Below are positions 1 through 52,131 of a stretch of DNA of 52,131 nucleotides, in pieces. The DNA is from Aquabacterium sp. (lineage in GTDB: Bacteria > Pseudomonadota > Gammaproteobacteria > Burkholderiales > Burkholderiaceae_C), in NCBI GenBank assembly GCA_023150345.1, contig JAKLLB010000019.1, forward strand, positions 1 to 52,131, in the 5' to 3' direction. The first letter of the stretch is position 1; the number at the start of each line of letters is the position of its first letter. Below the pieces are notes generated by a model, which did no database searches, was not told the origin of the DNA, and saw nothing but the letters and a program-made list of their open reading frames with translations. Position numbers and translations under genes: made by a program.

Positions 1-53
1 CCTGTCACCCCTGCCAGATCCATCCACCGAACGGCAGAGAAAGGAGGCCACCC

Positions 54-629
54 ATGCACCACCAACACCACAGCCACGTGCTGCAACTCGACATCCAGGG
101 CACGCCGCAGGCGTGGATCTCGCTGGAGCATGCGGCCGTTCACGTGGCCACGGGCTCGGTGGCGTGGGTCGACGGCGACGGCCCGCTGGCCACGCTGCGT
201 GGCGGCTTCAACGTCGAGCGCGGCCGGCAGTCCGTCATCGATGTGTTCCCGATCATCGCGCTGCGCGGTGCGTCCAGGGTCAACCTGTTCGATGTGGTGC
301 CGGCCTTCAGCAAGCTCAAGCTGTTCCGCCGCGACCGGATGACGTGCGCCTACTGCGGCCAGCGCTTTCACGAGCGCGATCTGCAGTGCGAGCACATCCT
401 GCCGGAATCGCGCGGCGGCCGCTGGACCTGGATGAACCTGGTCACCGCCTGCGGCCCGTGCAACGGCCGCAAGGCCGACCGCACGCCGGAGGAAGCGGGC
501 ATGCCGCTGGTGTACCTGCCGTACGTGCCGAGCCGCTTCGAGGCCTTTCTGCTCGACGGCCGGCACATCCGTGCCGACGTGCACGAATGGCTGGCCGCGC
601 GCCTGCCGAAGGGATCGCGCCTGAGCTGA
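54..629 (+). CDS. HNH endonuclease family protein
   Basis: A 191-residue protein with a C-terminal HNH nuclease fold. A first zinc-type pair, CAYC (about residues 99-102), is followed by the EHILPESRGG histidine motif (about 113-122), a W-x-N-L-V segment and a second pair CGPC (about 133-136), which is the usual ββα-metal layout of McrA-type HNH nucleases. The first 85 residues match no domain I know. A strong Shine-Dalgarno (AAAGGAGG, 40-47) supports the start at 54. It precedes the structured-RNA region and the slipin-rtcB pair by about half a kilobase. It may be an ordinary stand-alone HNH protein of this order, so no functional link to RtcB can be claimed from position alone. Substrate is unknown. 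Confidence 0.85.
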   Translation: MHHQHHSHVLQLDIQGTPQAWISLEHAAVHVATGSVAWVDGDGPLATLRGGFNVERGRQSVIDVFPIIALRGASRVNLFDVVPAFSKLKLFRRDRMTCAYCGQRFHERDLQCEHILPESRGGRWTWMNLVTACGPCNGRKADRTPEEAGMPLVYLPYVPSRFEAFLLDGRHIRADVHEWLAARLPKGSRLS

Positions 630-680
630 AAGGCTCGGGCGCTTCAGAGTCTGCTGTGAAAGGCGAACGCTCACAGGTCA

Positions 681-696
681 GGGGTTCGTGAACCCC
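681..696 (+). other. Perfect hairpin downstream of the HNH gene
   Basis: GGGGTT (681-686) pairs with AACCCC (691-696) around a CGTG loop. No T-run follows, so it is a weak terminator candidate at best. It could be the 5' end of the structured RNA region that follows. Confidence 0.4.
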
Positions 697-763
697 GCCG
701 GTGTGTGGCATCCGGATCCGTCCGTGGGTGCCGCACATGCCGCGCCGCCGGAAGCAGCGGAAT

Positions 764-818
764 GGGTCATCCAAGGTGGCAGCGCAGGCTGCCGGGTTCG
801 AGTCCCGGATGACCCCCA
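764..818 (+). ncRNA. Miniature tRNA-like element (acceptor plus T-arm)
   Basis: GGGTCAT (764-770) pairs perfectly over 7 bp with ATGACCC (809-815), and CCGGG-TTCGAGT-CCCGG (792-808) is a textbook 5-bp T-arm with a 7-nt T-loop. CCA follows at 816-818. Only 21 nt separate the acceptor strand from the T-arm. In that space two very small hairpins can form: CCA-AGG-TGG (771-779) and CAGC-GCAG-GCTG (780-791). There is no room for a normal D-arm and anticodon arm, so this cannot decode. It is either a tRNA mimic or a tRNA gene with an internal deletion. The intact pairing of both remaining stems favours a retained structure. Confidence 0.55.
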
Positions 819-819
819 C

Positions 820-890
820 TGTTGTGTAGCTCAGTCGGGTAGAGCAACTCCGCAAGGAGCTTGTCGAAGGTTCGAATCCTTCCCAACGAA
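820..890 (+). ncRNA. Second tRNA-like element with GCAA tetraloop in place of an anticodon loop
   Basis: This element begins within two bases of the previous one. It has a canonical D-arm (GCTC 829-832 with GAGC 842-845, preceded by the usual TA at positions 8-9) and a canonical T-arm (GAAGG-TTCGAAT-CCTTC, 866-882). The acceptor is weaker: bases 820-826 pair with 883-888 if T825 is bulged and one pair is G-U. No CCA is encoded. Where a 7-nt anticodon loop belongs there is CTCC-GCAA-GGAG (848-859), a 4-bp stem capped by a GNRA-type tetraloop. The 3' half resembles tRNA-Lys. It is therefore a tRNA-shaped RNA without an anticodon, not a functional tRNA gene. Confidence 0.55.
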
Positions 891-920
891 TGGCCTGATA
901 AGCCATCTCCAGCAACAAAC

Positions 921-932
921 GGTCGAAAGACC
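921..932 (+). other. GAAA-tetraloop hairpin
   Basis: GGTC (921-924) pairs with GACC (929-932) around GAAA. It lies between the tRNA-like elements and the long hairpin at 931-982, with which it shares two bases, so the two would compete or stack. Confidence 0.45.
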
Positions 933-982
933 ACCGCCGAACGTGCACCCAGGGCCCAGGCCCAAACGTGCATCAGCGGTGG
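931..982 (+). ncRNA. Elongated interrupted hairpin upstream of the slipin gene
   Basis: Three nested stems stack into one long hairpin: CCACCGC (931-937) with GCGGTGG (976-982), TGCAC (944-948) with GTGCA (968-972), and GGGC (952-955) with GCCC (960-963), the last closed by a CCAG loop. Short internal loops separate them (938-943 opposite 973-975, and 949-951 opposite 964-967). The 8-base word AACGTGCA occurs at 940-947 and 965-972. It may belong to the same transcript as the tRNA-like elements. From 983 to the slipin ribosome binding site I see no further clear element except the 10-bp palindrome GTCCGCGGAC near 1091-1100. Confidence 0.45.
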
Positions 983-1156
983 CCGCTTGTGCGCCGGGCA
1001 CGCGGGGCTTCGCATCCATGGCCAGCCGAGGGGGTTCTCAGGGAGGGAACCGCCGACGCGCACCGTGCGATCCGGACCCAGGCACTCGTTGTCCGCGGAC
1101 GTCGCTGTAACGGCACCCTTTTCATTCACACGCTTCAACCAAGAAGGAGAACTCCC

Positions 1157-2296
1157 ATGAAGATCAAGCGTGTCACCGTGAAGAAGAACGAGCGCGGCCT
1201 GCTGCTGCGCAATGGCGATTTCGAGCGCGTGCTGCAACCCGGCACGCATTGGCTGTTCGCCGGCCTGGATACCCTGCGCGTGGAGCTCTTCGCACTCGAA
1301 GCTCCGGCGTTCACGCACGGCCTGGCCGACTACCTGATGGCCAAGGAGCCCGAGTTGGTGGCGGCCGAGTTCGTGCGCGTCGAGCTCACCGAAAACCAGG
1401 TCGGCCTGCGCACCGAGAACGGCGCGTTGGTCGAGGTGCTCGCGCCTGCCACCCGGCGCCTGTACTGGAAGGGCCTGGTCGACGTGCAGGTCGAGGTGAT
1501 CGACATCGGCGCGTCGGCCGAGGTGCCGGCTGCGTTGGTGGCGCGGCTCGTCCAGACGCAGCTGCGCCAGCGTGCGGTGCAAGGCCTGGCCGGTGTGCTG
1601 CAGGTGCAGGTGCCCGAACACGGCGCCGGCATCCTGTGGATCGACGGCAAGGTCGAGCGGTTGCTCGCGGCCGGCTCGTACGCGTTCTGGAAGTTCAACC
1701 GCAATGTGTCGGTGGAGCTCGTGGACCTGCGGCTGCAGGCGCTGGAGGTGACGGGCCAGGAGATCCTGACCCGCGACAAGGTCGCCCTGCGGCTGAACCT
1801 CTCGGCCACGTGGCGCTTCACCGATGTGCTGAAGGCCTACAAGGACCTGGCCAAGCCCGCGGAACACCTGTACCGCGAGCTGCAGTTCGGCCTGCGCGCC
1901 GCGGTGGGCACCCGCTCGCTCGACGAACTGCTCGAGAACAAGACGGTGATCGACGAGGTCGTCACCGCTCAGGTCAAGTCGAAGCTCGCGGACTACGGTC
2001 TGCAGCTCGACGGCGTGGGCGTGAAGGACATCGTGCTGCCGGGCGAGATGAAGACCATCCTCGCCCAGGTGGTCGAGGCCGGGAAGTCGGCCGAGGCCAA
2101 CGTGATCCGTCGGCGTGAAGAGACGGCGGCGACGCGTTCGCTGCTGAACACGGCCAAGGTGATGGAGGACAACCCCGTCGCTCTGCGGCTGAAGGAGCTT
2201 GAGACGCTGGAACGCGTGGCCGAGCGCATCGACAAGATCTCCGTGTTCGGAGGTCTGGACCAGGTTCTCAACGGGCTGGTGAAGCTCCAGAAATAG
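1157..2296 (+). CDS. Slipin / SPFH (band 7) family protein
   Basis: A 379-residue protein of the stomatin/prohibitin/flotillin class. Family knowledge: SPFH proteins form oligomeric scaffolds at membranes, and slipins are often encoded beside rtcB. The N-terminal third starts KIKRVTVKKNERGLLLRNG and carries a G-T-H-W motif typical of bacterial slipins. A second repeat-like segment follows (about 140-200), then the SPFH core with EILTRDKVALRLN (about 199-211), and a charged helical C-terminus from about residue 280. The start at 1157 is set by the AAGAAGGAGA Shine-Dalgarno (1141-1150). I see no clear N-terminal membrane segment, unlike classical stomatins, so membrane contact would be peripheral or through a partner. 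It lies 100 bp upstream of rtcB on the same strand and probably shares its transcript. Confidence 0.85.
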   Translation: MKIKRVTVKKNERGLLLRNGDFERVLQPGTHWLFAGLDTLRVELFALEAPAFTHGLADYLMAKEPELVAAEFVRVELTENQVGLRTENGALVEVLAPATRRLYWKGLVDVQVEVIDIGASAEVPAALVARLVQTQLRQRAVQGLAGVLQVQVPEHGAGILWIDGKVERLLAAGSYAFWKFNRNVSVELVDLRLQALEVTGQEILTRDKVALRLNLSATWRFTDVLKAYKDLAKPAEHLYRELQFGLRAAVGTRSLDELLENKTVIDEVVTAQVKSKLADYGLQLDGVGVKDIVLPGEMKTILAQVVEAGKSAEANVIRRREETAATRSLLNTAKVMEDNPVALRLKELETLERVAERIDKISVFGGLDQVLNGLVKLQK

Positions 2297-2368
2297 GACC
2301 ACCCCGAAGCGGCTGCGCCGCTCCCCTCAAGGGGCAACACCAGCGGCCCGGCAGAGCCGGTTCCGCGG
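2297..2368 (+). repeat. Hairpin-rich intergenic repeat between slipin and rtcB
   Basis: Three short hairpins follow the slipin stop in a row: AGCGGC-TGC-GCCGCT, CCCCT-CA-AGGGG and CCGGC-AGA-GCCGG. This layout resembles an intergenic repeat that I recall as dispersed in Burkholderiales genomes. A partly similar set occurs at 4729-4785 (CCCC..GGGG followed by CGGGCCCGG). No T-run follows, so read-through into rtcB is expected. Confidence 0.45.
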
Positions 2369-2396
2369 TGTTCGCATGACAATGAAGGACTCTAAG

Positions 2397-3614
2397 ATGG
2401 AAACGAACTACATCCACGAAGACGTCGGCGGCGGCGTGCCGCTGAAGATGTGGACGCGCGGCGTGCCTGTCGAAGACGAGGCCAAGCGCCAGCTGCAGAA
2501 TGCCGCGCGCCTGCCCATCGTCTTCAAGCACATCGCGGCCATGCCCGACGTGCACTTCGGCATCGGCGCCACCGTGGGCTCGGTGATCCCGACCATCAAG
2601 GCCATCATCCCGGCCGCGGTGGGCGTGGACATCGGCTGCGGCATGATCGCCTGCAAGACCACGCTGACGGCGGAAGACCTGCCTGACAACCTGGGCCCGC
2701 TGCGCTCGGCCATCGAGCGCGCGGTGCCGCACGGCCGCCAGCCAGGTTCCCGAGACCCCGGTGCGTGGCAGAAGGCACCCGGCTCGGTGAACACCGCGTG
2801 GGCACAGCTGGAGCCGGAGTTCACCGAGCTGTGCCGCGACTACCCGAAGCTGGCGAAGACCAACCACATCCAGCACCTGGGCACTCTGGGCACGGGCAAC
2901 CACTTCATCGAGGTCTGCCTGGACGAAGCGGGCTTCGTGTGGTTCATGCTGCACTCGGGCTCGCGCGGCGTGGGAAACTTCATCGGCACGATGTTCATCG
3001 AGCTGGCGAAGCAGGACGCGGTGCGCCATCAGGCGAATCTGCCGGACCGTGACCTGGCCTACTTCGAGGAAGGCAGCCGCTACTTCGGCGACTACGTGCG
3101 CGCCGTGGGCTGGGCGCAGAAGTTCGCCGCCATCAACCGCGAGGTGATGATGAAGCGCGTGATCGAAGCCGCGAAGACGGTGATCCGCAAGAACTTCCAG
3201 AGCCACATCGAGGCGGTGAACTGCCACCACAACTATGTGAGCACGGAACACCACTTCGGCGAAGACGTTTACGTCACCCGCAAGGGCGCGGTGAGCGCGA
3301 AGGCCGGGCAGCTGGGCATCATCCCCGGCAGCATGGGCGCGCGCAGCTACATCGTGCGCGGCAAGGGCCATGCGGACAGCTTCGAGAGCTGCTCGCACGG
3401 CGCGGGCCGCGTGATGAGCCGCGGCGAAGCCAAGCGCCGCTTCACGCTGGCCGACCACCGCGCCGCGACCGAAGGCGTCGAGTGCCGCAAGGACAAGGAC
3501 GTGATCGACGAGACGCCCGCGGCCTACAAGGACATCGACGCCGTGATGGAAGCGCAGCGCGACCTGGTCGACGTGGTGCACACGCTGAAGCAGGTGGTGT
3601 GTGTGAAGGGGTGA
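2397..3614 (+). CDS. rtcB: RNA-splicing ligase RtcB
   Basis: A 405-residue GTP- and Mn-dependent RNA ligase. Family knowledge: RtcB joins 2',3'-cyclic phosphate or 3'-phosphate ends to 5'-OH ends, repairing cleaved RNAs such as tRNA halves. Visible motifs in order: MPDVHFGIGATVGS, VDIGCGM with the metal-binding Cys, GTLGTGNHFIEV, HSGSRGVG, NCHHNY, PGSMGARSYIVRGKG, and SHGAGRVMSR, which carries the histidine that becomes guanylylated. All active-site blocks appear intact. The start at 2397 is preferred because AAGGA (2385-2389) sits 7 bases upstream. An in-frame ATG at 2376 would add seven residues. It follows the slipin gene, and no rtcA or archease gene lies in the window. A terminator follows. 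Confidence 0.95.
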   Translation: METNYIHEDVGGGVPLKMWTRGVPVEDEAKRQLQNAARLPIVFKHIAAMPDVHFGIGATVGSVIPTIKAIIPAAVGVDIGCGMIACKTTLTAEDLPDNLGPLRSAIERAVPHGRQPGSRDPGAWQKAPGSVNTAWAQLEPEFTELCRDYPKLAKTNHIQHLGTLGTGNHFIEVCLDEAGFVWFMLHSGSRGVGNFIGTMFIELAKQDAVRHQANLPDRDLAYFEEGSRYFGDYVRAVGWAQKFAAINREVMMKRVIEAAKTVIRKNFQSHIEAVNCHHNYVSTEHHFGEDVYVTRKGAVSAKAGQLGIIPGSMGARSYIVRGKGHADSFESCSHGAGRVMSRGEAKRRFTLADHRAATEGVECRKDKDVIDETPAAYKDIDAVMEAQRDLVDVVHTLKQVVCVKG

Positions 3615-3634
3615 GCTTCAGCTCGCGCCAGTGC

Positions 3635-3664
3635 GGGGGCGTTCGATGTCAGTCGAGCGCCCCC
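3635..3664 (+). terminator. Terminator after rtcB
   Basis: GGGGGCGTTCGA pairs with TCGAGCGCCCCC around a short loop. A pyrimidine-rich stretch (GTCTTCCTGTTCTT) follows. It ends the slipin-rtcB transcript about 20 bases after the stop. Confidence 0.7.
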
Positions 3665-3891
3665 GTCTTCCTGTTCTTGGGTCCATGATCTCTGGTGCCG
3701 CTGGATGCGCAACCAGCTGTGACTGACTGGCTAGAAACTCGGCAACCCGGGAATCGAACCATTTGCGAATTTCGCCAGTTTCTGGACAGGAGCAAACCGC
3801 GGAGTACATGTTCGCCAGGACAAGCGAGATCGAGCACTGGCGCGGCCTGCCGCGCATCTTTGGAAGTTGCCCGAGGCCACCAAGATAAAAG

Positions 3892-3947
3892 CTAAGTGCG
3901 ACAAGGACTTAGTCAAGCATTCAGCCCGCCATTGAGCGGGCTTTTTT
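3892..3947 (+). terminator. Hairpin and strong intrinsic terminator
   Basis: CTAAGT (3892-3897) can pair with ACTTAG (3907-3912). Just after it, AGCCCGC (3923-3929) pairs with GCGGGCT (3936-3942), followed by six Ts. No gene I can recognise ends here. The stretch 3665-3890 contains only short open frames without recognisable motifs. It could be the end of a decayed gene or of an unrecognised RNA. Confidence 0.75.
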
Positions 3948-4037
3948 GCGCCCGCCGCCGATGCAGTCCGTGTGTTGCAACGTTTCGCCCAGCGACTGCA
4001 CTCCGCCTTGGAGTCCAGCCCGCCTGCTCGCCGCAGA

Positions 4038-4220
4038 CTCACAGCAGTGGAGCGCTTCTTCCGTGACATCACGACCGAACGCCTGCGCCGGGGCGTGTTC
4101 ACCAGCGTGCCCGAGCTGGAAGCTGCGATCAACGACCACGTCGCTCACCCCGACAACGACCCCAAGCCGTTCGTCTGGACCAAGACCGCTCGCGACATTG
4201 GGCAGAAGGTCATTCGAGCC
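4038..4220 (+). pseudogene. IS630-type transposase C-terminal remnant
   Basis: About 60 residues resemble the end of IS630-family transposases: AVERFFRDITTERLRRGVF, then a helix PELEAAINDHVAHP and the conserved D-P-K-P-F-x-W-T motif followed by A-x-D-I. The upstream catalytic DDE part is missing and translation runs into unrelated sequence after about 4220. The motif is also altered (PDNDPKPF where HN is usual). No terminal inverted repeats or target duplication could be matched, so this is an old, inactive fragment. Confidence 0.7.
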
Positions 4221-4302
4221 GACGCGCGTTCAAGTTCTGGGCAGAACGAAACGCTGCACCAGCGGCCTGCGGGCAATCACACCGCGTTACGATACGCGCA
4301 AC

Positions 4303-4617
4303 ATGTTTGTCGACGTACTCGCTGCCCTGGGCCTGCTGGCCTGCCTGTTGTTGCTGGCCCGCATGGCCCTGTCGCAGCGGCGGCGGCAGCGGTTGGATGC
4401 CGCGATGCGTGAGGCGGCTGCGGGGCTGCGCCGCCTGCCCTGGCGGCTGCGCCATCGGCGCCATGTCCAGCAAGACGCGGCCGAGGCCGCGCAGGAAGCC
4501 ATCCGGCGCGCGCGCGGCCCGAGCCGCACCCGGGCGCGGACACAGTGGGATGGCAACGTGGCCCGACCCGATGCCTTCGACCGGCCGCCGCCGCGTTCGC
4601 CCAAGGATTTGCACTGA
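4303..4617 (+). CDS. Small membrane protein of unknown function
   Basis: A 104-residue protein with one N-terminal hydrophobic segment (about residues 3-23) followed by a very basic stretch rich in Arg and a charged tail. No catalytic motif is visible. The frame extends upstream through the transposase remnant area, but ATG 4303 directly precedes the hydrophobic segment and is the plausible start. No clear Shine-Dalgarno is seen. Bases 4291-4296 (TACGAT) resemble a -10 element, which would make this a leaderless or weakly translated gene. The call of a real gene rests on the membrane segment and position alone. Confidence 0.5.
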   Translation: MFVDVLAALGLLACLLLLARMALSQRRRQRLDAAMREAAAGLRRLPWRLRHRRHVQQDAAEAAQEAIRRARGPSRTRARTQWDGNVARPDAFDRPPPRSPKDLH

Positions 4618-4676
4618 GGCGACTCGGTTCAAGCCGCCAGTAGCATCCTCGCGTTCGCAGACGTGACTGGCCGCCC

Positions 4677-4775
4677 GCATCCCCGGTTCGCAGGGGATGC
4701 CTCGACCGGGCCGACACACATGCGTCATCGAGCGGCAGCACACTCCCGCCGCTCGAGTCGCCCCCGTCAGGGGGC
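4677..4775 (+). repeat. Three consecutive perfect hairpins upstream of the nuclease gene
   Basis: GCATCCCC (4677-4684) pairs with GGGGATGC (4693-4700). CGAGCGGC (4729-4736) pairs with GCCGCTCG (4748-4755). GCCCCC (4760-4765) pairs with GGGGGC (4770-4775). The first can act as a terminator for the small gene before it. The other two resemble the repeat at 2297-2368. Confidence 0.5.
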
Positions 4776-4829
4776 ACCGGGCCCGGCGGCCGTTGTGCCG
4801 GCTTACTTCACGCGCGCTTCTGAGGCGAC

Positions 4830-7553
4830 ATGGCCTATACCGACCTGATCATTTCCGAGTACATCGAGGGCAGCAGCAACAACAAGGCGCTCGAGTTCTA
4901 CAACGGCACCGGCACGCCGATCGACCTGGCCGCCGGCGGCTATGTGGTGCAGATGTACTTCAACGGCAGCACCTCCGCGGGGCTGACCATCAACCTGAGC
5001 GGCACCGTCGCGCCGGGCGATGTGTTCGTGCTGGCGCATGCATCGGCGGCCAGTGCCATCCTGGCGCAGGCCGACCAGACCAACAGCTCGGGTTGGTACA
5101 ACGGTGATGACGCTGTGGTGCTGCGCAAGGGCGGCACCGGTGGTGCCGTGGTCGACTCCATCGGACAGGTCGGCTTCGACCCGGGCACCGAGTGGGGCAC
5201 CGGCCTCGTCAGCACCGCCGACAACACGCTCACCCGCAAGACCAGCGTCAGCGCCGGCGACACGTCCGCGGGCGACGCGTTCGATCCGGCCGCCCAGTGG
5301 GATGGCGCCGAGCGCGACACGTTCTCTGACCTGGGTCGCTACGGCGGGGGCGGGGGCGGCGGCGACCCGGCGGTGCCCGCGCTCATTTCCGCGGTGCAGG
5401 GCAGTGGCGCCCAGTCGCCGATGCTGGGTCGCGCCGTCACCGTCGAGGCCATCGTCGTCGGCGACTTCCAGGGCACCGGTGGCCTGGGGGGGTTCTTCCT
5501 GCAGGAGGAGGACGCTGATGCCGACGGCATCGCCGCGACCTCCGAGGGTCTCTTCGTCTATCAGGGCGGCGGCAGCTTCGCCGAGGTGACGGTGGGCGAT
5601 CGGGTTCGGGTCACGGGCATCGTCACCGAGTATGCGAGCGGCACCAGTTCGCTCACCGAATTGGCTCGACTGACCGAGGTGACGGTGTTGGCTTCGGCGC
5701 AGCCGTTGCCGGCCACCACCGCGCTGGCGTTTCCGCTGGCCGATGCCGCGGCGCTGGAGTCCCTCGAGGGCATGCAGGTGGCGGTGGCCACGACGATGGC
5801 CGTGACGGCCACCGACACGCTGGGTCGCTATGGCGAGGTGCTGCTGGCCAGCGACGGCCCTGGAAACCAGCCGGGAACCGATGCTCGACTGGACACCTAC
5901 ACGCAATTCAACACCCCGGACGCCAGCGGCTACGCCGACTACCTCGATCAGGTGGCGCTGCGCCGACTGGTGCTCGATGACGGCCAGTCCGGCAGCTATC
6001 CCACCACCATCGTCCATGGCCGTGGCGGTGCACCGTTGAGTGCCTCGAACACGCTGCGCGGCGGTGACACGGTGCAGGGTCTGGTGGGCATACTCGATGA
6101 CCGCTTCGGTTCGGCCGATACCGGTGCCTATCGGCTGCAGCCCACCCAGGCGGCCGACTTCCAGCCGACCAGCGAGCGCATGCCGGCACCCGATGTGGGC
6201 GGGCGGATCGTCGTCGCCTCGATGAATGTGCTGAACTACTTCACCACGCTGGGTTCGCGCGGTGCGGACACGGCCCTCGAGTTCGAGCGTCAGCAGGCCA
6301 AGATCGTCGCCGCCATCGACGGCCTGGACGCCGACGTGGTGGGCCTGATCGAACTGCAGAACAACGGCTGGGGTGCCGGCAGTGCGATCGGCGCACTGGT
6401 CGAGGCGCTGAATCTGGCGGCCGGTGCCGGCACCTGGGCGGCGGTGGACCCCGGCCAGCCGACGCTGGGCACCGACGAGATCACCGTGGGTCTGATCTAC
6501 CGCACCGCCACGGTGTCGCCGGTCGGCGCGGCTGCGGTGCTCGACAGCAGCGTCGATCCGCGCTTCGACAGCAGCGCGCAGCGACCCAGCCTGGCCCAGA
6601 CCTTCCGCGACGAGGCCACCGGCGCGCTGTTCACGCCGGTGGTGAACCACCTGAAGTCCAAGGGCTCGTCGGCCGGCCTGCCCGGTGACGCCGATCAGGG
6701 CGACGGCCAGGGCCTGAGCAACGCCACCCGCACCCAGGCGGCACTCGCGCTGGCCGACTGGCTGGCCACGGATCCGACGGGGCAGGGCGATGCCGACTAC
6801 CTGGTGCTGGGCGACCTCAACGCCTACGCAATGGAAGATCCGCTCATGGCCCTGCGAGCCGGGGCCGACGACGTCGCCGGCACGACCGATGACCTGGTGG
6901 ACCTGCTGTCCGGCAGCAGCGCATCGTTCGAGTTCGGCGGACAGTGGGGCGCGCTTGATCACGCATTGGCCACGGCGTCCCTGGCCACTCAAGTGAGCGG
7001 CGCGGCCAAATGGCACATCAATGCCGATGAGCCCGCTGTGCTGGACTACAACACCGAGAACAAGACACCGGCCCAGCAAACCGACCTGTATGCCGCCGAT
7101 GCCTACCGGTCGTCCGACCACGATCCGGTGCGGGTGGGCCTCGACCCGGGCCTGACCGTCGGCGGTACCGCGCGCACCGACGTGCTGGTGGGCAGCATCG
7201 GTGCCGACTCATTGCAGGGCGGGCAGGGGCGAGACCTGCTCGTGGGTGGCTCCGGTCGCGACCGCTACATCTACACCTCGGTGCTCGACTCCGGCGACGC
7301 CATCGTCGGCTTCGAGCTCGGAGCCGACCGGCTGATGCTGGACACGCTGCTGGCGCAGGTCGGCTATGTCGGTTCCGACCCGGCCGCCGATGGCCGCGTG
7401 CTGGCCTGGCCGGTCGACCTGTCGGCTGGCGCGGGGCTGTTCGGGCACACGCTGGTCATGCTCGATGTCGATGGCCCAGGCGGCGCCGATCCGACGCTGC
7501 TGGTCGACCTGATCGGCGTGCTCACCGCCGACGCGGGCGCACTGCTGGGCTGA
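4830..7553 (+). CDS. ExeM/NucH-family extracellular nuclease with RTX-like C-terminus
   Basis: A 907-residue protein in four parts. Residues 1-170 form a lamin-tail-like β domain (IISEYIEGSSNNKALEFYN). A glycine linker (about 172-178) leads to an OB-fold region of YhcR type (about 180-450). Residues 460-770 are an endonuclease/exonuclease/phosphatase domain with MNVLNYF, IGLIELQN-type Glu motif, VVNHLKSKG, LGDLNAY and SDHDPV. The C-terminus carries glycine-aspartate repeats (DSLQGGQGRDLLVGGSGRD). There is no N-terminal signal peptide. The RTX-like end suggests type I secretion, but no ABC exporter genes are in the window. It likely degrades extracellular DNA. A PEP-CTERM-like gene follows by 70 bp. 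Confidence 0.85.
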   Translation: MAYTDLIISEYIEGSSNNKALEFYNGTGTPIDLAAGGYVVQMYFNGSTSAGLTINLSGTVAPGDVFVLAHASAASAILAQADQTNSSGWYNGDDAVVLRKGGTGGAVVDSIGQVGFDPGTEWGTGLVSTADNTLTRKTSVSAGDTSAGDAFDPAAQWDGAERDTFSDLGRYGGGGGGGDPAVPALISAVQGSGAQSPMLGRAVTVEAIVVGDFQGTGGLGGFFLQEEDADADGIAATSEGLFVYQGGGSFAEVTVGDRVRVTGIVTEYASGTSSLTELARLTEVTVLASAQPLPATTALAFPLADAAALESLEGMQVAVATTMAVTATDTLGRYGEVLLASDGPGNQPGTDARLDTYTQFNTPDASGYADYLDQVALRRLVLDDGQSGSYPTTIVHGRGGAPLSASNTLRGGDTVQGLVGILDDRFGSADTGAYRLQPTQAADFQPTSERMPAPDVGGRIVVASMNVLNYFTTLGSRGADTALEFERQQAKIVAAIDGLDADVVGLIELQNNGWGAGSAIGALVEALNLAAGAGTWAAVDPGQPTLGTDEITVGLIYRTATVSPVGAAAVLDSSVDPRFDSSAQRPSLAQTFRDEATGALFTPVVNHLKSKGSSAGLPGDADQGDGQGLSNATRTQAALALADWLATDPTGQGDADYLVLGDLNAYAMEDPLMALRAGADDVAGTTDDLVDLLSGSSASFEFGGQWGALDHALATASLATQVSGAAKWHINADEPAVLDYNTENKTPAQQTDLYAADAYRSSDHDPVRVGLDPGLTVGGTARTDVLVGSIGADSLQGGQGRDLLVGGSGRDRYIYTSVLDSGDAIVGFELGADRLMLDTLLAQVGYVGSDPAADGRVLAWPVDLSAGAGLFGHTLVMLDVDGPGGADPTLLVDLIGVLTADAGALLG

Positions 7554-7623
7554 TGGCCCGCCTGCCGTTGGCCCAATCGCCCTGTTCGTACCTGAACCAC
7601 CCCTTCGACTCGCGATCCACACC

Positions 7624-8187
7624 ATGCCTGACCAGAACCCACGCCATCGTCCCGCCCGCCCCGGGCGCACCGCAGCCACCGGACTCGCCCTGGTGCTGTG
7701 CGCCGCGGCAGCGCAGGCCACTACCGTCACGGTCGACTTCGATGCGATCGATCGCACCACCGGTCTCGTGCGCGGGCACGGGCGCCTGAGCTACGACGAC
7801 GCCGGTGCACTGCCCGCGGGACCCTTCGCCGACGAGACACACCATGCCCTCACGGCCTTCGAGTTCGTCTTCGATGGCGCGGATGTCGCACTGCCCGACC
7901 TGCTGTGGGGCGAGGCGGTGATGGCCGGCGGCGTCTTCACCGGCCTGGATGCCGGCGTGGCCGGCCGCTACAGCTGGCTGCCGGCGCAACCGGGTGTGGC
8001 GGCGGCGATGGCCTACGTGGGTGCCGGTGGGGCCGCGGGATATGCGGCGCTGCGATTCGGGCCTGCTGCCGGGGAGTTGCCGGAGCCTCAGGTGGGCGCG
8101 CTGGTGGCACTTGCGCTCGCGGCGGCGGCGCTCGCTGGCCGTGCCAGCGCCAGGGCCTCGTCCAGCACCGCCCGATCGCCGATGTGA
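7624..8187 (+). CDS. PEP-CTERM-like exported protein
   Basis: A 187-residue protein with a basic N-terminus, a hydrophobic signal segment ending AAAAQA (about residues 17-32), a β-rich middle without a known domain, and a C-terminal Leu-Pro-Glu-Pro motif (residues 152-155) followed by a hydrophobic stretch and Arg-rich tail. That end is the layout of PEP-CTERM sorting signals handled by exosortase. No exosortase gene is in the window. The reading frame ends inside the 3' end of the oppositely oriented DUF2783 gene, overlapping it by 100 bp. The tail after the Arg cluster (ASSSTARSPM) is longer than usual, so the overlapped end may be a recent extension. Confidence 0.65.
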   Translation: MPDQNPRHRPARPGRTAATGLALVLCAAAAQATTVTVDFDAIDRTTGLVRGHGRLSYDDAGALPAGPFADETHHALTAFEFVFDGADVALPDLLWGEAVMAGGVFTGLDAGVAGRYSWLPAQPGVAAAMAYVGAGGAAGYAALRFGPAAGELPEPQVGALVALALAAAALAGRASARASSSTARSPM

Positions 8188-8318
8188 TTGGCCAGGATCA
8201 ACACCAGTTTGGCGTTCATCAGCGCGGCGTCGTCGTCCGACAGGTCGCGCTGGCTGTCGATCAGCGCTTCGTAGAAGCCGTCGGGGTCGGCCAGGCGGGG
8301 TTCACGGTGCAACGGCAT
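8088..8318 (-). CDS. DUF2783 domain protein
   Basis: A 76-residue protein with the DUF2783 pattern: LADPDGFYEALIDSQRDL near the start, then LNAKL-like (ALMNAKLVLILANHIGD) and an acidic helix ending in Ala-rich low-complexity sequence. Proteins of this family commonly sit beside aromatic-ring FAD monooxygenases, as here. It starts 2 bp after the FAD monooxygenase stop on the same strand. Its function is unknown. Its last 100 bp lie opposite the PEP-CTERM-like gene. Confidence 0.8.
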   Translation of the reverse strand: MPLHREPRLADPDGFYEALIDSQRDLSDDDAALMNAKLVLILANHIGDRAVLDEALALARPASAAAASASATSAPT

Positions 8319-8320
8319 GT

Positions 8321-9949
8321 TCAGTTCTCCGCGGGCAAAGCCAGTGCGCGACGCAGCGCCGCGTTCACGGCAGGGGCATCGAAGCTGCGCCAGCGTGCGG
8401 CCAGGTGTTGGTCGGGACGGATGAGATAGCAGGTGCCGGGCTGCGCGTCATAGCGTTGGGCCAGCACGCCCAGGTGGTCGTGCAGATCCTGGCCGATCAC
8501 CAAGCGCCGGATCGGCACGGCTGCACCTTGCAGCGCAGCGACAGCCTGTGCCGGCAACTCGCCGAAGCACAGCAGGGTGAACCCGTGCCCCAGGTGGTCG
8601 AGCAGCCAGCCCGGACGCGCGCCCGCGAGCAGCGGCGCATCGGCACATGCGGTGCCCGGGCGCATCGCGCCAGCGAAGGCTTCGCGGTCGGGTGTGTTCA
8701 ACGGGCTCGCGGCGTAGGGCGTGGGCGTGGACAGGCGGCCGCTGTTGACCAGCGGACGCGCAAACGGTTCGGTCTTGGCCAGCTCGAGCACGGCGTCGCG
8801 ATACAGGCGGCTGCCACGGCTCTTGGGCGTAATGAAGTCGGTCGATCGGGTCGAGTGGCGCAGGTTGTCGTCGGCGGCCATGGTGCGCTCGGCGTCATAG
8901 CTGTCGACCAGCGCCACCGGTGCATTTCCCTGGTGCACCAGCGCGAGCTTCCAGGCCAGATTGTCGACATCCTGGATGCCGGTGTTCGCGCCGCGCGCAC
9001 CGAAGGGCGACACCTGGTGCGCCGAGTCGCCGGCGAAGATCACGCGCCCCACCCGGAACCGCTCCATGCGGCGGCAGGCGAACTGGTAGACCGAGACCCA
9101 CTCCAGGTCGAACCGGGCATCGGAGCCCAACATGGCCTGGATGCGCGGAATGACCCGCTCGGGCTTCTTCTCCTCCACCGGGTCGGCGTCCCACCCCAGT
9201 TGGAAGTCGATGCGCCAGCAGTTGTCGGCCTGCTTGTGCAACAGCACCGACTGCCCGCCATGGAACGGCGGATCGAACCAGAACCACCGCTCGGTCGGGA
9301 ACTCGGCCTTCATCGCCACGTCGGCGATCAGGAAGCGATCCTGGAAGAACTGGCCGGTGAAGTCGGCACCCACCAGGCGCCGGGTGTCGCTGCTGGCGCC
9401 GTCGCAGGCCAGCACCCAGGCGGCCTGCATGGTGAACCGGCCATCCGGCGTTTCCACATCCAGCCGCACGCCCTCGTCGTCCTGTTCGAGACCGACCAGC
9501 CGGTGCTTCCATCGCAGGTCGATGCCCGGCGTGCGCTGGCAGGCTTCGACCAGGTACTGCTCCAGGTAGTACTGCTGCAGGTTGATCATCGCCGGCAGCT
9601 TGTGGTGCTGCTCGGGCAGCAGGTCGAACTGGTAGGTCAGCTCGTCGCGGAAGAACACCTTGCCCACCTGCCAGCGCACGCCCTTGGCCAGCATGGGTTC
9701 GACGACGCCGAGGCGATCGAAGATCTCCAGCGGTCGCTTGGCGTAGCACAGCCCGCGCGATCCCAGGCTGACGGTGTTGTTGTCGTCGATCACCACGCAA
9801 CTCAGGCCCCGGCTCGCCAGGTCGAGCGCCGCGGTCAGGCCGATGGGACCGGCGCCCACGATCACCACCGCATGGGGTTGTGGCCGGCCGCTGCGTTGTT
9901 CGGCGCTGGCCTGGTAGGCGTATTCGGGGTAGGTGTAGGTGCTGAGCAT
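8321..9949 (-). CDS. FAD-dependent aromatic monooxygenase (MhpA/PheA-like)
   Basis: A 542-residue flavoprotein hydroxylase. The N-terminal dinucleotide motif VVIVGAGPIGLTAALDLASRG (about residues 27-47), the DG motif LACDGASSDTRR and the GD motif VIFAGDSAHQVSPFGARGANTG are all present, as in class A flavin monooxygenases. The C-terminal 150 residues form the thioredoxin-like end common in MhpA-type enzymes. ATG 9949 is chosen because it precedes the conserved region closely; an upstream in-frame extension is Arg/Ala/Pro-rich and looks non-coding. It lies in an operon with the VOC protein (50 bp upstream) and DUF2783. The likely role is ring hydroxylation of a phenolic substrate, which cannot be identified from sequence. 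Confidence 0.85.
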   Translation of the reverse strand: MLSTYTYPEYAYQASAEQRSGRPQPHAVVIVGAGPIGLTAALDLASRGLSCVVIDDNNTVSLGSRGLCYAKRPLEIFDRLGVVEPMLAKGVRWQVGKVFFRDELTYQFDLLPEQHHKLPAMINLQQYYLEQYLVEACQRTPGIDLRWKHRLVGLEQDDEGVRLDVETPDGRFTMQAAWVLACDGASSDTRRLVGADFTGQFFQDRFLIADVAMKAEFPTERWFWFDPPFHGGQSVLLHKQADNCWRIDFQLGWDADPVEEKKPERVIPRIQAMLGSDARFDLEWVSVYQFACRRMERFRVGRVIFAGDSAHQVSPFGARGANTGIQDVDNLAWKLALVHQGNAPVALVDSYDAERTMAADDNLRHSTRSTDFITPKSRGSRLYRDAVLELAKTEPFARPLVNSGRLSTPTPYAASPLNTPDREAFAGAMRPGTACADAPLLAGARPGWLLDHLGHGFTLLCFGELPAQAVAALQGAAVPIRRLVIGQDLHDHLGVLAQRYDAQPGTCYLIRPDQHLAARWRSFDAPAVNAALRRALALPAEN

Positions 9950-9998
9950 GGCGTTCGGGTGGCAGGTGCGCGCGGCCGGGGCGGGTGCGGGGCCGGCC

Positions 9999-10535
9999 TC
10001 AGCCCTGGCTGAACTCCTGCGTGTGCATCCACGCGGCATGCTTGGGCGCGCGGCGGGTACGGGCCCACTCTTCGAGCATGTCCCACTTCACCGCATCGAG
10101 CTTCTGGCTCATCTCGGAGGTGGCCGTGTCGGCGGCCAGCTCCAGCCGGTGGCCGTTGGGGTCGAAGAAGTAGATCGACTTGAAGATGGTGTGCTCGGTC
10201 GGCCCCACCACCTCGATGCCCGCGGCTTGCAGTCGCTCCTTCGTGGTCATCAGTTCGTCAACGCTGCCGACCTTGAATGCGATGTGCTGCACCCACTCGG
10301 GCGTGTTCGCGTCGCGCCCCATGCGCGGTGAGTTCGGCAGCTCGAAGAAGGCGAGGATGTTGCCGCCGCCGGCATCGAGGAACACGTGCATGTACGGGTC
10401 GGGCGCGTGGGTCGAGGGCACCTGGTCCTCGGCGATGGCGAGCACGAAGTCCATGCCCAGATGCTTCTGGTACCACAGGACGGTTTCCCGGGCGTCGTGG
10501 CAGCGGTAGGCCACATGGTGTATGCGCTGGATCAT
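9999..10535 (-). CDS. VOC-family (glyoxalase/extradiol dioxygenase fold) protein
   Basis: A 178-residue vicinal-oxygen-chelate protein. It begins IQRIHHVAYRCHDARETVLWYQKHLGMDF, has a central VQHIAFKV and ends with SIYFFDPNGHRLEL, the pattern of metal ligands (His, His, Glu) in this fold. It is the first gene of a three-gene operon with the FAD monooxygenase and DUF2783, so it may cleave or isomerise the hydroxylated product. The operon is transcribed away from a MarR-type gene, with a perfect palindrome between them. Confidence 0.85.
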   Translation of the reverse strand: MIQRIHHVAYRCHDARETVLWYQKHLGMDFVLAIAEDQVPSTHAPDPYMHVFLDAGGGNILAFFELPNSPRMGRDANTPEWVQHIAFKVGSVDELMTTKERLQAAGIEVVGPTEHTIFKSIYFFDPNGHRLELAADTATSEMSQKLDAVKWDMLEEWARTRRAPKHAAWMHTQEFSQG

Positions 10536-10559
10536 GGACAGCTCCTGGTGACGAGAACC

Positions 10560-10573
10560 GTAACGTACGTTAC
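10560..10573. promoter_or_regulatory. Perfect 14-bp palindrome, probable MarR operator
   Basis: GTAACGTACGTTAC is fully symmetric and lies 25 bp upstream of the VOC start codon, in the divergent intergenic region with the MarR-type gene. A partial second site (GGTTACC, 10624-10630) lies nearer the regulator. MarR regulators typically bind such palindromes, so control of the operon is likely. Confidence 0.7.
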
Positions 10574-10651
10574 CGATGACCGATCGTCAAGACAATGGCC
10601 GAGCGAGCCAGTATCGTTTGTTCGGTTACCATTTGACGGAACACGGATTTG

Positions 10652-11101
10652 ATGCCAGCGATGCGATTGCACGAGTTCCTGCCGTACCGTCTGGCCGTCG
10701 TGGCCGAGGCCGTCAGCCACGCGCTGGCGGCGGTGTACGGCAAGCGCTACGCGCTGAGCCGTGACGAGTGGCGCGTGCTGGCGCAACTGGCCGAGGTCGA
10801 CGAGATCAAGACCACCGAGCTCGGCGCGCTGACCACGCTGGACAAGATGCAGGTCAGCCGCGCGCTCAAGCGGCTCGAGGCCGATGGCATGGTCGAGCGC
10901 CGCATCGACGACTCCGACCGGCGCAACCTGCGGGTGCGGCTGGCGCCGCCCGGGCGCAGCCTGTATCGCAAGGTCGTGCCCATGGCCCAGGCCCGCGAGT
11001 CGTTCCTGCTCGAAGCGCTGACCGAGCAGGAACGGCAGACCCTGGTCGATCTGCTGGACAAGCTCCTGGCGCAGGCCCGCAAGCTGCGAGATGCTGGCTG
11101 A
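10652..11101 (+). CDS. MarR-family transcriptional regulator
   Basis: A 149-residue winged-helix regulator. The MarR core is visible: LSRDEWRVLAQLAEV, the recognition region TTLDKMQVSRALKRLEADGMVERR and the wing D-x-R-D-R-R-N-like segment DDSDRRNLRVRLAPPGR. ATG 10652 is chosen. TTG 10649 and ATG 10661 are close alternatives, the last giving the usual MRLHEFLPYRL-type beginning. It is divergent from the VOC/FAD monooxygenase/DUF2783 operon and probably represses it until a phenolic ligand binds. Ligand is unknown. Confidence 0.85.
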   Translation: MPAMRLHEFLPYRLAVVAEAVSHALAAVYGKRYALSRDEWRVLAQLAEVDEIKTTELGALTTLDKMQVSRALKRLEADGMVERRIDDSDRRNLRVRLAPPGRSLYRKVVPMAQARESFLLEALTEQERQTLVDLLDKLLAQARKLRDAG

Positions 11102-11176
11102 GACTGCGGCTGAGATGGCGCTGGGGCACACTCGAGCCCATCCGATCCACCCACCCAGACCCCGGAGCCGCATCGC

Positions 11177-12334
11177 ATGGGACCGCTCGCCGGACTGCGC
11201 GTCATCGAACTGGCCAGCATCGGCCCAGGCCCGTTCTGCGCCATGCTGCTGGCCGACCAGGGCGCGCAGGTCGTGCGCATCGACCGCGTCGAACCCGGCG
11301 GCCTGGGCGTGCCCATGCCGCCGGCCTACGACGTGGCCGGCCGCAGCCGACGCTCGGTGGCGCTGGACTTCAAGCAACCCGCCGGCCGTGAAGCCGCATT
11401 GCGCCTGATCGATCGCGCTGACGTGCTCATCGAAGGCTGGCGCCCCGGCGTGGCCGAGCGCCTGGGCCTGGGGCCCGAGGACTGCCTGGCACGCAACCCG
11501 ACCCTGGTGTTCGGGCGCATGACCGGCTTCGGCCAGACCGGCCCGCTGGCGCAGGCCGCCGGGCATGACCTGAACTACATCGCGCTGACCGGCGCGCTGC
11601 ACGCCATAGGTGCCGGCGACGGCAAGCCGGCTGTTCCATTGAATCTGGTGGGTGACTACGGTGGCGGCGCGCTGTACCTGGCGTTCGGCCTGATGGCCGC
11701 GCTTTTCGAGCGCCAGCGGTCGGGGCGCGGCCAGGTGGTCGATGCGGCCATGGTCGATGGCGCCTCGTCGCTGCTGGCGCTGTTCCACGGCCTGGCCGCG
11801 TGCGGGCAATGGGATCCGCAGCACCGCGCGGCCAACCTGCTCGATGGCGGCGCGCCCTTCTACGACACGTACGAGGCGGCCGACGGCCGCCATGTGAGCC
11901 TGGGGCCGCTGGAGCCGAAGTTCTTTGCCGAGCTGGCCCGGCGCATCGGCCTGGATGCCCGTTATGTGGCGCGCCAGTACGACCGCCGGCTGTGGCCGGA
12001 AATGCGCGCGGCCATCGCCGCCCTGATGCGCAGCAAGACGCGCGACGAGTGGACGGCGCTGCTCGAGGGCTCCGATGCCTGTTTTGCACCGGTGCTCACG
12101 CTGGCCGAGGCGCCGGCGCACGCTCACGCCCGCGCGCGCGAGGCCTTCGTCGACGTGGCCGGCGTGCGCCAACCGGCACCGGCACCCCGCTTTTCACGCA
12201 GTGCGCCTACAGCGCCCACGGCGGCGCCGGTGCCGGGCGCGCACACCCGCGAGGTGCTGGCCGAGGCGGGCTACACCGCACTCGAGATCGGCACGCTGCT
12301 GGCCGATGGTGCGGCCCGGGCCGCGCAGTCATGA
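11177..12334 (+). CDS. CoA-transferase family III protein, alpha-methylacyl-CoA racemase-like
   Basis: A 385-residue protein of the CaiB/BaiF family. It begins [31 protein letters not shown], has [19 protein letters not shown] with the aspartate expected at the active site, and [13 protein letters not shown] with the histidine seen in racemases. This combination fits alpha-methylacyl-CoA racemase (Amacr) better than formyl-CoA transferase. It would invert the methyl-branched acyl-CoA centre for β-oxidation. A NUDIX-MBL gene follows on the same strand by 58 bp. The C-terminus is Ala/Pro-rich. Confidence 0.85.
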
Positions 12335-12392
12335 ATCGAACGCGTCGCTCCCGAGCGCGAGTTCCGCAGCCCGCAGGGCGGAGGGCCGTCCA

Positions 12393-14069
12393 GTGAGCCG
12401 AACGAGCCGCGCCCCGGTGGTGCCCCGCCAGGCGGCCTCGCTCATCGTGCTGCGCGACTGCGCCGCCGGTGGTTTCGAGGTGCTGATGTTGCGGCGGGTG
12501 GACCGCCCGGGTGACCAGAACAGCGCCGCCGTGGTGTTCCCGGGCGGCCTAGTCGACCCGGGTGACCGCGACTCCTACCCGCTGTGCGACGGCCTGGACG
12601 ATGCCGCGGCCTGCGCCCGCCTGGGCGTGCCGGACCACGGCCTGATCTACTGGGTGGCCGCGGTGCGCGAGTGCTTCGAGGAGGCCGGCCTGCTGTTCGC
12701 CGCCGATGCGCAGGGGCGCGACATTGCGCTCGATGCACTGGACGCCGCCCGGGTGCGTGAGTTGCGCCGCGCGCTGCATGCCAACGAGATCGGCATGGCG
12801 CAGGTGTGCCGGCAGCTCGGCGTGCGCATGCGCCTGGACGCCCTGGCCTACAGCGCGCACTGGATGACGCCACAGGGCATGCCCAAGGTGTTCGATACCC
12901 GCTTCTTCGTCGCCCGCGCGCCGGAAGCACAAACCGCGGCGCACGATGCCACCGAAACCAGCGCGTTGATGTGGTTGACGCCGGCGCAGGCGCTCGAACC
13001 GGCGCGTGGGCTGAAGCTGCTCAACGTGACCGAACGCACGCTGCGCGCGCTGGCGGGCATGGCCAGCGCGCAGCAGGTGATCGATGGCGCCCGTGCGCAG
13101 CGCGAGGTGCCACTGATCCGCCCGCGCCTGGGCCTGACGCCGCGCGGCGTGCAGCCGGTCAACCCCGGGGACTGGTCCTACGCCGAGATCGGTCGCCTCG
13201 ACCCCGAAGGGCGCGGCCACGTGAGCACCGAGCTCACGCCGGGGCGGCCGGTGTGGTTGTCGCCGCGCGTGCTGCGCGTCACCGCGCCCAACGGCAACAT
13301 GATGACCGGTCCGGGCACGAACGCCTACTTCATCGGTGCGGCCGGTGGCCAGGAATGGGCGCTGCTCGACCCCGGTCCGGACGATGCCGAGCACATCGCC
13401 GCGCTGAAGGCGGCCGCGCCGGGTCGCGTGAGCCGCCTCCTCGTGACGCACACGCACAAGGATCACTCGCCGGCCGCGGCGGCGCTGACCGCGCACTTCG
13501 GCGCGGTCACCTTTGGCCGCGTGGCCGCTCACCCCGAGTGGCAAGACACGGCCTTCCGGCCCGACCACGAGCTGGGCGACGGCGATCGGCTGGTTCTGGC
13601 CGAGGGCGTGGCCCTGCGCGTGCTGCACACGCCCGGTCACGCGGGCAACCACCTGTGCTACCTGCTGGAGACCGAGAAGCTGCTGTTCACCGGCGACCAC
13701 ATCATGCAGGGCTCCACCGTCGTGATCAACCCGCCCGACGGTGACATGACGGTCTACCTCGCCTCGTTGCGCCGGTTGCTCGACGAGGACATCGAGTGGC
13801 TCGCGCCCGGCCATGGCTTCCTGATGGATCGCCCGCACGACGTGGTGCGGCAGCTGCTGGCGCACCGGCTCAAGCGCGAGGCCAAGGTGCTGGCCGCCGT
13901 TCAGGCGCTGGCCCCGGCGAGCGAGGCCGCGCTGCTCGAGCGCGTGTACGACGATGCGCCGCGCCACCTGCACGGCGTGGCGTTGCGCTCTCTGCGCGCG
14001 CACCTGCTCAAGCTGCAGGCCGACGCCGCCATCGTGACCGACGCCGAGGGCCGCTGGTGCGCAGCCTGA
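12393..14069 (+). CDS. NUDIX and metallo-beta-lactamase fusion protein
   Basis: A 558-residue two-domain protein. The first half has a NUDIX hydrolase pattern (PGGLVDPGD near residue 50, then AAVRECFEEAGLLF near 90), although the spacing within the NUDIX box is stretched by an insert. The second half is a metallo-β-lactamase fold with the zinc motif THTHKDHS, GHAGNHLCYLLE, FTGDHIMQG and APGHG, close to the LACTB2/RNase-like MBL group, and a C-terminal winged-helix-like tail. GTG 12393 is chosen because GGAGG sits 8 bases upstream. Such fusions occur in Burkholderiales. The likely substrate is a CoA-derived or nucleotide compound, but this is not decided by the sequence. Confidence 0.8.
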   Translation: MSRTSRAPVVPRQAASLIVLRDCAAGGFEVLMLRRVDRPGDQNSAAVVFPGGLVDPGDRDSYPLCDGLDDAAACARLGVPDHGLIYWVAAVRECFEEAGLLFAADAQGRDIALDALDAARVRELRRALHANEIGMAQVCRQLGVRMRLDALAYSAHWMTPQGMPKVFDTRFFVARAPEAQTAAHDATETSALMWLTPAQALEPARGLKLLNVTERTLRALAGMASAQQVIDGARAQREVPLIRPRLGLTPRGVQPVNPGDWSYAEIGRLDPEGRGHVSTELTPGRPVWLSPRVLRVTAPNGNMMTGPGTNAYFIGAAGGQEWALLDPGPDDAEHIAALKAAAPGRVSRLLVTHTHKDHSPAAAALTAHFGAVTFGRVAAHPEWQDTAFRPDHELGDGDRLVLAEGVALRVLHTPGHAGNHLCYLLETEKLLFTGDHIMQGSTVVINPPDGDMTVYLASLRRLLDEDIEWLAPGHGFLMDRPHDVVRQLLAHRLKREAKVLAAVQALAPASEAALLERVYDDAPRHLHGVALRSLRAHLLKLQADAAIVTDAEGRWCAA

Positions 14070-14079
14070 TCCACGCCGA

Positions 14080-17064
14080 TCAGTGCAGACCTGCCAGCAA
14101 CGCGGCGTTGCCACCGGCTGCGGCGGTGTTGATGGTCAGCGTCTGCTCGGCGCAGAAGCGATAGAGGTAGTGCGGTCCACCGGCCTTGGGGCCGGTGCCC
14201 GACAAACCCTCGCCGCCGAAGGGCTGCACGCCCACCACGGCGCCGATCATGTTGCGGTTGACGTAGACGTTGCCCACGCGCGCCTGCGCGGCGATGCGCA
14301 GTGCGCGGCTGTCGATGCGGGTCTGGATGCCCAGCGTCAGGCCGTAGCCCAGGGCATTGATGCGCGACACCAGCGTGTCGACGTCGCCGCTCCAGCGCAC
14401 CACGTGCAGCACGGGGCCGAACACCTCCTCGCGCAGATCGTCCACGGTGGCCAGTTCGAAGGCGACCGGGGCGATGTGGGTGGCCGCCAGCGCCGGGTCC
14501 AAGGCCGTGCGTTCGATCATCTTGGCCTCGCGCTGCAGCCGCTCGACGTGGCGCGACAGGTGGGCATGGGCTTCGGCGTCGATCACCGGGCCGACATCGG
14601 TGGCGATGTCGTCGGCCGGGCCCACGCGCAGTGCCGCCATGGCGCCCCGCAGCATCTCGATCACGCCATCGGCGATGCTCTCGTGCACGCACAGCAATCG
14701 CAACGCCGAGCAGCGCTGGCCGGCGGAGCGGAAGGCGCTGTGCACCACCGCGTCGATCACCTGCTCGGGCAGGGCGCTGGAGTCGACGACCATCGCATTC
14801 AGGCCGCCGGTCTCGGCGATCAGCGGCACGATGGGGCCGTCGCTGGCCGCCAGTGTGCGCTGGATGATCTTGGCCACCTGCGTGGAGCCGGTGAAGCATA
14901 CGCCGGCGGTGGCGGCGTGGGCCACCAGCGCGGCACCCACGGTCTCGCCGGTGCCGTGCAGCAGCGCGATCGCGTCAGCGGGCAGTCCGGCTTCGTGCAG
15001 CAGCCCGACGAATGCCGAGGCCACGCCGGGTGTCTGCTCTGCCGGCTTGGCCGCGACGGTGTTGCCCGCCACCAGGGCCGCCACCACTTGGCCGGCGAAT
15101 ATCGCCAACGGGAAGTTCCACGGCGAGATGCAGACGAACACGCCGCGCCCATGCAGTCGCAACTCGTTGCTTTCTCCGGTGGGGCCGGGCAGGGCGATCG
15201 GGGCCAGTCGCTCCTCTGCCTGTGCCGCGTAGTAGCGGCAGAAGTCAACGGCCTCGCGCACCTCGGCCACGCAGTCACCCAGAGTCTTGCCGGCTTCGGC
15301 CACCAGCAGGCCGCAGAACGCTGGCAGCCGGGCGTCGAGCAGGTCGCCTGCGCGGCGGACGATCGCGGCGCGCTCGGTCACCGGCCGTGCGCTCCAGCCT
15401 GCAGCCGCCCCCGACAGGCGCGCCATGGCCTCGTGCACCGTTTGCGTGTCGGCCACGGCCATCGCGGGCACGCGCGCGGTGCGCACCGCCTCGTCCAGCG
15501 CCTGGCGCTGCTCCGGGCAGGCGAGGTCCACGCCACTGGAGTTCAATCGCGTGGCGCCATACAGCTGCGCGGGCAGCGGCTGGCCGGGCTCGGCTGCGGG
15601 ATGCAGCGGCGAGCGCAGCAACTCCTGCACCGGCACGCCGGCGTCGGCCAGCTGGTGCACGAACGAAGAGTTGGCACCGTTTTCCAGCAGCCGGCGCACC
15701 AGATAGGCCAGCAGGTCGCGGTGCTCGCCCACCGGTGCGTAGACGCGCAGCGCCAGGCCCGGCTGCGCTGCCATCACCTCGCGGTACACGCCCTCACCCA
15801 TGCCGTGCAGGCGCTGCATCTCGAACGGCGCGGAACGCTGGCGGGCCAGGTTGACGATGGCGGCGATGGTGCCGGCGTTGTGGGTGGCGAACTGCGGCAG
15901 GATCACCGCGTGGTGGTCGAGCAGGCGCTGGGCACACGCCAGGTAGGCGATGTCGGTGTGGTGCTTGTGGGTGAACACCGGGTAGCCGGCCAGCCCGAGC
16001 TCCTGCGCGCGCTTGACCTCGCCGTCCCAATACGCGCCCTTGACCAGGCGCACCATGAAGCGCAACCCGCGCTGGCGGGCGATGTCGGCAACGGCGTCGA
16101 TCATCTCCAGCGCGCGCGTCTGGTAGGCCTGGATCGCCAGACCGAAGCCTCGCCACTGCGGTGCCGTCGACTGCACGTGCGCTGCGAGGCGATCGAACAC
16201 CTCCAACGACAGCTCGAGGCGGTCGCTCTCCTCGGCGTCGATGGTGAGGTTGATGTCGGCGCGAGCGGCGATGTCGATCAGCGCTTGCACGCGCGGCACC
16301 AGCTCCGCGAGCACGCGCTCGAGTTGCGCATCCTCGTAGCGCGGGTGCAGCGCGGACAGCTTGATCGAGATGCCGTCGCGGTCGGCCGGGCCATGGCCGG
16401 CGGTGGCCTGGCTGATGGCCTGGATGGCGGCTTCGTAGGCGGCGTGGTAGCGGCGCGCGTCGTGATCGGTGCGCGCACCCTCGCCCAGCATGTCGAACGA
16501 GAAGCGCAGCGACGCATGGGCCTTGCGCTGCGAACGGGCCTCGCCCAGCGCCTCGGCGATCGAGCGGCCCAGCACGAACTGCCGACCCAGCAGCTGGATG
16601 GCCCGCACCGTGGCGCCGACCACGGTCTGGGCACCCAGGCGGTCCATCAGCCCGGGCCGTGCGTCGCCGCTGTCGGGCAGCCAGCGCTTGGCCAGCGCAA
16701 TGGCCGTGGCCGACAGGTTGGCCAGCATGCGGTGCTGGGAACCGTCGGCGGCGCCACCGAAATCGGCACGCCCGAGCTGGTCGGCGGTGAGCGCGATGGC
16801 GGTCTCGGCATCGGGCACGCGCAGCAGCGCCTCGGCCAGCCGCATCAGCGCCAGGCCCTCGGCGCTGGAGATGGGGTATTCGCGCAGCAGCGATTCCATC
16901 GCCCAGAACGGCGCGGGTTTGTCGCGCACGGCCTGCACCCACGGGCGTGCCGTCTCGATCACGGCCGACCAGTCCAGGCGCCCATGCAGGCCGCCCAGCA
17001 GGTGCTGGACGACCTCGGGCTCCGGTCGGCAGGGTGCGGGCAGGCGGGACTGGGTGATCGGCAT
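14080..17064 (-). CDS. putA: Bifunctional proline dehydrogenase / pyrroline-5-carboxylate dehydrogenase PutA
   Basis: About 994 residues. An N-terminal helical region precedes the FAD-dependent proline dehydrogenase barrel (about 130-460; motifs GISIKLSALHPRY, DAEESDR, MVRLVKGAYWDGE, ATHNAGT). The NAD-dependent aldehyde dehydrogenase domain (about 520-970) shows ISPWNFPLAIF, ETGGLNAMVVDSS and the catalytic cysteine in GQRCSALRLL. Together they oxidise proline to glutamate. No N-terminal ribbon-helix-helix DNA-binding domain is seen, so this is a non-regulatory PutA. ATG 17064 has GGAG just upstream; ATG 17076 is four codons earlier. It ends 10 bp from the convergent NUDIX-MBL gene. Confidence 0.95.
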   Translation of the reverse strand: MPITQSRLPAPCRPEPEVVQHLLGGLHGRLDWSAVIETARPWVQAVRDKPAPFWAMESLLREYPISSAEGLALMRLAEALLRVPDAETAIALTADQLGRADFGGAADGSQHRMLANLSATAIALAKRWLPDSGDARPGLMDRLGAQTVVGATVRAIQLLGRQFVLGRSIAEALGEARSQRKAHASLRFSFDMLGEGARTDHDARRYHAAYEAAIQAISQATAGHGPADRDGISIKLSALHPRYEDAQLERVLAELVPRVQALIDIAARADINLTIDAEESDRLELSLEVFDRLAAHVQSTAPQWRGFGLAIQAYQTRALEMIDAVADIARQRGLRFMVRLVKGAYWDGEVKRAQELGLAGYPVFTHKHHTDIAYLACAQRLLDHHAVILPQFATHNAGTIAAIVNLARQRSAPFEMQRLHGMGEGVYREVMAAQPGLALRVYAPVGEHRDLLAYLVRRLLENGANSSFVHQLADAGVPVQELLRSPLHPAAEPGQPLPAQLYGATRLNSSGVDLACPEQRQALDEAVRTARVPAMAVADTQTVHEAMARLSGAAAGWSARPVTERAAIVRRAGDLLDARLPAFCGLLVAEAGKTLGDCVAEVREAVDFCRYYAAQAEERLAPIALPGPTGESNELRLHGRGVFVCISPWNFPLAIFAGQVVAALVAGNTVAAKPAEQTPGVASAFVGLLHEAGLPADAIALLHGTGETVGAALVAHAATAGVCFTGSTQVAKIIQRTLAASDGPIVPLIAETGGLNAMVVDSSALPEQVIDAVVHSAFRSAGQRCSALRLLCVHESIADGVIEMLRGAMAALRVGPADDIATDVGPVIDAEAHAHLSRHVERLQREAKMIERTALDPALAATHIAPVAFELATVDDLREEVFGPVLHVVRWSGDVDTLVSRINALGYGLTLGIQTRIDSRALRIAAQARVGNVYVNRNMIGAVVGVQPFGGEGLSGTGPKAGGPHYLYRFCAEQTLTINTAAAGGNAALLAGLH

Positions 17065-17223
17065 GACGGGCTCCATGCAGTGGCGCTTGAACAGGCGCAC
17101 AGCGTAGTCGCGCAGCAACCGAGTTTTTGACCAAAGGCGGGACGCCGCACCAAATGATTCGCTACGCGAACCGTGAGCTGAACGCGACCCTGGCGTGGTG
17201 GACACCGCCCTGACCGCACGGGC

Positions 17224-18360
17224 TCAGGATCGCCAACCCGTTCGTGGCGCAGGCCGTGGTGCCAGCAGCCAAGCCATCGCCGCATACGGCCACAGCCACG
17301 ACAGCCAGCGGATCAGGCCGTGAAAGCGGATGAATCGACCCTGCTCCCAGGCCAGCAGGGTCTGGGCGTAGTACGGGTCGGGTGGCGCCATGTGGACCAG
17401 CACGACGAGTCCCGTCAATGCCATGAGCGCCAGCGCTGCAGCGGCGCGCGGGCTGATCCACGCCAGCGCCAGCGCCACCGCCGTGCCCCCGATCCAGGCT
17501 TTGGGCAGGCCACCCACCCGCCAGGCCAGCGCATGCTCCGGGCCGAAGTTCAGCGCCGTGGACAGCGTGGTGGCCAGCGTGGCAACGACCGGCGCGCCGA
17601 GCGCCAGCAGCGCACGCCGCCACGATGGCCCAGACGCGGCATAGGCAACCAAGACCGGCGCCAGCAACCCCAGCATGATGAGCAGGTGCTCGGCCGCCGA
17701 CGACAACGGCAGGGCCAGCGGCGCGGGGCGCAGCCAGTCGACAGCGGGAGCGGCCCAGGGCACATCGGCCACGGCTGCCAGTGCCCACTCACGCAGTCGG
17801 CCACCCACTTGGCCCAACCCCAGCGGCACGGGCGCCGGTACCAGCAGGGCCACCGGCCACAGCAGCAGCAGCACCGCGATGCCAGCACCCCCTTGCGCCA
17901 GCCAGCGGGAATGCAAGCGGTGCCATCGGGACGGCAGCCCCATGCGGTGAACCAGGCCAGACAGCACCGCGCCCGAGGCGACGCCGCCGCTGTTGAGCAC
18001 CCAGTCGGCCAGCGACGGCACGCGTTGCGGCAGCAGCTGTTGAGTCCACTCGAGTGCGAGCGACACGGCTGCGCCGCCAGCGGCGGCTCCCAGTCCGGCC
18101 GGCCAGGCGCCCCAGCCGGCGCGCCTCAATGTCAGACCCCAGAGCAGGCCCAGCGGCAAGTAGCCCACCAAATTGGCGCCGACGTCGAACGGGTCCCACC
18201 AGCGGGGCCAGGGCAGGACAAGCAGATCGGCCAGCCGCGCTCCCGGCGGCCAGCGCCAGCCCTCGAACGGGAATAGGCTGGCGTAGATGATCAGCGCCAG
18301 CCATGCCGCTGCCATCACGGCGGCGGTGCCGCCCGGCTGACGACCCGGCCGAGCCTTCAC
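17224..18360 (-). CDS. VanZ-family multi-pass membrane protein
   Basis: About 378 residues, mostly hydrophobic. The first 150 residues fit the VanZ domain (SLFPFEGWRW, DVGANLVGYLPLGLLWG, LEWTQQLLPQRVPSLADWVLNSGG). The rest adds several membrane segments with no known domain. GTG 18360 lies 8 bp after the upstream gene's stop and keeps the basic N-terminus; ATG 18315, just before the first membrane helix, is also possible. It is probably co-transcribed with the HemJ-like gene. VanZ proteins are linked to teicoplanin resistance in Gram-positives, but here the role is unknown. Confidence 0.75.
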   Translation of the reverse strand: MKARPGRQPGGTAAVMAAAWLALIIYASLFPFEGWRWPPGARLADLLVLPWPRWWDPFDVGANLVGYLPLGLLWGLTLRRAGWGAWPAGLGAAAGGAAVSLALEWTQQLLPQRVPSLADWVLNSGGVASGAVLSGLVHRMGLPSRWHRLHSRWLAQGGAGIAVLLLLWPVALLVPAPVPLGLGQVGGRLREWALAAVADVPWAAPAVDWLRPAPLALPLSSAAEHLLIMLGLLAPVLVAYAASGPSWRRALLALGAPVVATLATTLSTALNFGPEHALAWRVGGLPKAWIGGTAVALALAWISPRAAAALALMALTGLVVLVHMAPPDPYYAQTLLAWEQGRFIRFHGLIRWLSWLWPYAAMAWLLAPRPAPRTGWRS

Positions 18361-18367
18361 ACCGGGC

Positions 18368-18808
18368 CTAGAACGGCCGGACCACCGCGAGCACGACGAT
18401 GGCCATGAACAACAGGACCGTGATCTCGTTGAAGACCCGGTACCACCGGTGGCTGCGGCGATTGGCCAATGCTTCGAAGCGGCGCAGCAGTCGTGCGCAG
18501 CCGAACTGGTAGCCCACCACCACCACCACGAGCAGCAGCTTGGCATGCAACCAGTACTGCCCGGCAAAACGCCCGGAGCCGAATCCCAGCCACAGCCAGA
18601 ACCCCAGCGTCAGCCCCACAGCCATCAACAGGTTGGAGAACCGCAACAGCTTGCGCGCCATCAGCAGCAGCCGCTCGCGCTCGGCATGGCTGTCAGCCGG
18701 CACCATGGCCAGGTTCACGAAGATGCGCGGCAGGTAAAACAGGCCCGCAAACCAGCTCGCGATGAACACGACATGGAAGGCCTTCACCCACAGGACGGCA
18801 GAGCTCAT
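18368..18808 (-). CDS. hemJ: HemJ-like protoporphyrinogen oxidase / CopD-family membrane protein
   Basis: A 146-residue protein with four membrane helices. Motifs WVKAFHVVFIASWFAGLFYLPR at the start, LHAKLLLVVVVVGYQ in the middle and FNEITVLLFMAIVVLAVVRPF at the end match the HemJ family, which oxidises protoporphyrinogen IX in bacteria lacking HemG or HemY. The conserved His and Lys of the family are present. Divergent neighbour hemB supports a heme role. Many genomes label such genes only CopD family, so the enzymatic call is likely but unproven. The start at 18808 directly precedes the conserved region. Confidence 0.7.
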   Translation of the reverse strand: MSSAVLWVKAFHVVFIASWFAGLFYLPRIFVNLAMVPADSHAERERLLLMARKLLRFSNLLMAVGLTLGFWLWLGFGSGRFAGQYWLHAKLLLVVVVVGYQFGCARLLRRFEALANRRSHRWYRVFNEITVLLFMAIVVLAVVRPF

Positions 18809-18837
18809 CGGCCCATTATGGGTGCGGGCGTGGCCCC

Positions 18838-18864
18838 AAAAAAAACCCCGGCCGAAGGCCGGGG
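18838..18864 (-). terminator. Strong intrinsic terminator of the small RNA
   Basis: CCCCGGCC-GAA-GGCCGGGG with a run of eight A on the plus strand, giving U8 after the hairpin on the minus strand. It acts on transcripts arriving from the right, where the only candidate is the small RNA. Confidence 0.85.
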
Positions 18865-18948
18865 TCGCAAGCCTTAACGCTGTCATCACGGTAAGGCACC
18901 TGCTCAGGGAGGAAAAGCAGGGAACAACAGCCTCGCGGCTATCATTCG
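18838..18948 (-). ncRNA. Candidate small RNA with CCUCCC loop, divergent to hemB
   Basis: On the minus strand a promoter-like TAATAT (18960-18955) precedes about 110 nt of foldable sequence. In order: a 4-bp hairpin with GCGA loop (18940-18929), a perfect 6-bp hairpin CCTGCT/AGCAGG (18921-18899) whose 11-nt loop reads UUUCCUCCCUG, a 6-bp hairpin GCCTTA/TAAGGC (18897-18871), and a terminator of 8 bp (18864-18846) followed by eight Ts. No open frame of note lies inside. The transcript would end before the hemJ start at 18808. The exposed CCUCCC loop could bind Shine-Dalgarno sequences of target mRNAs. I know no Rfam family it fits. Confidence 0.6.
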
Positions 18949-18954
18949 CGTGCA

Positions 18955-18985
18955 ATATTAGCAGATCAGGCGTGTCCACATGCAA
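18955..18985 (-). promoter_or_regulatory. Promoter-like elements for the small RNA
   Basis: Minus-strand TAATAT (18960-18955) is one base from the consensus -10. TTGCAT (18985-18980) can serve as -35 with a somewhat long 19-bp spacer. Predicted transcription start is near 18948. Confidence 0.45.
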
Positions 18986-19048
18986 CCGGCGGACCTCGGG
19001 TTAACGAGCATCTGTTCACGTCTGTGCGCCTGCCGCGGTGGCGCTTAG

Positions 19049-20567
<1,519 letters not shown>

Positions 20568-20571
<4 letters not shown>

Positions 20572-21533
20572 CGGGGCGCGCCACCCGCGGCGTCGTAGGC
20601 CTCGACGATGCGCGCCACCAGCGGGTGGCGCACCACGTCGGCAGCGGTGAACTGCGAAAACGCGATGCCCCGCACGCCCCGCAGCACGCGCTGTGCGTCC
20701 AGCAGGCCGCTGGTGGTGCCGCGCGGCAGGTCGACCTGGCTGACGTCGCCCGTGACGACGGCGCGCGAACCGAAACCGATGCGGGTCAGGAACATCTTCA
20801 TCTGCTCGGGCGTGGTGTTCTGTGCCTCGTCGAGGATCACGAAGGCATGGTTGAGCGTACGTCCACGCATGAAGGCCAGCGGCGCGATCTCCAGCGTGCC
20901 GCGCTCGAAAGCGGTGCCCACGCGCTCGAAGCCCATCAAGTCATAGAGCGCGTCATACAGCGGGCGCAGGTAGGGATCGACCTTCTGCGCGAGATCACCC
21001 GGCAGGAAGCCCAGGCGCTCGCCGGCTTCGACCGCTGGGCGGGTGAGCACGATGCGCTGCACGGTGCTGCGTTCCAGGGCATCGACTGCGCAGGCCACGG
21101 CCAGGTAGGTCTTTCCGGTTCCGGCCGGCCCGATGCCGAAGCTGATGTCGTGCCCGAGGATGTGGCGCAGGTACTGCACCTGGTTGGGCGTGCGGCCGCG
21201 CAGGTCGGCCCGTCGCGTGTGCAAGACGATGTCGGCCGCAGCGGGTTCGGTCGGTACCGATTCCGGCTCCGCGCCGCGATGCACGGCTTCCACCAGTGCG
21301 AGTTGCAGCGCTTCGGCGGCGATCGGACGTGCCGCGCGCCCATACAAGGACTGCAGCAGTTCGATGGCGCGCCGCGCCGGCGCTGTCGCACCTTCCACGG
21401 CGAACGACGCGCCGCGCCGGGCGATCCTCACTTCGAGCGCCACTTCGATGGTGCGCAGGTGCTCGTCGAGCGTGCCGCACAGGTGCGCCAGGCGTGCGTT
21501 GTCGATCGGTTCAAAGCTGTGGCGAAGAATCAT
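20568..21533 (-). CDS. PhoH-family ATPase (YbeZ type)
   Basis: A 321-residue P-loop ATPase. Walker A is GPAGTGKTYLAVA, Walker B is AFVILDEAQNTT, and TPNQVQYLRHI and SRAVVTGDVSQVDLPR match the PhoH core. Family knowledge: YbeZ and YbeY work together in RNA metabolism and are encoded side by side, as here (stop overlaps the ybeY start by 4 bp). ATG 21533 is preferred over an upstream in-frame ATG whose intervening sequence shows no conservation pattern. It is divergent from the broken histidine kinase gene. Confidence 0.9.
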
Positions 21534-21610
21534 GGGGCGATCGCGGGAGCCGGCGGGGTCGCATTGTCGCGCGGTGCCGGTGTCGAGGCGATCCGGCAGA
21601 ATGCGTCGCG

Positions 21611-23378
21611 ATGTCACGGTGCACCCTTCCCACGCTGCGGCTCGTCGGTGAGCGACCGGTTGCCGCGCAGATCCGGGCGCCCGGTCGGTCGACGCTGCTG
21701 GTGCTGTTCCTGGCGCTGCTGCTGTGGAGTGCCGCCTGGCCAGCGGGGGCCCAGGTGCTGCTGTTCAATCAGGCGTTGACGGCCTCGGCGACCGCTGACG
21801 GCGAGCCGGACTGGTCGCAGGCCAAGTCGGTGCGCTTGCCGGATGATTGGGCCGACGCGACGCCGCGACCCAGCGGCACGGTGGTCTACCGGCTGCTTGT
21901 TCGCCTCGATGGAGCCCACCCGCCCTCGGAGTTGCAGGCGCTGTATATCGAGCGCGCATGCAGCGCACTGGAGGTCAGCGTCAACGCAGCGCGCTGGTGG
22001 CTTGTCGGAAGTGGAGCTCGGGCCGCACGATCACCTGCAGCAGCGCTACCAGAGGCGCATGCTCTTCGCCGTGCGCCTGCCCGAGATGGTGGCTGGCACG
22101 CTGCTGCTGTTGGGTGGCGCGATGGTGGCCATGGGCTTGCTGGCCCGGCGCCATGGCGACCTGGCCTACTTCGGCGCGATGATGGTCGGCTGGGCGCTGG
22201 TGCTTTCGCGGCTGTGGCTGACCGAACTGCCTTGGTCGCATGCACAGACCGAACTGGGCCTTGCGGTGCTGATGAGCTTGATCACCTGGGCCGCCGTGCA
22301 GTTCCTCGTGCGGTATGCCGGCCGTCGATTGCGCTGGCTCGATGTGGCGTTGCCGGCGCAAGCGTTGCTGATGCTCGTCACGCTGTGGCTGGCGGGGCCG
22401 GCGCGGCTCTATCCTGTTTCGGGCTTGTGGTTCCTCGTGCTTTCGCTCGAAATCGCCGCGGCCGCGATCTTTTATCTGCTCGAGACCCGTCGTCGCAGCC
22501 AGGGGCAACTCTGGCTGATGGGGCCGCTGCTGGCCGTGGTAGGCGTGGCCCTGGCCACCGAGTTTCTGGCCCAGCAGACCCGGCTCGACGCGCGCGTGGG
22601 CTACGTCGCGCAATTGATCCCCTCGCTGGTGTTCATCACGCTGGCGCTGCGGCTGCTCCAGCGCTATGGACGCGCGCTGGAGTCGGCCGAGCAGGGCAGG
22701 GCCGAGCTGGAGGTGCGCATCCGCGAGGCCACGGCGCAGATCGAGCGCAACTTCGCCCAGCTGTCGGAGCTCAAGGTCGAGCAGGTCACCGATCGCGAAC
22801 GCAAGCGCATTGCCGCCGACTTGCACGATGACCTGGGCGCCAAGCTCTTGACCATCGTCCACACCAGCGACAACGAGCGCATCTCCACGCTGGCACGGGA
22901 GGCACTGGAAGAGATGCGTCTGTCGGTGCGCGGCCTCACCGGCAAGCCGGTGCGCCTGAGCGACGCACTGGGTGACTGGCGCGCCGAGGTGGTGTCGCGG
23001 CTGACGCAATCGGGTGTCGAAGGCGAGTGGCACGCGCCGCCCGACGAGGAGGTGGCGGGCACACTGTCGGCGCGGGCCTACGTGCAGACCACCCGCATCC
23101 TGCGTGAGGCGATCAGCAACATCATCAAGCACAGCCGTGCCTCGCGCTGCACCGTGACCTGCGCCCTGGCCGACGGTGACTTCCAGCTGGTGGTGCAGGA
23201 CAACGGCCGCGGCATACCGCTGGAACTGGATGGACGGTTGGACAAGGGCCACGGCATGGCCAGCATGAAGGGCCGGGCCAAGCAGTTGCAGGGGCAATGC
23301 CTCGTCGAGTCGGGCCCCGGCTACGGAACCGTGATACGTCTCACGCTGCCGCTCGACCGACACGTCACATCCGGCTGA
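21611..23378 (+). pseudogene. Sensor histidine kinase disrupted by out-of-frame deletion
   Basis: The first part (frame from ATG 21611) has a signal-like hydrophobic segment and an extracytoplasmic β domain reading ...YIERACSALEVSVN, then leaves the expected pattern near 21980. From about 21985 a different frame continues with QRAGGLSEVELGPHDHL, seven membrane helices, a coiled coil, the HisKA_3 segment RIAADLHDDLGAKLL with its phospho-His, and an ATPase domain (REAISNIIKHS, DNGRGIP, GHGMASMKGR) to stop 23376-23378. From recalled relatives about 50 codons should lie between the two parts, so an internal deletion of roughly 150 bp with a frame change is inferred. An internal start could still yield a sensorless kinase. 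A LuxR-type regulator follows. Confidence 0.75.
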
Positions 23379-23419
23379 CGCGCTGCTACGATCCGCGGGC
23401 CCATTCCACGACCCGCGCC

Positions 23420-24067
23420 ATGAACCACATCCTGCTGCTCGAGGACCTGCCCGAGATCCGAGCCTGGCTCAAGAGCCTGGTGCTGCAGGTCTTCCCGCGG
23501 GCCCAGATCACCGAGTGCTCGCGCGTGCACGACGCGCTGGCCCACCTGCCGGTGACGCGATTCGAACTGGCCCTGATCGACCTGGGCCTGCCAGACGGCT
23601 CGGGCACCGATGTGGTGGCCGCCCTGCGTGACCAGCAGCCCGACGCCCAGTCGGTGGTGGTGACCATCCACGACGATGACGAGCATCTCTTTCCGGCGCT
23701 GCAGGCGGGCGCGTATGGCTACATCCTCAAGGAGCAGCCGCGCGAGCTCATCACCGAGCAGTTGCAGCGCATCAGCCAGGGCGAGCCGCCGCTGTCTCCG
23801 TCGATTGCCCGCAAGGTCATCCGCCACTTCGCCGAACAGGCCAAGCCCGCGGTGAACGCAATGCCCGACGTCGCCCTCACCGAGCGCGAGAGCGAAGTGC
23901 TGTTGCGGGTGGCCAAGGGCTTCACGCTGCCCGAGATCGGCGTGCAGCTCGGGCTGTCGCGTCACACCATTGCCGACTACGTCAAGCAGATCTACCGCAA
24001 GCTCAATGTGAGCTCGCGCGCCGAAGCAGCACTCGAGGCACAACGGCTCGGGTTGTTCCGCCGCTGA
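23420..24067 (+). CDS. LuxR/NarL-type response regulator
   Basis: A 215-residue regulator. The receiver domain has the acidic pair ED (residues 8-9), phospho-acceptor Asp in LALIDLGLPDGSG and Lys in YILKEQ. A LuxR-type helix-turn-helix at the C-terminus reads LTERESEVLLRVAKG...IGVQLGLSRHTIADYVKQIYRKLNVSSRAEA. It starts 41 bp after the kinase stop and is the evident partner. Receiver residues are intact, so it could still be driven by another donor or by an internal-start kinase product. Confidence 0.9.
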   Translation: MNHILLLEDLPEIRAWLKSLVLQVFPRAQITECSRVHDALAHLPVTRFELALIDLGLPDGSGTDVVAALRDQQPDAQSVVVTIHDDDEHLFPALQAGAYGYILKEQPRELITEQLQRISQGEPPLSPSIARKVIRHFAEQAKPAVNAMPDVALTERESEVLLRVAKGFTLPEIGVQLGLSRHTIADYVKQIYRKLNVSSRAEAALEAQRLGLFRR

Positions 24068-24128
24068 GCCGCTGCCGCGCGGGCCTGGGCAACTGGCCGT
24101 GCGGCCCGGCGCCCGACCATAATCGGCC

Positions 24129-24704
24129 ATGATCGGTCGTCTCACTGGACTCCTCGCGGAGAAGTCACCGCCGCTGGTGCTGCTCGATGTGGGCGGCGTG
24201 GGCTATGAGCTCGATGTGCCGATGTCCACCTTCTACAACCTGCCCGGATTGGGCGACAAGGTGGCGCTGCTGACGCATCTCGTGGTTCGCGAAGACGCAC
24301 ACCAGCTGTTCGGCTTCCTCACCGCGCCGGAGCGGGCCACGTTCCGCCAGCTCATCCGCATCTCCGGCATCGGGCCGCGCACGGCGCTGTCCATCCTGTC
24401 GGGGCTTTCGGTGGCCGAGTTGTCGCAGGCCGTGGCCCAGCAGCAGGCGGCCCGACTGGTCAAGGTGCCGGGCATCGGCAAGAAGACAGCTGAGCGCCTG
24501 TTGCTCGAACTCAAGGGCAAGCTCGGCCCCGAACTGCCCGCCGGCGCGGCAGCCATCGTCGATGATGCCCAGGCCGACATCGTCCAGGCGCTGGTGGCCC
24601 TGGGCTACAACGAGCGCGAGGCGGCGGCGGCGCTCAAAGGCCTGCCCCCTGGCGTGGGCGTTTCCGAAGGCATCAAGCTGGCGCTCAAGGCGCTGTCCCA
24701 CTGA
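24129..24704 (+). CDS. ruvA: Holliday junction branch migration protein RuvA
   Basis: A 191-residue junction-binding subunit. N-terminal OB domain starts [15 protein letters not shown] and includes [13 protein letters not shown]. Two helix-hairpin-helix motifs follow: [18 protein letters not shown] and [19 protein letters not shown]. The C-terminal three-helix domain that contacts RuvB ([19 protein letters not shown]) is complete. It is 41 bp upstream of ruvB in the usual order. No ruvC is in the window. Confidence 0.97.
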
Positions 24705-24745
24705 CCGTGGGCTGCACCGGCAACGACCGGTAGACTACGGGCTGT

Positions 24746-25816
24746 ATGGGCATACAGACCGATGACTTTGCCGGCGCGCCGGCCGCCCCGCGGCTCGTGG
24801 CGGCGGCGCGCCAATCGCCCCAGGAAGAGGCGCTCGAGCGGGCGCTGCGCCCGAAGCTGCTGCAGGAGTACATCGGCCAGGCCAAGGCGCGGGAGCAGCT
24901 CGAGATCTTCATCGGCGCGGCCCGCAAGCGCGGCGAGGCGCTCGACCATGTCCTGCTGTTCGGTCCACCGGGGCTGGGCAAGACGACGCTGTCGCACATC
25001 ATCGCCGCCGAACTGGGCGTGAATCTGCGCCAGACCAGCGGACCGGTGCTCGAGAAGCCCAAGGATCTGGCTGCGCTGCTGACCAACCTCGAGAAGAACG
25101 ATGTCCTCTTCATCGACGAGATCCATCGTCTCTCGCCGGTGGTCGAGGAGATCCTCTACCCGGCACTCGAGGATTACCAGATCGACATCATGATCGGGGA
25201 GGGCCCGGCCGCCCGCTCGATCAAGCTCGATCTGCAGCCCTTCACGCTGGTCGGCGCCACCACACGTGCGGGCATGCTCACCAACCCCCTGCGTGACCGC
25301 TTCGGCATCGTGGCGCGGCTGGAGTTCTACACACCCGCCGAGCTGGGCACCATCGTCAAGCGTTCGGCGGGGCTGCTCAACGTTCCCATCCATGCCGAGG
25401 GGGCATTCGAGGTGGCGCGTCGCTCCCGCGGCACACCGCGCATCGCCAACCGGCTGCTGCGCCGGGTGCGCGACTACGCAGAGGTGAAGGGACAAGGCGT
25501 GATCACGCTTGATATCGCCGATCGCGCGCTGGCCATGCTCGATGTCGACCCCCAGGGCTTCGACCTGATGGACCGCAAGTTGCTCGAGGCAGTGGTCCAT
25601 CGCTTCGACGGCGGTCCGGTCGGCCTGGACAACGTGGCCGCCGCCATCGGCGAGGAGTCCGGCACCATCGAAGACGTGATCGAGCCCTACCTCATCCAGC
25701 AGGGCTACCTGCAGCGCACGCCGCGCGGGCGCATCGCCACCCTGGCCGCCTACCGGCACCTGGGCGTGGCGCCGCCGGCTGCCGCGGTCGGCCTGTTCGA
25801 CGGCGAGCCGGGCTGA
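24746..25816 (+). CDS. ruvB: Holliday junction DNA helicase RuvB
   Basis: A 356-residue AAA+ motor. It has Walker [18 protein letters not shown], Walker [18 protein letters not shown], sensor [13 protein letters not shown] and arginine-finger region [10 protein letters not shown]. The C-terminal winged helix ends [17 protein letters not shown]. It is a normal full-length family member. It forms an operon with ruvA. Confidence 0.97.
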
Positions 25817-25965
25817 TCGACCAGCAGGCCGCCGCGAGCACAAGCACCGCCGGCCGGTGTCCCGTTCGGCGCCGCCGGCCGACCGTTCGTCGGCAACGGT
25901 GGCATCGACCGCCCGTTTCCGCCGAACGGCCGTGACAGCCCGCCCCTGCCAGCGATAGAAACCCA

Positions 25966-26010
25966 CCCATGGCGCCAATCAGCGCCCGTCGTTCCCAATG
26001 GCGCCATGGG
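25966..26010. promoter_or_regulatory. 12-bp perfect inverted repeat upstream of the pilin operon
   Basis: CCCATGGCGCCA (25966-25977) and TGGCGCCATGGG (25999-26010) are perfectly complementary over 12 bp with 21 nt between. The inner TGGCGCCA of each arm is itself a palindrome. It ends 30 bp before the pilE-like start, so it could be a regulator-binding site or an mRNA hairpin over the leader. Confidence 0.5.
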
Positions 26011-26040
26011 CAGATGGCGCTCTCGACCAGGATATCTGCG

Positions 26041-26460
26041 ATGTCTTCGATTCGCCAGCGCGGCTTTACGATCGTCGAGGTGATGATTGCGGTGGCCATC
26101 GTCTCGATCCTTGCCGCCATCGCGTTGCCTTCGTACAACGCGTATGTCCAGCGGTCACGCGTGCCGGCGGGCCTGGATGCCCTGAACGCCTACGCCGCGC
26201 GCATGGAGCAGGCGTACCAGGACAGCGGCAGCTACGGCGCTGCAGGCTGCACGCCCACCTTGCCGACGGCGGCCAACTTCACCATCACTTGTGCCTCGGG
26301 CGGGCAGACCTACACAGCCACGGCCACAGGGTCCGGTCCGATGAGTGGCTATTCCTACACCATCAACAACCAGGGTGTTCGTGCAACCACGGCGCACCCC
26401 AAGGGCGTGCCGCCTGGCAATTGCTGGAGCATTCGGGGTAGCGTATGCGACGACAAGTGA
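26041..26460 (+). CDS. Type IV pilin, PilE-like
   Basis: A 139-residue prepilin with class III signal RQRG|FTIVEVMIAVAIVSILAAIALPSYNAY: cleavage after Gly, Phe at +1, Glu at +5. The globular part has four cysteines (GCTP, TITCAS, GNCW and GSVC) consistent with a disulfide-linked D-region. It begins the minor pilin operon and overlaps FimT by 16 bp. The family includes both major and minor pilins. Its place in a FimT-PilV-PilW-PilX-PilY1 operon favours a minor pilin. Start 26041 gives the usual short leader; an upstream in-frame ATG at 25969 lies within the inverted repeat. Confidence 0.88.
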   Translation: MSSIRQRGFTIVEVMIAVAIVSILAAIALPSYNAYVQRSRVPAGLDALNAYAARMEQAYQDSGSYGAAGCTPTLPTAANFTITCASGGQTYTATATGSGPMSGYSYTINNQGVRATTAHPKGVPPGNCWSIRGSVCDDK

Positions 26461-26924
26461 TGCACCGACGCGGGTTCACGCTCATCGAGTTGGTGATCAC
26501 CATCGCGATCGCGGCGTTGCTCGCGGTCGTGGCGGCACCGCACATGGCTGAGTTCCTCACCAACTCGCGCTTGCGCGAAGGGGCCAACAGCCTGCTCGGG
26601 GAAGCGCTGTTTGCGCAGAGCGAGGCCATCAAGCGCAACGGCACGGTCACCATCACGCTGGCCGCTGGCACGGTGCAGGTGGTCGACAACACCGGTGTTG
26701 CCCCCGTGGTGCTGCGCACCGCTGCGCTGAATCCCAATCTCGTGGCCGATGACTTCGCCGTCAACTTCGGCAGTGCCGGAATGCCCACGCCGTTCGGCAC
26801 GTCGGCTGCATCCGACATCACCTATTCCGGCAGCACCTGCTCGACCGAAGTCCGCTGCCCAGGCTTGCGCATCGACGCCGGCGGTGGCGTGCGCATCTGC
26901 CCCAACAAGCTGAGTTGCCCATGA
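26445..26924 (+). CDS. fimT: Minor pilin FimT/GspH-like
   Basis: A 159-residue pseudopilin. Leader HRRG|FTLIELVITIAIAALLAVVAAPHMAEF has the Glu at +5, followed by the GspH/FimT-type segment LREGANSLLGEALFAQSEAIKRNGTVTIT. It overlaps the PilE-like gene by 16 bp and PilV by 4 bp (ATGA), so it is translationally coupled. Minor pilins of this type prime pilus assembly and can bind DNA during uptake in some relatives. Confidence 0.88.
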   Translation: MRRQVMHRRGFTLIELVITIAIAALLAVVAAPHMAEFLTNSRLREGANSLLGEALFAQSEAIKRNGTVTITLAAGTVQVVDNTGVAPVVLRTAALNPNLVADDFAVNFGSAGMPTPFGTSAASDITYSGSTCSTEVRCPGLRIDAGGGVRICPNKLSCP

Positions 26925-27343
26925 ACGGCCTGACACCAGCCCCAATTGCCCGGGGGTTCACGTTGCTCGACGCGTTGATCGCACTGGCCATCCTGGCCTT
27001 CGGAATGCTGGCACTCACTGGGTTCCAGACCAAGCTGGTGGCGCAGGGAACCGAAGCCCAGCACCGCGTGGATGCCACGGCGTTTGCCGACGAACTGCTC
27101 AACACCATGCTGGTCGACAACCTCAACTCCGGTTGCTACACGCTGCCGGCCGCGGGTGCGTGCGCGTCGCCGGTGGCGCGCGCCAGCACCGATGCGTGGG
27201 GCGCCCGCGTGCTGGCTGCACTTCCCGGTTCGCCCACGGCCACCAGCGTGATCGCAGCCAACCAGATGACCGTCACCATCACCTGGGAAGGCAAAGACAG
27301 CGCCGAGACGCGCACCCATACGGTCATCAGCGACATCAGGTGA
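26921..27343 (+). CDS. pilV: Minor pilin PilV-like
   Basis: A 140-residue pseudopilin. Leader IARG|FTLLDALIALAILAFGMLAL gives the cleavage site but has Asp at +5 where most PilV proteins have Glu. The rest (AEAQHR-like EAQHRVDATAFADELLNTM, and later TITWE) matches the PilV pattern. Start ATG 26921 overlaps the fimT stop by 4 bp. An in-frame TTG at 26915 is less likely. Confidence 0.85.
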   Translation: MNGLTPAPIARGFTLLDALIALAILAFGMLALTGFQTKLVAQGTEAQHRVDATAFADELLNTMLVDNLNSGCYTLPAAGACASPVARASTDAWGARVLAALPGSPTATSVIAANQMTVTITWEGKDSAETRTHTVISDIR

Positions 27344-27348
27344 ACGCC

Positions 27349-28422
27349 ATGCCTGTGCACACGGTCCTCCATCTTGGTCGCTCCGGCCGCCCGGCGCGCG
27401 GTTTGTCCATCGTCGAGTTGATGGTCGCGTTGGTCATCGGACTGATGGTCAGCCTGGCCGCCGGCATCACGGCTCAGGTCTTCATGGCGTCGCAGCGGCA
27501 GGGCGTCGGCGTTTCCGGTGGCAGCCTCAGCGCCGCATCGTCGCTGGCCGCGCTCAAGAACGATGTGGCGGCGGCGGGTTTGGGCTTCTTCGGCAATGGA
27601 AACTACGTCTGCAACACGCTCAACTTCGGCGTGGCCGGGACTCCAGTCAGCGACGGAGCGGCGTTTGCGCCGGTTCGCGCCGCTCGAGTGGGAGCCAATG
27701 ACCGACTCGAGGTGGTCTACGCCAACGCCGTGACGGGCGGTGCAGCCGTCAAGCTGGCGGCGCCGTCGACGGGCACGACAGCGACGATGGACACCTTGCT
27801 GCCCGTGACCGCAGGGCAGGCCGTGTTGATGTCGCCGGATGCCGCCGGAACCCCTTGCCTGGTCCGACGCGTCACGGCCACGGTCGCGCCCACGCCCACG
27901 GCCAAGCAGGTCGTCACGTTCGGCGGCGCCGCGGACTACAACTCGACCACCTTTGCCACGCCACCGGCGTTCAACGAGGACGCGGTCGTCACGCTGATCG
28001 GCGATCTCACCTGGAACACCTACAGCCTCGTCGGCACCGACTTGACGCTCACACGACGCATCACAGGGGCCTCGGCCGTGCTGATGCGCAACGTGATCGG
28101 CTTTCGGGTCGAGTACGGTGCATCGTCGGTGGCGGCTGGCAGCACCACGCTCGAAACCTGGGAGGAACCCACTGGCGCCTGGGCCACCATCGATGACAGC
28201 AATGTGCGCCGTGTTCGGGCGGTGCGCGTGGGCATCGTCGTGCGCAGCCCGCAGCCGGAAAAGGTCAACGACGTGACCGGCGTCTGCGAGGCCAGCACCG
28301 CCAAGCCGCAACTCTTCGGCAACGTCATCGAACCCGACGTGGTCGACTGGCAGTGCTATCGCTACCGCACCCAGATCGTGGTCGTTCCCATGCGCAACGT
28401 CATTTACGGAATCCAGTCATGA
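27349..28422 (+). CDS. pilW: Minor pilin PilW-like
   Basis: A 357-residue protein. Leader PARG|LSIVELMVALVIGLMVSLAAGI has Leu at +1 and Glu at +5, as in many PilW proteins. A long β-rich domain follows with ...QPEKVNDVTG near the end and YRYRTQIVVVPMRNVIYG as a typical PilW end. The family ranges from about 250 to 400 residues. ATG 27349 is 6 bp after the pilV stop. The stop overlaps pilX by 4 bp. Confidence 0.87.
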   Translation: MPVHTVLHLGRSGRPARGLSIVELMVALVIGLMVSLAAGITAQVFMASQRQGVGVSGGSLSAASSLAALKNDVAAAGLGFFGNGNYVCNTLNFGVAGTPVSDGAAFAPVRAARVGANDRLEVVYANAVTGGAAVKLAAPSTGTTATMDTLLPVTAGQAVLMSPDAAGTPCLVRRVTATVAPTPTAKQVVTFGGAADYNSTTFATPPAFNEDAVVTLIGDLTWNTYSLVGTDLTLTRRITGASAVLMRNVIGFRVEYGASSVAAGSTTLETWEEPTGAWATIDDSNVRRVRAVRVGIVVRSPQPEKVNDVTGVCEASTAKPQLFGNVIEPDVVDWQCYRYRTQIVVVPMRNVIYGIQS

Positions 28423-28979
28423 AGCGCGTGTCACTCTCCCGCCAGCGCGGCGTCACGATGGTCGTGGTGCTGCTGTTGATGACCGTCATGCTGTTGGGCG
28501 GCCTCGCGCTGGCGCGCATCACGGAATCCAGCATCCTCGTCAGCGGCAACGTTGCGGTAAAGGAGGCGTCGGTGCAGGCCTCGGAAGTGGGCCTGAACAC
28601 CGCCCAGGCGGCGCTGATCGCACTGGCCAACGAGAACGCCAATTCCGGAACTTGGTACTCCGCGACGATGCTGCCGGTCGATGCCAACGGCATCCCGGCC
28701 ATCGACTGGTCGACCACGCCGACGGTCGATGTCGGGCGCTTCACCGTCACGTATGCGGTAGACCGCATGTGCACGGTGGCTGCGTTGGTCAATTCCGACC
28801 GCGAGTGCCTCGTCAAGATCAACAAGGACGACAAGAACACGCCGGCCAACTACGGCCACGACGCCGGTGACAACTACCTCGTGCGCTCGCGCCAGTTCCG
28901 CGTCACCGTGCGCGTGACCGAAACCGGCGGCGGCAAGGGCACCCAGACCTGGATGCAGACCCTCGCCAGCCGTTCCTGA
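28419..28979 (+). CDS. pilX: Minor pilin assembly protein PilX-like
   Basis: A 186-residue protein that begins MKRVSLSRQRG followed by VTMVVVLLLMTVMLLGGLALARI. It has a class III-type cleavage Gly but no Glu at +5, which is normal for PilX. The segment VQASEVGLNTAQAALI matches the family's conserved helix. ATGA overlap with pilW shows coupling. PilX is thought to work with PilY1 at the pilus tip. Confidence 0.85.
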   Translation: MKRVSLSRQRGVTMVVVLLLMTVMLLGGLALARITESSILVSGNVAVKEASVQASEVGLNTAQAALIALANENANSGTWYSATMLPVDANGIPAIDWSTTPTVDVGRFTVTYAVDRMCTVAALVNSDRECLVKINKDDKNTPANYGHDAGDNYLVRSRQFRVTVRVTETGGGKGTQTWMQTLASRS

Positions 28980-29014
28980 GCCGCGTACACCACACGTTTC
29001 CACGGGAGACCCTC

Positions 29015-32000
29015 ATGCATCCCCTGCTCAAGCTGGCTGCCTCTATCCTCGCGCTGGGTGGCCTCCTCTATCACGCTACTGCGCATGCCGTTGCGACCAA
29101 CATGGCCGAGCAACCGCTGAAGGCATCCGTGCTGGCCAAGCCCAACGTGCTGTTCGGAATGGACAACTCCGGCTCGATGGACGCCGAGGTCATGATCGAC
29201 GGCACCCGTCAGGCCTGGGTGTACGGCAACACGTCGGGCAGTGCCGGAACTGACAACCTGTATCCCGGGGGCGTGCCGCGCAGCGGTTCCAACTCCGGCG
29301 ACTGGCAGATGTTCTACCTGTTCCCGGGCCTGCCCACCGGCGTGAACTCAGGCGGGCGGGCGTACGGCGAGCCGGATACCAAGCGTGGTTATGCCGTGCC
29401 ACCCACGCCGCAACTCGCCTGGACCCGAGCGTTCGAGTACAACCCGCTCTACTACAACCCCGATCGAAAGTACGAGCCGTGGGCCCCTGCCTACGTGGAC
29501 GGCGCATTGCGAACCTACGGCAATTCGCCGAAGAATGCCGCCCGCCTGCACCCGGTGGCCGGCACGACGACGATGGATCTGACGAGCAACCGGGTCGACT
29601 CGAACAGCGAAGCCAAGTTCACCTTCACCTCCGGGATGAAGATGCCGGTAGGCGCCGCGAACATCACCTGCTATAGCGGGGGTCCCGGTGCCGGTCCGTT
29701 GGCCGCAGAGTACACGGTCCCGCTCAGTGTCCGCTATTGCAAGGCCACGGTGTCGTACTTCCCTGCGACGTACTGGAAGAAGGAGGCCTGCGTCGTCGAT
29801 GGCACGACCTGCGTGAGTGCGTGGGACGCTGCCACCCTCAAGCGCTATGAAATCAAGCCGGCCAACTACGCCACCGCCGCCCTGTACGACGACGCGATCC
29901 AGAACTTCGCCAACTGGTTCACCTACTACCGCAAGCGCCGCTTGATGCTGGCGGCGGCCATGGGCAACGTGCTCGAGACGATGACCGGGCTGCGCTATGG
30001 CGTGATCGCCTTCAATTCGCCGGTGTCGCTGACCTCGTCCACGATCTTCGATGCCGACAGTTCCGTGGCTTCGAAGAACGGATTGGCGGTGTCGTCCTAC
30101 TTCTACAAGAACGACGGCAACGGCGGCACGCCCACGCATGGCAACTTCAAGTACATCCGCGACCAGTTCGACACCAACACCAACGTCATCCAGTACGCCT
30201 GTCAGCGCAATGCCGCGTTCATCATCACGGACGGCTTTTCCAATGACGGGACGATTTCGCCGCCCGCCTACAGCCAGGCCACATTCGGTGGCACCACGCC
30301 TTACCAGAGCATCACCACCGGTTCATTGGCAGACCAGGCCTTGGGCTACTTCACTACGCGGCTGCGTGCGGTGACGTCGCCCCTGGTCGCGGGCAAGGTG
30401 CCGCCCGGGCCGACGGCGGTCGACAACCCGGATACCAACACCGATCTGCACGTCAACACCTACGCGCTGACGCTGGGCATGAAGGGCACGGTGTGGCCGG
30501 CGCGTACGGATGCGTTCACGCTGCCGCACCCCACGTGGCCCACGCCGGTGAGTGACACGGGCACCATGATCGACGATCTCTGGCATGCCACCGTCAATGG
30601 CCGCGGGCAGATGTACCTGGCCACCGACATTGACAGCACGGTCATCGGCATCCAGAAGGGCCTGCTGGACATCAAGGCGCAGGTAGGCGCGCAAAGCGCG
30701 GTGGCGGTGAGCACGGTCAACCTCAATGCGGGTGACGGCCAGGCCTACCTGGCCAGTTACAACCCGGCGGGCTGGATCGGCGACCTGACCGCCAACAATG
30801 TGGACAAGGACACTGGCGACATCTCGACCACCGCCAACTGGAAAGCGGCCGACATACTGGGCGCACGCGCCTGGACGTCGCGGGTGATCATCACCTCCAA
30901 CGGCACCAGCGGCATCGGCTTCACATCCGGCTCGGTCGGTTCGATCGTCAATCCCGATGCGGGAAGCTTCAGCAACGACGAGGTGATCGACTACTTGCGC
31001 GGCAAGCGCGACGGCGAAGGCACCAAGTTCCGGCTGCGCACCAGCCTGATCGGATCGGTGATCAACGCCGAGCCGGCCGTCGACATCGCCTCGGGCACCG
31101 TGTTCCTGGCGTCGGGCGAGGGCATGTTGCACGCGTTCGACACCATGACCGGCAACGAAGAGTGGGCCTTCGTGCCGTATGCAGGCTTGAGCGCCATCGG
31201 CAAGACCGTGCAGCGCGAGTACGGCTTCAAGACCAAGCTCGACGCCACCCCCGTGATCGGCAACTACACCGACACCACGCGCATGCTCGTCGGCGGCATG
31301 GGTGCTGCGGGACGCAGTTTCTACTCGATCGACGTGACCGCGCCGAAGGGCTTGACCGAAGGTGGCGCTGCCGCCAAGGTGATGTGGACCTTCCCAGGCC
31401 CGGCGCATGCTGCGCAGGCGCCCTATGTCGGCTATTCGGTGGGTCGACCGGTGGTCATCAACTCGTCGTCGGACGGCTATGTGGTGCTGTTGACCTCGGG
31501 GTACGACAACGGTGAAGTGATCGGCGATGGCAAGGGCCGCATGTGGATGCTCAACGCCGCGACCGGTTCGCTGATCAAGACCTTCACGACGACATCCGGC
31601 GCGCTGGGTGCCGAGTCCGGTCTGGCGCAGCTCACGGGCTTCCGTGAGAACGACGGCACGATCCGCTATGTGTATGGCGGCGATCTGCTGGGCAATGTCT
31701 GGAAGTTCGACTTGACCGATGGCACGACGTCGCTCTTGACGGTGCTGAAGGATCCCGGTGGCAACCGCCAGCCGGTGACGACGCCGCCGCAACTGACCAA
31801 GATCGCCGGGGCGCCGGTGGTCATGATCGGCACCGGTCGCCTGCTCGACATCACCGACTTCGGTACCACTCAGGTGCAGACGATCTACGCCATCAAGGAC
31901 ACCGGCTCCACCATCGGCGACATCCGTGCGTCCACTACGGCACTCACGATCGACGGGGGTACTGGCGAAATCACCGGCACGGTGGACTGGAACGCTTCCA

Positions 32001-32329
32001 ACGGCTGGCGCGTCGACCTGCCGGTGGGCCAGATGGTCAACACCGATCCCAAGTATGTGCTCGGCCGCCTGTTCGTCAACGCGAACGTGGCGAGCGGCGC
32101 GAGCTGCGACCAGTCGTCTTACGGCTACATCATCAACGTGATGTCGGGCTACGGCGAGGTGGAGGTGCTGTCGACCTCGGCCAACGCCACCCACCCACTG
32201 ATCGTGCAGTCGGGCGACAAGATGTTCCGTTGGACACGCTTCAACGACAGCTCGGTCGAGAACAAGGACGTCTCGGTGGTGAAGCCGCCCAACCCGCGCA
32301 AGAACTCCTGGCGCGACATCTCCCGCTGA
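29015..32329 (+). CDS. pilY1: Type IV pilus tip adhesin / biogenesis factor PilY1
   Basis: A 1104-residue exported protein. It has a signal peptide (residues 1-24, ending ATAHA), a von Willebrand-type region with MDNSGSMDAEV near residue 50 as the metal site, and a C-terminal PilC/PilY β-propeller from about residue 660 (SGTVFLASGEGMLHAFDTMTGNEEWAFVPY, then GGMGAAGRSFYSIDV, YGGDLLGNVWKFDL). Such proteins cap the pilus and control its extension, adhesion and twitching. SD GGGAG lies about 7 bases upstream of 29015. It ends the operon that begins at 26041; a large terminator follows. Confidence 0.93.
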   Translation: MHPLLKLAASILALGGLLYHATAHAVATNMAEQPLKASVLAKPNVLFGMDNSGSMDAEVMIDGTRQAWVYGNTSGSAGTDNLYPGGVPRSGSNSGDWQMFYLFPGLPTGVNSGGRAYGEPDTKRGYAVPPTPQLAWTRAFEYNPLYYNPDRKYEPWAPAYVDGALRTYGNSPKNAARLHPVAGTTTMDLTSNRVDSNSEAKFTFTSGMKMPVGAANITCYSGGPGAGPLAAEYTVPLSVRYCKATVSYFPATYWKKEACVVDGTTCVSAWDAATLKRYEIKPANYATAALYDDAIQNFANWFTYYRKRRLMLAAAMGNVLETMTGLRYGVIAFNSPVSLTSSTIFDADSSVASKNGLAVSSYFYKNDGNGGTPTHGNFKYIRDQFDTNTNVIQYACQRNAAFIITDGFSNDGTISPPAYSQATFGGTTPYQSITTGSLADQALGYFTTRLRAVTSPLVAGKVPPGPTAVDNPDTNTDLHVNTYALTLGMKGTVWPARTDAFTLPHPTWPTPVSDTGTMIDDLWHATVNGRGQMYLATDIDSTVIGIQKGLLDIKAQVGAQSAVAVSTVNLNAGDGQAYLASYNPAGWIGDLTANNVDKDTGDISTTANWKAADILGARAWTSRVIITSNGTSGIGFTSGSVGSIVNPDAGSFSNDEVIDYLRGKRDGEGTKFRLRTSLIGSVINAEPAVDIASGTVFLASGEGMLHAFDTMTGNEEWAFVPYAGLSAIGKTVQREYGFKTKLDATPVIGNYTDTTRMLVGGMGAAGRSFYSIDVTAPKGLTEGGAAAKVMWTFPGPAHAAQAPYVGYSVGRPVVINSSSDGYVVLLTSGYDNGEVIGDGKGRMWMLNAATGSLIKTFTTTSGALGAESGLAQLTGFRENDGTIRYVYGGDLLGNVWKFDLTDGTTSLLTVLKDPGGNRQPVTTPPQLTKIAGAPVVMIGTGRLLDITDFGTTQVQTIYAIKDTGSTIGDIRASTTALTIDGGTGEITGTVDWNASNGWRVDLPVGQMVNTDPKYVLGRLFVNANVASGASCDQSSYGYIINVMSGYGEVEVLSTSANATHPLIVQSGDKMFRWTRFNDSSVENKDVSVVKPPNPRKNSWRDISR

Positions 32330-32335
32330 TCGTCC

Positions 32336-32365
32336 GCAGCCTGGCCCCGCGAGGGGCCAGGCTGC
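32336..32365. terminator. Shared terminator between convergent genes
   Basis: A perfect 13-bp stem (32336-32348 with 32353-32365) closed by a GCGA tetraloop. It lies between the end of pilY1 and the end of the convergent phosphatase gene and can serve both strands, though the T-runs are short. Confidence 0.75.
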
Positions 32366-32395
32366 TTCGATGCTGCCGCCCGGGCCGTCGGCCGT

Positions 32396-33037
32396 TCAGG
32401 GCTGCGACTCGTCGCGAACGATGCCCTCGAGATGGGACCGATCGTTCCAACCCACCACGGCCAGGCCTTGCGGGCTGTGCAGCAGGCGGTTGATGGCTGC
32501 GTTGCCCAGCTGCCAGGTGCGGTGCGCTTGCAGGTCGATGCCCTGCGCCGCGCGGTACAAGCAGTCCAGCACCCCGCCATGGGTCACGAGCGCGATGGTG
32601 CCGCCGCCGTATGAGGTGGCCAGTGCCCGTGCAGCGGCCACCACGCGCTGCTGGAAGTCCCGCAGCGACTCACCGCCCGGCGGGGTGAACTCGATGTCGC
32701 GTTCGCGCCAGCGCCGCGCATGCTCCGGCCACAGCTGGTCGATCTCTTCGTAGGTCTTGCCTTCGAGCATCCCGAACCCGCGTTCGCGCAGGCCGGGCTC
32801 CAGGCGCAACGGCAGGCCGAGCGGCTCGCTGAATGCGGCCGCCGTGGCATGGGCGCGGCCCAGGTCGCTGCTGATCACGGCGACCAGCGCCTCATGCCTC
32901 AGCGCGTCGGCCAGGCGCGCGGCCTGGCGGCGTCCATGCGGGTTCAAGGGAATATCGAGCTGCCCTTGCAGGCGTGACTGTGCGTTCCAGTCGGTCTCGC
33001 CATGCCGAATGGCGATGATGCGCGTGACCTCGTTCAA
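32396..33037 (-). CDS. Histidine phosphatase (phosphoglycerate mutase-like)
   Basis: A 213-residue protein with the family signature RIIAIRHGETDWNAQSRLQGQLD at the start (catalytic His), the later GFGMLEGKTYEEI, and second His in TIALVTHGGVLDCL. It could act on sugar phosphates, alpha-ribazole phosphate or other small phosphoesters. The start is taken as TTG 33037, which overlaps the stop of the upstream PEBP gene (TTGA). No ATG occurs between that stop and the RHGET motif, so a non-ATG start is needed. Confidence 0.85.
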   Translation of the reverse strand: MNEVTRIIAIRHGETDWNAQSRLQGQLDIPLNPHGRRQAARLADALRHEALVAVISSDLGRAHATAAAFSEPLGLPLRLEPGLRERGFGMLEGKTYEEIDQLWPEHARRWRERDIEFTPPGGESLRDFQQRVVAAARALATSYGGGTIALVTHGGVLDCLYRAAQGIDLQAHRTWQLGNAAINRLLHSPQGLAVVGWNDRSHLEGIVRDESQP

Positions 33038-33666
33038 GTGGTCTGGCGCAGGCGCCTGTTGAGCGTGTAGGTGCCGGAGTGCGTGGCCGAGCCCAGGACA
33101 TGCGGCGCCATGGCCTGGCGCACCTGCGCACCGGTGAAGGAACCGTCCAGTTCGAGCCGCGGCACCGCCAGCGCATAGAGCGTGAACACGTAGTGGTGCA
33201 CCAGCGAGTCGTTGAAGGGCGGGAACGGGCCGTCGTAGCCGAAGTACGCGCCGGCCATCTCGGCATCGCTGGCGAACCATCCGGTGTAGTCGTTGAGGCC
33301 CTGGCGTGCGCCGTGCAGTGACGCGGGCCCCGGCTTGCCGCGAGCGGTGAAGCCGCGCGAGAACTCGCCCTCGGCGATCTGCGCCAGCGTGGGCGGAAGG
33401 TCGACCAGCACCCAGTGGAAGAAGTCGACCCGCGGCAGGTCTGCCGGCACTTCCCGGTCGCTTTGGTTGACGTCGTCGCCGCGGCTGGGCACGTCGAAGT
33501 CGTGGCAGATCAGCGCCAGCGAGCGGGTGCCTGGCGGCAGGTCGCGCCAAGCCAGATGCGGGTTGACGTTGTCCGAAAAGCCCACGCCCTCGCCGGTCAG
33601 GCGGCCGGCGGCGTAGCGCTCGGGAATGGCTTCGCCATTGGGCCAGCTGTCGCTCCAAAGTCTCAT
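33034..33666 (-). CDS. YbhB/YbcL-family (PEBP) protein
   Basis: A 210-residue phosphatidylethanolamine-binding-like protein. Motifs include NVNPHLAWRDLPPGTRSLALICHDFDVPS, FFHWVLVDLPP and the ligand-loop region YFGYDGPFPPFND with HHYVFTLYAL. Family function in bacteria is unclear. This member is a bit longer than the common 160-180 residues because of an insertion around DDVNQSDREVPADLP. It is coupled to the phosphatase gene downstream. Confidence 0.88.
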   Translation of the reverse strand: MRLWSDSWPNGEAIPERYAAGRLTGEGVGFSDNVNPHLAWRDLPPGTRSLALICHDFDVPSRGDDVNQSDREVPADLPRVDFFHWVLVDLPPTLAQIAEGEFSRGFTARGKPGPASLHGARQGLNDYTGWFASDAEMAGAYFGYDGPFPPFNDSLVHHYVFTLYALAVPRLELDGSFTGAQVRQAMAPHVLGSATHSGTYTLNRRLRQTT

Positions 33667-33699
33667 CGCTTGCTCCTTGCGGGTGATGCCCGGAGTGGC

Positions 33700-34023
33700 T
33701 CACGCACCCCAGATGATGGGTTGGTTCTCGGCCAATGCGCGTCGCAGCATCTCCACCATGGGCCACAGGCGTTGGCGCGGCGTCACGCCTTCGCGGGGGG
33801 GCAAGGCTTCACCGGCATCCAGCGCTTCGCGCTCGGCCTCGGCACGCCGCGCTTCGTCGGCCGCGATGGCGTGCTCGATGGCGGCCAGAACGGCGGGCAT
33901 GTCACGGGTCTCGATGATGCCGCGCGGTGCAGGCTCACGCCCGACCGCGCGCAGGAAGGCGTCGCCGTTGGGACCCAGCATGATCAGGTCGCCGGTGGCC
34001 TTGCACTTGAACTTGTAGAGCAT
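33700..34023 (-). CDS. DUF1840 domain protein
   Basis: A 107-residue protein beginning MLYKFKCKATGDLIMLGPNG and ending with PMVEMLRRALAENQPIIWG, the two conserved ends of DUF1840, a betaproteobacterial family of unknown function. The middle is charged and helical. It is on the same strand as the neighbouring GGDEF-EAL and PEBP genes, with 80 bp and 33 bp gaps. Confidence 0.85.
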   Translation of the reverse strand: MLYKFKCKATGDLIMLGPNGDAFLRAVGREPAPRGIIETRDMPAVLAAIEHAIAADEARRAEAEREALDAGEALPPREGVTPRQRLWPMVEMLRRALAENQPIIWGA

Positions 34024-34103
34024 GGGCAGTCGCGTCCGCGGGGCCGACGCGAGCGGGCAGCCCGACCGGGTTGCCGATGCGGTCGCGTGAAGGCGATTGT
34101 GGC

Positions 34104-36197
34104 TCAGCGGCCGACCAGGCTGAGTACGGTGCGGCGCATCCTCGGCTCGCCGCGGATGCGCTCCTCGAAGCTGATCGCATCGAGCGCAGGCGCGTACAGG
34201 TAACCCTGGAACTGATGGCACCCTGCATCGGCCAGGAACGCACGCTGCGGCTCCGATTCGACGCCCTCGGCCACCACCCGCATGCCCAGCGCGTGCGACA
34301 GCTGGACGATGGCGCGCACGATGCCCGCGTCGCTGGCGTCGTGGGGCAGGCCCTGGATGAAGCTGCGATCGATCTTCAGGCGCTCGATGGGGAAGCGCTT
34401 GAGGTAACTCATGCTCGAGTAGCCGATGCCGAAGTCGTCGATCGCCAGCCGCACACCCAGTTGCGACAGCTGCGACAGCCGCTGCAACGCCTCGTCGGCG
34501 TCGTGCACCAGGATGGACTCGGTGAGCTCGAGCTCCAGCGCCGAGCCCGGCAGGTTGTTTTCGCGCAGCACCCGGGCCACGCGGTCGATGAAGTCCGCCT
34601 GGCGGAACTGCAGTGCCGACACGTTCACCGACATCGGCAGCTCCAGGCCCTGCTGGTGCCAGCGTGCGGCCTGTCGAGCAGCCTGCGACATGACCCAGTC
34701 CCCGATCGGCACGATGAAACCCGAGTCTTCGGCCACCGGGATGAACTCGCCCGGCGATACATCCCCAAGCTCCGGATCGCGCCAGCGGATCAGGGCTTCG
34801 GCGCCGATCACCTGGCCAGTGACCATGTCGACCTGCGGCTGGTATTTCAGGCGGAAGCGGTTGCTCGCCAGTGCTTGGCGCATCGCGTGGTCCAGCCGCA
34901 TGCGTTGGCGCAGGTCGGCGTCGTGGTGCGGCTGGTGGAATCGGAAGCCGCCGCGGCCACCCTGCTTGGCGCGCTGCATGGCCGTCTCGGCATTGCGCAC
35001 CAGCGTGTCCTCGTCTTCGCCGTCCACCGGAAACAGCGCGACGCCCACGCTGCAGGTCAGCGTGAACTGCAAACCGTCTACGGCGCAGGGCCGGGCGATG
35101 GCATCGAGTACCCGCCGGGCAGCACTCTCGGCGCCGCGGCTGTCGACATGCTGCACCACCAGCGCGAACTGGTCACCGCCGATGCGCGCCACCTGGTCAC
35201 CTTGACGCAGGCAGGACTTCAGCCGCTCGGCGGTGTCCTGCAGAACGCGGTCACCGATTTCGTGGCCCAGGCCATCGTTGATCTGCTTGAACCGGTCCAA
35301 GTCCAGCACCAGCAACGCCAGCGTGTGACCGTGCTGCCGGGCCAGCCGGATCGACTCGACGATCACACCACCGAGCTGTCGGCGGTTGTACAGGCCGGTC
35401 AGCACGTCGGTGGTGCTGAGTTCGCTGATGCGTTGGCTGGCGCCTTCCAGTGCAGTGAGATCCCGGTAGGACCAGACCCGGCCGCGCGGCCGGCCCTGAT
35501 GGCACTGCGGCTGTGTGACGCACTCGAAGACCTGCCCCGACAAGAGCACGATGCGTTCGTTCGCCCGCATCAGGGTGGCCTCGCGCACCCGCGCCATCCG
35601 GCGCTCGTAGCCTTCGGCGTCGACAACGCTGCGCCGCATCCAGTCGGCCACGGCGGCGTCGTTGCGCTCCACCAGCAGCGATTCCGGCATGCCCCACATC
35701 TGCGCAAAGCACCGATTGAAGGCCGTGATGCGTCCGGCCAGGTCGGTCACCAGGATGCCGTCGGCGGTCGACTCGAGCGTGGCCTGCAGCTCGGACAGCA
35801 GTGCTTCACGCTCCTGCTGCTGCCTCTGTTCGCCGGAGCGATCGCGTACGGTCACCAGCAGGTGGGTGGGGGCGCCGCGCGGTCCCACGGGGCGGATGCT
35901 GCGTGTGACATGCAGCAGATGGCCCGCCGCATTGACGAGCACCGTGTCGGACGACAGGCTGGCATAGCGGCCAGCGCGCACATCGTCCCAGTAGGCCAGG
36001 TCTTCGGGCGTGGCCACGGTCAGGCAGGCACTGACGCCGTGCAGGCGCTCGGGCTCCACGCCGAGCAAGTCGAGCGTGCGCTCGTTCGCACGCACGATCT
36101 GCTGCGTGCGTGAGTCGACCAGCCAGGCCGCATCCGGCAAGGCCTGCAGCACGTCGCGCCAGTTCGGCTGGACGACCGATCCGGTGTCGCCGGTCAC
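34104..36197 (-). CDS. PAS-PAS-GGDEF-EAL cyclic-di-GMP protein
   Basis: A 697-residue protein. Two PAS domains (about 15-120 and 135-250) precede a GGDEF domain (about 260-420) and an EAL domain (about 435-690). The GGDEF motif reads GGDQF (340-344): the catalytic Glu is replaced by Gln, while the upstream inhibitory RxxD site (331-334) is kept. EAL residues look intact: EAL at 467-469, ELTES at 557-561, DDFGIGYSS at 587-595, AEGVE. It is therefore probably a phosphodiesterase with a non-cyclising GGDEF domain. GTG 36197 overlaps the stop of the HD-GYP gene (GTGA). PAS domains suggest redox or ligand sensing. Confidence 0.88.
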   Translation of the reverse strand: MTGDTGSVVQPNWRDVLQALPDAAWLVDSRTQQIVRANERTLDLLGVEPERLHGVSACLTVATPEDLAYWDDVRAGRYASLSSDTVLVNAAGHLLHVTRSIRPVGPRGAPTHLLVTVRDRSGEQRQQQEREALLSELQATLESTADGILVTDLAGRITAFNRCFAQMWGMPESLLVERNDAAVADWMRRSVVDAEGYERRMARVREATLMRANERIVLLSGQVFECVTQPQCHQGRPRGRVWSYRDLTALEGASQRISELSTTDVLTGLYNRRQLGGVIVESIRLARQHGHTLALLVLDLDRFKQINDGLGHEIGDRVLQDTAERLKSCLRQGDQVARIGGDQFALVVQHVDSRGAESAARRVLDAIARPCAVDGLQFTLTCSVGVALFPVDGEDEDTLVRNAETAMQRAKQGGRGGFRFHQPHHDADLRQRMRLDHAMRQALASNRFRLKYQPQVDMVTGQVIGAEALIRWRDPELGDVSPGEFIPVAEDSGFIVPIGDWVMSQAARQAARWHQQGLELPMSVNVSALQFRQADFIDRVARVLRENNLPGSALELELTESILVHDADEALQRLSQLSQLGVRLAIDDFGIGYSSMSYLKRFPIERLKIDRSFIQGLPHDASDAGIVRAIVQLSHALGMRVVAEGVESEPQRAFLADAGCHQFQGYLYAPALDAISFEERIRGEPRMRRTVLSLVGR

Positions 36198-37486
36198 GCC
36201 GCTTCGTCCTCGTCGAGACAGTCCACGGGCGCGAGCGCAGGCTCGAAGAAATACACCACGCGCTGCCCGGAGCCGAGATAGTTCTGCGCAACCACGGGCA
36301 ACTGGGCTGGCTTGAGGCTGCGGCGGATGCCCAGGTCGGGGGTGTCCTCCAGGTTCACCAGCAACGCTTCGTCGGCCGGTACGCCGGCGTCGCACACCAG
36401 CACGCGCGGCTTGAGCGGGCGCGAAGCGTTGGCGCTGATGACGCATGCGTAGCGGTCATCGGTCAGTTGCACCACCGAGCCGGGCGGGTACACCCCCATC
36501 ATGCGGATGAAGGCATTGAGCATCGATGCATCGAACTTCGACCGGGCTTGCGCGAAGATCAGGCTCAGTGCCTCGTGCGGCGTGAGCGCATGCGAGGGCA
36601 CCGCGGGGTTGCACAGGTTGTCGTACCGGTTGACCAGGGCGACGATGCGCGCCGGCACGGTGATGCGTTCGCCTGCCAGCCGCTGCGGGAAGCCGCTGCC
36701 ATCGGCCAGCTCGTGGTGCTGGGCGATCACCGACAGCGCACCGTTCGGCAGACCCATGCGCTGGCCGTGTTTCAGGCCATGGGCGACATGTTCGCGATAC
36801 AGGTTGTTCTCGGCCGGCGTGAACTGCCCGTCGGGCAACCGCAGCCGGTCGGGCAGTTCCAGCTTGCCCACGTCATGCAGCAGCGAGCCGACACCCAGAT
36901 CCATCATCTCCTCGTCGGCGAAGCCGAAGCAGCGCCCCATCAACAGCGAGATCACGGTGACATTCAGGGCGTGTGCCGCCGCCCGGTCGCCCGGCGCGTC
37001 GGCGAGCACCCGTATGCACAGTTCGCCATCGACCAACATCTTGTCGAGCAGCGACCGCGTGAGTGCCTGCGTGGTCTGGAGCGATATCGCCGGCGCGTCG
37101 AACACCTTCTCGACGGCGGCCTTCCAGGCGTGCCCTGCTTCGGCATACTGCCGTGCGCATACGCGTTCGGCTCGCCGCTGCTCCGCCAGCGCAGCACGGC
37201 GGCGCGCTGCCGAATCGACGGATTCGTCCGTGGTGTTCGAGCTTTGGTCGGTCGATCCATCGGAGTCTGGCGTTGGGGGCGCGCTCGATAGCGTTTGGTC
37301 GGCCAGATGGCTGCGTTGCGGGCTCCAGCGCACCTGGCTCAATCCCAGCTGGCGGATCTGGGTGATTTGCTCGGCCGAGTGGATCTGGAAGCTGGACAAG
37401 GCAAACGGATGGGCCCACCAGCCCAAGTCCAGGTGGATGAACATCCCCACCTGCAACTTGTCGATGTCGATGGTGGTCGAGGACAT
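36194..37486 (-). CDS. HD-GYP domain protein, probable c-di-GMP phosphodiesterase
   Basis: A 430-residue protein. An N-terminal DUF3391-like region (TIDIDKLQVGMFIHLDLGWWAHPF) is followed by a Ser/Asp linker and the HD-GYP domain (about 180-330). It shows GSLLHDVGKLELPD, REHVAHGLKHG, IAQHHELADGSGFPQRL and VALVNRYDNL. The GYP motif is GFP here, a common variation. A C-terminal region of about 100 residues follows. The gene is coupled to the GGDEF-EAL gene, so two c-di-GMP-degrading proteins are likely made together. Confidence 0.88.
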   Translation of the reverse strand: MSSTTIDIDKLQVGMFIHLDLGWWAHPFALSSFQIHSAEQITQIRQLGLSQVRWSPQRSHLADQTLSSAPPTPDSDGSTDQSSNTTDESVDSAARRRAALAEQRRAERVCARQYAEAGHAWKAAVEKVFDAPAISLQTTQALTRSLLDKMLVDGELCIRVLADAPGDRAAAHALNVTVISLLMGRCFGFADEEMMDLGVGSLLHDVGKLELPDRLRLPDGQFTPAENNLYREHVAHGLKHGQRMGLPNGALSVIAQHHELADGSGFPQRLAGERITVPARIVALVNRYDNLCNPAVPSHALTPHEALSLIFAQARSKFDASMLNAFIRMMGVYPPGSVVQLTDDRYACVISANASRPLKPRVLVCDAGVPADEALLVNLEDTPDLGIRRSLKPAQLPVVAQNYLGSGQRVVYFFEPALAPVDCLDEDEAA

Positions 37487-37664
37487 GATCGGCGTGCAGT
37501 AGTCGGCTGAGGTGGCGCGCAGCCACCGACAACCCATCATCGGCATCTGCGCACTGAACTTGACCCCACAGTTGCGGCTCGCCGCCCCCGGGCACGGATG
37601 CGTCAACCGTCACGATGTGCGGTACATCTCGCCCCGCAAGGACTCCGCTCAAGGACAGCCCAGG

Positions 37665-38612
37665 TCACCCCACAACCTCTGCAGGCCCGCGGCCGGCTCC
37701 ATCGGGCGGCGCGGCCCGCCATTGCGTCGGCGTCCGACCGGCCAGCCGCTGGAAGAAGCGGGTGAAATATGCCGCGTCGGCGAAACCCAGGCTCCAGGCG
37801 ACCTGCTTGACCGAAAGGCTGGTGTAGGTCAGCTCCCGCTGGGCTTCGAGGAGCAACCGCTGATGCAGCACGCCCAGCGCCGAGTGTCCCAGCACCTCCT
37901 GTGCTGCGCGGTTGAGGTGCGTGGACGAGATGCCCAGTTCGCGGGCCAGCGCGGCCAGGGACGGCTGCTGCCGAAAGCGCTCTTCCACCAGGACACGCAG
38001 GCGTCGCACATGGTGCTCGGCGCGGCGTCGTCGAGGTACCGCAGCGATGGCGGCCTGCCGATGCGGGCGGGCCAGGTGCACCAGCACCGCCAGCAGTGCC
38101 GCGTCCAGAGCCGCTGCGCGCCACGTTTGAGCCGCGTGGTACTCGGCACAGAGCAGCCCGATGAGCACCCCGAGGGGCCGGTGAGCGGGGTCGTCGTCGG
38201 CCCATTGGTGCACACGGGCGGTGCGCAGATGGTCGCGCAGATCGGTCACGGCGCCCAGCAGTCGGTCCAGATGGGGTTCGAAGACGGTGATCACGGTCCC
38301 CTGGACCTGGTCATCGAATCGAAAGCCATGCGGCACCAGTGCCGGCACGCTCACCGCCGCGGGCCCGTCCAGCTCCAAGGTGGGTCGCCGGTGGTTGTCA
38401 CCGGAGTCCAGTTGCACCTGCATACGTCCTCGGTCCAGGTACAGAATTTGAAACAGGTGTTCGTGTCGGTGGGCTTGGATCTCCCAGCCATGCAGCCGGC
38501 TGCGCTGGGCAATGGTTTCGCAGTGGAGTTGGTCTACCAGTGGCGGTAGTCCTGGCTCACCATACAAGGCGTAGACCGGCAGGGAGACGCTGCGAGCATG
38601 GACTTGGCGCAT
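37665..38612 (-). CDS. pobR: AraC-family regulator, probable PobR
   Basis: A 315-residue regulator. An N-terminal cupin-like sensor region (WEIQAHRHEHLFQILYLDRGRMQVQLD) precedes an AraC helix-turn-helix pair (SLAALARELGISSTHLNRAAQEVLGHSAL, then SVKQVAWSLGFADAAYFTRFFQRLAGRTPTQWR). It is divergent from pobA with a 16-bp palindrome in between, so it is most likely the 4-hydroxybenzoate-responsive activator of pobA. ATG 38612 gives the usual beginning ...SLPVYALYGE. Confidence 0.85.
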   Translation of the reverse strand: MRQVHARSVSLPVYALYGEPGLPPLVDQLHCETIAQRSRLHGWEIQAHRHEHLFQILYLDRGRMQVQLDSGDNHRRPTLELDGPAAVSVPALVPHGFRFDDQVQGTVITVFEPHLDRLLGAVTDLRDHLRTARVHQWADDDPAHRPLGVLIGLLCAEYHAAQTWRAAALDAALLAVLVHLARPHRQAAIAAVPRRRRAEHHVRRLRVLVEERFRQQPSLAALARELGISSTHLNRAAQEVLGHSALGVLHQRLLLEAQRELTYTSLSVKQVAWSLGFADAAYFTRFFQRLAGRTPTQWRAAPPDGAGRGPAEVVG

Positions 38613-38658
38613 GAAACAGGTTCGAAAAGTGCTAACTGTGGCGGGCTTTATGCATTGA

Positions 38659-39888
<1,230 letters not shown>

Positions 39889-39927
39889 CTCATGGCCATC
39901 GGGCAGGCTGCCTACAATGGCCGTGCG

Positions 39928-40254
39928 ATGAGCTACTACAAGCACCACATCTTCTTCTGCCTGAACCAGCGCGAGAACGGCGAGGCCTGCTGTGCCGCGC
40001 ATGGCGCGCAGCAGGTGTTCGAGCACTGCAAGGCGCAGGTCAAGGCCGCCGGTCTGGCCGGCCCCGGTGGCGTGCGCGTGAACAAGGCGGGCTGCCTGGA
40101 TCGCTGCGCAGGGGCGCCGGTGGCCGTGGTCTACCCGCAGGGGACCTGGTACACGTACGTGGACCACGACGACATCGACGAGATCGTGCGCAGCCACCTG
40201 CGCGATGGCCAGGTGGTCCAGCGACTGGTGCTGCCGCCGGACGTGGGCCGCTGA
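39928..40254 (+). CDS. Thioredoxin-like [2Fe-2S] ferredoxin
   Basis: A 108-residue protein. Cysteines in FFCLNQRENGEACC and in VNKAGCLDRCAGAPVAVVYP fit the CX(n)C ... CX3C layout of thioredoxin-fold [2Fe-2S] ferredoxins. GTWYTYVDHDDIDEIVRSHL is the conserved end. The start at 39928 is set by similarity to the usual MSYYKHHIFFC beginning; an earlier ATG at 39892 is possible. It is 9 bp before the hydrolase gene. Confidence 0.87.
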   Translation: MSYYKHHIFFCLNQRENGEACCAAHGAQQVFEHCKAQVKAAGLAGPGGVRVNKAGCLDRCAGAPVAVVYPQGTWYTYVDHDDIDEIVRSHLRDGQVVQRLVLPPDVGR

Positions 40255-40263
40255 AGCCGCGCG

Positions 40264-40884
40264 ATGCTGCTGCATACCCGACGGCTCGAGGTGCAGGGCC
40301 CGGCGGGCGCGATCGAATGCGTCCTGTCCGAACCTGGCGATGGCACCCCCGTGCGCGGGGTTGTCGTGTTGTGCCATCCGCATCCGCTGCATGGCGGCAC
40401 CATGGACAACAAGGTGGTGCAAACGTTGGCACGCGCTTTCGTCCAGCTGGGCTATCGGGCCGCGAGGTTCAACTTCCGCGGCGTCGGCGGCTCTGCGGGC
40501 CAATGGGACGATGGTCGCGGTGAAACCGAAGATGCGCTGGCGGTCATCGCCGCCACGCGCGAACCGGGTTGTCCGCTGGCCTTGGGCGGCTTCTCGTTCG
40601 GTGGCTACGTGGCCGCCAGCGCGGCGCAGCGTCTGGCCGCGTCTGATCCCGTCGAGCGCCTGGTGCTGGTCGGTCCGGCAACCAGCCGTTACGTCCTGCC
40701 ACCGGTTCCAGCCGATACCATCGTCGTTCACGGCGAGGCGGACGATGTCGTGCCGCTGCAGGCCACGCTCGACTGGGCGCGGCCTCAGGCCTTGCCCGTC
40801 GTCGTCCTGCCCGGCGTCGGCCACTTCTTCCACGGCCAACTCACGCAGCTGAAGACACAGGTCGTGCAGGCCTGGCACCGCTGA
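40264..40884 (+). CDS. Alpha/beta hydrolase (dienelactone/YfhR-like)
   Basis: A 206-residue α/β hydrolase. It has the oxyanion region LCHPHPLHGGTMDNKVVQTLARAF, the FRGVGGSAG motif, a nucleophile elbow GFSFGG with Ser, Asp in VVHGEADDVVPL and His in GVGHFFHG. The form is common in proteobacteria beside the ferredoxin gene. Substrate is unknown; esterase or thioesterase activity is plausible. Confidence 0.88.
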   Translation: MLLHTRRLEVQGPAGAIECVLSEPGDGTPVRGVVVLCHPHPLHGGTMDNKVVQTLARAFVQLGYRAARFNFRGVGGSAGQWDDGRGETEDALAVIAATREPGCPLALGGFSFGGYVAASAAQRLAASDPVERLVLVGPATSRYVLPPVPADTIVVHGEADDVVPLQATLDWARPQALPVVVLPGVGHFFHGQLTQLKTQVVQAWHR

Positions 40885-40951
40885 GTCGCGGCGCCGCGGT
40901 CAGCGGCGTTGCCCGAGTCCCGCCCAACCCATACTGAATCTCGTCCCATCC

Positions 40952-42112
40952 ATGAATCGCCTACTTGCCCTCGTGCTGATCGTGGCCGCGAACCTGATGT
41001 CCGGTCATGCAACTGCCCAGGTGCCACAGCCACCCGAGCTCGCCGCGCGCGCCTACTTGTTGCTCGATGTCACGACGGACCAGGTGCTGGCCGAGCGGCA
41101 GGCCGATACGCAAGCTGACCCGGCGTCGTTGACCAAGCTCATGACGGCATGGCTGGTGTTCGACGCGGTCCGAGCCGGCAAGCTCACGCTCGAGCAGACC
41201 CTGCCCGTGTCCCAGCGGGCGTGGGCAGAGCGCAAGGGCGGCGGCTCGCTCATGTTCATCGACACCACGATGATGCCCAAGGTCGACGAACTGCTGCGCG
41301 GCATGATCGCGGTATCCGGCAACGATGCCGCCGTTGCCTTGGCCGAGGGCGTGGCCGGTTCGCTGGACGCATTCGTGGGCCTGATGAACCGCCAGGCCCA
41401 GACATGGGGCCTGAAGAACACGCAGTTTCGCAACGTCACCGGCCTGACCGAACCCGGGCATTACAGCAGCGCGCGCGATCTGGCGATCATTGCCGCTCAT
41501 GTCGTGCGCGACTTTCCCCAACCCTACGCCACGTATTACTCGCTGCGTCAGTACACGTACAACGGAATCCGGCAGGACAACCGCAACATGCTGCTCGGGC
41601 GCGATCCCACGGTCGACGGCATGAAGACCGGGTACACCGACGCAGCCGGCTACTGCCTGGTGGCCAGCGCCCAGCGAGACATGCCCAACGGCAAACGCCG
41701 CCTGCTCAGCGTGGTGATGGGAACGGCATCGCGCGAGGCGCGGGCCAACGAGAGCCAGAAGCTTCTGAACTGGGGGTACGTCGCGTGGGACGCCGTGCGC
41801 CTGTTCGAGCCCGGAAAGGCCGCGACCACTGTGCCGGTTTGGAAGGGGCGCCAGCCCACGGTCAGCCTGGGCGCGGCGCAGGGCCTGGTGGTCGCTGTGC
41901 CTCGGGGCGAGGGCGACAAGCTCAAGACCGCGCTGGAGCGCACCGACCCTCTGGTCGCGCCGCTCACGCAGGGCCAGCGCGTGGGGACGCTGAAGGTCAC
42001 CACGCAGGGCGGGGTTCCGGTGGCGACGGTGCCGCTGGTGGTGCTGGCGCCGGTGGAGCAGGCGGGTCTGCTGGGCCGTGCCTGGGACGCACTGCGCCTG
42101 TGGATCAAGTGA
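40952..42112 (+). CDS. dacC: D-alanyl-D-alanine carboxypeptidase (DacC/PBP5-6 type)
   Basis: A 386-residue penicillin-binding protein. Signal peptide (residues 1-22) then SxxK in PASLTKLMTAWLVF, SxN in AVSGNDAAVALAEG and KTG in VDGMKTGYTDAAGYCLVASA: the three active-site motifs are complete. A C-terminal β domain and an amphipathic end (AWDALRLWIK) anchor it to the membrane face. It trims the terminal D-Ala from peptidoglycan stem peptides. The neighbouring D-amino acid transaminase gene gives a peptidoglycan context. Confidence 0.93.
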   Translation: MNRLLALVLIVAANLMSGHATAQVPQPPELAARAYLLLDVTTDQVLAERQADTQADPASLTKLMTAWLVFDAVRAGKLTLEQTLPVSQRAWAERKGGGSLMFIDTTMMPKVDELLRGMIAVSGNDAAVALAEGVAGSLDAFVGLMNRQAQTWGLKNTQFRNVTGLTEPGHYSSARDLAIIAAHVVRDFPQPYATYYSLRQYTYNGIRQDNRNMLLGRDPTVDGMKTGYTDAAGYCLVASAQRDMPNGKRRLLSVVMGTASREARANESQKLLNWGYVAWDAVRLFEPGKAATTVPVWKGRQPTVSLGAAQGLVVAVPRGEGDKLKTALERTDPLVAPLTQGQRVGTLKVTTQGGVPVATVPLVVLAPVEQAGLLGRAWDALRLWIK

Positions 42113-42194
42113 CCACTGGAGTACCCCGAAGGCGGTGCTTGGGCTAAGCTGACCACCGATGCCACGCATCGTGGTGCAGTCCGAAAGGCCAGCC

Positions 42195-43070
42195 ATGCCG
42201 ACCCTGCCCGACACCCTGTGCCACCTCAACGGTCGCACCCAGCCGCTGCGCGATGCGCAGGTGTCCGTGCTCGACCGCGGGTTTCTGTTCGGTGACGGTG
42301 TCTATGAGGCGGTGCCGGTGTATGGCCGGCGCCTGTTCCGATTCGACGACCACATGGCGCGGCTGGAGCGCAGTCTGTCCAAACTGCGCATCCCCAATCC
42401 CCACGATCGTCCGGGCTGGCTTTCCCTGCTGCGGGAACTGGTCGATGCCCATCCAGCCGCCGACCAGATGTTGTACTTGCAGGTTACCCGCGGGGTTGCG
42501 CCGCGCGAGCACGTGATGGTGCAGGGGCTCGAGCCGACGGTGTTTGCCATGACCCAGTCGATGCGCCCGCCCAGCGCCGAGCAGCGGCACCATGGGGTTG
42601 CCTGCGTCACCGCACGCGACTTCCGCTGGGAGCGCGGCGACATCAAGAGCACTTCGCTGCTCGGCAACGTGCTGGCCCGCCAGATCGCGGCCGATCACGG
42701 CGCCGTCGAGACCATCTTGTTGCGCGACGGCTGGCTCACCGAAGGCTCGAGCAGCAACGTCTGGGTCGTCCACGAGGGTGCGCTCCTGGGACCACCTCGG
42801 AGCGAGCATCTCCTCGAGGGCGTGCGCATGGCGCTGATGGCCGAACTCTGCGACGAGTGCGGCATTGCGCACAACCTGCGGCAGCTGTCCGAGGACGATC
42901 TGCGCACGGCCGACGAAGTCCTGCTCACATCGGCCGGCCGCGAAGTGCTGCCTGTGACACGCATCGACGGCGAGCTCGTCGGGCATGGCGCCCTGCGGGG
43001 TCGGCCGGGTCCGGTGTATGCACGGCTCTACGAGGCCTATCAGCGCGCCAAGCTCGATCAGTGCACCTGA
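42195..43070 (+). CDS. D-amino acid aminotransferase (class IV PLP enzyme)
   Basis: A 291-residue class IV aminotransferase. Motifs: VSVLDRGFLFGDGVYEAVPVY at the start, catalytic lysine in DIKSTSLLGNVLARQ, LTEGSSSNVWVV and LTSAGREVLPVTRIDG. These features fit D-alanine aminotransferase more than the branched-chain enzymes. The reaction transfers an amino group between D-Ala and 2-oxoglutarate. It lies between dacC and the YbeD gene on the same strand. ATG 42195 is chosen; ATG 42159 would add 12 residues. Confidence 0.9.
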   Translation: MPTLPDTLCHLNGRTQPLRDAQVSVLDRGFLFGDGVYEAVPVYGRRLFRFDDHMARLERSLSKLRIPNPHDRPGWLSLLRELVDAHPAADQMLYLQVTRGVAPREHVMVQGLEPTVFAMTQSMRPPSAEQRHHGVACVTARDFRWERGDIKSTSLLGNVLARQIAADHGAVETILLRDGWLTEGSSSNVWVVHEGALLGPPRSEHLLEGVRMALMAELCDECGIAHNLRQLSEDDLRTADEVLLTSAGREVLPVTRIDGELVGHGALRGRPGPVYARLYEAYQRAKLDQCT

Positions 43071-43105
43071 ATTGCCGCCGCCCACACAGCCCGCCACCAA
43101 CCGCC

Positions 43106-43381
43106 ATGCCCGACACTCCGCCCGAAGAGTCGCTGATCCAGTACCCATGCCAGTTCCCCATCAAGGTGATGGGACAGCAGGCGGATGGTTTCGTCGAGGC
43201 CATCGCGGTGGTCGCGCGTCAGTTCGACCCTTCGTTTGACGCCACGACGATCGAGCAGCGGCCCAGCAGCGGCGGGCGCTACCTCGGCTTGACCATCACC
43301 ATCACGGCCACCAGCCGCGACCAGCTCGACGAGCTCTATCGCACTCTGAGCACGCACCCGATGGTGAAGGTTGTGCTGTGA
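43106..43381 (+). CDS. YbeD/DUF493 family protein
   Basis: A 91-residue α-β protein with [29 protein letters not shown] and ...[30 protein letters not shown], the pattern of YbeD (DUF493), usually encoded just before lipB in betaproteobacteria, as here. An ACT-like fold is known for the family; the function is not. Confidence 0.9.
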
Positions 43382-43394
43382 GGACGCGGTGCAC

Positions 43395-44096
43395 ATGAGT
43401 CAGCCGGTCGGGACGCCCGTGGTGCGCATGCTGGGTCGCAGCCCCTACGCCCAAACCGAGCAAGCCATGCGCGCCCATGCCGACCGGCGTGGCCCGGATA
43501 CGCCCGACGAGATCTGGATGGTCGAGCACGAGTCGGTCTACACCCAGGGGGTGGCCGGCAAGGCTGAGCACGTGCTGCGGCCCGGCGACATTCCGGTGGT
43601 GGCCACCAACCGGGGCGGGCAGGTCACCTACCATGGTCCGGGGCAGGTGGTGGCCTATCCGCTGATCGACCTGCAGCGCCTGGGCATCTACGTGAAAGAG
43701 TATGTCTTTCGCATCGAGCAGGCTGTGTTGCGGGTGCTTCAGACCCATGGCGTGACCGGTCACCGCGTGGCCGGCGCACCGGGAATCTATGTGAAGCTGG
43801 ACGATCCCTGCGGCCATGCCGCCCTGGCCGGGCCCCGCCCCCCGGGCGACCCCTTTCGTGGCCTGGGCAAGATCGCCGCACTGGGCATCAAGGTCAGCAG
43901 GCACTGCACCTACCACGGTGTGGCACTCAACGTCGCGATGGATCTGAGCCCCTACGAACGCATCCACCCATGTGGCTACGCGGGGCTGCGGTCGATCGAC
44001 TTGGCTACACTGGGCGTCCACGCCGACTGGCACACCGTCGCCGAGCAGCTCGGCCACAGCCTGGCCGCCCAGCTGAGCCCTCGCCACATGCCTTGA
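43395..44096 (+). CDS. lipB: Octanoyl-[ACP]:protein N-octanoyltransferase LipB
   Basis: A 233-residue enzyme that moves octanoyl from acyl carrier protein to lipoyl domains. [21 protein letters not shown] is the family signature. Catalytic Lys lies in [12 protein letters not shown] and Cys in [12 protein letters not shown]. An insert ([19 protein letters not shown]) sits in a loop before the lysine. Starts 13 bp after the YbeD stop. It feeds LipA downstream. Confidence 0.95.
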
Positions 44097-44143
44097 GCAA
44101 GCGACGGCCCGCCTGGGTTGCCGCACACCGCAGGTTCACGAAC

Positions 44144-45136
44144 ATGGCCACCGACAAGGTCGTCCACACCCCCCTGGCCGGCCCGGCCTACGACGCAACT
44201 GCCAAGCAAAAGGCCCAGGCCAAGACCGCGCGCATCCCGATCAAGGTAGTGGCCGCCGAGGCGCTGAAGAAGCCCGACTGGATCCGCGTCAAAGCGGGCT
44301 CACCCACCACCCGCTACTACGAGATCAAGCAGATCCTGCGCGAGCACCAGTTGCATACAGTGTGCGAGGAGGCCTCTTGCCCGAATATCGGCGAGTGCTT
44401 CGGGCATGGCACCGCCACATTCATGATCATGGGCGACAAGTGCACCCGCCGTTGCCCGTTCTGCGATGTCGGCCACGGACGGCCCGACCCGCTGGACGAA
44501 CGTGAGCCCGAGAACCTGGCGCGCACCATTGCCGCGCTGCGCCTGAAGTACGTGGTCATCACCAGCGTCGACCGCGACGACTTGCGTGACGGCGGTGCCG
44601 GCCACTTCGTCGAGTGCATCCGCCAGGTGCGGCAGCATGCGCCCGCCACCCGTATCGAAATCCTCACGCCCGACTTCCGCGGCCGCGACGACCGGGCGCT
44701 CGAGATCCTGCGCGAAGCGCCACCCGACGTGATGAACCACAACCTCGAGACGGTGCCGCGCCTCTACAAGGAAGCGCGACCGGGCAGCGACTACGCGTTC
44801 AGCCTGCGCCTGTTGCAGAAGTTCAAGGCGCTGCACCCGGGTGTCCCGACCAAGAGCGGTCTGATGGTGGGCCTTGGCGAGACCGACGATGAGATCCTCG
44901 ATGTCATGCGGGATATGCGCGGGCATGGCATCGACATGCTGACCATCGGGCAGTACCTTGCCCCTTCCGGCCACCACCTGCCGGTGCGCCGCTATGTGCA
45001 CCCCGACACGTTCAGGATGTTCGAGGCCGCTGCGCGCGACATGGGATTCAGCCATGCGGCAGTCGGCGCACTCGTGCGTTCCAGCTATCACGCCGACCAG
45101 CAGGCCGCGCAGGCGGGCGTCAGCGGCGCTGTCTGA
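44144..45136 (+). CDS. lipA: Lipoyl synthase LipA
   Basis: A 330-residue radical SAM enzyme that inserts two sulfurs into octanoyl groups. The auxiliary cluster cysteines are in [14 protein letters not shown] and the radical SAM CX3CX2C is [30 protein letters not shown] and the C-terminal RSSYHAD motif with the conserved Ser are present. Start 44144 precedes the usual positively charged lead region. It forms an operon with YbeD and lipB. Confidence 0.96.
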
Positions 45137-45168
45137 GCATCCTCTGCAGCCGGCGGGAGATCGAGGCC

Positions 45169-45681
45169 TCAACTCTCGGACAGGAGTTGCTCCAACAGAG
45201 CGTGCAGGGCCGGGAAATCCGGTTCGCCGACGTAGCGCTTGACGACTTCGCCGCGCTTGTTGATGAGCACCGTTGTGGGGGTGACGCGAACCTGACCGAA
45301 CTGCCGGGCAATCTCGCCGGTGTTGTCGATTGCAACCCCAAACGGAAGTGACCGGGTCTGCACGAAGCTGGCGACGAAGGCTGGAGGATCGTACTCCATG
45401 GCCACAGCCAGTGTCTCGAAACCACGGCCGCGGTACTTCTGGTAAGTCTCGATGATTCGAGGCATCTCCTTCACGCAGGTCGTGCAGCTCGTGGCCCAGA
45501 AGTTCACCAGTACCACCTGGCCCTTCAGGCGCGCGATGTTGCCCCGGGTACCGTCGAGCAGCGTGTAGTCGACCGCCGGTGCACTGGTGCGGGAAGAGCC
45601 TGCGCCCAGCGCAAACCATGCCAGCACCGCGACAGCGGCGACGATGGTGCCAATGATGGCGAGTCGGATTGATGGCTTCAT
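45169..45681 (-). CDS. TlpA/ResA-like thioredoxin-fold protein
   Basis: A 170-residue membrane-anchored thiol-disulfide protein. One N-terminal membrane segment (about 7-27) is followed by a TlpA-like domain with the active site NFWATSCTTCVKEMP (CTTC, about 69-72), the cis-Pro region RVTPTTVLINKRGEVVKRYVG and a full-length end. It faces the periplasm and could reduce cytochrome c or copper-site thiols. Convergent with lipA. No cytochrome maturation genes are nearby. Confidence 0.9.
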   Translation of the reverse strand: MKPSIRLAIIGTIVAAVAVLAWFALGAGSSRTSAPAVDYTLLDGTRGNIARLKGQVVLVNFWATSCTTCVKEMPRIIETYQKYRGRGFETLAVAMEYDPPAFVASFVQTRSLPFGVAIDNTGEIARQFGQVRVTPTTVLINKRGEVVKRYVGEPDFPALHALLEQLLSES

Positions 45682-45867
45682 GGGGCGCGCAAGAGGTTGT
45701 CGACCAAATCCAGTGTGCAACGCCAACTCCCCCGCGCGGGGCACCCACGGTGCCTGGGGTGGTGCACGATGCAGCCGGCGCATCGTCGGCTCGTGATACG
45801 CCGCCAGTTTAGTTGTGCTGGCGTGGATCCGCTTGCGGCCTGGATCGAATGCCTGGTCACCGAAGTG

Positions 45868-46905
45868 TCATCGGCGGCGCGACAGCTCCAGCGCCAGTGC
45901 CGCCGGCAGACTCTGCGCCAATCCCTCCATGCCGACGCGGGCCGCAGCGCGGTCGTGGTCACCGAGCGGCTCGAAGCCATGGGCCTCGGGATCGATCTCG
46001 ATGAACGGCGGCATGCCGCCGCGCTCGTTCAACGACTTCCTCCACCGTTCCAGCGTGGCCCCCCCCAGCGCCGATGCGTACACCACCGCCTGGGGCATCC
46101 CATCCTCACAGAACTGGCGGGCGGCGTCGACCGAGTTGACGTAGTCAACGATCAAATCCAGGCCCTGGATTGCCTGGCGCACCTGTTGCCTGACGTCCCG
46201 ATCCGGCGCCAGCACCAGTACCTGGCTACCGGCCACGCGACTGACATCGGCAGCTGGCCGCCGATCGAGCGAAGTGGCGGGCACCAACCCGTCGAAGAGC
46301 AGGACGACGGTCGTATGCACCTCGGTCTCGACACTCAGTCGCGCGCCCAACGCTTGCGCTGCACTGCGCATCAGGTACCAACTCAGGGGCTCGGAATGCT
46401 CGGCAGGGCTCGTCCGGCGATTGAACCGACACACCAGCAGGGCCTGTGGTGCGCCTTCACGTGGGGCCAAACGCATGGCCACCGCCGAGGCTGCGGATTC
46501 GCTGCACCACGCCAGCAGCGACTGGACCAGCGTGCCAACAAGGCTCAGGTCGGCCATGACCGTGACCGGTTTCACCTGCTCGCGGAACTCCACCGCCATC
46601 GGTCCTGCCGCGACCCGATGGTCGGTCAGCAACTGGTTGAGAGCCAGCGCGAGGTCCACTGGCTCCTCCGTCACCCGGAATTCGCCGGACGCGAGGCGGG
46701 CAATCTGCTGGCCGACCATGCCGGCACGGCGCGCTGCGGCAAGGTCTTCGCACAGCGCCTGCAGTTCCATTTGGCCCGGTCGTACTCCCTGGCGCAGTTC
46801 CTGTACGCGATCGAGGGCGCGGGTCAACGGCGCCGCGGTTTCAGAGGCGACGAGGCCCAGCACACTGCGCAGCACTTCGGCGACGGGCGGGTCGGAAGAA
46901 GTCAT
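45868..46905 (-). CDS. Degenerate histidine-kinase-like protein with receiver-like end
   Basis: A 345-residue protein. The first part resembles a dimerisation helix region and a GHKL ATPase fold (ALNQLLTDHRVAAGP, ADLSLVGTLVQSLLAWCSESA), but the usual phospho-His, N-box Asn and G-box glycines are missing. The final 130 residues (SQVLVLAPDRDVRQQVRQAIQGLDLIVDYVNSVDAARQFCEDGMPQAVVYAS) look like a receiver fold without the phospho-acceptor Asp. It is probably a non-catalytic kinase relative, perhaps a scaffold. Alternative: an unrelated protein of the same fold. The next gene on this strand is the TlpA-like gene, 186 bp downstream. Confidence 0.6.
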   Translation of the reverse strand: MTSSDPPVAEVLRSVLGLVASETAAPLTRALDRVQELRQGVRPGQMELQALCEDLAAARRAGMVGQQIARLASGEFRVTEEPVDLALALNQLLTDHRVAAGPMAVEFREQVKPVTVMADLSLVGTLVQSLLAWCSESAASAVAMRLAPREGAPQALLVCRFNRRTSPAEHSEPLSWYLMRSAAQALGARLSVETEVHTTVVLLFDGLVPATSLDRRPAADVSRVAGSQVLVLAPDRDVRQQVRQAIQGLDLIVDYVNSVDAARQFCEDGMPQAVVYASALGGATLERWRKSLNERGGMPPFIEIDPEAHGFEPLGDHDRAAARVGMEGLAQSLPAALALELSRRR

Positions 46906-47069
46906 CCGTGATCCTGCGGGCCCGGCGGGCCAGTTGAATTCGTGGAAACCTGACGATGGTCCGCGCGCGCCCGCCTGGGTGTCGATCCCGGGCGTATGGG
47001 GGGGTGTGTGCGAATCGAGCAGTATTTCACGCTTCGATACAGGCCGGCACCCCCCAGGATAATGACGCG

Positions 47070-47594
47070 ATGAACCGAATCACGCTTGCCATCCTCGTTG
47101 CCTCGACACTCGCTGCGCAGGCCTGCGCGCCGGCGCTCGACTGGCGCGAGTTCCGAGCGGAAGGCACCCCGCTGAAGGCGCAGTTTCCGTGCCGTCCGGC
47201 AGGCCATCAGCGACAAGTCGAACTGGCGGGGCGGCAGGTGGCACTGCGCATCTACGCCTGCCAGGCCGAGGGGTTGGTCTTCGCGCTGGGTCATGCCGAC
47301 GTGGGCGATCCGGCGAACGTGGAGCCTGCGCTGCGAGCCATGCTGCAGGCCGGGAAGGGCAACATCGACGGTCGCGTCGTCGACGACCAGCCGTCGACTG
47401 TTCCCGGTATGACTCCCCAGCCGCAAGCACGATCTTGGCGCCTTGCCGGCCAGCTGGGGGACGGACGCGCCCACGCGTCGCACCTGGTGGTCTTTTCGTA
47501 CGGAACTCTGGTGGCTCAAGGCACGGTCGGTGGGCCGGCGCTCAACGACGAGCAGGTGCGGACGTTCCTGCACTCGATCGAGGTGCGGCCGTGA
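47070..47594 (+). CDS. Exported protein of unknown function
   Basis: A 174-residue protein with a signal-like N-terminus (MNRITLAILVASTLAAQAC) that ends in a cysteine. A lipobox is possible but not canonical, with Ala rather than Leu at -3. The mature part has EFRAEGTPLKAQFPCRPAG and a late FSYGTLVAQGTVGGPALNDEQVRTFLHSIE. This pattern is seen in small periplasmic proteins of Burkholderiales. No catalytic motif is visible. Start 47070 is the only plausible one for the signal segment. The MFS gene follows 58 bp later. Confidence 0.75.
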   Translation: MNRITLAILVASTLAAQACAPALDWREFRAEGTPLKAQFPCRPAGHQRQVELAGRQVALRIYACQAEGLVFALGHADVGDPANVEPALRAMLQAGKGNIDGRVVDDQPSTVPGMTPQPQARSWRLAGQLGDGRAHASHLVVFSYGTLVAQGTVGGPALNDEQVRTFLHSIEVRP

Positions 47595-47652
47595 TCGTTG
47601 TGCTCGGTGCGAGCGGCCGATGGTCGAAGCGTCCTGCCCTCGAGGTCTGGCG

Positions 47653-48948
47653 ATGAGTGCTGCCGGCCGCGTTCGGCAACCGGATTCGAGAGGGGCCGAT
47701 CCGGCAATGCTTCCACGCCGGGAAGCGGTCATCATGCTCTTGGCGTTTGCGAGCGCTTACTTTTTGTCGGCACTTATACGGGCGGTCACCGCGACGCTGG
47801 CGCCGGTGTTCAGCCAAGAGCTCGCGCTGGGCGCAGCGCAGCTGGGTCTCCTGGCGGGGGCCTATTTCGTGGGGTTTGCGGCCATGCAGCTGCCGCTGGG
47901 CATCACGCTGGACCGATACGGCCCACGGCGGGTGCTCATTTCGCTGCTCGCCGTCGCTGTCGCTGGCAGCGTGGCGTTCGCGGTCGCTCAGACACTGCCT
48001 CAACTGCTCCTGGCGCGGTTCTTCATCGGCGTCGGAGTGGCCGGTTGCCTGATGGCGCCTCTGACGGCCTATCGCCATCACTTCGCGCCCGAACTTCAGT
48101 TGCGTGCCAACGCCTGGATGCTGATGACCGGCTCCTTCGGCATGCTGGCCTCGACGCTGCCGGTGCAGTGGTTGCTGCCGCATACCGGGTGGCGTGGACT
48201 GTTCGTGGGTCTGGCCTTTGCAGTGTTGATCGCCATGGTCGTGGTGGCGCGAGCGGTCCCGCGGGACAGGCCGCACCGCGCCGAGGCCGGCGCACCACCA
48301 GGCGCCGCGAACGCTCGCACCGGCTACGCACAAGTGTTCGCGCACCCGTCGTTCATCGCATTGGCGCCGATGGGGTTCTTCGCCTATGGCGGGCTCGTGG
48401 CGATGCAGACGCTCTGGATCGGCCCATGGCTGACCCAGGTTGCCGGCTACAGCCCCTCGGCCGCTGCAGTCGGGCTGTTCGCGGTCAACACCAGCATGTT
48501 GTTGACCTTTCTCGCTTGGGGCGTCGCCATTCCTCGCCTGCTTCGCATGGGCTGGCCGGGTGAACGCGTGATCGCCGCTGCGTGGTGGCCGGGTTGCCTG
48601 GTGCTGGCGGTCATCGTTTGGTTGGGCGAGGGGGCAGCAACCACATGGTGGGCGCTGTGGTGCGTGTGCACCAGCGTGGTGTCGTTGAGCCAGCCCGCGC
48701 TGGGCCAGGCGTTTCCAGCAGCGCTCGCCGGGCGCGCGTTGTCGGCATACAACTTGATCCTCTTCGCAGGTGTCTTCGTCGTCCAATGGGGCCTGGGCCT
48801 GCTGATCGATCTGTTGCAGGGCAGTGGCTGGAGCACGAAGGCTGCGTATCGGGCGGCATTTGGAGTCTTCCTGGTCGCGTGCATCGCATCGTTCGCCTGG
48901 TTCGTCTTGCGCCGGCGCGGCTCGCCGCAGCCCGATCCGACGAGATAA
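47653..48948 (+). CDS. MFS transporter
   Basis: A 431-residue permease with about twelve hydrophobic segments. The MFS loop signature between helices 2 and 3 reads GITLDRYGPRRVLISL. A cytoplasmic loop rich in Pro, Arg and Ala (about residues 195-215) separates the two six-helix halves. No substrate-specific motif is clear. It sits upstream of the PTS genes on the same strand with a 25-bp gap. Confidence 0.85.
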   Translation: MSAAGRVRQPDSRGADPAMLPRREAVIMLLAFASAYFLSALIRAVTATLAPVFSQELALGAAQLGLLAGAYFVGFAAMQLPLGITLDRYGPRRVLISLLAVAVAGSVAFAVAQTLPQLLLARFFIGVGVAGCLMAPLTAYRHHFAPELQLRANAWMLMTGSFGMLASTLPVQWLLPHTGWRGLFVGLAFAVLIAMVVVARAVPRDRPHRAEAGAPPGAANARTGYAQVFAHPSFIALAPMGFFAYGGLVAMQTLWIGPWLTQVAGYSPSAAAVGLFAVNTSMLLTFLAWGVAIPRLLRMGWPGERVIAAAWWPGCLVLAVIVWLGEGAATTWWALWCVCTSVVSLSQPALGQAFPAALAGRALSAYNLILFAGVFVVQWGLGLLIDLLQGSGWSTKAAYRAAFGVFLVACIASFAWFVLRRRGSPQPDPTR

Positions 48949-48973
48949 TGGTTCGAAGCTCTGTCCCTTGAAC

Positions 48974-49393
48974 ATGCCGCGCCTGCTTGTCATCGCCCAC
49001 GTGCCCCTGGCCAGTGCCTTCAAGTCCGTGGCGTCACATGTCTACCCCGAGGCCGCGGGCGAAGTGATCGCCGTCGACGTTCAGCCCGCTCAAACCTGCG
49101 AGGCAGTGGACGATCAGCTACGAGAAGTTCTTGCGCCACTTGAGGGGCAAGAAGTCCTGGTGCTTGCAGACGTGTTCGGCGCGACGCCATGCAACGTGGC
49201 CCAGCGCCTCGCCGAGCGCCCCAATACCCGAGTGCTCACCGGAGCCAACGTCCCGATGCTGTGGCGGGCACTGAGTTACCGCCACCAGCCGCTGGAGCGG
49301 TTGTGTGCGCTGGCGATGGCTGGCGCGACCCAAGGCGTCATCCAGTTGGCCCCAAAGCAGCCCCCAGAATCAGGTGAACCTGTTCCCAAATGA
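48974..49393 (+). CDS. PTS EIIA component, mannose/fructose (EIIA-Man) type
   Basis: A 139-residue EIIA with RLLVIAHVPLASAF at the start: the His at position 9 is the phosphorylation site. VLVLADVFGATPCNVAQRL and NVPMLWRALSYR complete the family pattern. It is followed at once by HPr (4-bp overlap) and EI. No EIIB, EIIC or EIID genes are in the window, so a regulatory phosphorelay is more likely than sugar uptake. Confidence 0.9.
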   Translation: MPRLLVIAHVPLASAFKSVASHVYPEAAGEVIAVDVQPAQTCEAVDDQLREVLAPLEGQEVLVLADVFGATPCNVAQRLAERPNTRVLTGANVPMLWRALSYRHQPLERLCALAMAGATQGVIQLAPKQPPESGEPVPK

Positions 49394-49659
49394 TCACGAG
49401 CAACATCACCATCAGCAACAAGCTCGGCCTGCACGCGCGCGCGTCGGCCAAGCTCACGAAGCTGGCGGGCGGCTTCAAGAGTGAGGTGTATCTGGCGCGC
49501 AACGGGCGCCGAATCAACGCCAAGAGCATCATGGGTGTGATGATGCTCGCCGCGGGGATGGGTGCCGAGATCACGATCGAAACCGATGGACCCGACGAGG
49601 ACGCTGCGATGGCGGCCATTCGGGCAATCATCGAGGACAAGTTCGGCGAAGGGCAGTGA
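49390..49659 (+). CDS. ptsH: Phosphocarrier protein HPr
   Basis: An 89-residue HPr. Active-site His is in NKLGLHARASAKL (position 15), and the regulatory Ser region NAKSIMGVMMLAAGMGAEI is conserved. Its start overlaps the EIIA stop by 4 bp. It passes phosphate from EI to the EIIA. Confidence 0.95.
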   Translation: MITSNITISNKLGLHARASAKLTKLAGGFKSEVYLARNGRRINAKSIMGVMMLAAGMGAEITIETDGPDEDAAMAAIRAIIEDKFGEGQ

Positions 49660-49717
49660 CCAGGCAGCGCGCGTCCGCGGGCCTGTGCTGGTGCTGCGGG
49701 CGATCACAGGAGGTCCG

Positions 49718-51502
49718 GTGAGCATCCAGGTCTTCGGTTTGCCGGTTTCACGCGGCGTGGCGATCGGCCGTGCAGTTCTGGTCGCATCCAGCCGCGTCGA
49801 CGTGGCGCACTATTTCGTCGACCCCGCGTCCGTGCCCGACGAGATCACGCGGCTGCGCCACGCCCGCGACGTCGTCGTCAACGAAATCGACGCCCTGAAG
49901 CAGGAACTGCCGACCGACGCACCACCCGAACTGGACGCGCTGCTCGACGTGCACCTGATGCTGTTGCGTGACGACGTTCTGGCCGAGGCCACCAAGCAGT
50001 GGGTGTCGGAGAGGCACTACAACGCCGAGTGGGCAGTGACCGCGCAGACCGAGGTGCTGGCGCGGCAGTTCGACGAAATGGAGGACGACTACCTGCGAGA
50101 GCGCAAGGCGGACATCGAACAGGTGGCCGAGCGTCTCCTGCGTGCCTTGTCACGCGAGGAGCCGGACCCATCGGCTCGTCCGGTGGGTGTTCACGACTTC
50201 GGCGGCGAGGATCCACTTGTCCTTGTCGCCAACGACATCGCGCCAGCGGACATGCTCCAGTTCAAGGGCAGCGTCTTCACTGGTTTCGTCACGGACGTCG
50301 GTGGGCGCACCTCGCACACGGCCATCGTGGCGCGCAGCATGGATATTCCGGCCGTGGTCGGGGCGCGGGAGGCGAGCCGGCTGATTCGCCAGGACGACTG
50401 GCTCATCATCGACGGCGATGCGGGCGTCGTCCTGATCAATCCGTCCCCCATCGTCCTGGAGGAATACCGCTTTCGGCAGCGCCAGAGCGAGCTCGAGCGC
50501 GCTCGGCTGGACCGTCTGCGCCACACGCCGTCGGTCACGCTCGACGGCGAAGCCATCGAGCTGCATGCCAACATCGAGTTGCCCGGAGACGCGGTTCATG
50601 CGTTGGAAGCGGGGGCTGTCGGGGTGGGTCTGTTCAGGACCGAGTTTCTGTTCATGAACAGGGGCGCCGATCTTCCCGACGAGGATGAGCAGTTCGAAGC
50701 CTACCGCGGTGCGGTGCAGGCCATGCAGGGTCTGCCCGTCACGATACGGACTGTGGACATAGGCGCGGACAAGCCGCTCGACCGCATGTCGATCAACGAG
50801 CTGCGCCACGAACACGTACTGAACCCGGCGCTGGGCCTGCGCGCGATACGTTGGAGCCTATCGGAGCCGGCCATGTTCCGGCAGCAACTGAGGGCCATAC
50901 TGCGCGCGAGCGCCTACGGGAAGGTACGCATCCTCGTGCCCATGGTCGCCCACCGTACCGAGGTCCGCCTGATCACAGAAGCCGTGGCACGGGCCCGCGA
51001 GCAACTTCAGGACTCGGGTCAGCCGTTCACACCCGTGGAACTGGGCGCGATGATCGAAGTGCCTGCTGCGGCGATGATGACCTCGTGGCTGCTTCGACAC
51101 TTCGACTTCGTTTCCATCGGCACCAACGACCTCATCCAGTACACCCTGGCCATCGATCGCGCCGACGAAACCGTGGCGCACCTGTACGACTCCTGGCACC
51201 CCGCGGTGTTGCGTCTCATACAGGAGGTGATCGACGCCAGCCGTCTTGCGGTCAAGCCGGTCAGCATCTGCGGCGAGATGGCCGGTGACGTTGCGTTCAC
51301 GGAACTGCTCTTGGCCATGGGGCTGCGCAGCTTTTCCATGCATCCTGCCCAGATCTCTGCCGTCAAGCAGCGAATCCTGCGCTCCGACAGTCAGAAGCTG
51401 CGGCGCATGCTTGACGCGGCAACGCAGTCCGAGCAGCCCGCCCTGGCGTGGCGGCAGGAGCTGCTGGCCGCTGGGATCCGACCCGCCGGCCTGCCCTTGT
51501 AG
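49718..51502 (+). CDS. ptsI: PTS phosphotransferase enzyme I
   Basis: A 594-residue enzyme. It has the N-terminal HPr-binding helices, the phospho-His domain GGRTSHTAIVARSMDIPAVVG (about residue 200), and the PEP-binding barrel with LFRTEFLFM, RTVDIGADKPL, GLRAIRWSL, GAMIEVPAAAMM and SIGTNDLIQYTLAIDR. Catalytic Cys lies in KPVSICGEMAGD. GTG 49718 is set by the AGGAGGT Shine-Dalgarno 4 bases before it. An upstream extension in the same frame overlaps ptsH and is not needed. Confidence 0.95.
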   Translation: MSIQVFGLPVSRGVAIGRAVLVASSRVDVAHYFVDPASVPDEITRLRHARDVVVNEIDALKQELPTDAPPELDALLDVHLMLLRDDVLAEATKQWVSERHYNAEWAVTAQTEVLARQFDEMEDDYLRERKADIEQVAERLLRALSREEPDPSARPVGVHDFGGEDPLVLVANDIAPADMLQFKGSVFTGFVTDVGGRTSHTAIVARSMDIPAVVGAREASRLIRQDDWLIIDGDAGVVLINPSPIVLEEYRFRQRQSELERARLDRLRHTPSVTLDGEAIELHANIELPGDAVHALEAGAVGVGLFRTEFLFMNRGADLPDEDEQFEAYRGAVQAMQGLPVTIRTVDIGADKPLDRMSINELRHEHVLNPALGLRAIRWSLSEPAMFRQQLRAILRASAYGKVRILVPMVAHRTEVRLITEAVARAREQLQDSGQPFTPVELGAMIEVPAAAMMTSWLLRHFDFVSIGTNDLIQYTLAIDRADETVAHLYDSWHPAVLRLIQEVIDASRLAVKPVSICGEMAGDVAFTELLLAMGLRSFSMHPAQISAVKQRILRSDSQKLRRMLDAATQSEQPALAWRQELLAAGIRPAGLPL

Positions 51503-51512
51503 TTCCACCACC

Positions 51513-51540
51513 GGACCCCACCTGGGCACGCGAGGGGTCC
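51513..51540 (+). terminator. Hairpin after ptsI
   Basis: GGACCCC (51513-51519) pairs with GGGGTCC (51534-51540). There is no T-run, so it is a weak or factor-assisted terminator of the PTS operon. Confidence 0.45.
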
Positions 51541-51676
51541 GCTGCGTGCCGGGCGAAGCGAGACGCGCACCGCAGGATCGCACGACTCATCGTGTCCCAA
51601 CATGTCGCAGCGCGATCATCTGGACTCGGTGCGCGACAGGCGTGAGCGTCCCGACGCCTGTCTTCACCGACGACTG

Positions 51677-51706
51677 TTGACGAAAGCAAGATAAACCAGC
51701 CATAAT
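51677..51706 (+). promoter_or_regulatory. rRNA promoter P1
   Basis: TTGACG (51677-51682) and CATAAT (51701-51706) with 18 bp between. The downstream CGCTGATC word is repeated after P2, which suggests duplication of the promoter unit. Confidence 0.7.
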
Positions 51707-51847
51707 CGCAGGCTCCGCTGATCACAGCGTCCTTTGCGGGACGATGGCGGAGGCAGCGGGCGCGATGCGTTGGCTGTGTGATGTCCGCGACGGTCCGCGA
51801 CGCCGGGGCTCCAGACTGTGAGCTTCAACGTTTAGTGAGACGGGGTG

Positions 51848-51877
51848 TTGACAGCGCCGCAAAAAAGCTGCCATAAT
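51848..51877 (+). promoter_or_regulatory. rRNA promoter P2
   Basis: Consensus TTGACA (51848-51853) and CATAAT (51872-51877) with an 18-bp spacer containing an A6 tract. P2 is about 170 bp downstream of P1 and about 200 bp before the 16S gene. Confidence 0.8.
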
Positions 51878-51929
51878 CTCATCTCTTCGCTGATCGCGAA
51901 TCAGCAGCGAGCCGAGTGAGTCGCAACCG

Positions 51930-52047
51930 TTCTTTAACAATCAACAGCCGATAAGCGTGGGTGTCTGAAGGAAGAGGTGCTGGGCCCTGAGAAGGGTCTG
52001 GCCGAGAGGCCTACAGATGCTCGCGGTAGAGAAGTGAAGTTCACTTC
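51930..52047 (+). promoter_or_regulatory. rRNA leader with boxA-like element and processing stem
   Basis: TTCTTTAACAA (51930-51940) is the antitermination boxA-like element, and ACAGCCGATAAGCGTGGG after it is typical of betaproteobacterial leaders. The perfect inverted repeat GAAGTGAA-G-TTCACTTC (52031-52047) is probably part of the RNase III processing region. Confidence 0.7.
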
Positions 52048-52075
52048 AATTCCGTTTTGAGCGAATTTCAAGATC

Positions 52076-52131
52076 GAACTGAAGAGTTTGATCCTGGCTC
52101 AGATTGAACGCTGGCGGCATGCCTTACACAT
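52076..52131 (+). rRNA. rrs: 16S ribosomal RNA, 5' end only
   Basis: The sequence GAAGAGTTTGATCCTGGCTC and the following AGATTGAACGCTGGCGGCAT are the universal 16S start. The 5' end is placed at 52076 by aligning to the E. coli AAATTGAAGAG start. The gene runs off the window. Confidence 0.95.

What the first reader, a model, noticed from the sequence alone, without database searches (positions are those of the whole stretch)
764..890. Two tandem tRNA mimics without anticodons directly upstream of a slipin-RtcB operon
Seen: a 53-nt element with perfect acceptor and T-arm but only 21 nt between them, then two bases later a 70-nt element with intact D- and T-arms whose anticodon loop is replaced by a GCAA tetraloop. 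Neither can decode. Known: bacterial Y RNAs such as YrlA carry tRNA-like modules and can be encoded with rtcB operons (rsr-yrlBA-rtcBA in Salmonella), and RtcB repairs cleaved tRNAs. Inference: this may be a structured RNA belonging to an RNA-repair locus, serving as substrate decoy, sensor or scaffold. No Ro/TROVE gene lies in the window, and the pairing could also be explained by decayed tRNA genes.
Basis: partly seen in the sequence, partly recalled or inferred. Interest (0 to 1): 0.82.

Follow-up and report, generated by a model that had tools for sequence, protein, structure and literature searches.

The report
Tandem tRNA-mimic RNA in repair operons
In front of a bacterial RNA-repair gene set sits an apparently uncatalogued folded RNA of about 480 letters with two imitation transfer RNAs that cannot decode; it travels with the same membrane-protein gene from species to species and looks like an overlooked part of the response to damaged RNA.

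Summary
The two anticodon-less tRNA-like elements (764-818 with an encoded CCA; 820-889) are domains of one conserved structured RNA of about 480 nt (about 640-1117): a 5' domain, the two tRNA-like domains, GNRA hairpins and a 3' domain ending about 40 nt before the slipin start codon. It was found in 77 of 80 slipin loci; the other 3 have at most 389 nt upstream. In all three parts no shuffle of 500 reaches the covariation score. In a 250-genome family sample, 24 of 24 genomes with this slipin carry it, 22 by blind scan and 2 by a targeted look. No Rfam 15 family reaches its cut-off there except 'tRNA' for one element. Two settings exist: rtcR/sigma54 promoter-RNA-slipin-rtcB, and tRNA array-HNH-RNA-slipin-rtcB (the window's kind). 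It is not a Y RNA: one locus carries it beside a separate YrlA and an Rsr-like gene. Decayed tRNAs are rejected. Most likely it is a stress-induced tRNA-mimic leader or noncoding RNA of RNA-repair operons. Function is inferred and untested, and some lineages have lost the tRNA-like part.

The parts
54..629 (+). HNH endonuclease gene, upstream neighbour in array-type loci
   Evidence: Pfam HNH_5 E 1.5e-16; a homologue ends 477-628 nt before slipin, directly upstream of the RNA, in 31 of 80 loci. The contig starts at window base 1, so a tRNA array further upstream cannot be seen here.
640..1117 (+). the whole conserved structured RNA (5' limit uncertain by some tens of nt; 3' limit = conserved CTGTAACGGCACC)
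   Evidence: Alignments of 42, 42 and 30 loci; covariation.
653..763 (+). 5' domain: GCTCACAGG at 669-677, hairpin about 676-698, long hairpin 700-741 (GGTG...CATGCC)
   Evidence: CM R1 match, 102.1 bits, E 2.5e-23 (the window is one of the 42 training sequences); 24 pairs, 19 with both-sided changes.
764..818 (+). tRNA-like domain 1 (TLS1): acceptor 764-770/809-815, hairpin in place of D- and anticodon arms, T-arm 792-808, CCA 816-818
   Evidence: Fold z -3.9; acceptor permutation test; CCA just behind the acceptor in 58 of 72 loci.
820..889 (+). tRNA-like domain 2 (TLS2): short acceptor, D-arm 829-845, stem with GCAA tetraloop 848-859, T-arm 866-882
   Evidence: Rfam tRNA 33.4 bits; 98.7% of cells paired over T-arm 1, D-arm 2, anticodon-position stem and T-arm 2.
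890..932 (+). linker hairpin (TGGC...GCCA, about 892-906) and conserved GNRA hairpin GGTC-GAAA-GACC 921-932
   Evidence: Helix 1 of A3, 100% of cells paired but almost invariant; the linker hairpin was seen by eye and in the fold only.
934..1117 (+). 3' domain closed by GCCG 936-939 / CGGC 1111-1114, with helix 943-948/968-973 and a long helix from CAG 974-976 / CTG 1105-1107
   Evidence: A3 (with the GNRA hairpin): 47 pairs, 31 with both-sided changes; score 0.421 against 0.183 in shuffles. The closing GCCG/CGGC helix is nearly invariant and gives no covariation evidence of its own.
1157..2296 (+). slipin (Band_7/SPFH) gene, the closest partner of the RNA
   Evidence: Pfam Band_7 E 2.6e-30; 24 of 24 slipin-bearing genomes (E <= 1e-60) of the family sample have the RNA.
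2376..3614 (+). rtcB, RNA ligase
   Evidence: PF01139 428 bits; no terminator-like site between the RNA and the end of rtcB on this strand, one at 3633-3666.

Best explanation
SHOWN: about 640-1117 holds one conserved, covarying structured RNA of roughly 480 nt with two tRNA-like domains that cannot decode. It lies directly upstream of slipin and, in most loci, rtcB. In about half of the relatives it stands right behind a sigma54-like site with a divergent rtcR; in most of the others it follows an HNH gene, often with a tRNA array further upstream. INFERRED: the RNA is made when the repair operon is switched on by RNA damage. It is released from, or acts at, the 5' end of the operon transcript; TLS1, with its acceptor, T-arm and CCA, could be an RNase P substrate. 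It then works as a tRNA mimic: the tRNA-shaped domains recruit or occupy general tRNA-binding proteins (tRNA-cleaving nucleases, repair enzymes, modifying or CCA enzymes), while the missing, shortened or tetraloop-capped anticodon arm means that they cannot be used in translation and are poor targets for anticodon nucleases. The 5' and 3' domains, which persist where the tRNA-like domains are lost, are the core scaffold and probably bind an operon product, the slipin being the best candidate.
For: Presence in 77 of 80 slipin loci. Genome-wide CM search: slipin directly downstream, on the same strand, of 37 of 38 distinct matches with E <= 1e-4. 24 of 24 slipin genomes. Covariation far above shuffled and slid controls in all three parts. 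Acceptor pairing of TLS1. TLS2 loop GAAA in 12 and GCAA in 11 of 72 loci, otherwise mostly 3-7 nt with varied anticodons; ARAGORN reads the orthologous place as Ile, Met, Cys, Leu, Thr, Val, Phe, Ser, Gln, Lys or Arg in different loci, so decoding is not what is kept. rtcR in 39 of 80 loci by tblastn (family confirmed for 4 of 4 scanned); a sigma54-like site (at least 8 of 10 letters, 150-200 nt before T-arm 1) in 35 of 35 rtcR loci and 0 of 37 others examined. RlaP in 19 and rtcA in 28 of 80 within the flanks. Hughes et al. 2020 (PMC7790460, passages) propose that YrlA's tRNA-like domain may competitively inhibit an anticodon nuclease: the same idea for a different RNA.
Against: No expression, processing or binding data exist here. 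The tRNA-like domains are not indispensable: TLS1 is deleted in L089 and not detected in L015; the TLS region has no recognisable T-arm in 4 of the 6 Pseudomonas matches (L128, L130, L131, L133) and is degenerate in L122; two divergent loci (L136, L137) keep a single recognisable T-arm. No terminator-like site separates the RNA from slipin-rtcB, so a purely cis-acting leader is just as compatible. rtcB was not seen in the flanks of 9 of 80 loci, some of them on short contigs, so the tie to RtcB is looser than that to slipin. In array-type loci, the window's included, no RtcR or sigma54-like site was found near the RNA, so damage induction there is only assumed. I know of no RNA partner of a slipin (recall).
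Confidence: 0.4

Rival explanations
1. Cis-acting leader: the RNA is a 5' untranslated control element of the slipin-rtcB mRNA. Its tRNA-like domains are bound by a repair or tRNA-binding protein, giving feedback on translation or stability, as the tRNA-like operator of E. coli thrS does for ThrRS (thrS recalled).
For: Immediately upstream of slipin and in its orientation in 37 of 38 genome-wide matches; no terminator-like or sigma70-like site between RNA and slipin in the window; the RNA's 3' motif lies a median of 41 nt before the slipin match (19-156 nt in 71 loci).
Against: The slipin ribosome-binding region lies outside the conserved fold in a variable spacer, so no direct sequestration or attenuator is visible; about 480 nt is large for a leader.
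Confidence: 0.3
2. Processing signal: TLS1 (mascRNA-like, with CCA) and TLS2 direct RNase P and other tRNA-processing enzymes to cut the tRNA array/HNH transcript from the slipin-rtcB mRNA.
For: TLS1 keeps just the acceptor, T-arm and CCA that RNase P needs (recall); CCA in 58 of 72 loci; the best sub-threshold Rfam match of TLS1 is mascRNA at 23.9 bits; 22 of 32 HNH loci have two or more tRNA genes upstream in the stretch held.
Against: The 39 rtcR loci show no such array (0 of 39 with two or more tRNA genes upstream) yet keep the RNA; conserved covarying 5' and 3' domains are not needed for a cut; CCA is missing in 14 of 72 and the TLS are lost in some loci.
Confidence: 0.15
3. Decayed tRNA genes: two broken members of an upstream tRNA array.
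For: Array-type loci have tRNA genes 1-3 kb upstream; the domains clearly descend from tRNAs, and distant loci L125 and L127 hold more complete tRNA-like forms.
Against: Covariation above controls in all three parts; conserved position before slipin across Burkholderiales and Pseudomonas; present in rtcR loci without arrays.
Confidence: 0.02
4. A bacterial Y RNA (YrlA-like).
For: Sub-threshold YrlA match spanning T-arm 1 to D-arm 2; both are tRNA mimics in rtc operons.
Against: Far below the cut-off; no TROVE match in the genome; acceptor 1 pairs with its own 5' strand rather than in the permuted YrlA manner; L020 holds YrlA and an Rsr-like gene as separate parts.
Confidence: 0.03

Closest known systems
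YrlA (RF02553), bacterial Y RNA of rsr-yrlBA-rtcBA operons
   Same: A noncoding tRNA mimic in an RtcR/RtcB repair operon.
   Different: One permuted tRNA-like module bound by Rsr (recalled from Chen et al. 2014, not held); here two tandem tRNA-like domains in order inside an RNA of about 480 nt, next to slipin, with no TROVE match in the window's genome. Both RNAs occur in one operon in L020.
mascRNA-menRNA (RF01684)
   Same: TLS1 is likewise an acceptor plus T-arm with a reduced D/anticodon part.
   Different: 23.9 bits against a cut-off of 42.5; mascRNA is known to me only from vertebrates (recall); no homology claimed.
RtcR-regulated rtcBA operon (E. coli, Salmonella; rtc locus of P. aeruginosa with SPFH gene PA14_60630)
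   Same: Divergent rtcR, sigma54 promoter, rtcB, rtcA; an SPFH gene in the P. aeruginosa rtc locus is noted in PMC13086221 (one passage).
   Different: No structured leader RNA is mentioned in the passages that I saw; here the RNA is an extra, conserved first element. P. aeruginosa itself was not checked by name.
Anabaena trn array and TrcR regulon (PMC10272220, passages)
   Same: A 26-tRNA array, rtcB, a slipin and HNH genes rise together when TrcR is deleted: the same parts list as the array-type locus.
   Different: There they lie at separate loci; 'tRNA-like' occurs 0 times in the paper's main text. Anabaena was not searched for the RNA.
Large structured bacterial RNAs (OLE, GOLLD, ROOL, raiA; recalled)
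   Same: Size, covariation, unknown function.
   Different: No Rfam match to any of them at gathering cut-offs in the window or 8 loci; tied to one operon type.

Membership tests
YrlA / bacterial Y RNA | Rfam RF02553 score at or above gathering (69 bits) | tested here: not met
   23.5 bits, model positions 29-81 of 114
YrlA / bacterial Y RNA | Ro60/Rsr (TROVE) partner encoded | tested here: not met
   0 matches to PF05731 in own genome, a 94% complete MAG; an Rsr-like gene was found only in L020 among the 80 loci, within the flanks held (tblastn), where a separate YrlA exists
YrlA / bacterial Y RNA | Ro60-binding stem formed by the RNA ends | not tested
   Defining paper not held; recalled feature
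tRNA | 7-nt anticodon loop with conserved identity at an orthologous place | tested here: not met
   GAAA or GCAA tetraloop in 23 of 72; otherwise varied loops, and 8 of 72 without a perfect hairpin in the script's search; many different ARAGORN identities (56 of 80 loci)
tRNA | Rfam RF00005 score above gathering | tested here: met
   TLS2 of the window, 33.4 bits; of the 8 loci, TLS2 in 7 and TLS1 in L078. Shows tRNA ancestry, not function
mascRNA-menRNA | Rfam RF01684 above gathering (42.5 bits) | tested here: not met
   23.9 bits
RtcR-regulated RNA-repair operon (rtcR-type relatives) | divergent RtcR gene | tested here: met
   4 of 4 proteins scanned match PF06956; L033 passes NF038308 (820.9 bits, cut-off 650); tblastn in 39 of 80 loci
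RtcR-regulated RNA-repair operon (the window itself) | RtcR in the genome | tested here: not met
   0 matches to PF06956 in own genome, a 94% complete MAG
new conserved structured RNA (this report) | covariation above shuffled and slid controls | tested here: met
   0 of 500 shuffles reach the covariation score in A1, A2 and A3; in A2 one of five measures is reached by 14 of 500
new conserved structured RNA (this report) | expressed as RNA | not testable with these tools
   no transcript data held

The most novel reading that the evidence does not exclude
A new class of large structured RNA that is an obligate partner of an SPFH/slipin membrane protein in damage-induced RNA repair. A tRNA-shaped RNA hub that cannot be cut in an anticodon loop would gather damaged tRNAs, repair enzymes or tRNA-cutting toxins at the membrane, so that the operon supplies both the enzymes and an RNA platform. 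This would be, as far as I know, the first RNA partner of this protein family.
Probability: 0.25. Interest if true: 0.95.

Novelty: new variant of a known kind. Interest (0 to 1): 0.82.

Why it matters
RNA-repair operons have been studied as protein systems plus, in some species, a Y RNA; what slipin and the stretch before it do is open. A large covarying RNA with two non-decoding tRNA mimics, found in 24 of 24 slipin-bearing genomes of a family sample, says that the system has an RNA component that seems to have been overlooked. It gives a concrete handle: delete the RNA alone and ask whether repair, induction or survival after tRNA cleavage changes. It also ties tRNA arrays and RNA repair into one locus, matching the parts that one repressor controls in Anabaena.

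Tried and rejected
Y RNA membership, mascRNA membership and decayed tRNAs were tested and rejected (see rivals). A YrlA-like permuted fold (T-arm 1, acceptor-like stem, D-arm 2) was considered because of the sub-threshold Rfam match; acceptor 1 pairs with its own 5' strand instead. A first count-based test of that acceptor (pairs of 7, G-U allowed) was weak because controls scored high too (mean 6.2 against 5.3); the energy-based permutation replaced it. In that test the own partner ranked among the best 3 of 41 in only 22 loci for TLS1 and 10 for TLS2. RNAalifold on MAFFT alignment A2 did not show the acceptors because their 5' strands are misaligned there. The class-wide scan (369 genomes) found only the window's own genome, so the RNA is rare in the class at large; that tool scores few candidates and can miss divergent copies, as it did for G440 and G476 (26.7 and 24.4 bits when 13 kb were searched directly). 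Five weak family matches (E 7e-4 to 0.009) have no slipin, rtcB or rtcR beside them and are taken as chance. Other sub-threshold Rfam matches in the region (tRNA-Sec 682-816, 20.5 bits against 47; ftsZ-DE on the minus strand, 18.8 against 72.2) are taken as chance. No match in plasmid or phage records by blastn; no slipin relative confirmed in viral contigs. A search of the own genome for the tRNA array of a close relative (G450) gave only two matches of 83 and 62 nt, so an array upstream of the window is unassembled or absent. Literature searches showed no description of this RNA; their listings were partly capped (for instance 12 of 977), only open-licence papers are held, and the two papers that I most wanted (Chen 2014, Burroughs and Aravind 2016) are not held. 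HNH matches to PtuB/Cas9/IscB models are to the HNH domain only and were not read as a defence system.

Full report
Observation. TLS1 (764-818) has a 7-bp acceptor, a T-arm, a short hairpin in place of D- and anticodon arms, and CCA at 816-818. TLS2 (820-889) has D- and T-arms, a GCAA-capped stem in the anticodon position and an acceptor of about 5 bp. TLS1 folds far better than shuffles (z -3.9); TLS2 alone does not (z -0.55). Rfam scores TLS2 as tRNA (33.4 bits); sub-threshold matches are mascRNA for TLS1 (23.9 bits) and YrlA across T-arm 1 to D-arm 2 (23.5 bits against 69). ARAGORN finds no tRNA in the window.

Relatives. The slipin protein found 80 genome loci (287 candidates, best 80 kept). 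A pair of T-arms 64-83 nt apart lies upstream of slipin in 71 of 80. A covariance model of the 5' domain (R1) was then run on 17 sources, among them the other nine loci, and finds the RNA in 6 of those nine. The remaining three (L004, L072, L073) have at most 389 nt upstream. So 77 of 80 carry it by one test or the other, and 3 cannot be judged.

It is one larger RNA. Conservation does not stop at the two elements. A 5' domain (GCTCACAGG, a hairpin, then a long GGTG...CATGCC hairpin), TLS1, TLS2, GNRA hairpins and a 3' domain closed by GCCG/CGGC and ending CTGTAACGGCACC make about 480 nt in the window. The 3' motif lies 39 nt before the slipin start there, and 19-156 nt (median 41) before the slipin match in the 71 sequences where the script found it. 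On 42 loci, non-redundant at 85%, the 5' domain has 24 pairs, 19 with both-sided changes (covariation score 0.459; shuffles 0.198; slid controls at most 0.132). T-arm 1, D-arm 2, the anticodon-position stem and T-arm 2 together score 0.449 against 0.145; one of five measures there, pairs changed on both sides, is reached by 14 of 500 shuffles. The 3' domain, on the 30 loci given, has 47 pairs, 31 with both-sided changes, 0.421 against 0.183. These structures were derived from the same alignments, which favours them, but the controls are far below. The D-stem of TLS2 and the closing GCCG/CGGC helix are nearly invariant and so say nothing by themselves. Acceptors were tested apart: own strands pair at -8.57 kcal/mol (TLS1) and -4.17 (TLS2) on average, against -5.15 and -2.62 for strands swapped among 41 loci, 0 of 2000 permutations as low for either.

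The mimics are not tRNAs. The TLS2 loop is GAAA in 12 and GCAA in 11 of 72 sequences (71 loci and the window); others have mostly 3-7 nt loops with unrelated anticodons, and 8 of 72 gave no perfect hairpin in the script's search. ARAGORN, run on 56 of the 80 loci, gives the TLS2 place many different identities. CCA follows TLS1 in 58 of 72. In 41 loci it starts one nucleotide behind the acceptor in 9 of 15 six-pair and 8 of 14 seven-pair acceptors (10 of 14 counting two that carry CCA at two places); the window, where CCA follows a seventh pair directly, is an exception. Distant loci (L125, L127, and Pseudomonas L129, L132) have a D-arm in TLS1 too, so the ancestral state was probably two fuller tRNA-like domains. 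TLS1 is lost in L089 and not detected in L015; four of six Pseudomonas matches (L128, L130, L131, L133) show no T-arm between the outer domains, and L122 is degenerate (read by eye). This limits any claim that the mimics are the essential part.

Two genomic settings. rtcR is found by tblastn in 39 of 80 loci, upstream and divergent (4 of 4 proteins scanned match PF06956; NCBIfam RtcR equivalog for L033). A sigma54-like site (at least 8 of 10 consensus letters, 150-200 nt before T-arm 1) is in 35 of 35 rtcR loci examined and in 0 of 37 others. RlaP is seen in 19 and rtcA in 28 of 80 within the flanks. In 31 loci, as in the window, an HNH gene lies directly upstream, ending 477-628 nt before slipin. 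22 of 32 HNH-bearing loci have two or more tRNA genes upstream in the stretch held, against 0 of 39 rtcR loci; L020 has rtcR next to the RNA and an HNH gene further away. Ten loci have neither, of which L012, L035 and L055 have tRNA genes upstream and three have too little sequence. Several arrays are preceded by an rrn-type boxA-like sequence (boxA identity recalled). The window's own genome shows neither RtcR nor TROVE. rtcB is seen within the flanks of 71 of 80 loci; in L058 and L059 it is a 55%-identical copy on the upstream side.

Genome-wide test. R1 was searched over whole genomes without gene context. Family sample: 28 of 250 match at E <= 0.01, 23 strongly (E < 1e-9) and 5 weakly. RtcB is in 71 of the same 250 and in all 23 strong-match genomes. 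By the coordinates a full RtcB lies 1.7-7.7 kb downstream on the same strand in 21 of 23, only a fragment in G381, and none on that contig in G573. This slipin (E <= 1e-60) is in 24 of 250 genomes: 22 are strong-match genomes, and the other two (G440, G476) have a divergent copy at 24.4 and 26.7 bits directly upstream of slipin, found by searching only those 13 kb. Order sample: 12 of 250, 9 of them new. Pseudomonas sample: 6 of 119, one of them the genome of L078. Class sample: 1 of 369, the window's own. Of 38 distinct matches with E <= 1e-4, 37 have slipin directly downstream on the same strand (and the window). The exception (G573, L094/L112) is a decayed locus with a broken HNH gene and a truncated RNA. 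None of the five weak matches has slipin, rtcB or rtcR. The samples may share genomes with the 80 loci, so these counts are not wholly independent of the model's training set.

Not a Y RNA. In L020 the order is rtcR, RNA, slipin, an Rsr-like gene, YrlA (81 bits), rtcB. The Rsr-like protein matches Pfam Ro60 vWA and, at 24.0 bits against 23, TROVE, but scores 79 bits against a cut-off of 900 for NCBIfam Rsr. The two RNAs are separate parts of one operon. At gathering cut-offs Rfam 15 names nothing but tRNA for the RNA in the window and in 8 loci; the lax scan of window 1-2400 lists only sub-threshold matches besides.

How it may work. What is shown is a conserved fold, its neighbours and its regulatory setting. 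Function is inference. The most likely reading (0.4) is a damage-induced tRNA mimic that engages tRNA-binding nucleases or repair factors without being translatable, on a scaffold that works with slipin or another operon product. Cis-control of slipin-rtcB (0.3) and a processing signal (0.15) are live rivals. RtcR is reported to respond to damaged tRNAs (PMC7790460, passages), and the same paper suggests competitive inhibition of an anticodon nuclease for YrlA. In Anabaena, deletion of TrcR raises a 26-tRNA array, rtcB, a slipin and HNH genes together (PMC10272220, passages), which links the parts of the array-type locus to translational stress.

Novelty. No description was found in ten open-literature searches (some listings capped); I saw passages of four papers, and key subscription papers were not held. 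I rate it a new variant of a known kind (a tRNA-mimic noncoding RNA of rtc operons), although as an RNA family it has no relative that I could find.

Noticed in passing
L005, L006, L007, L009, L011, L026, L027, L061, L109, L110, L111 (close); L003, L015, L051, L089, L117 (further off or first tRNA not called): An rrn boxA-like sequence GCTCTTTAACA stands about 50-70 nt before the first called tRNA of the array in the first group, and some hundreds of nt before it in the second where a tRNA was called, suggesting ribosomal-RNA-type antitermination of these transcripts (boxA identity recalled).
   Followed up: partly
L020 4664-6756: One operon holds the new RNA, slipin, an Rsr/Ro60-like gene, a true YrlA and rtcB together.
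   Followed up: partly
L058 1179-2360 and L059 5-1087: A different RtcB (about 55% identical) lies on the upstream side of HNH and the RNA in these two loci.
   Followed up: no
L112 6900-7300: Decayed copy of the locus: broken HNH gene, RNA cut off at TLS1, no slipin or rtcB found beside it.
   Followed up: yes
window 18838-18923 (-): Rfam anti-hemB RNA (RF02837), 65.7 bits, described there as Burkholderia RNA 7.
   Followed up: no
L033 686-1126 (-): The RNase P RNA gene lies right behind rtcR in this Acidovorax locus; whether that adjacency is general was not checked.
   Followed up: no
L002 4700-5596: A gene with a match to SDH/ClpP-like serine proteinases stands between slipin and rtcB; in L033 and L036 the open frame behind slipin has no such match.
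   Followed up: no
window 3946-4412 (+): A short open frame downstream of rtcB resembles, from recall only, the end of an IS630-type transposase.
   Followed up: no
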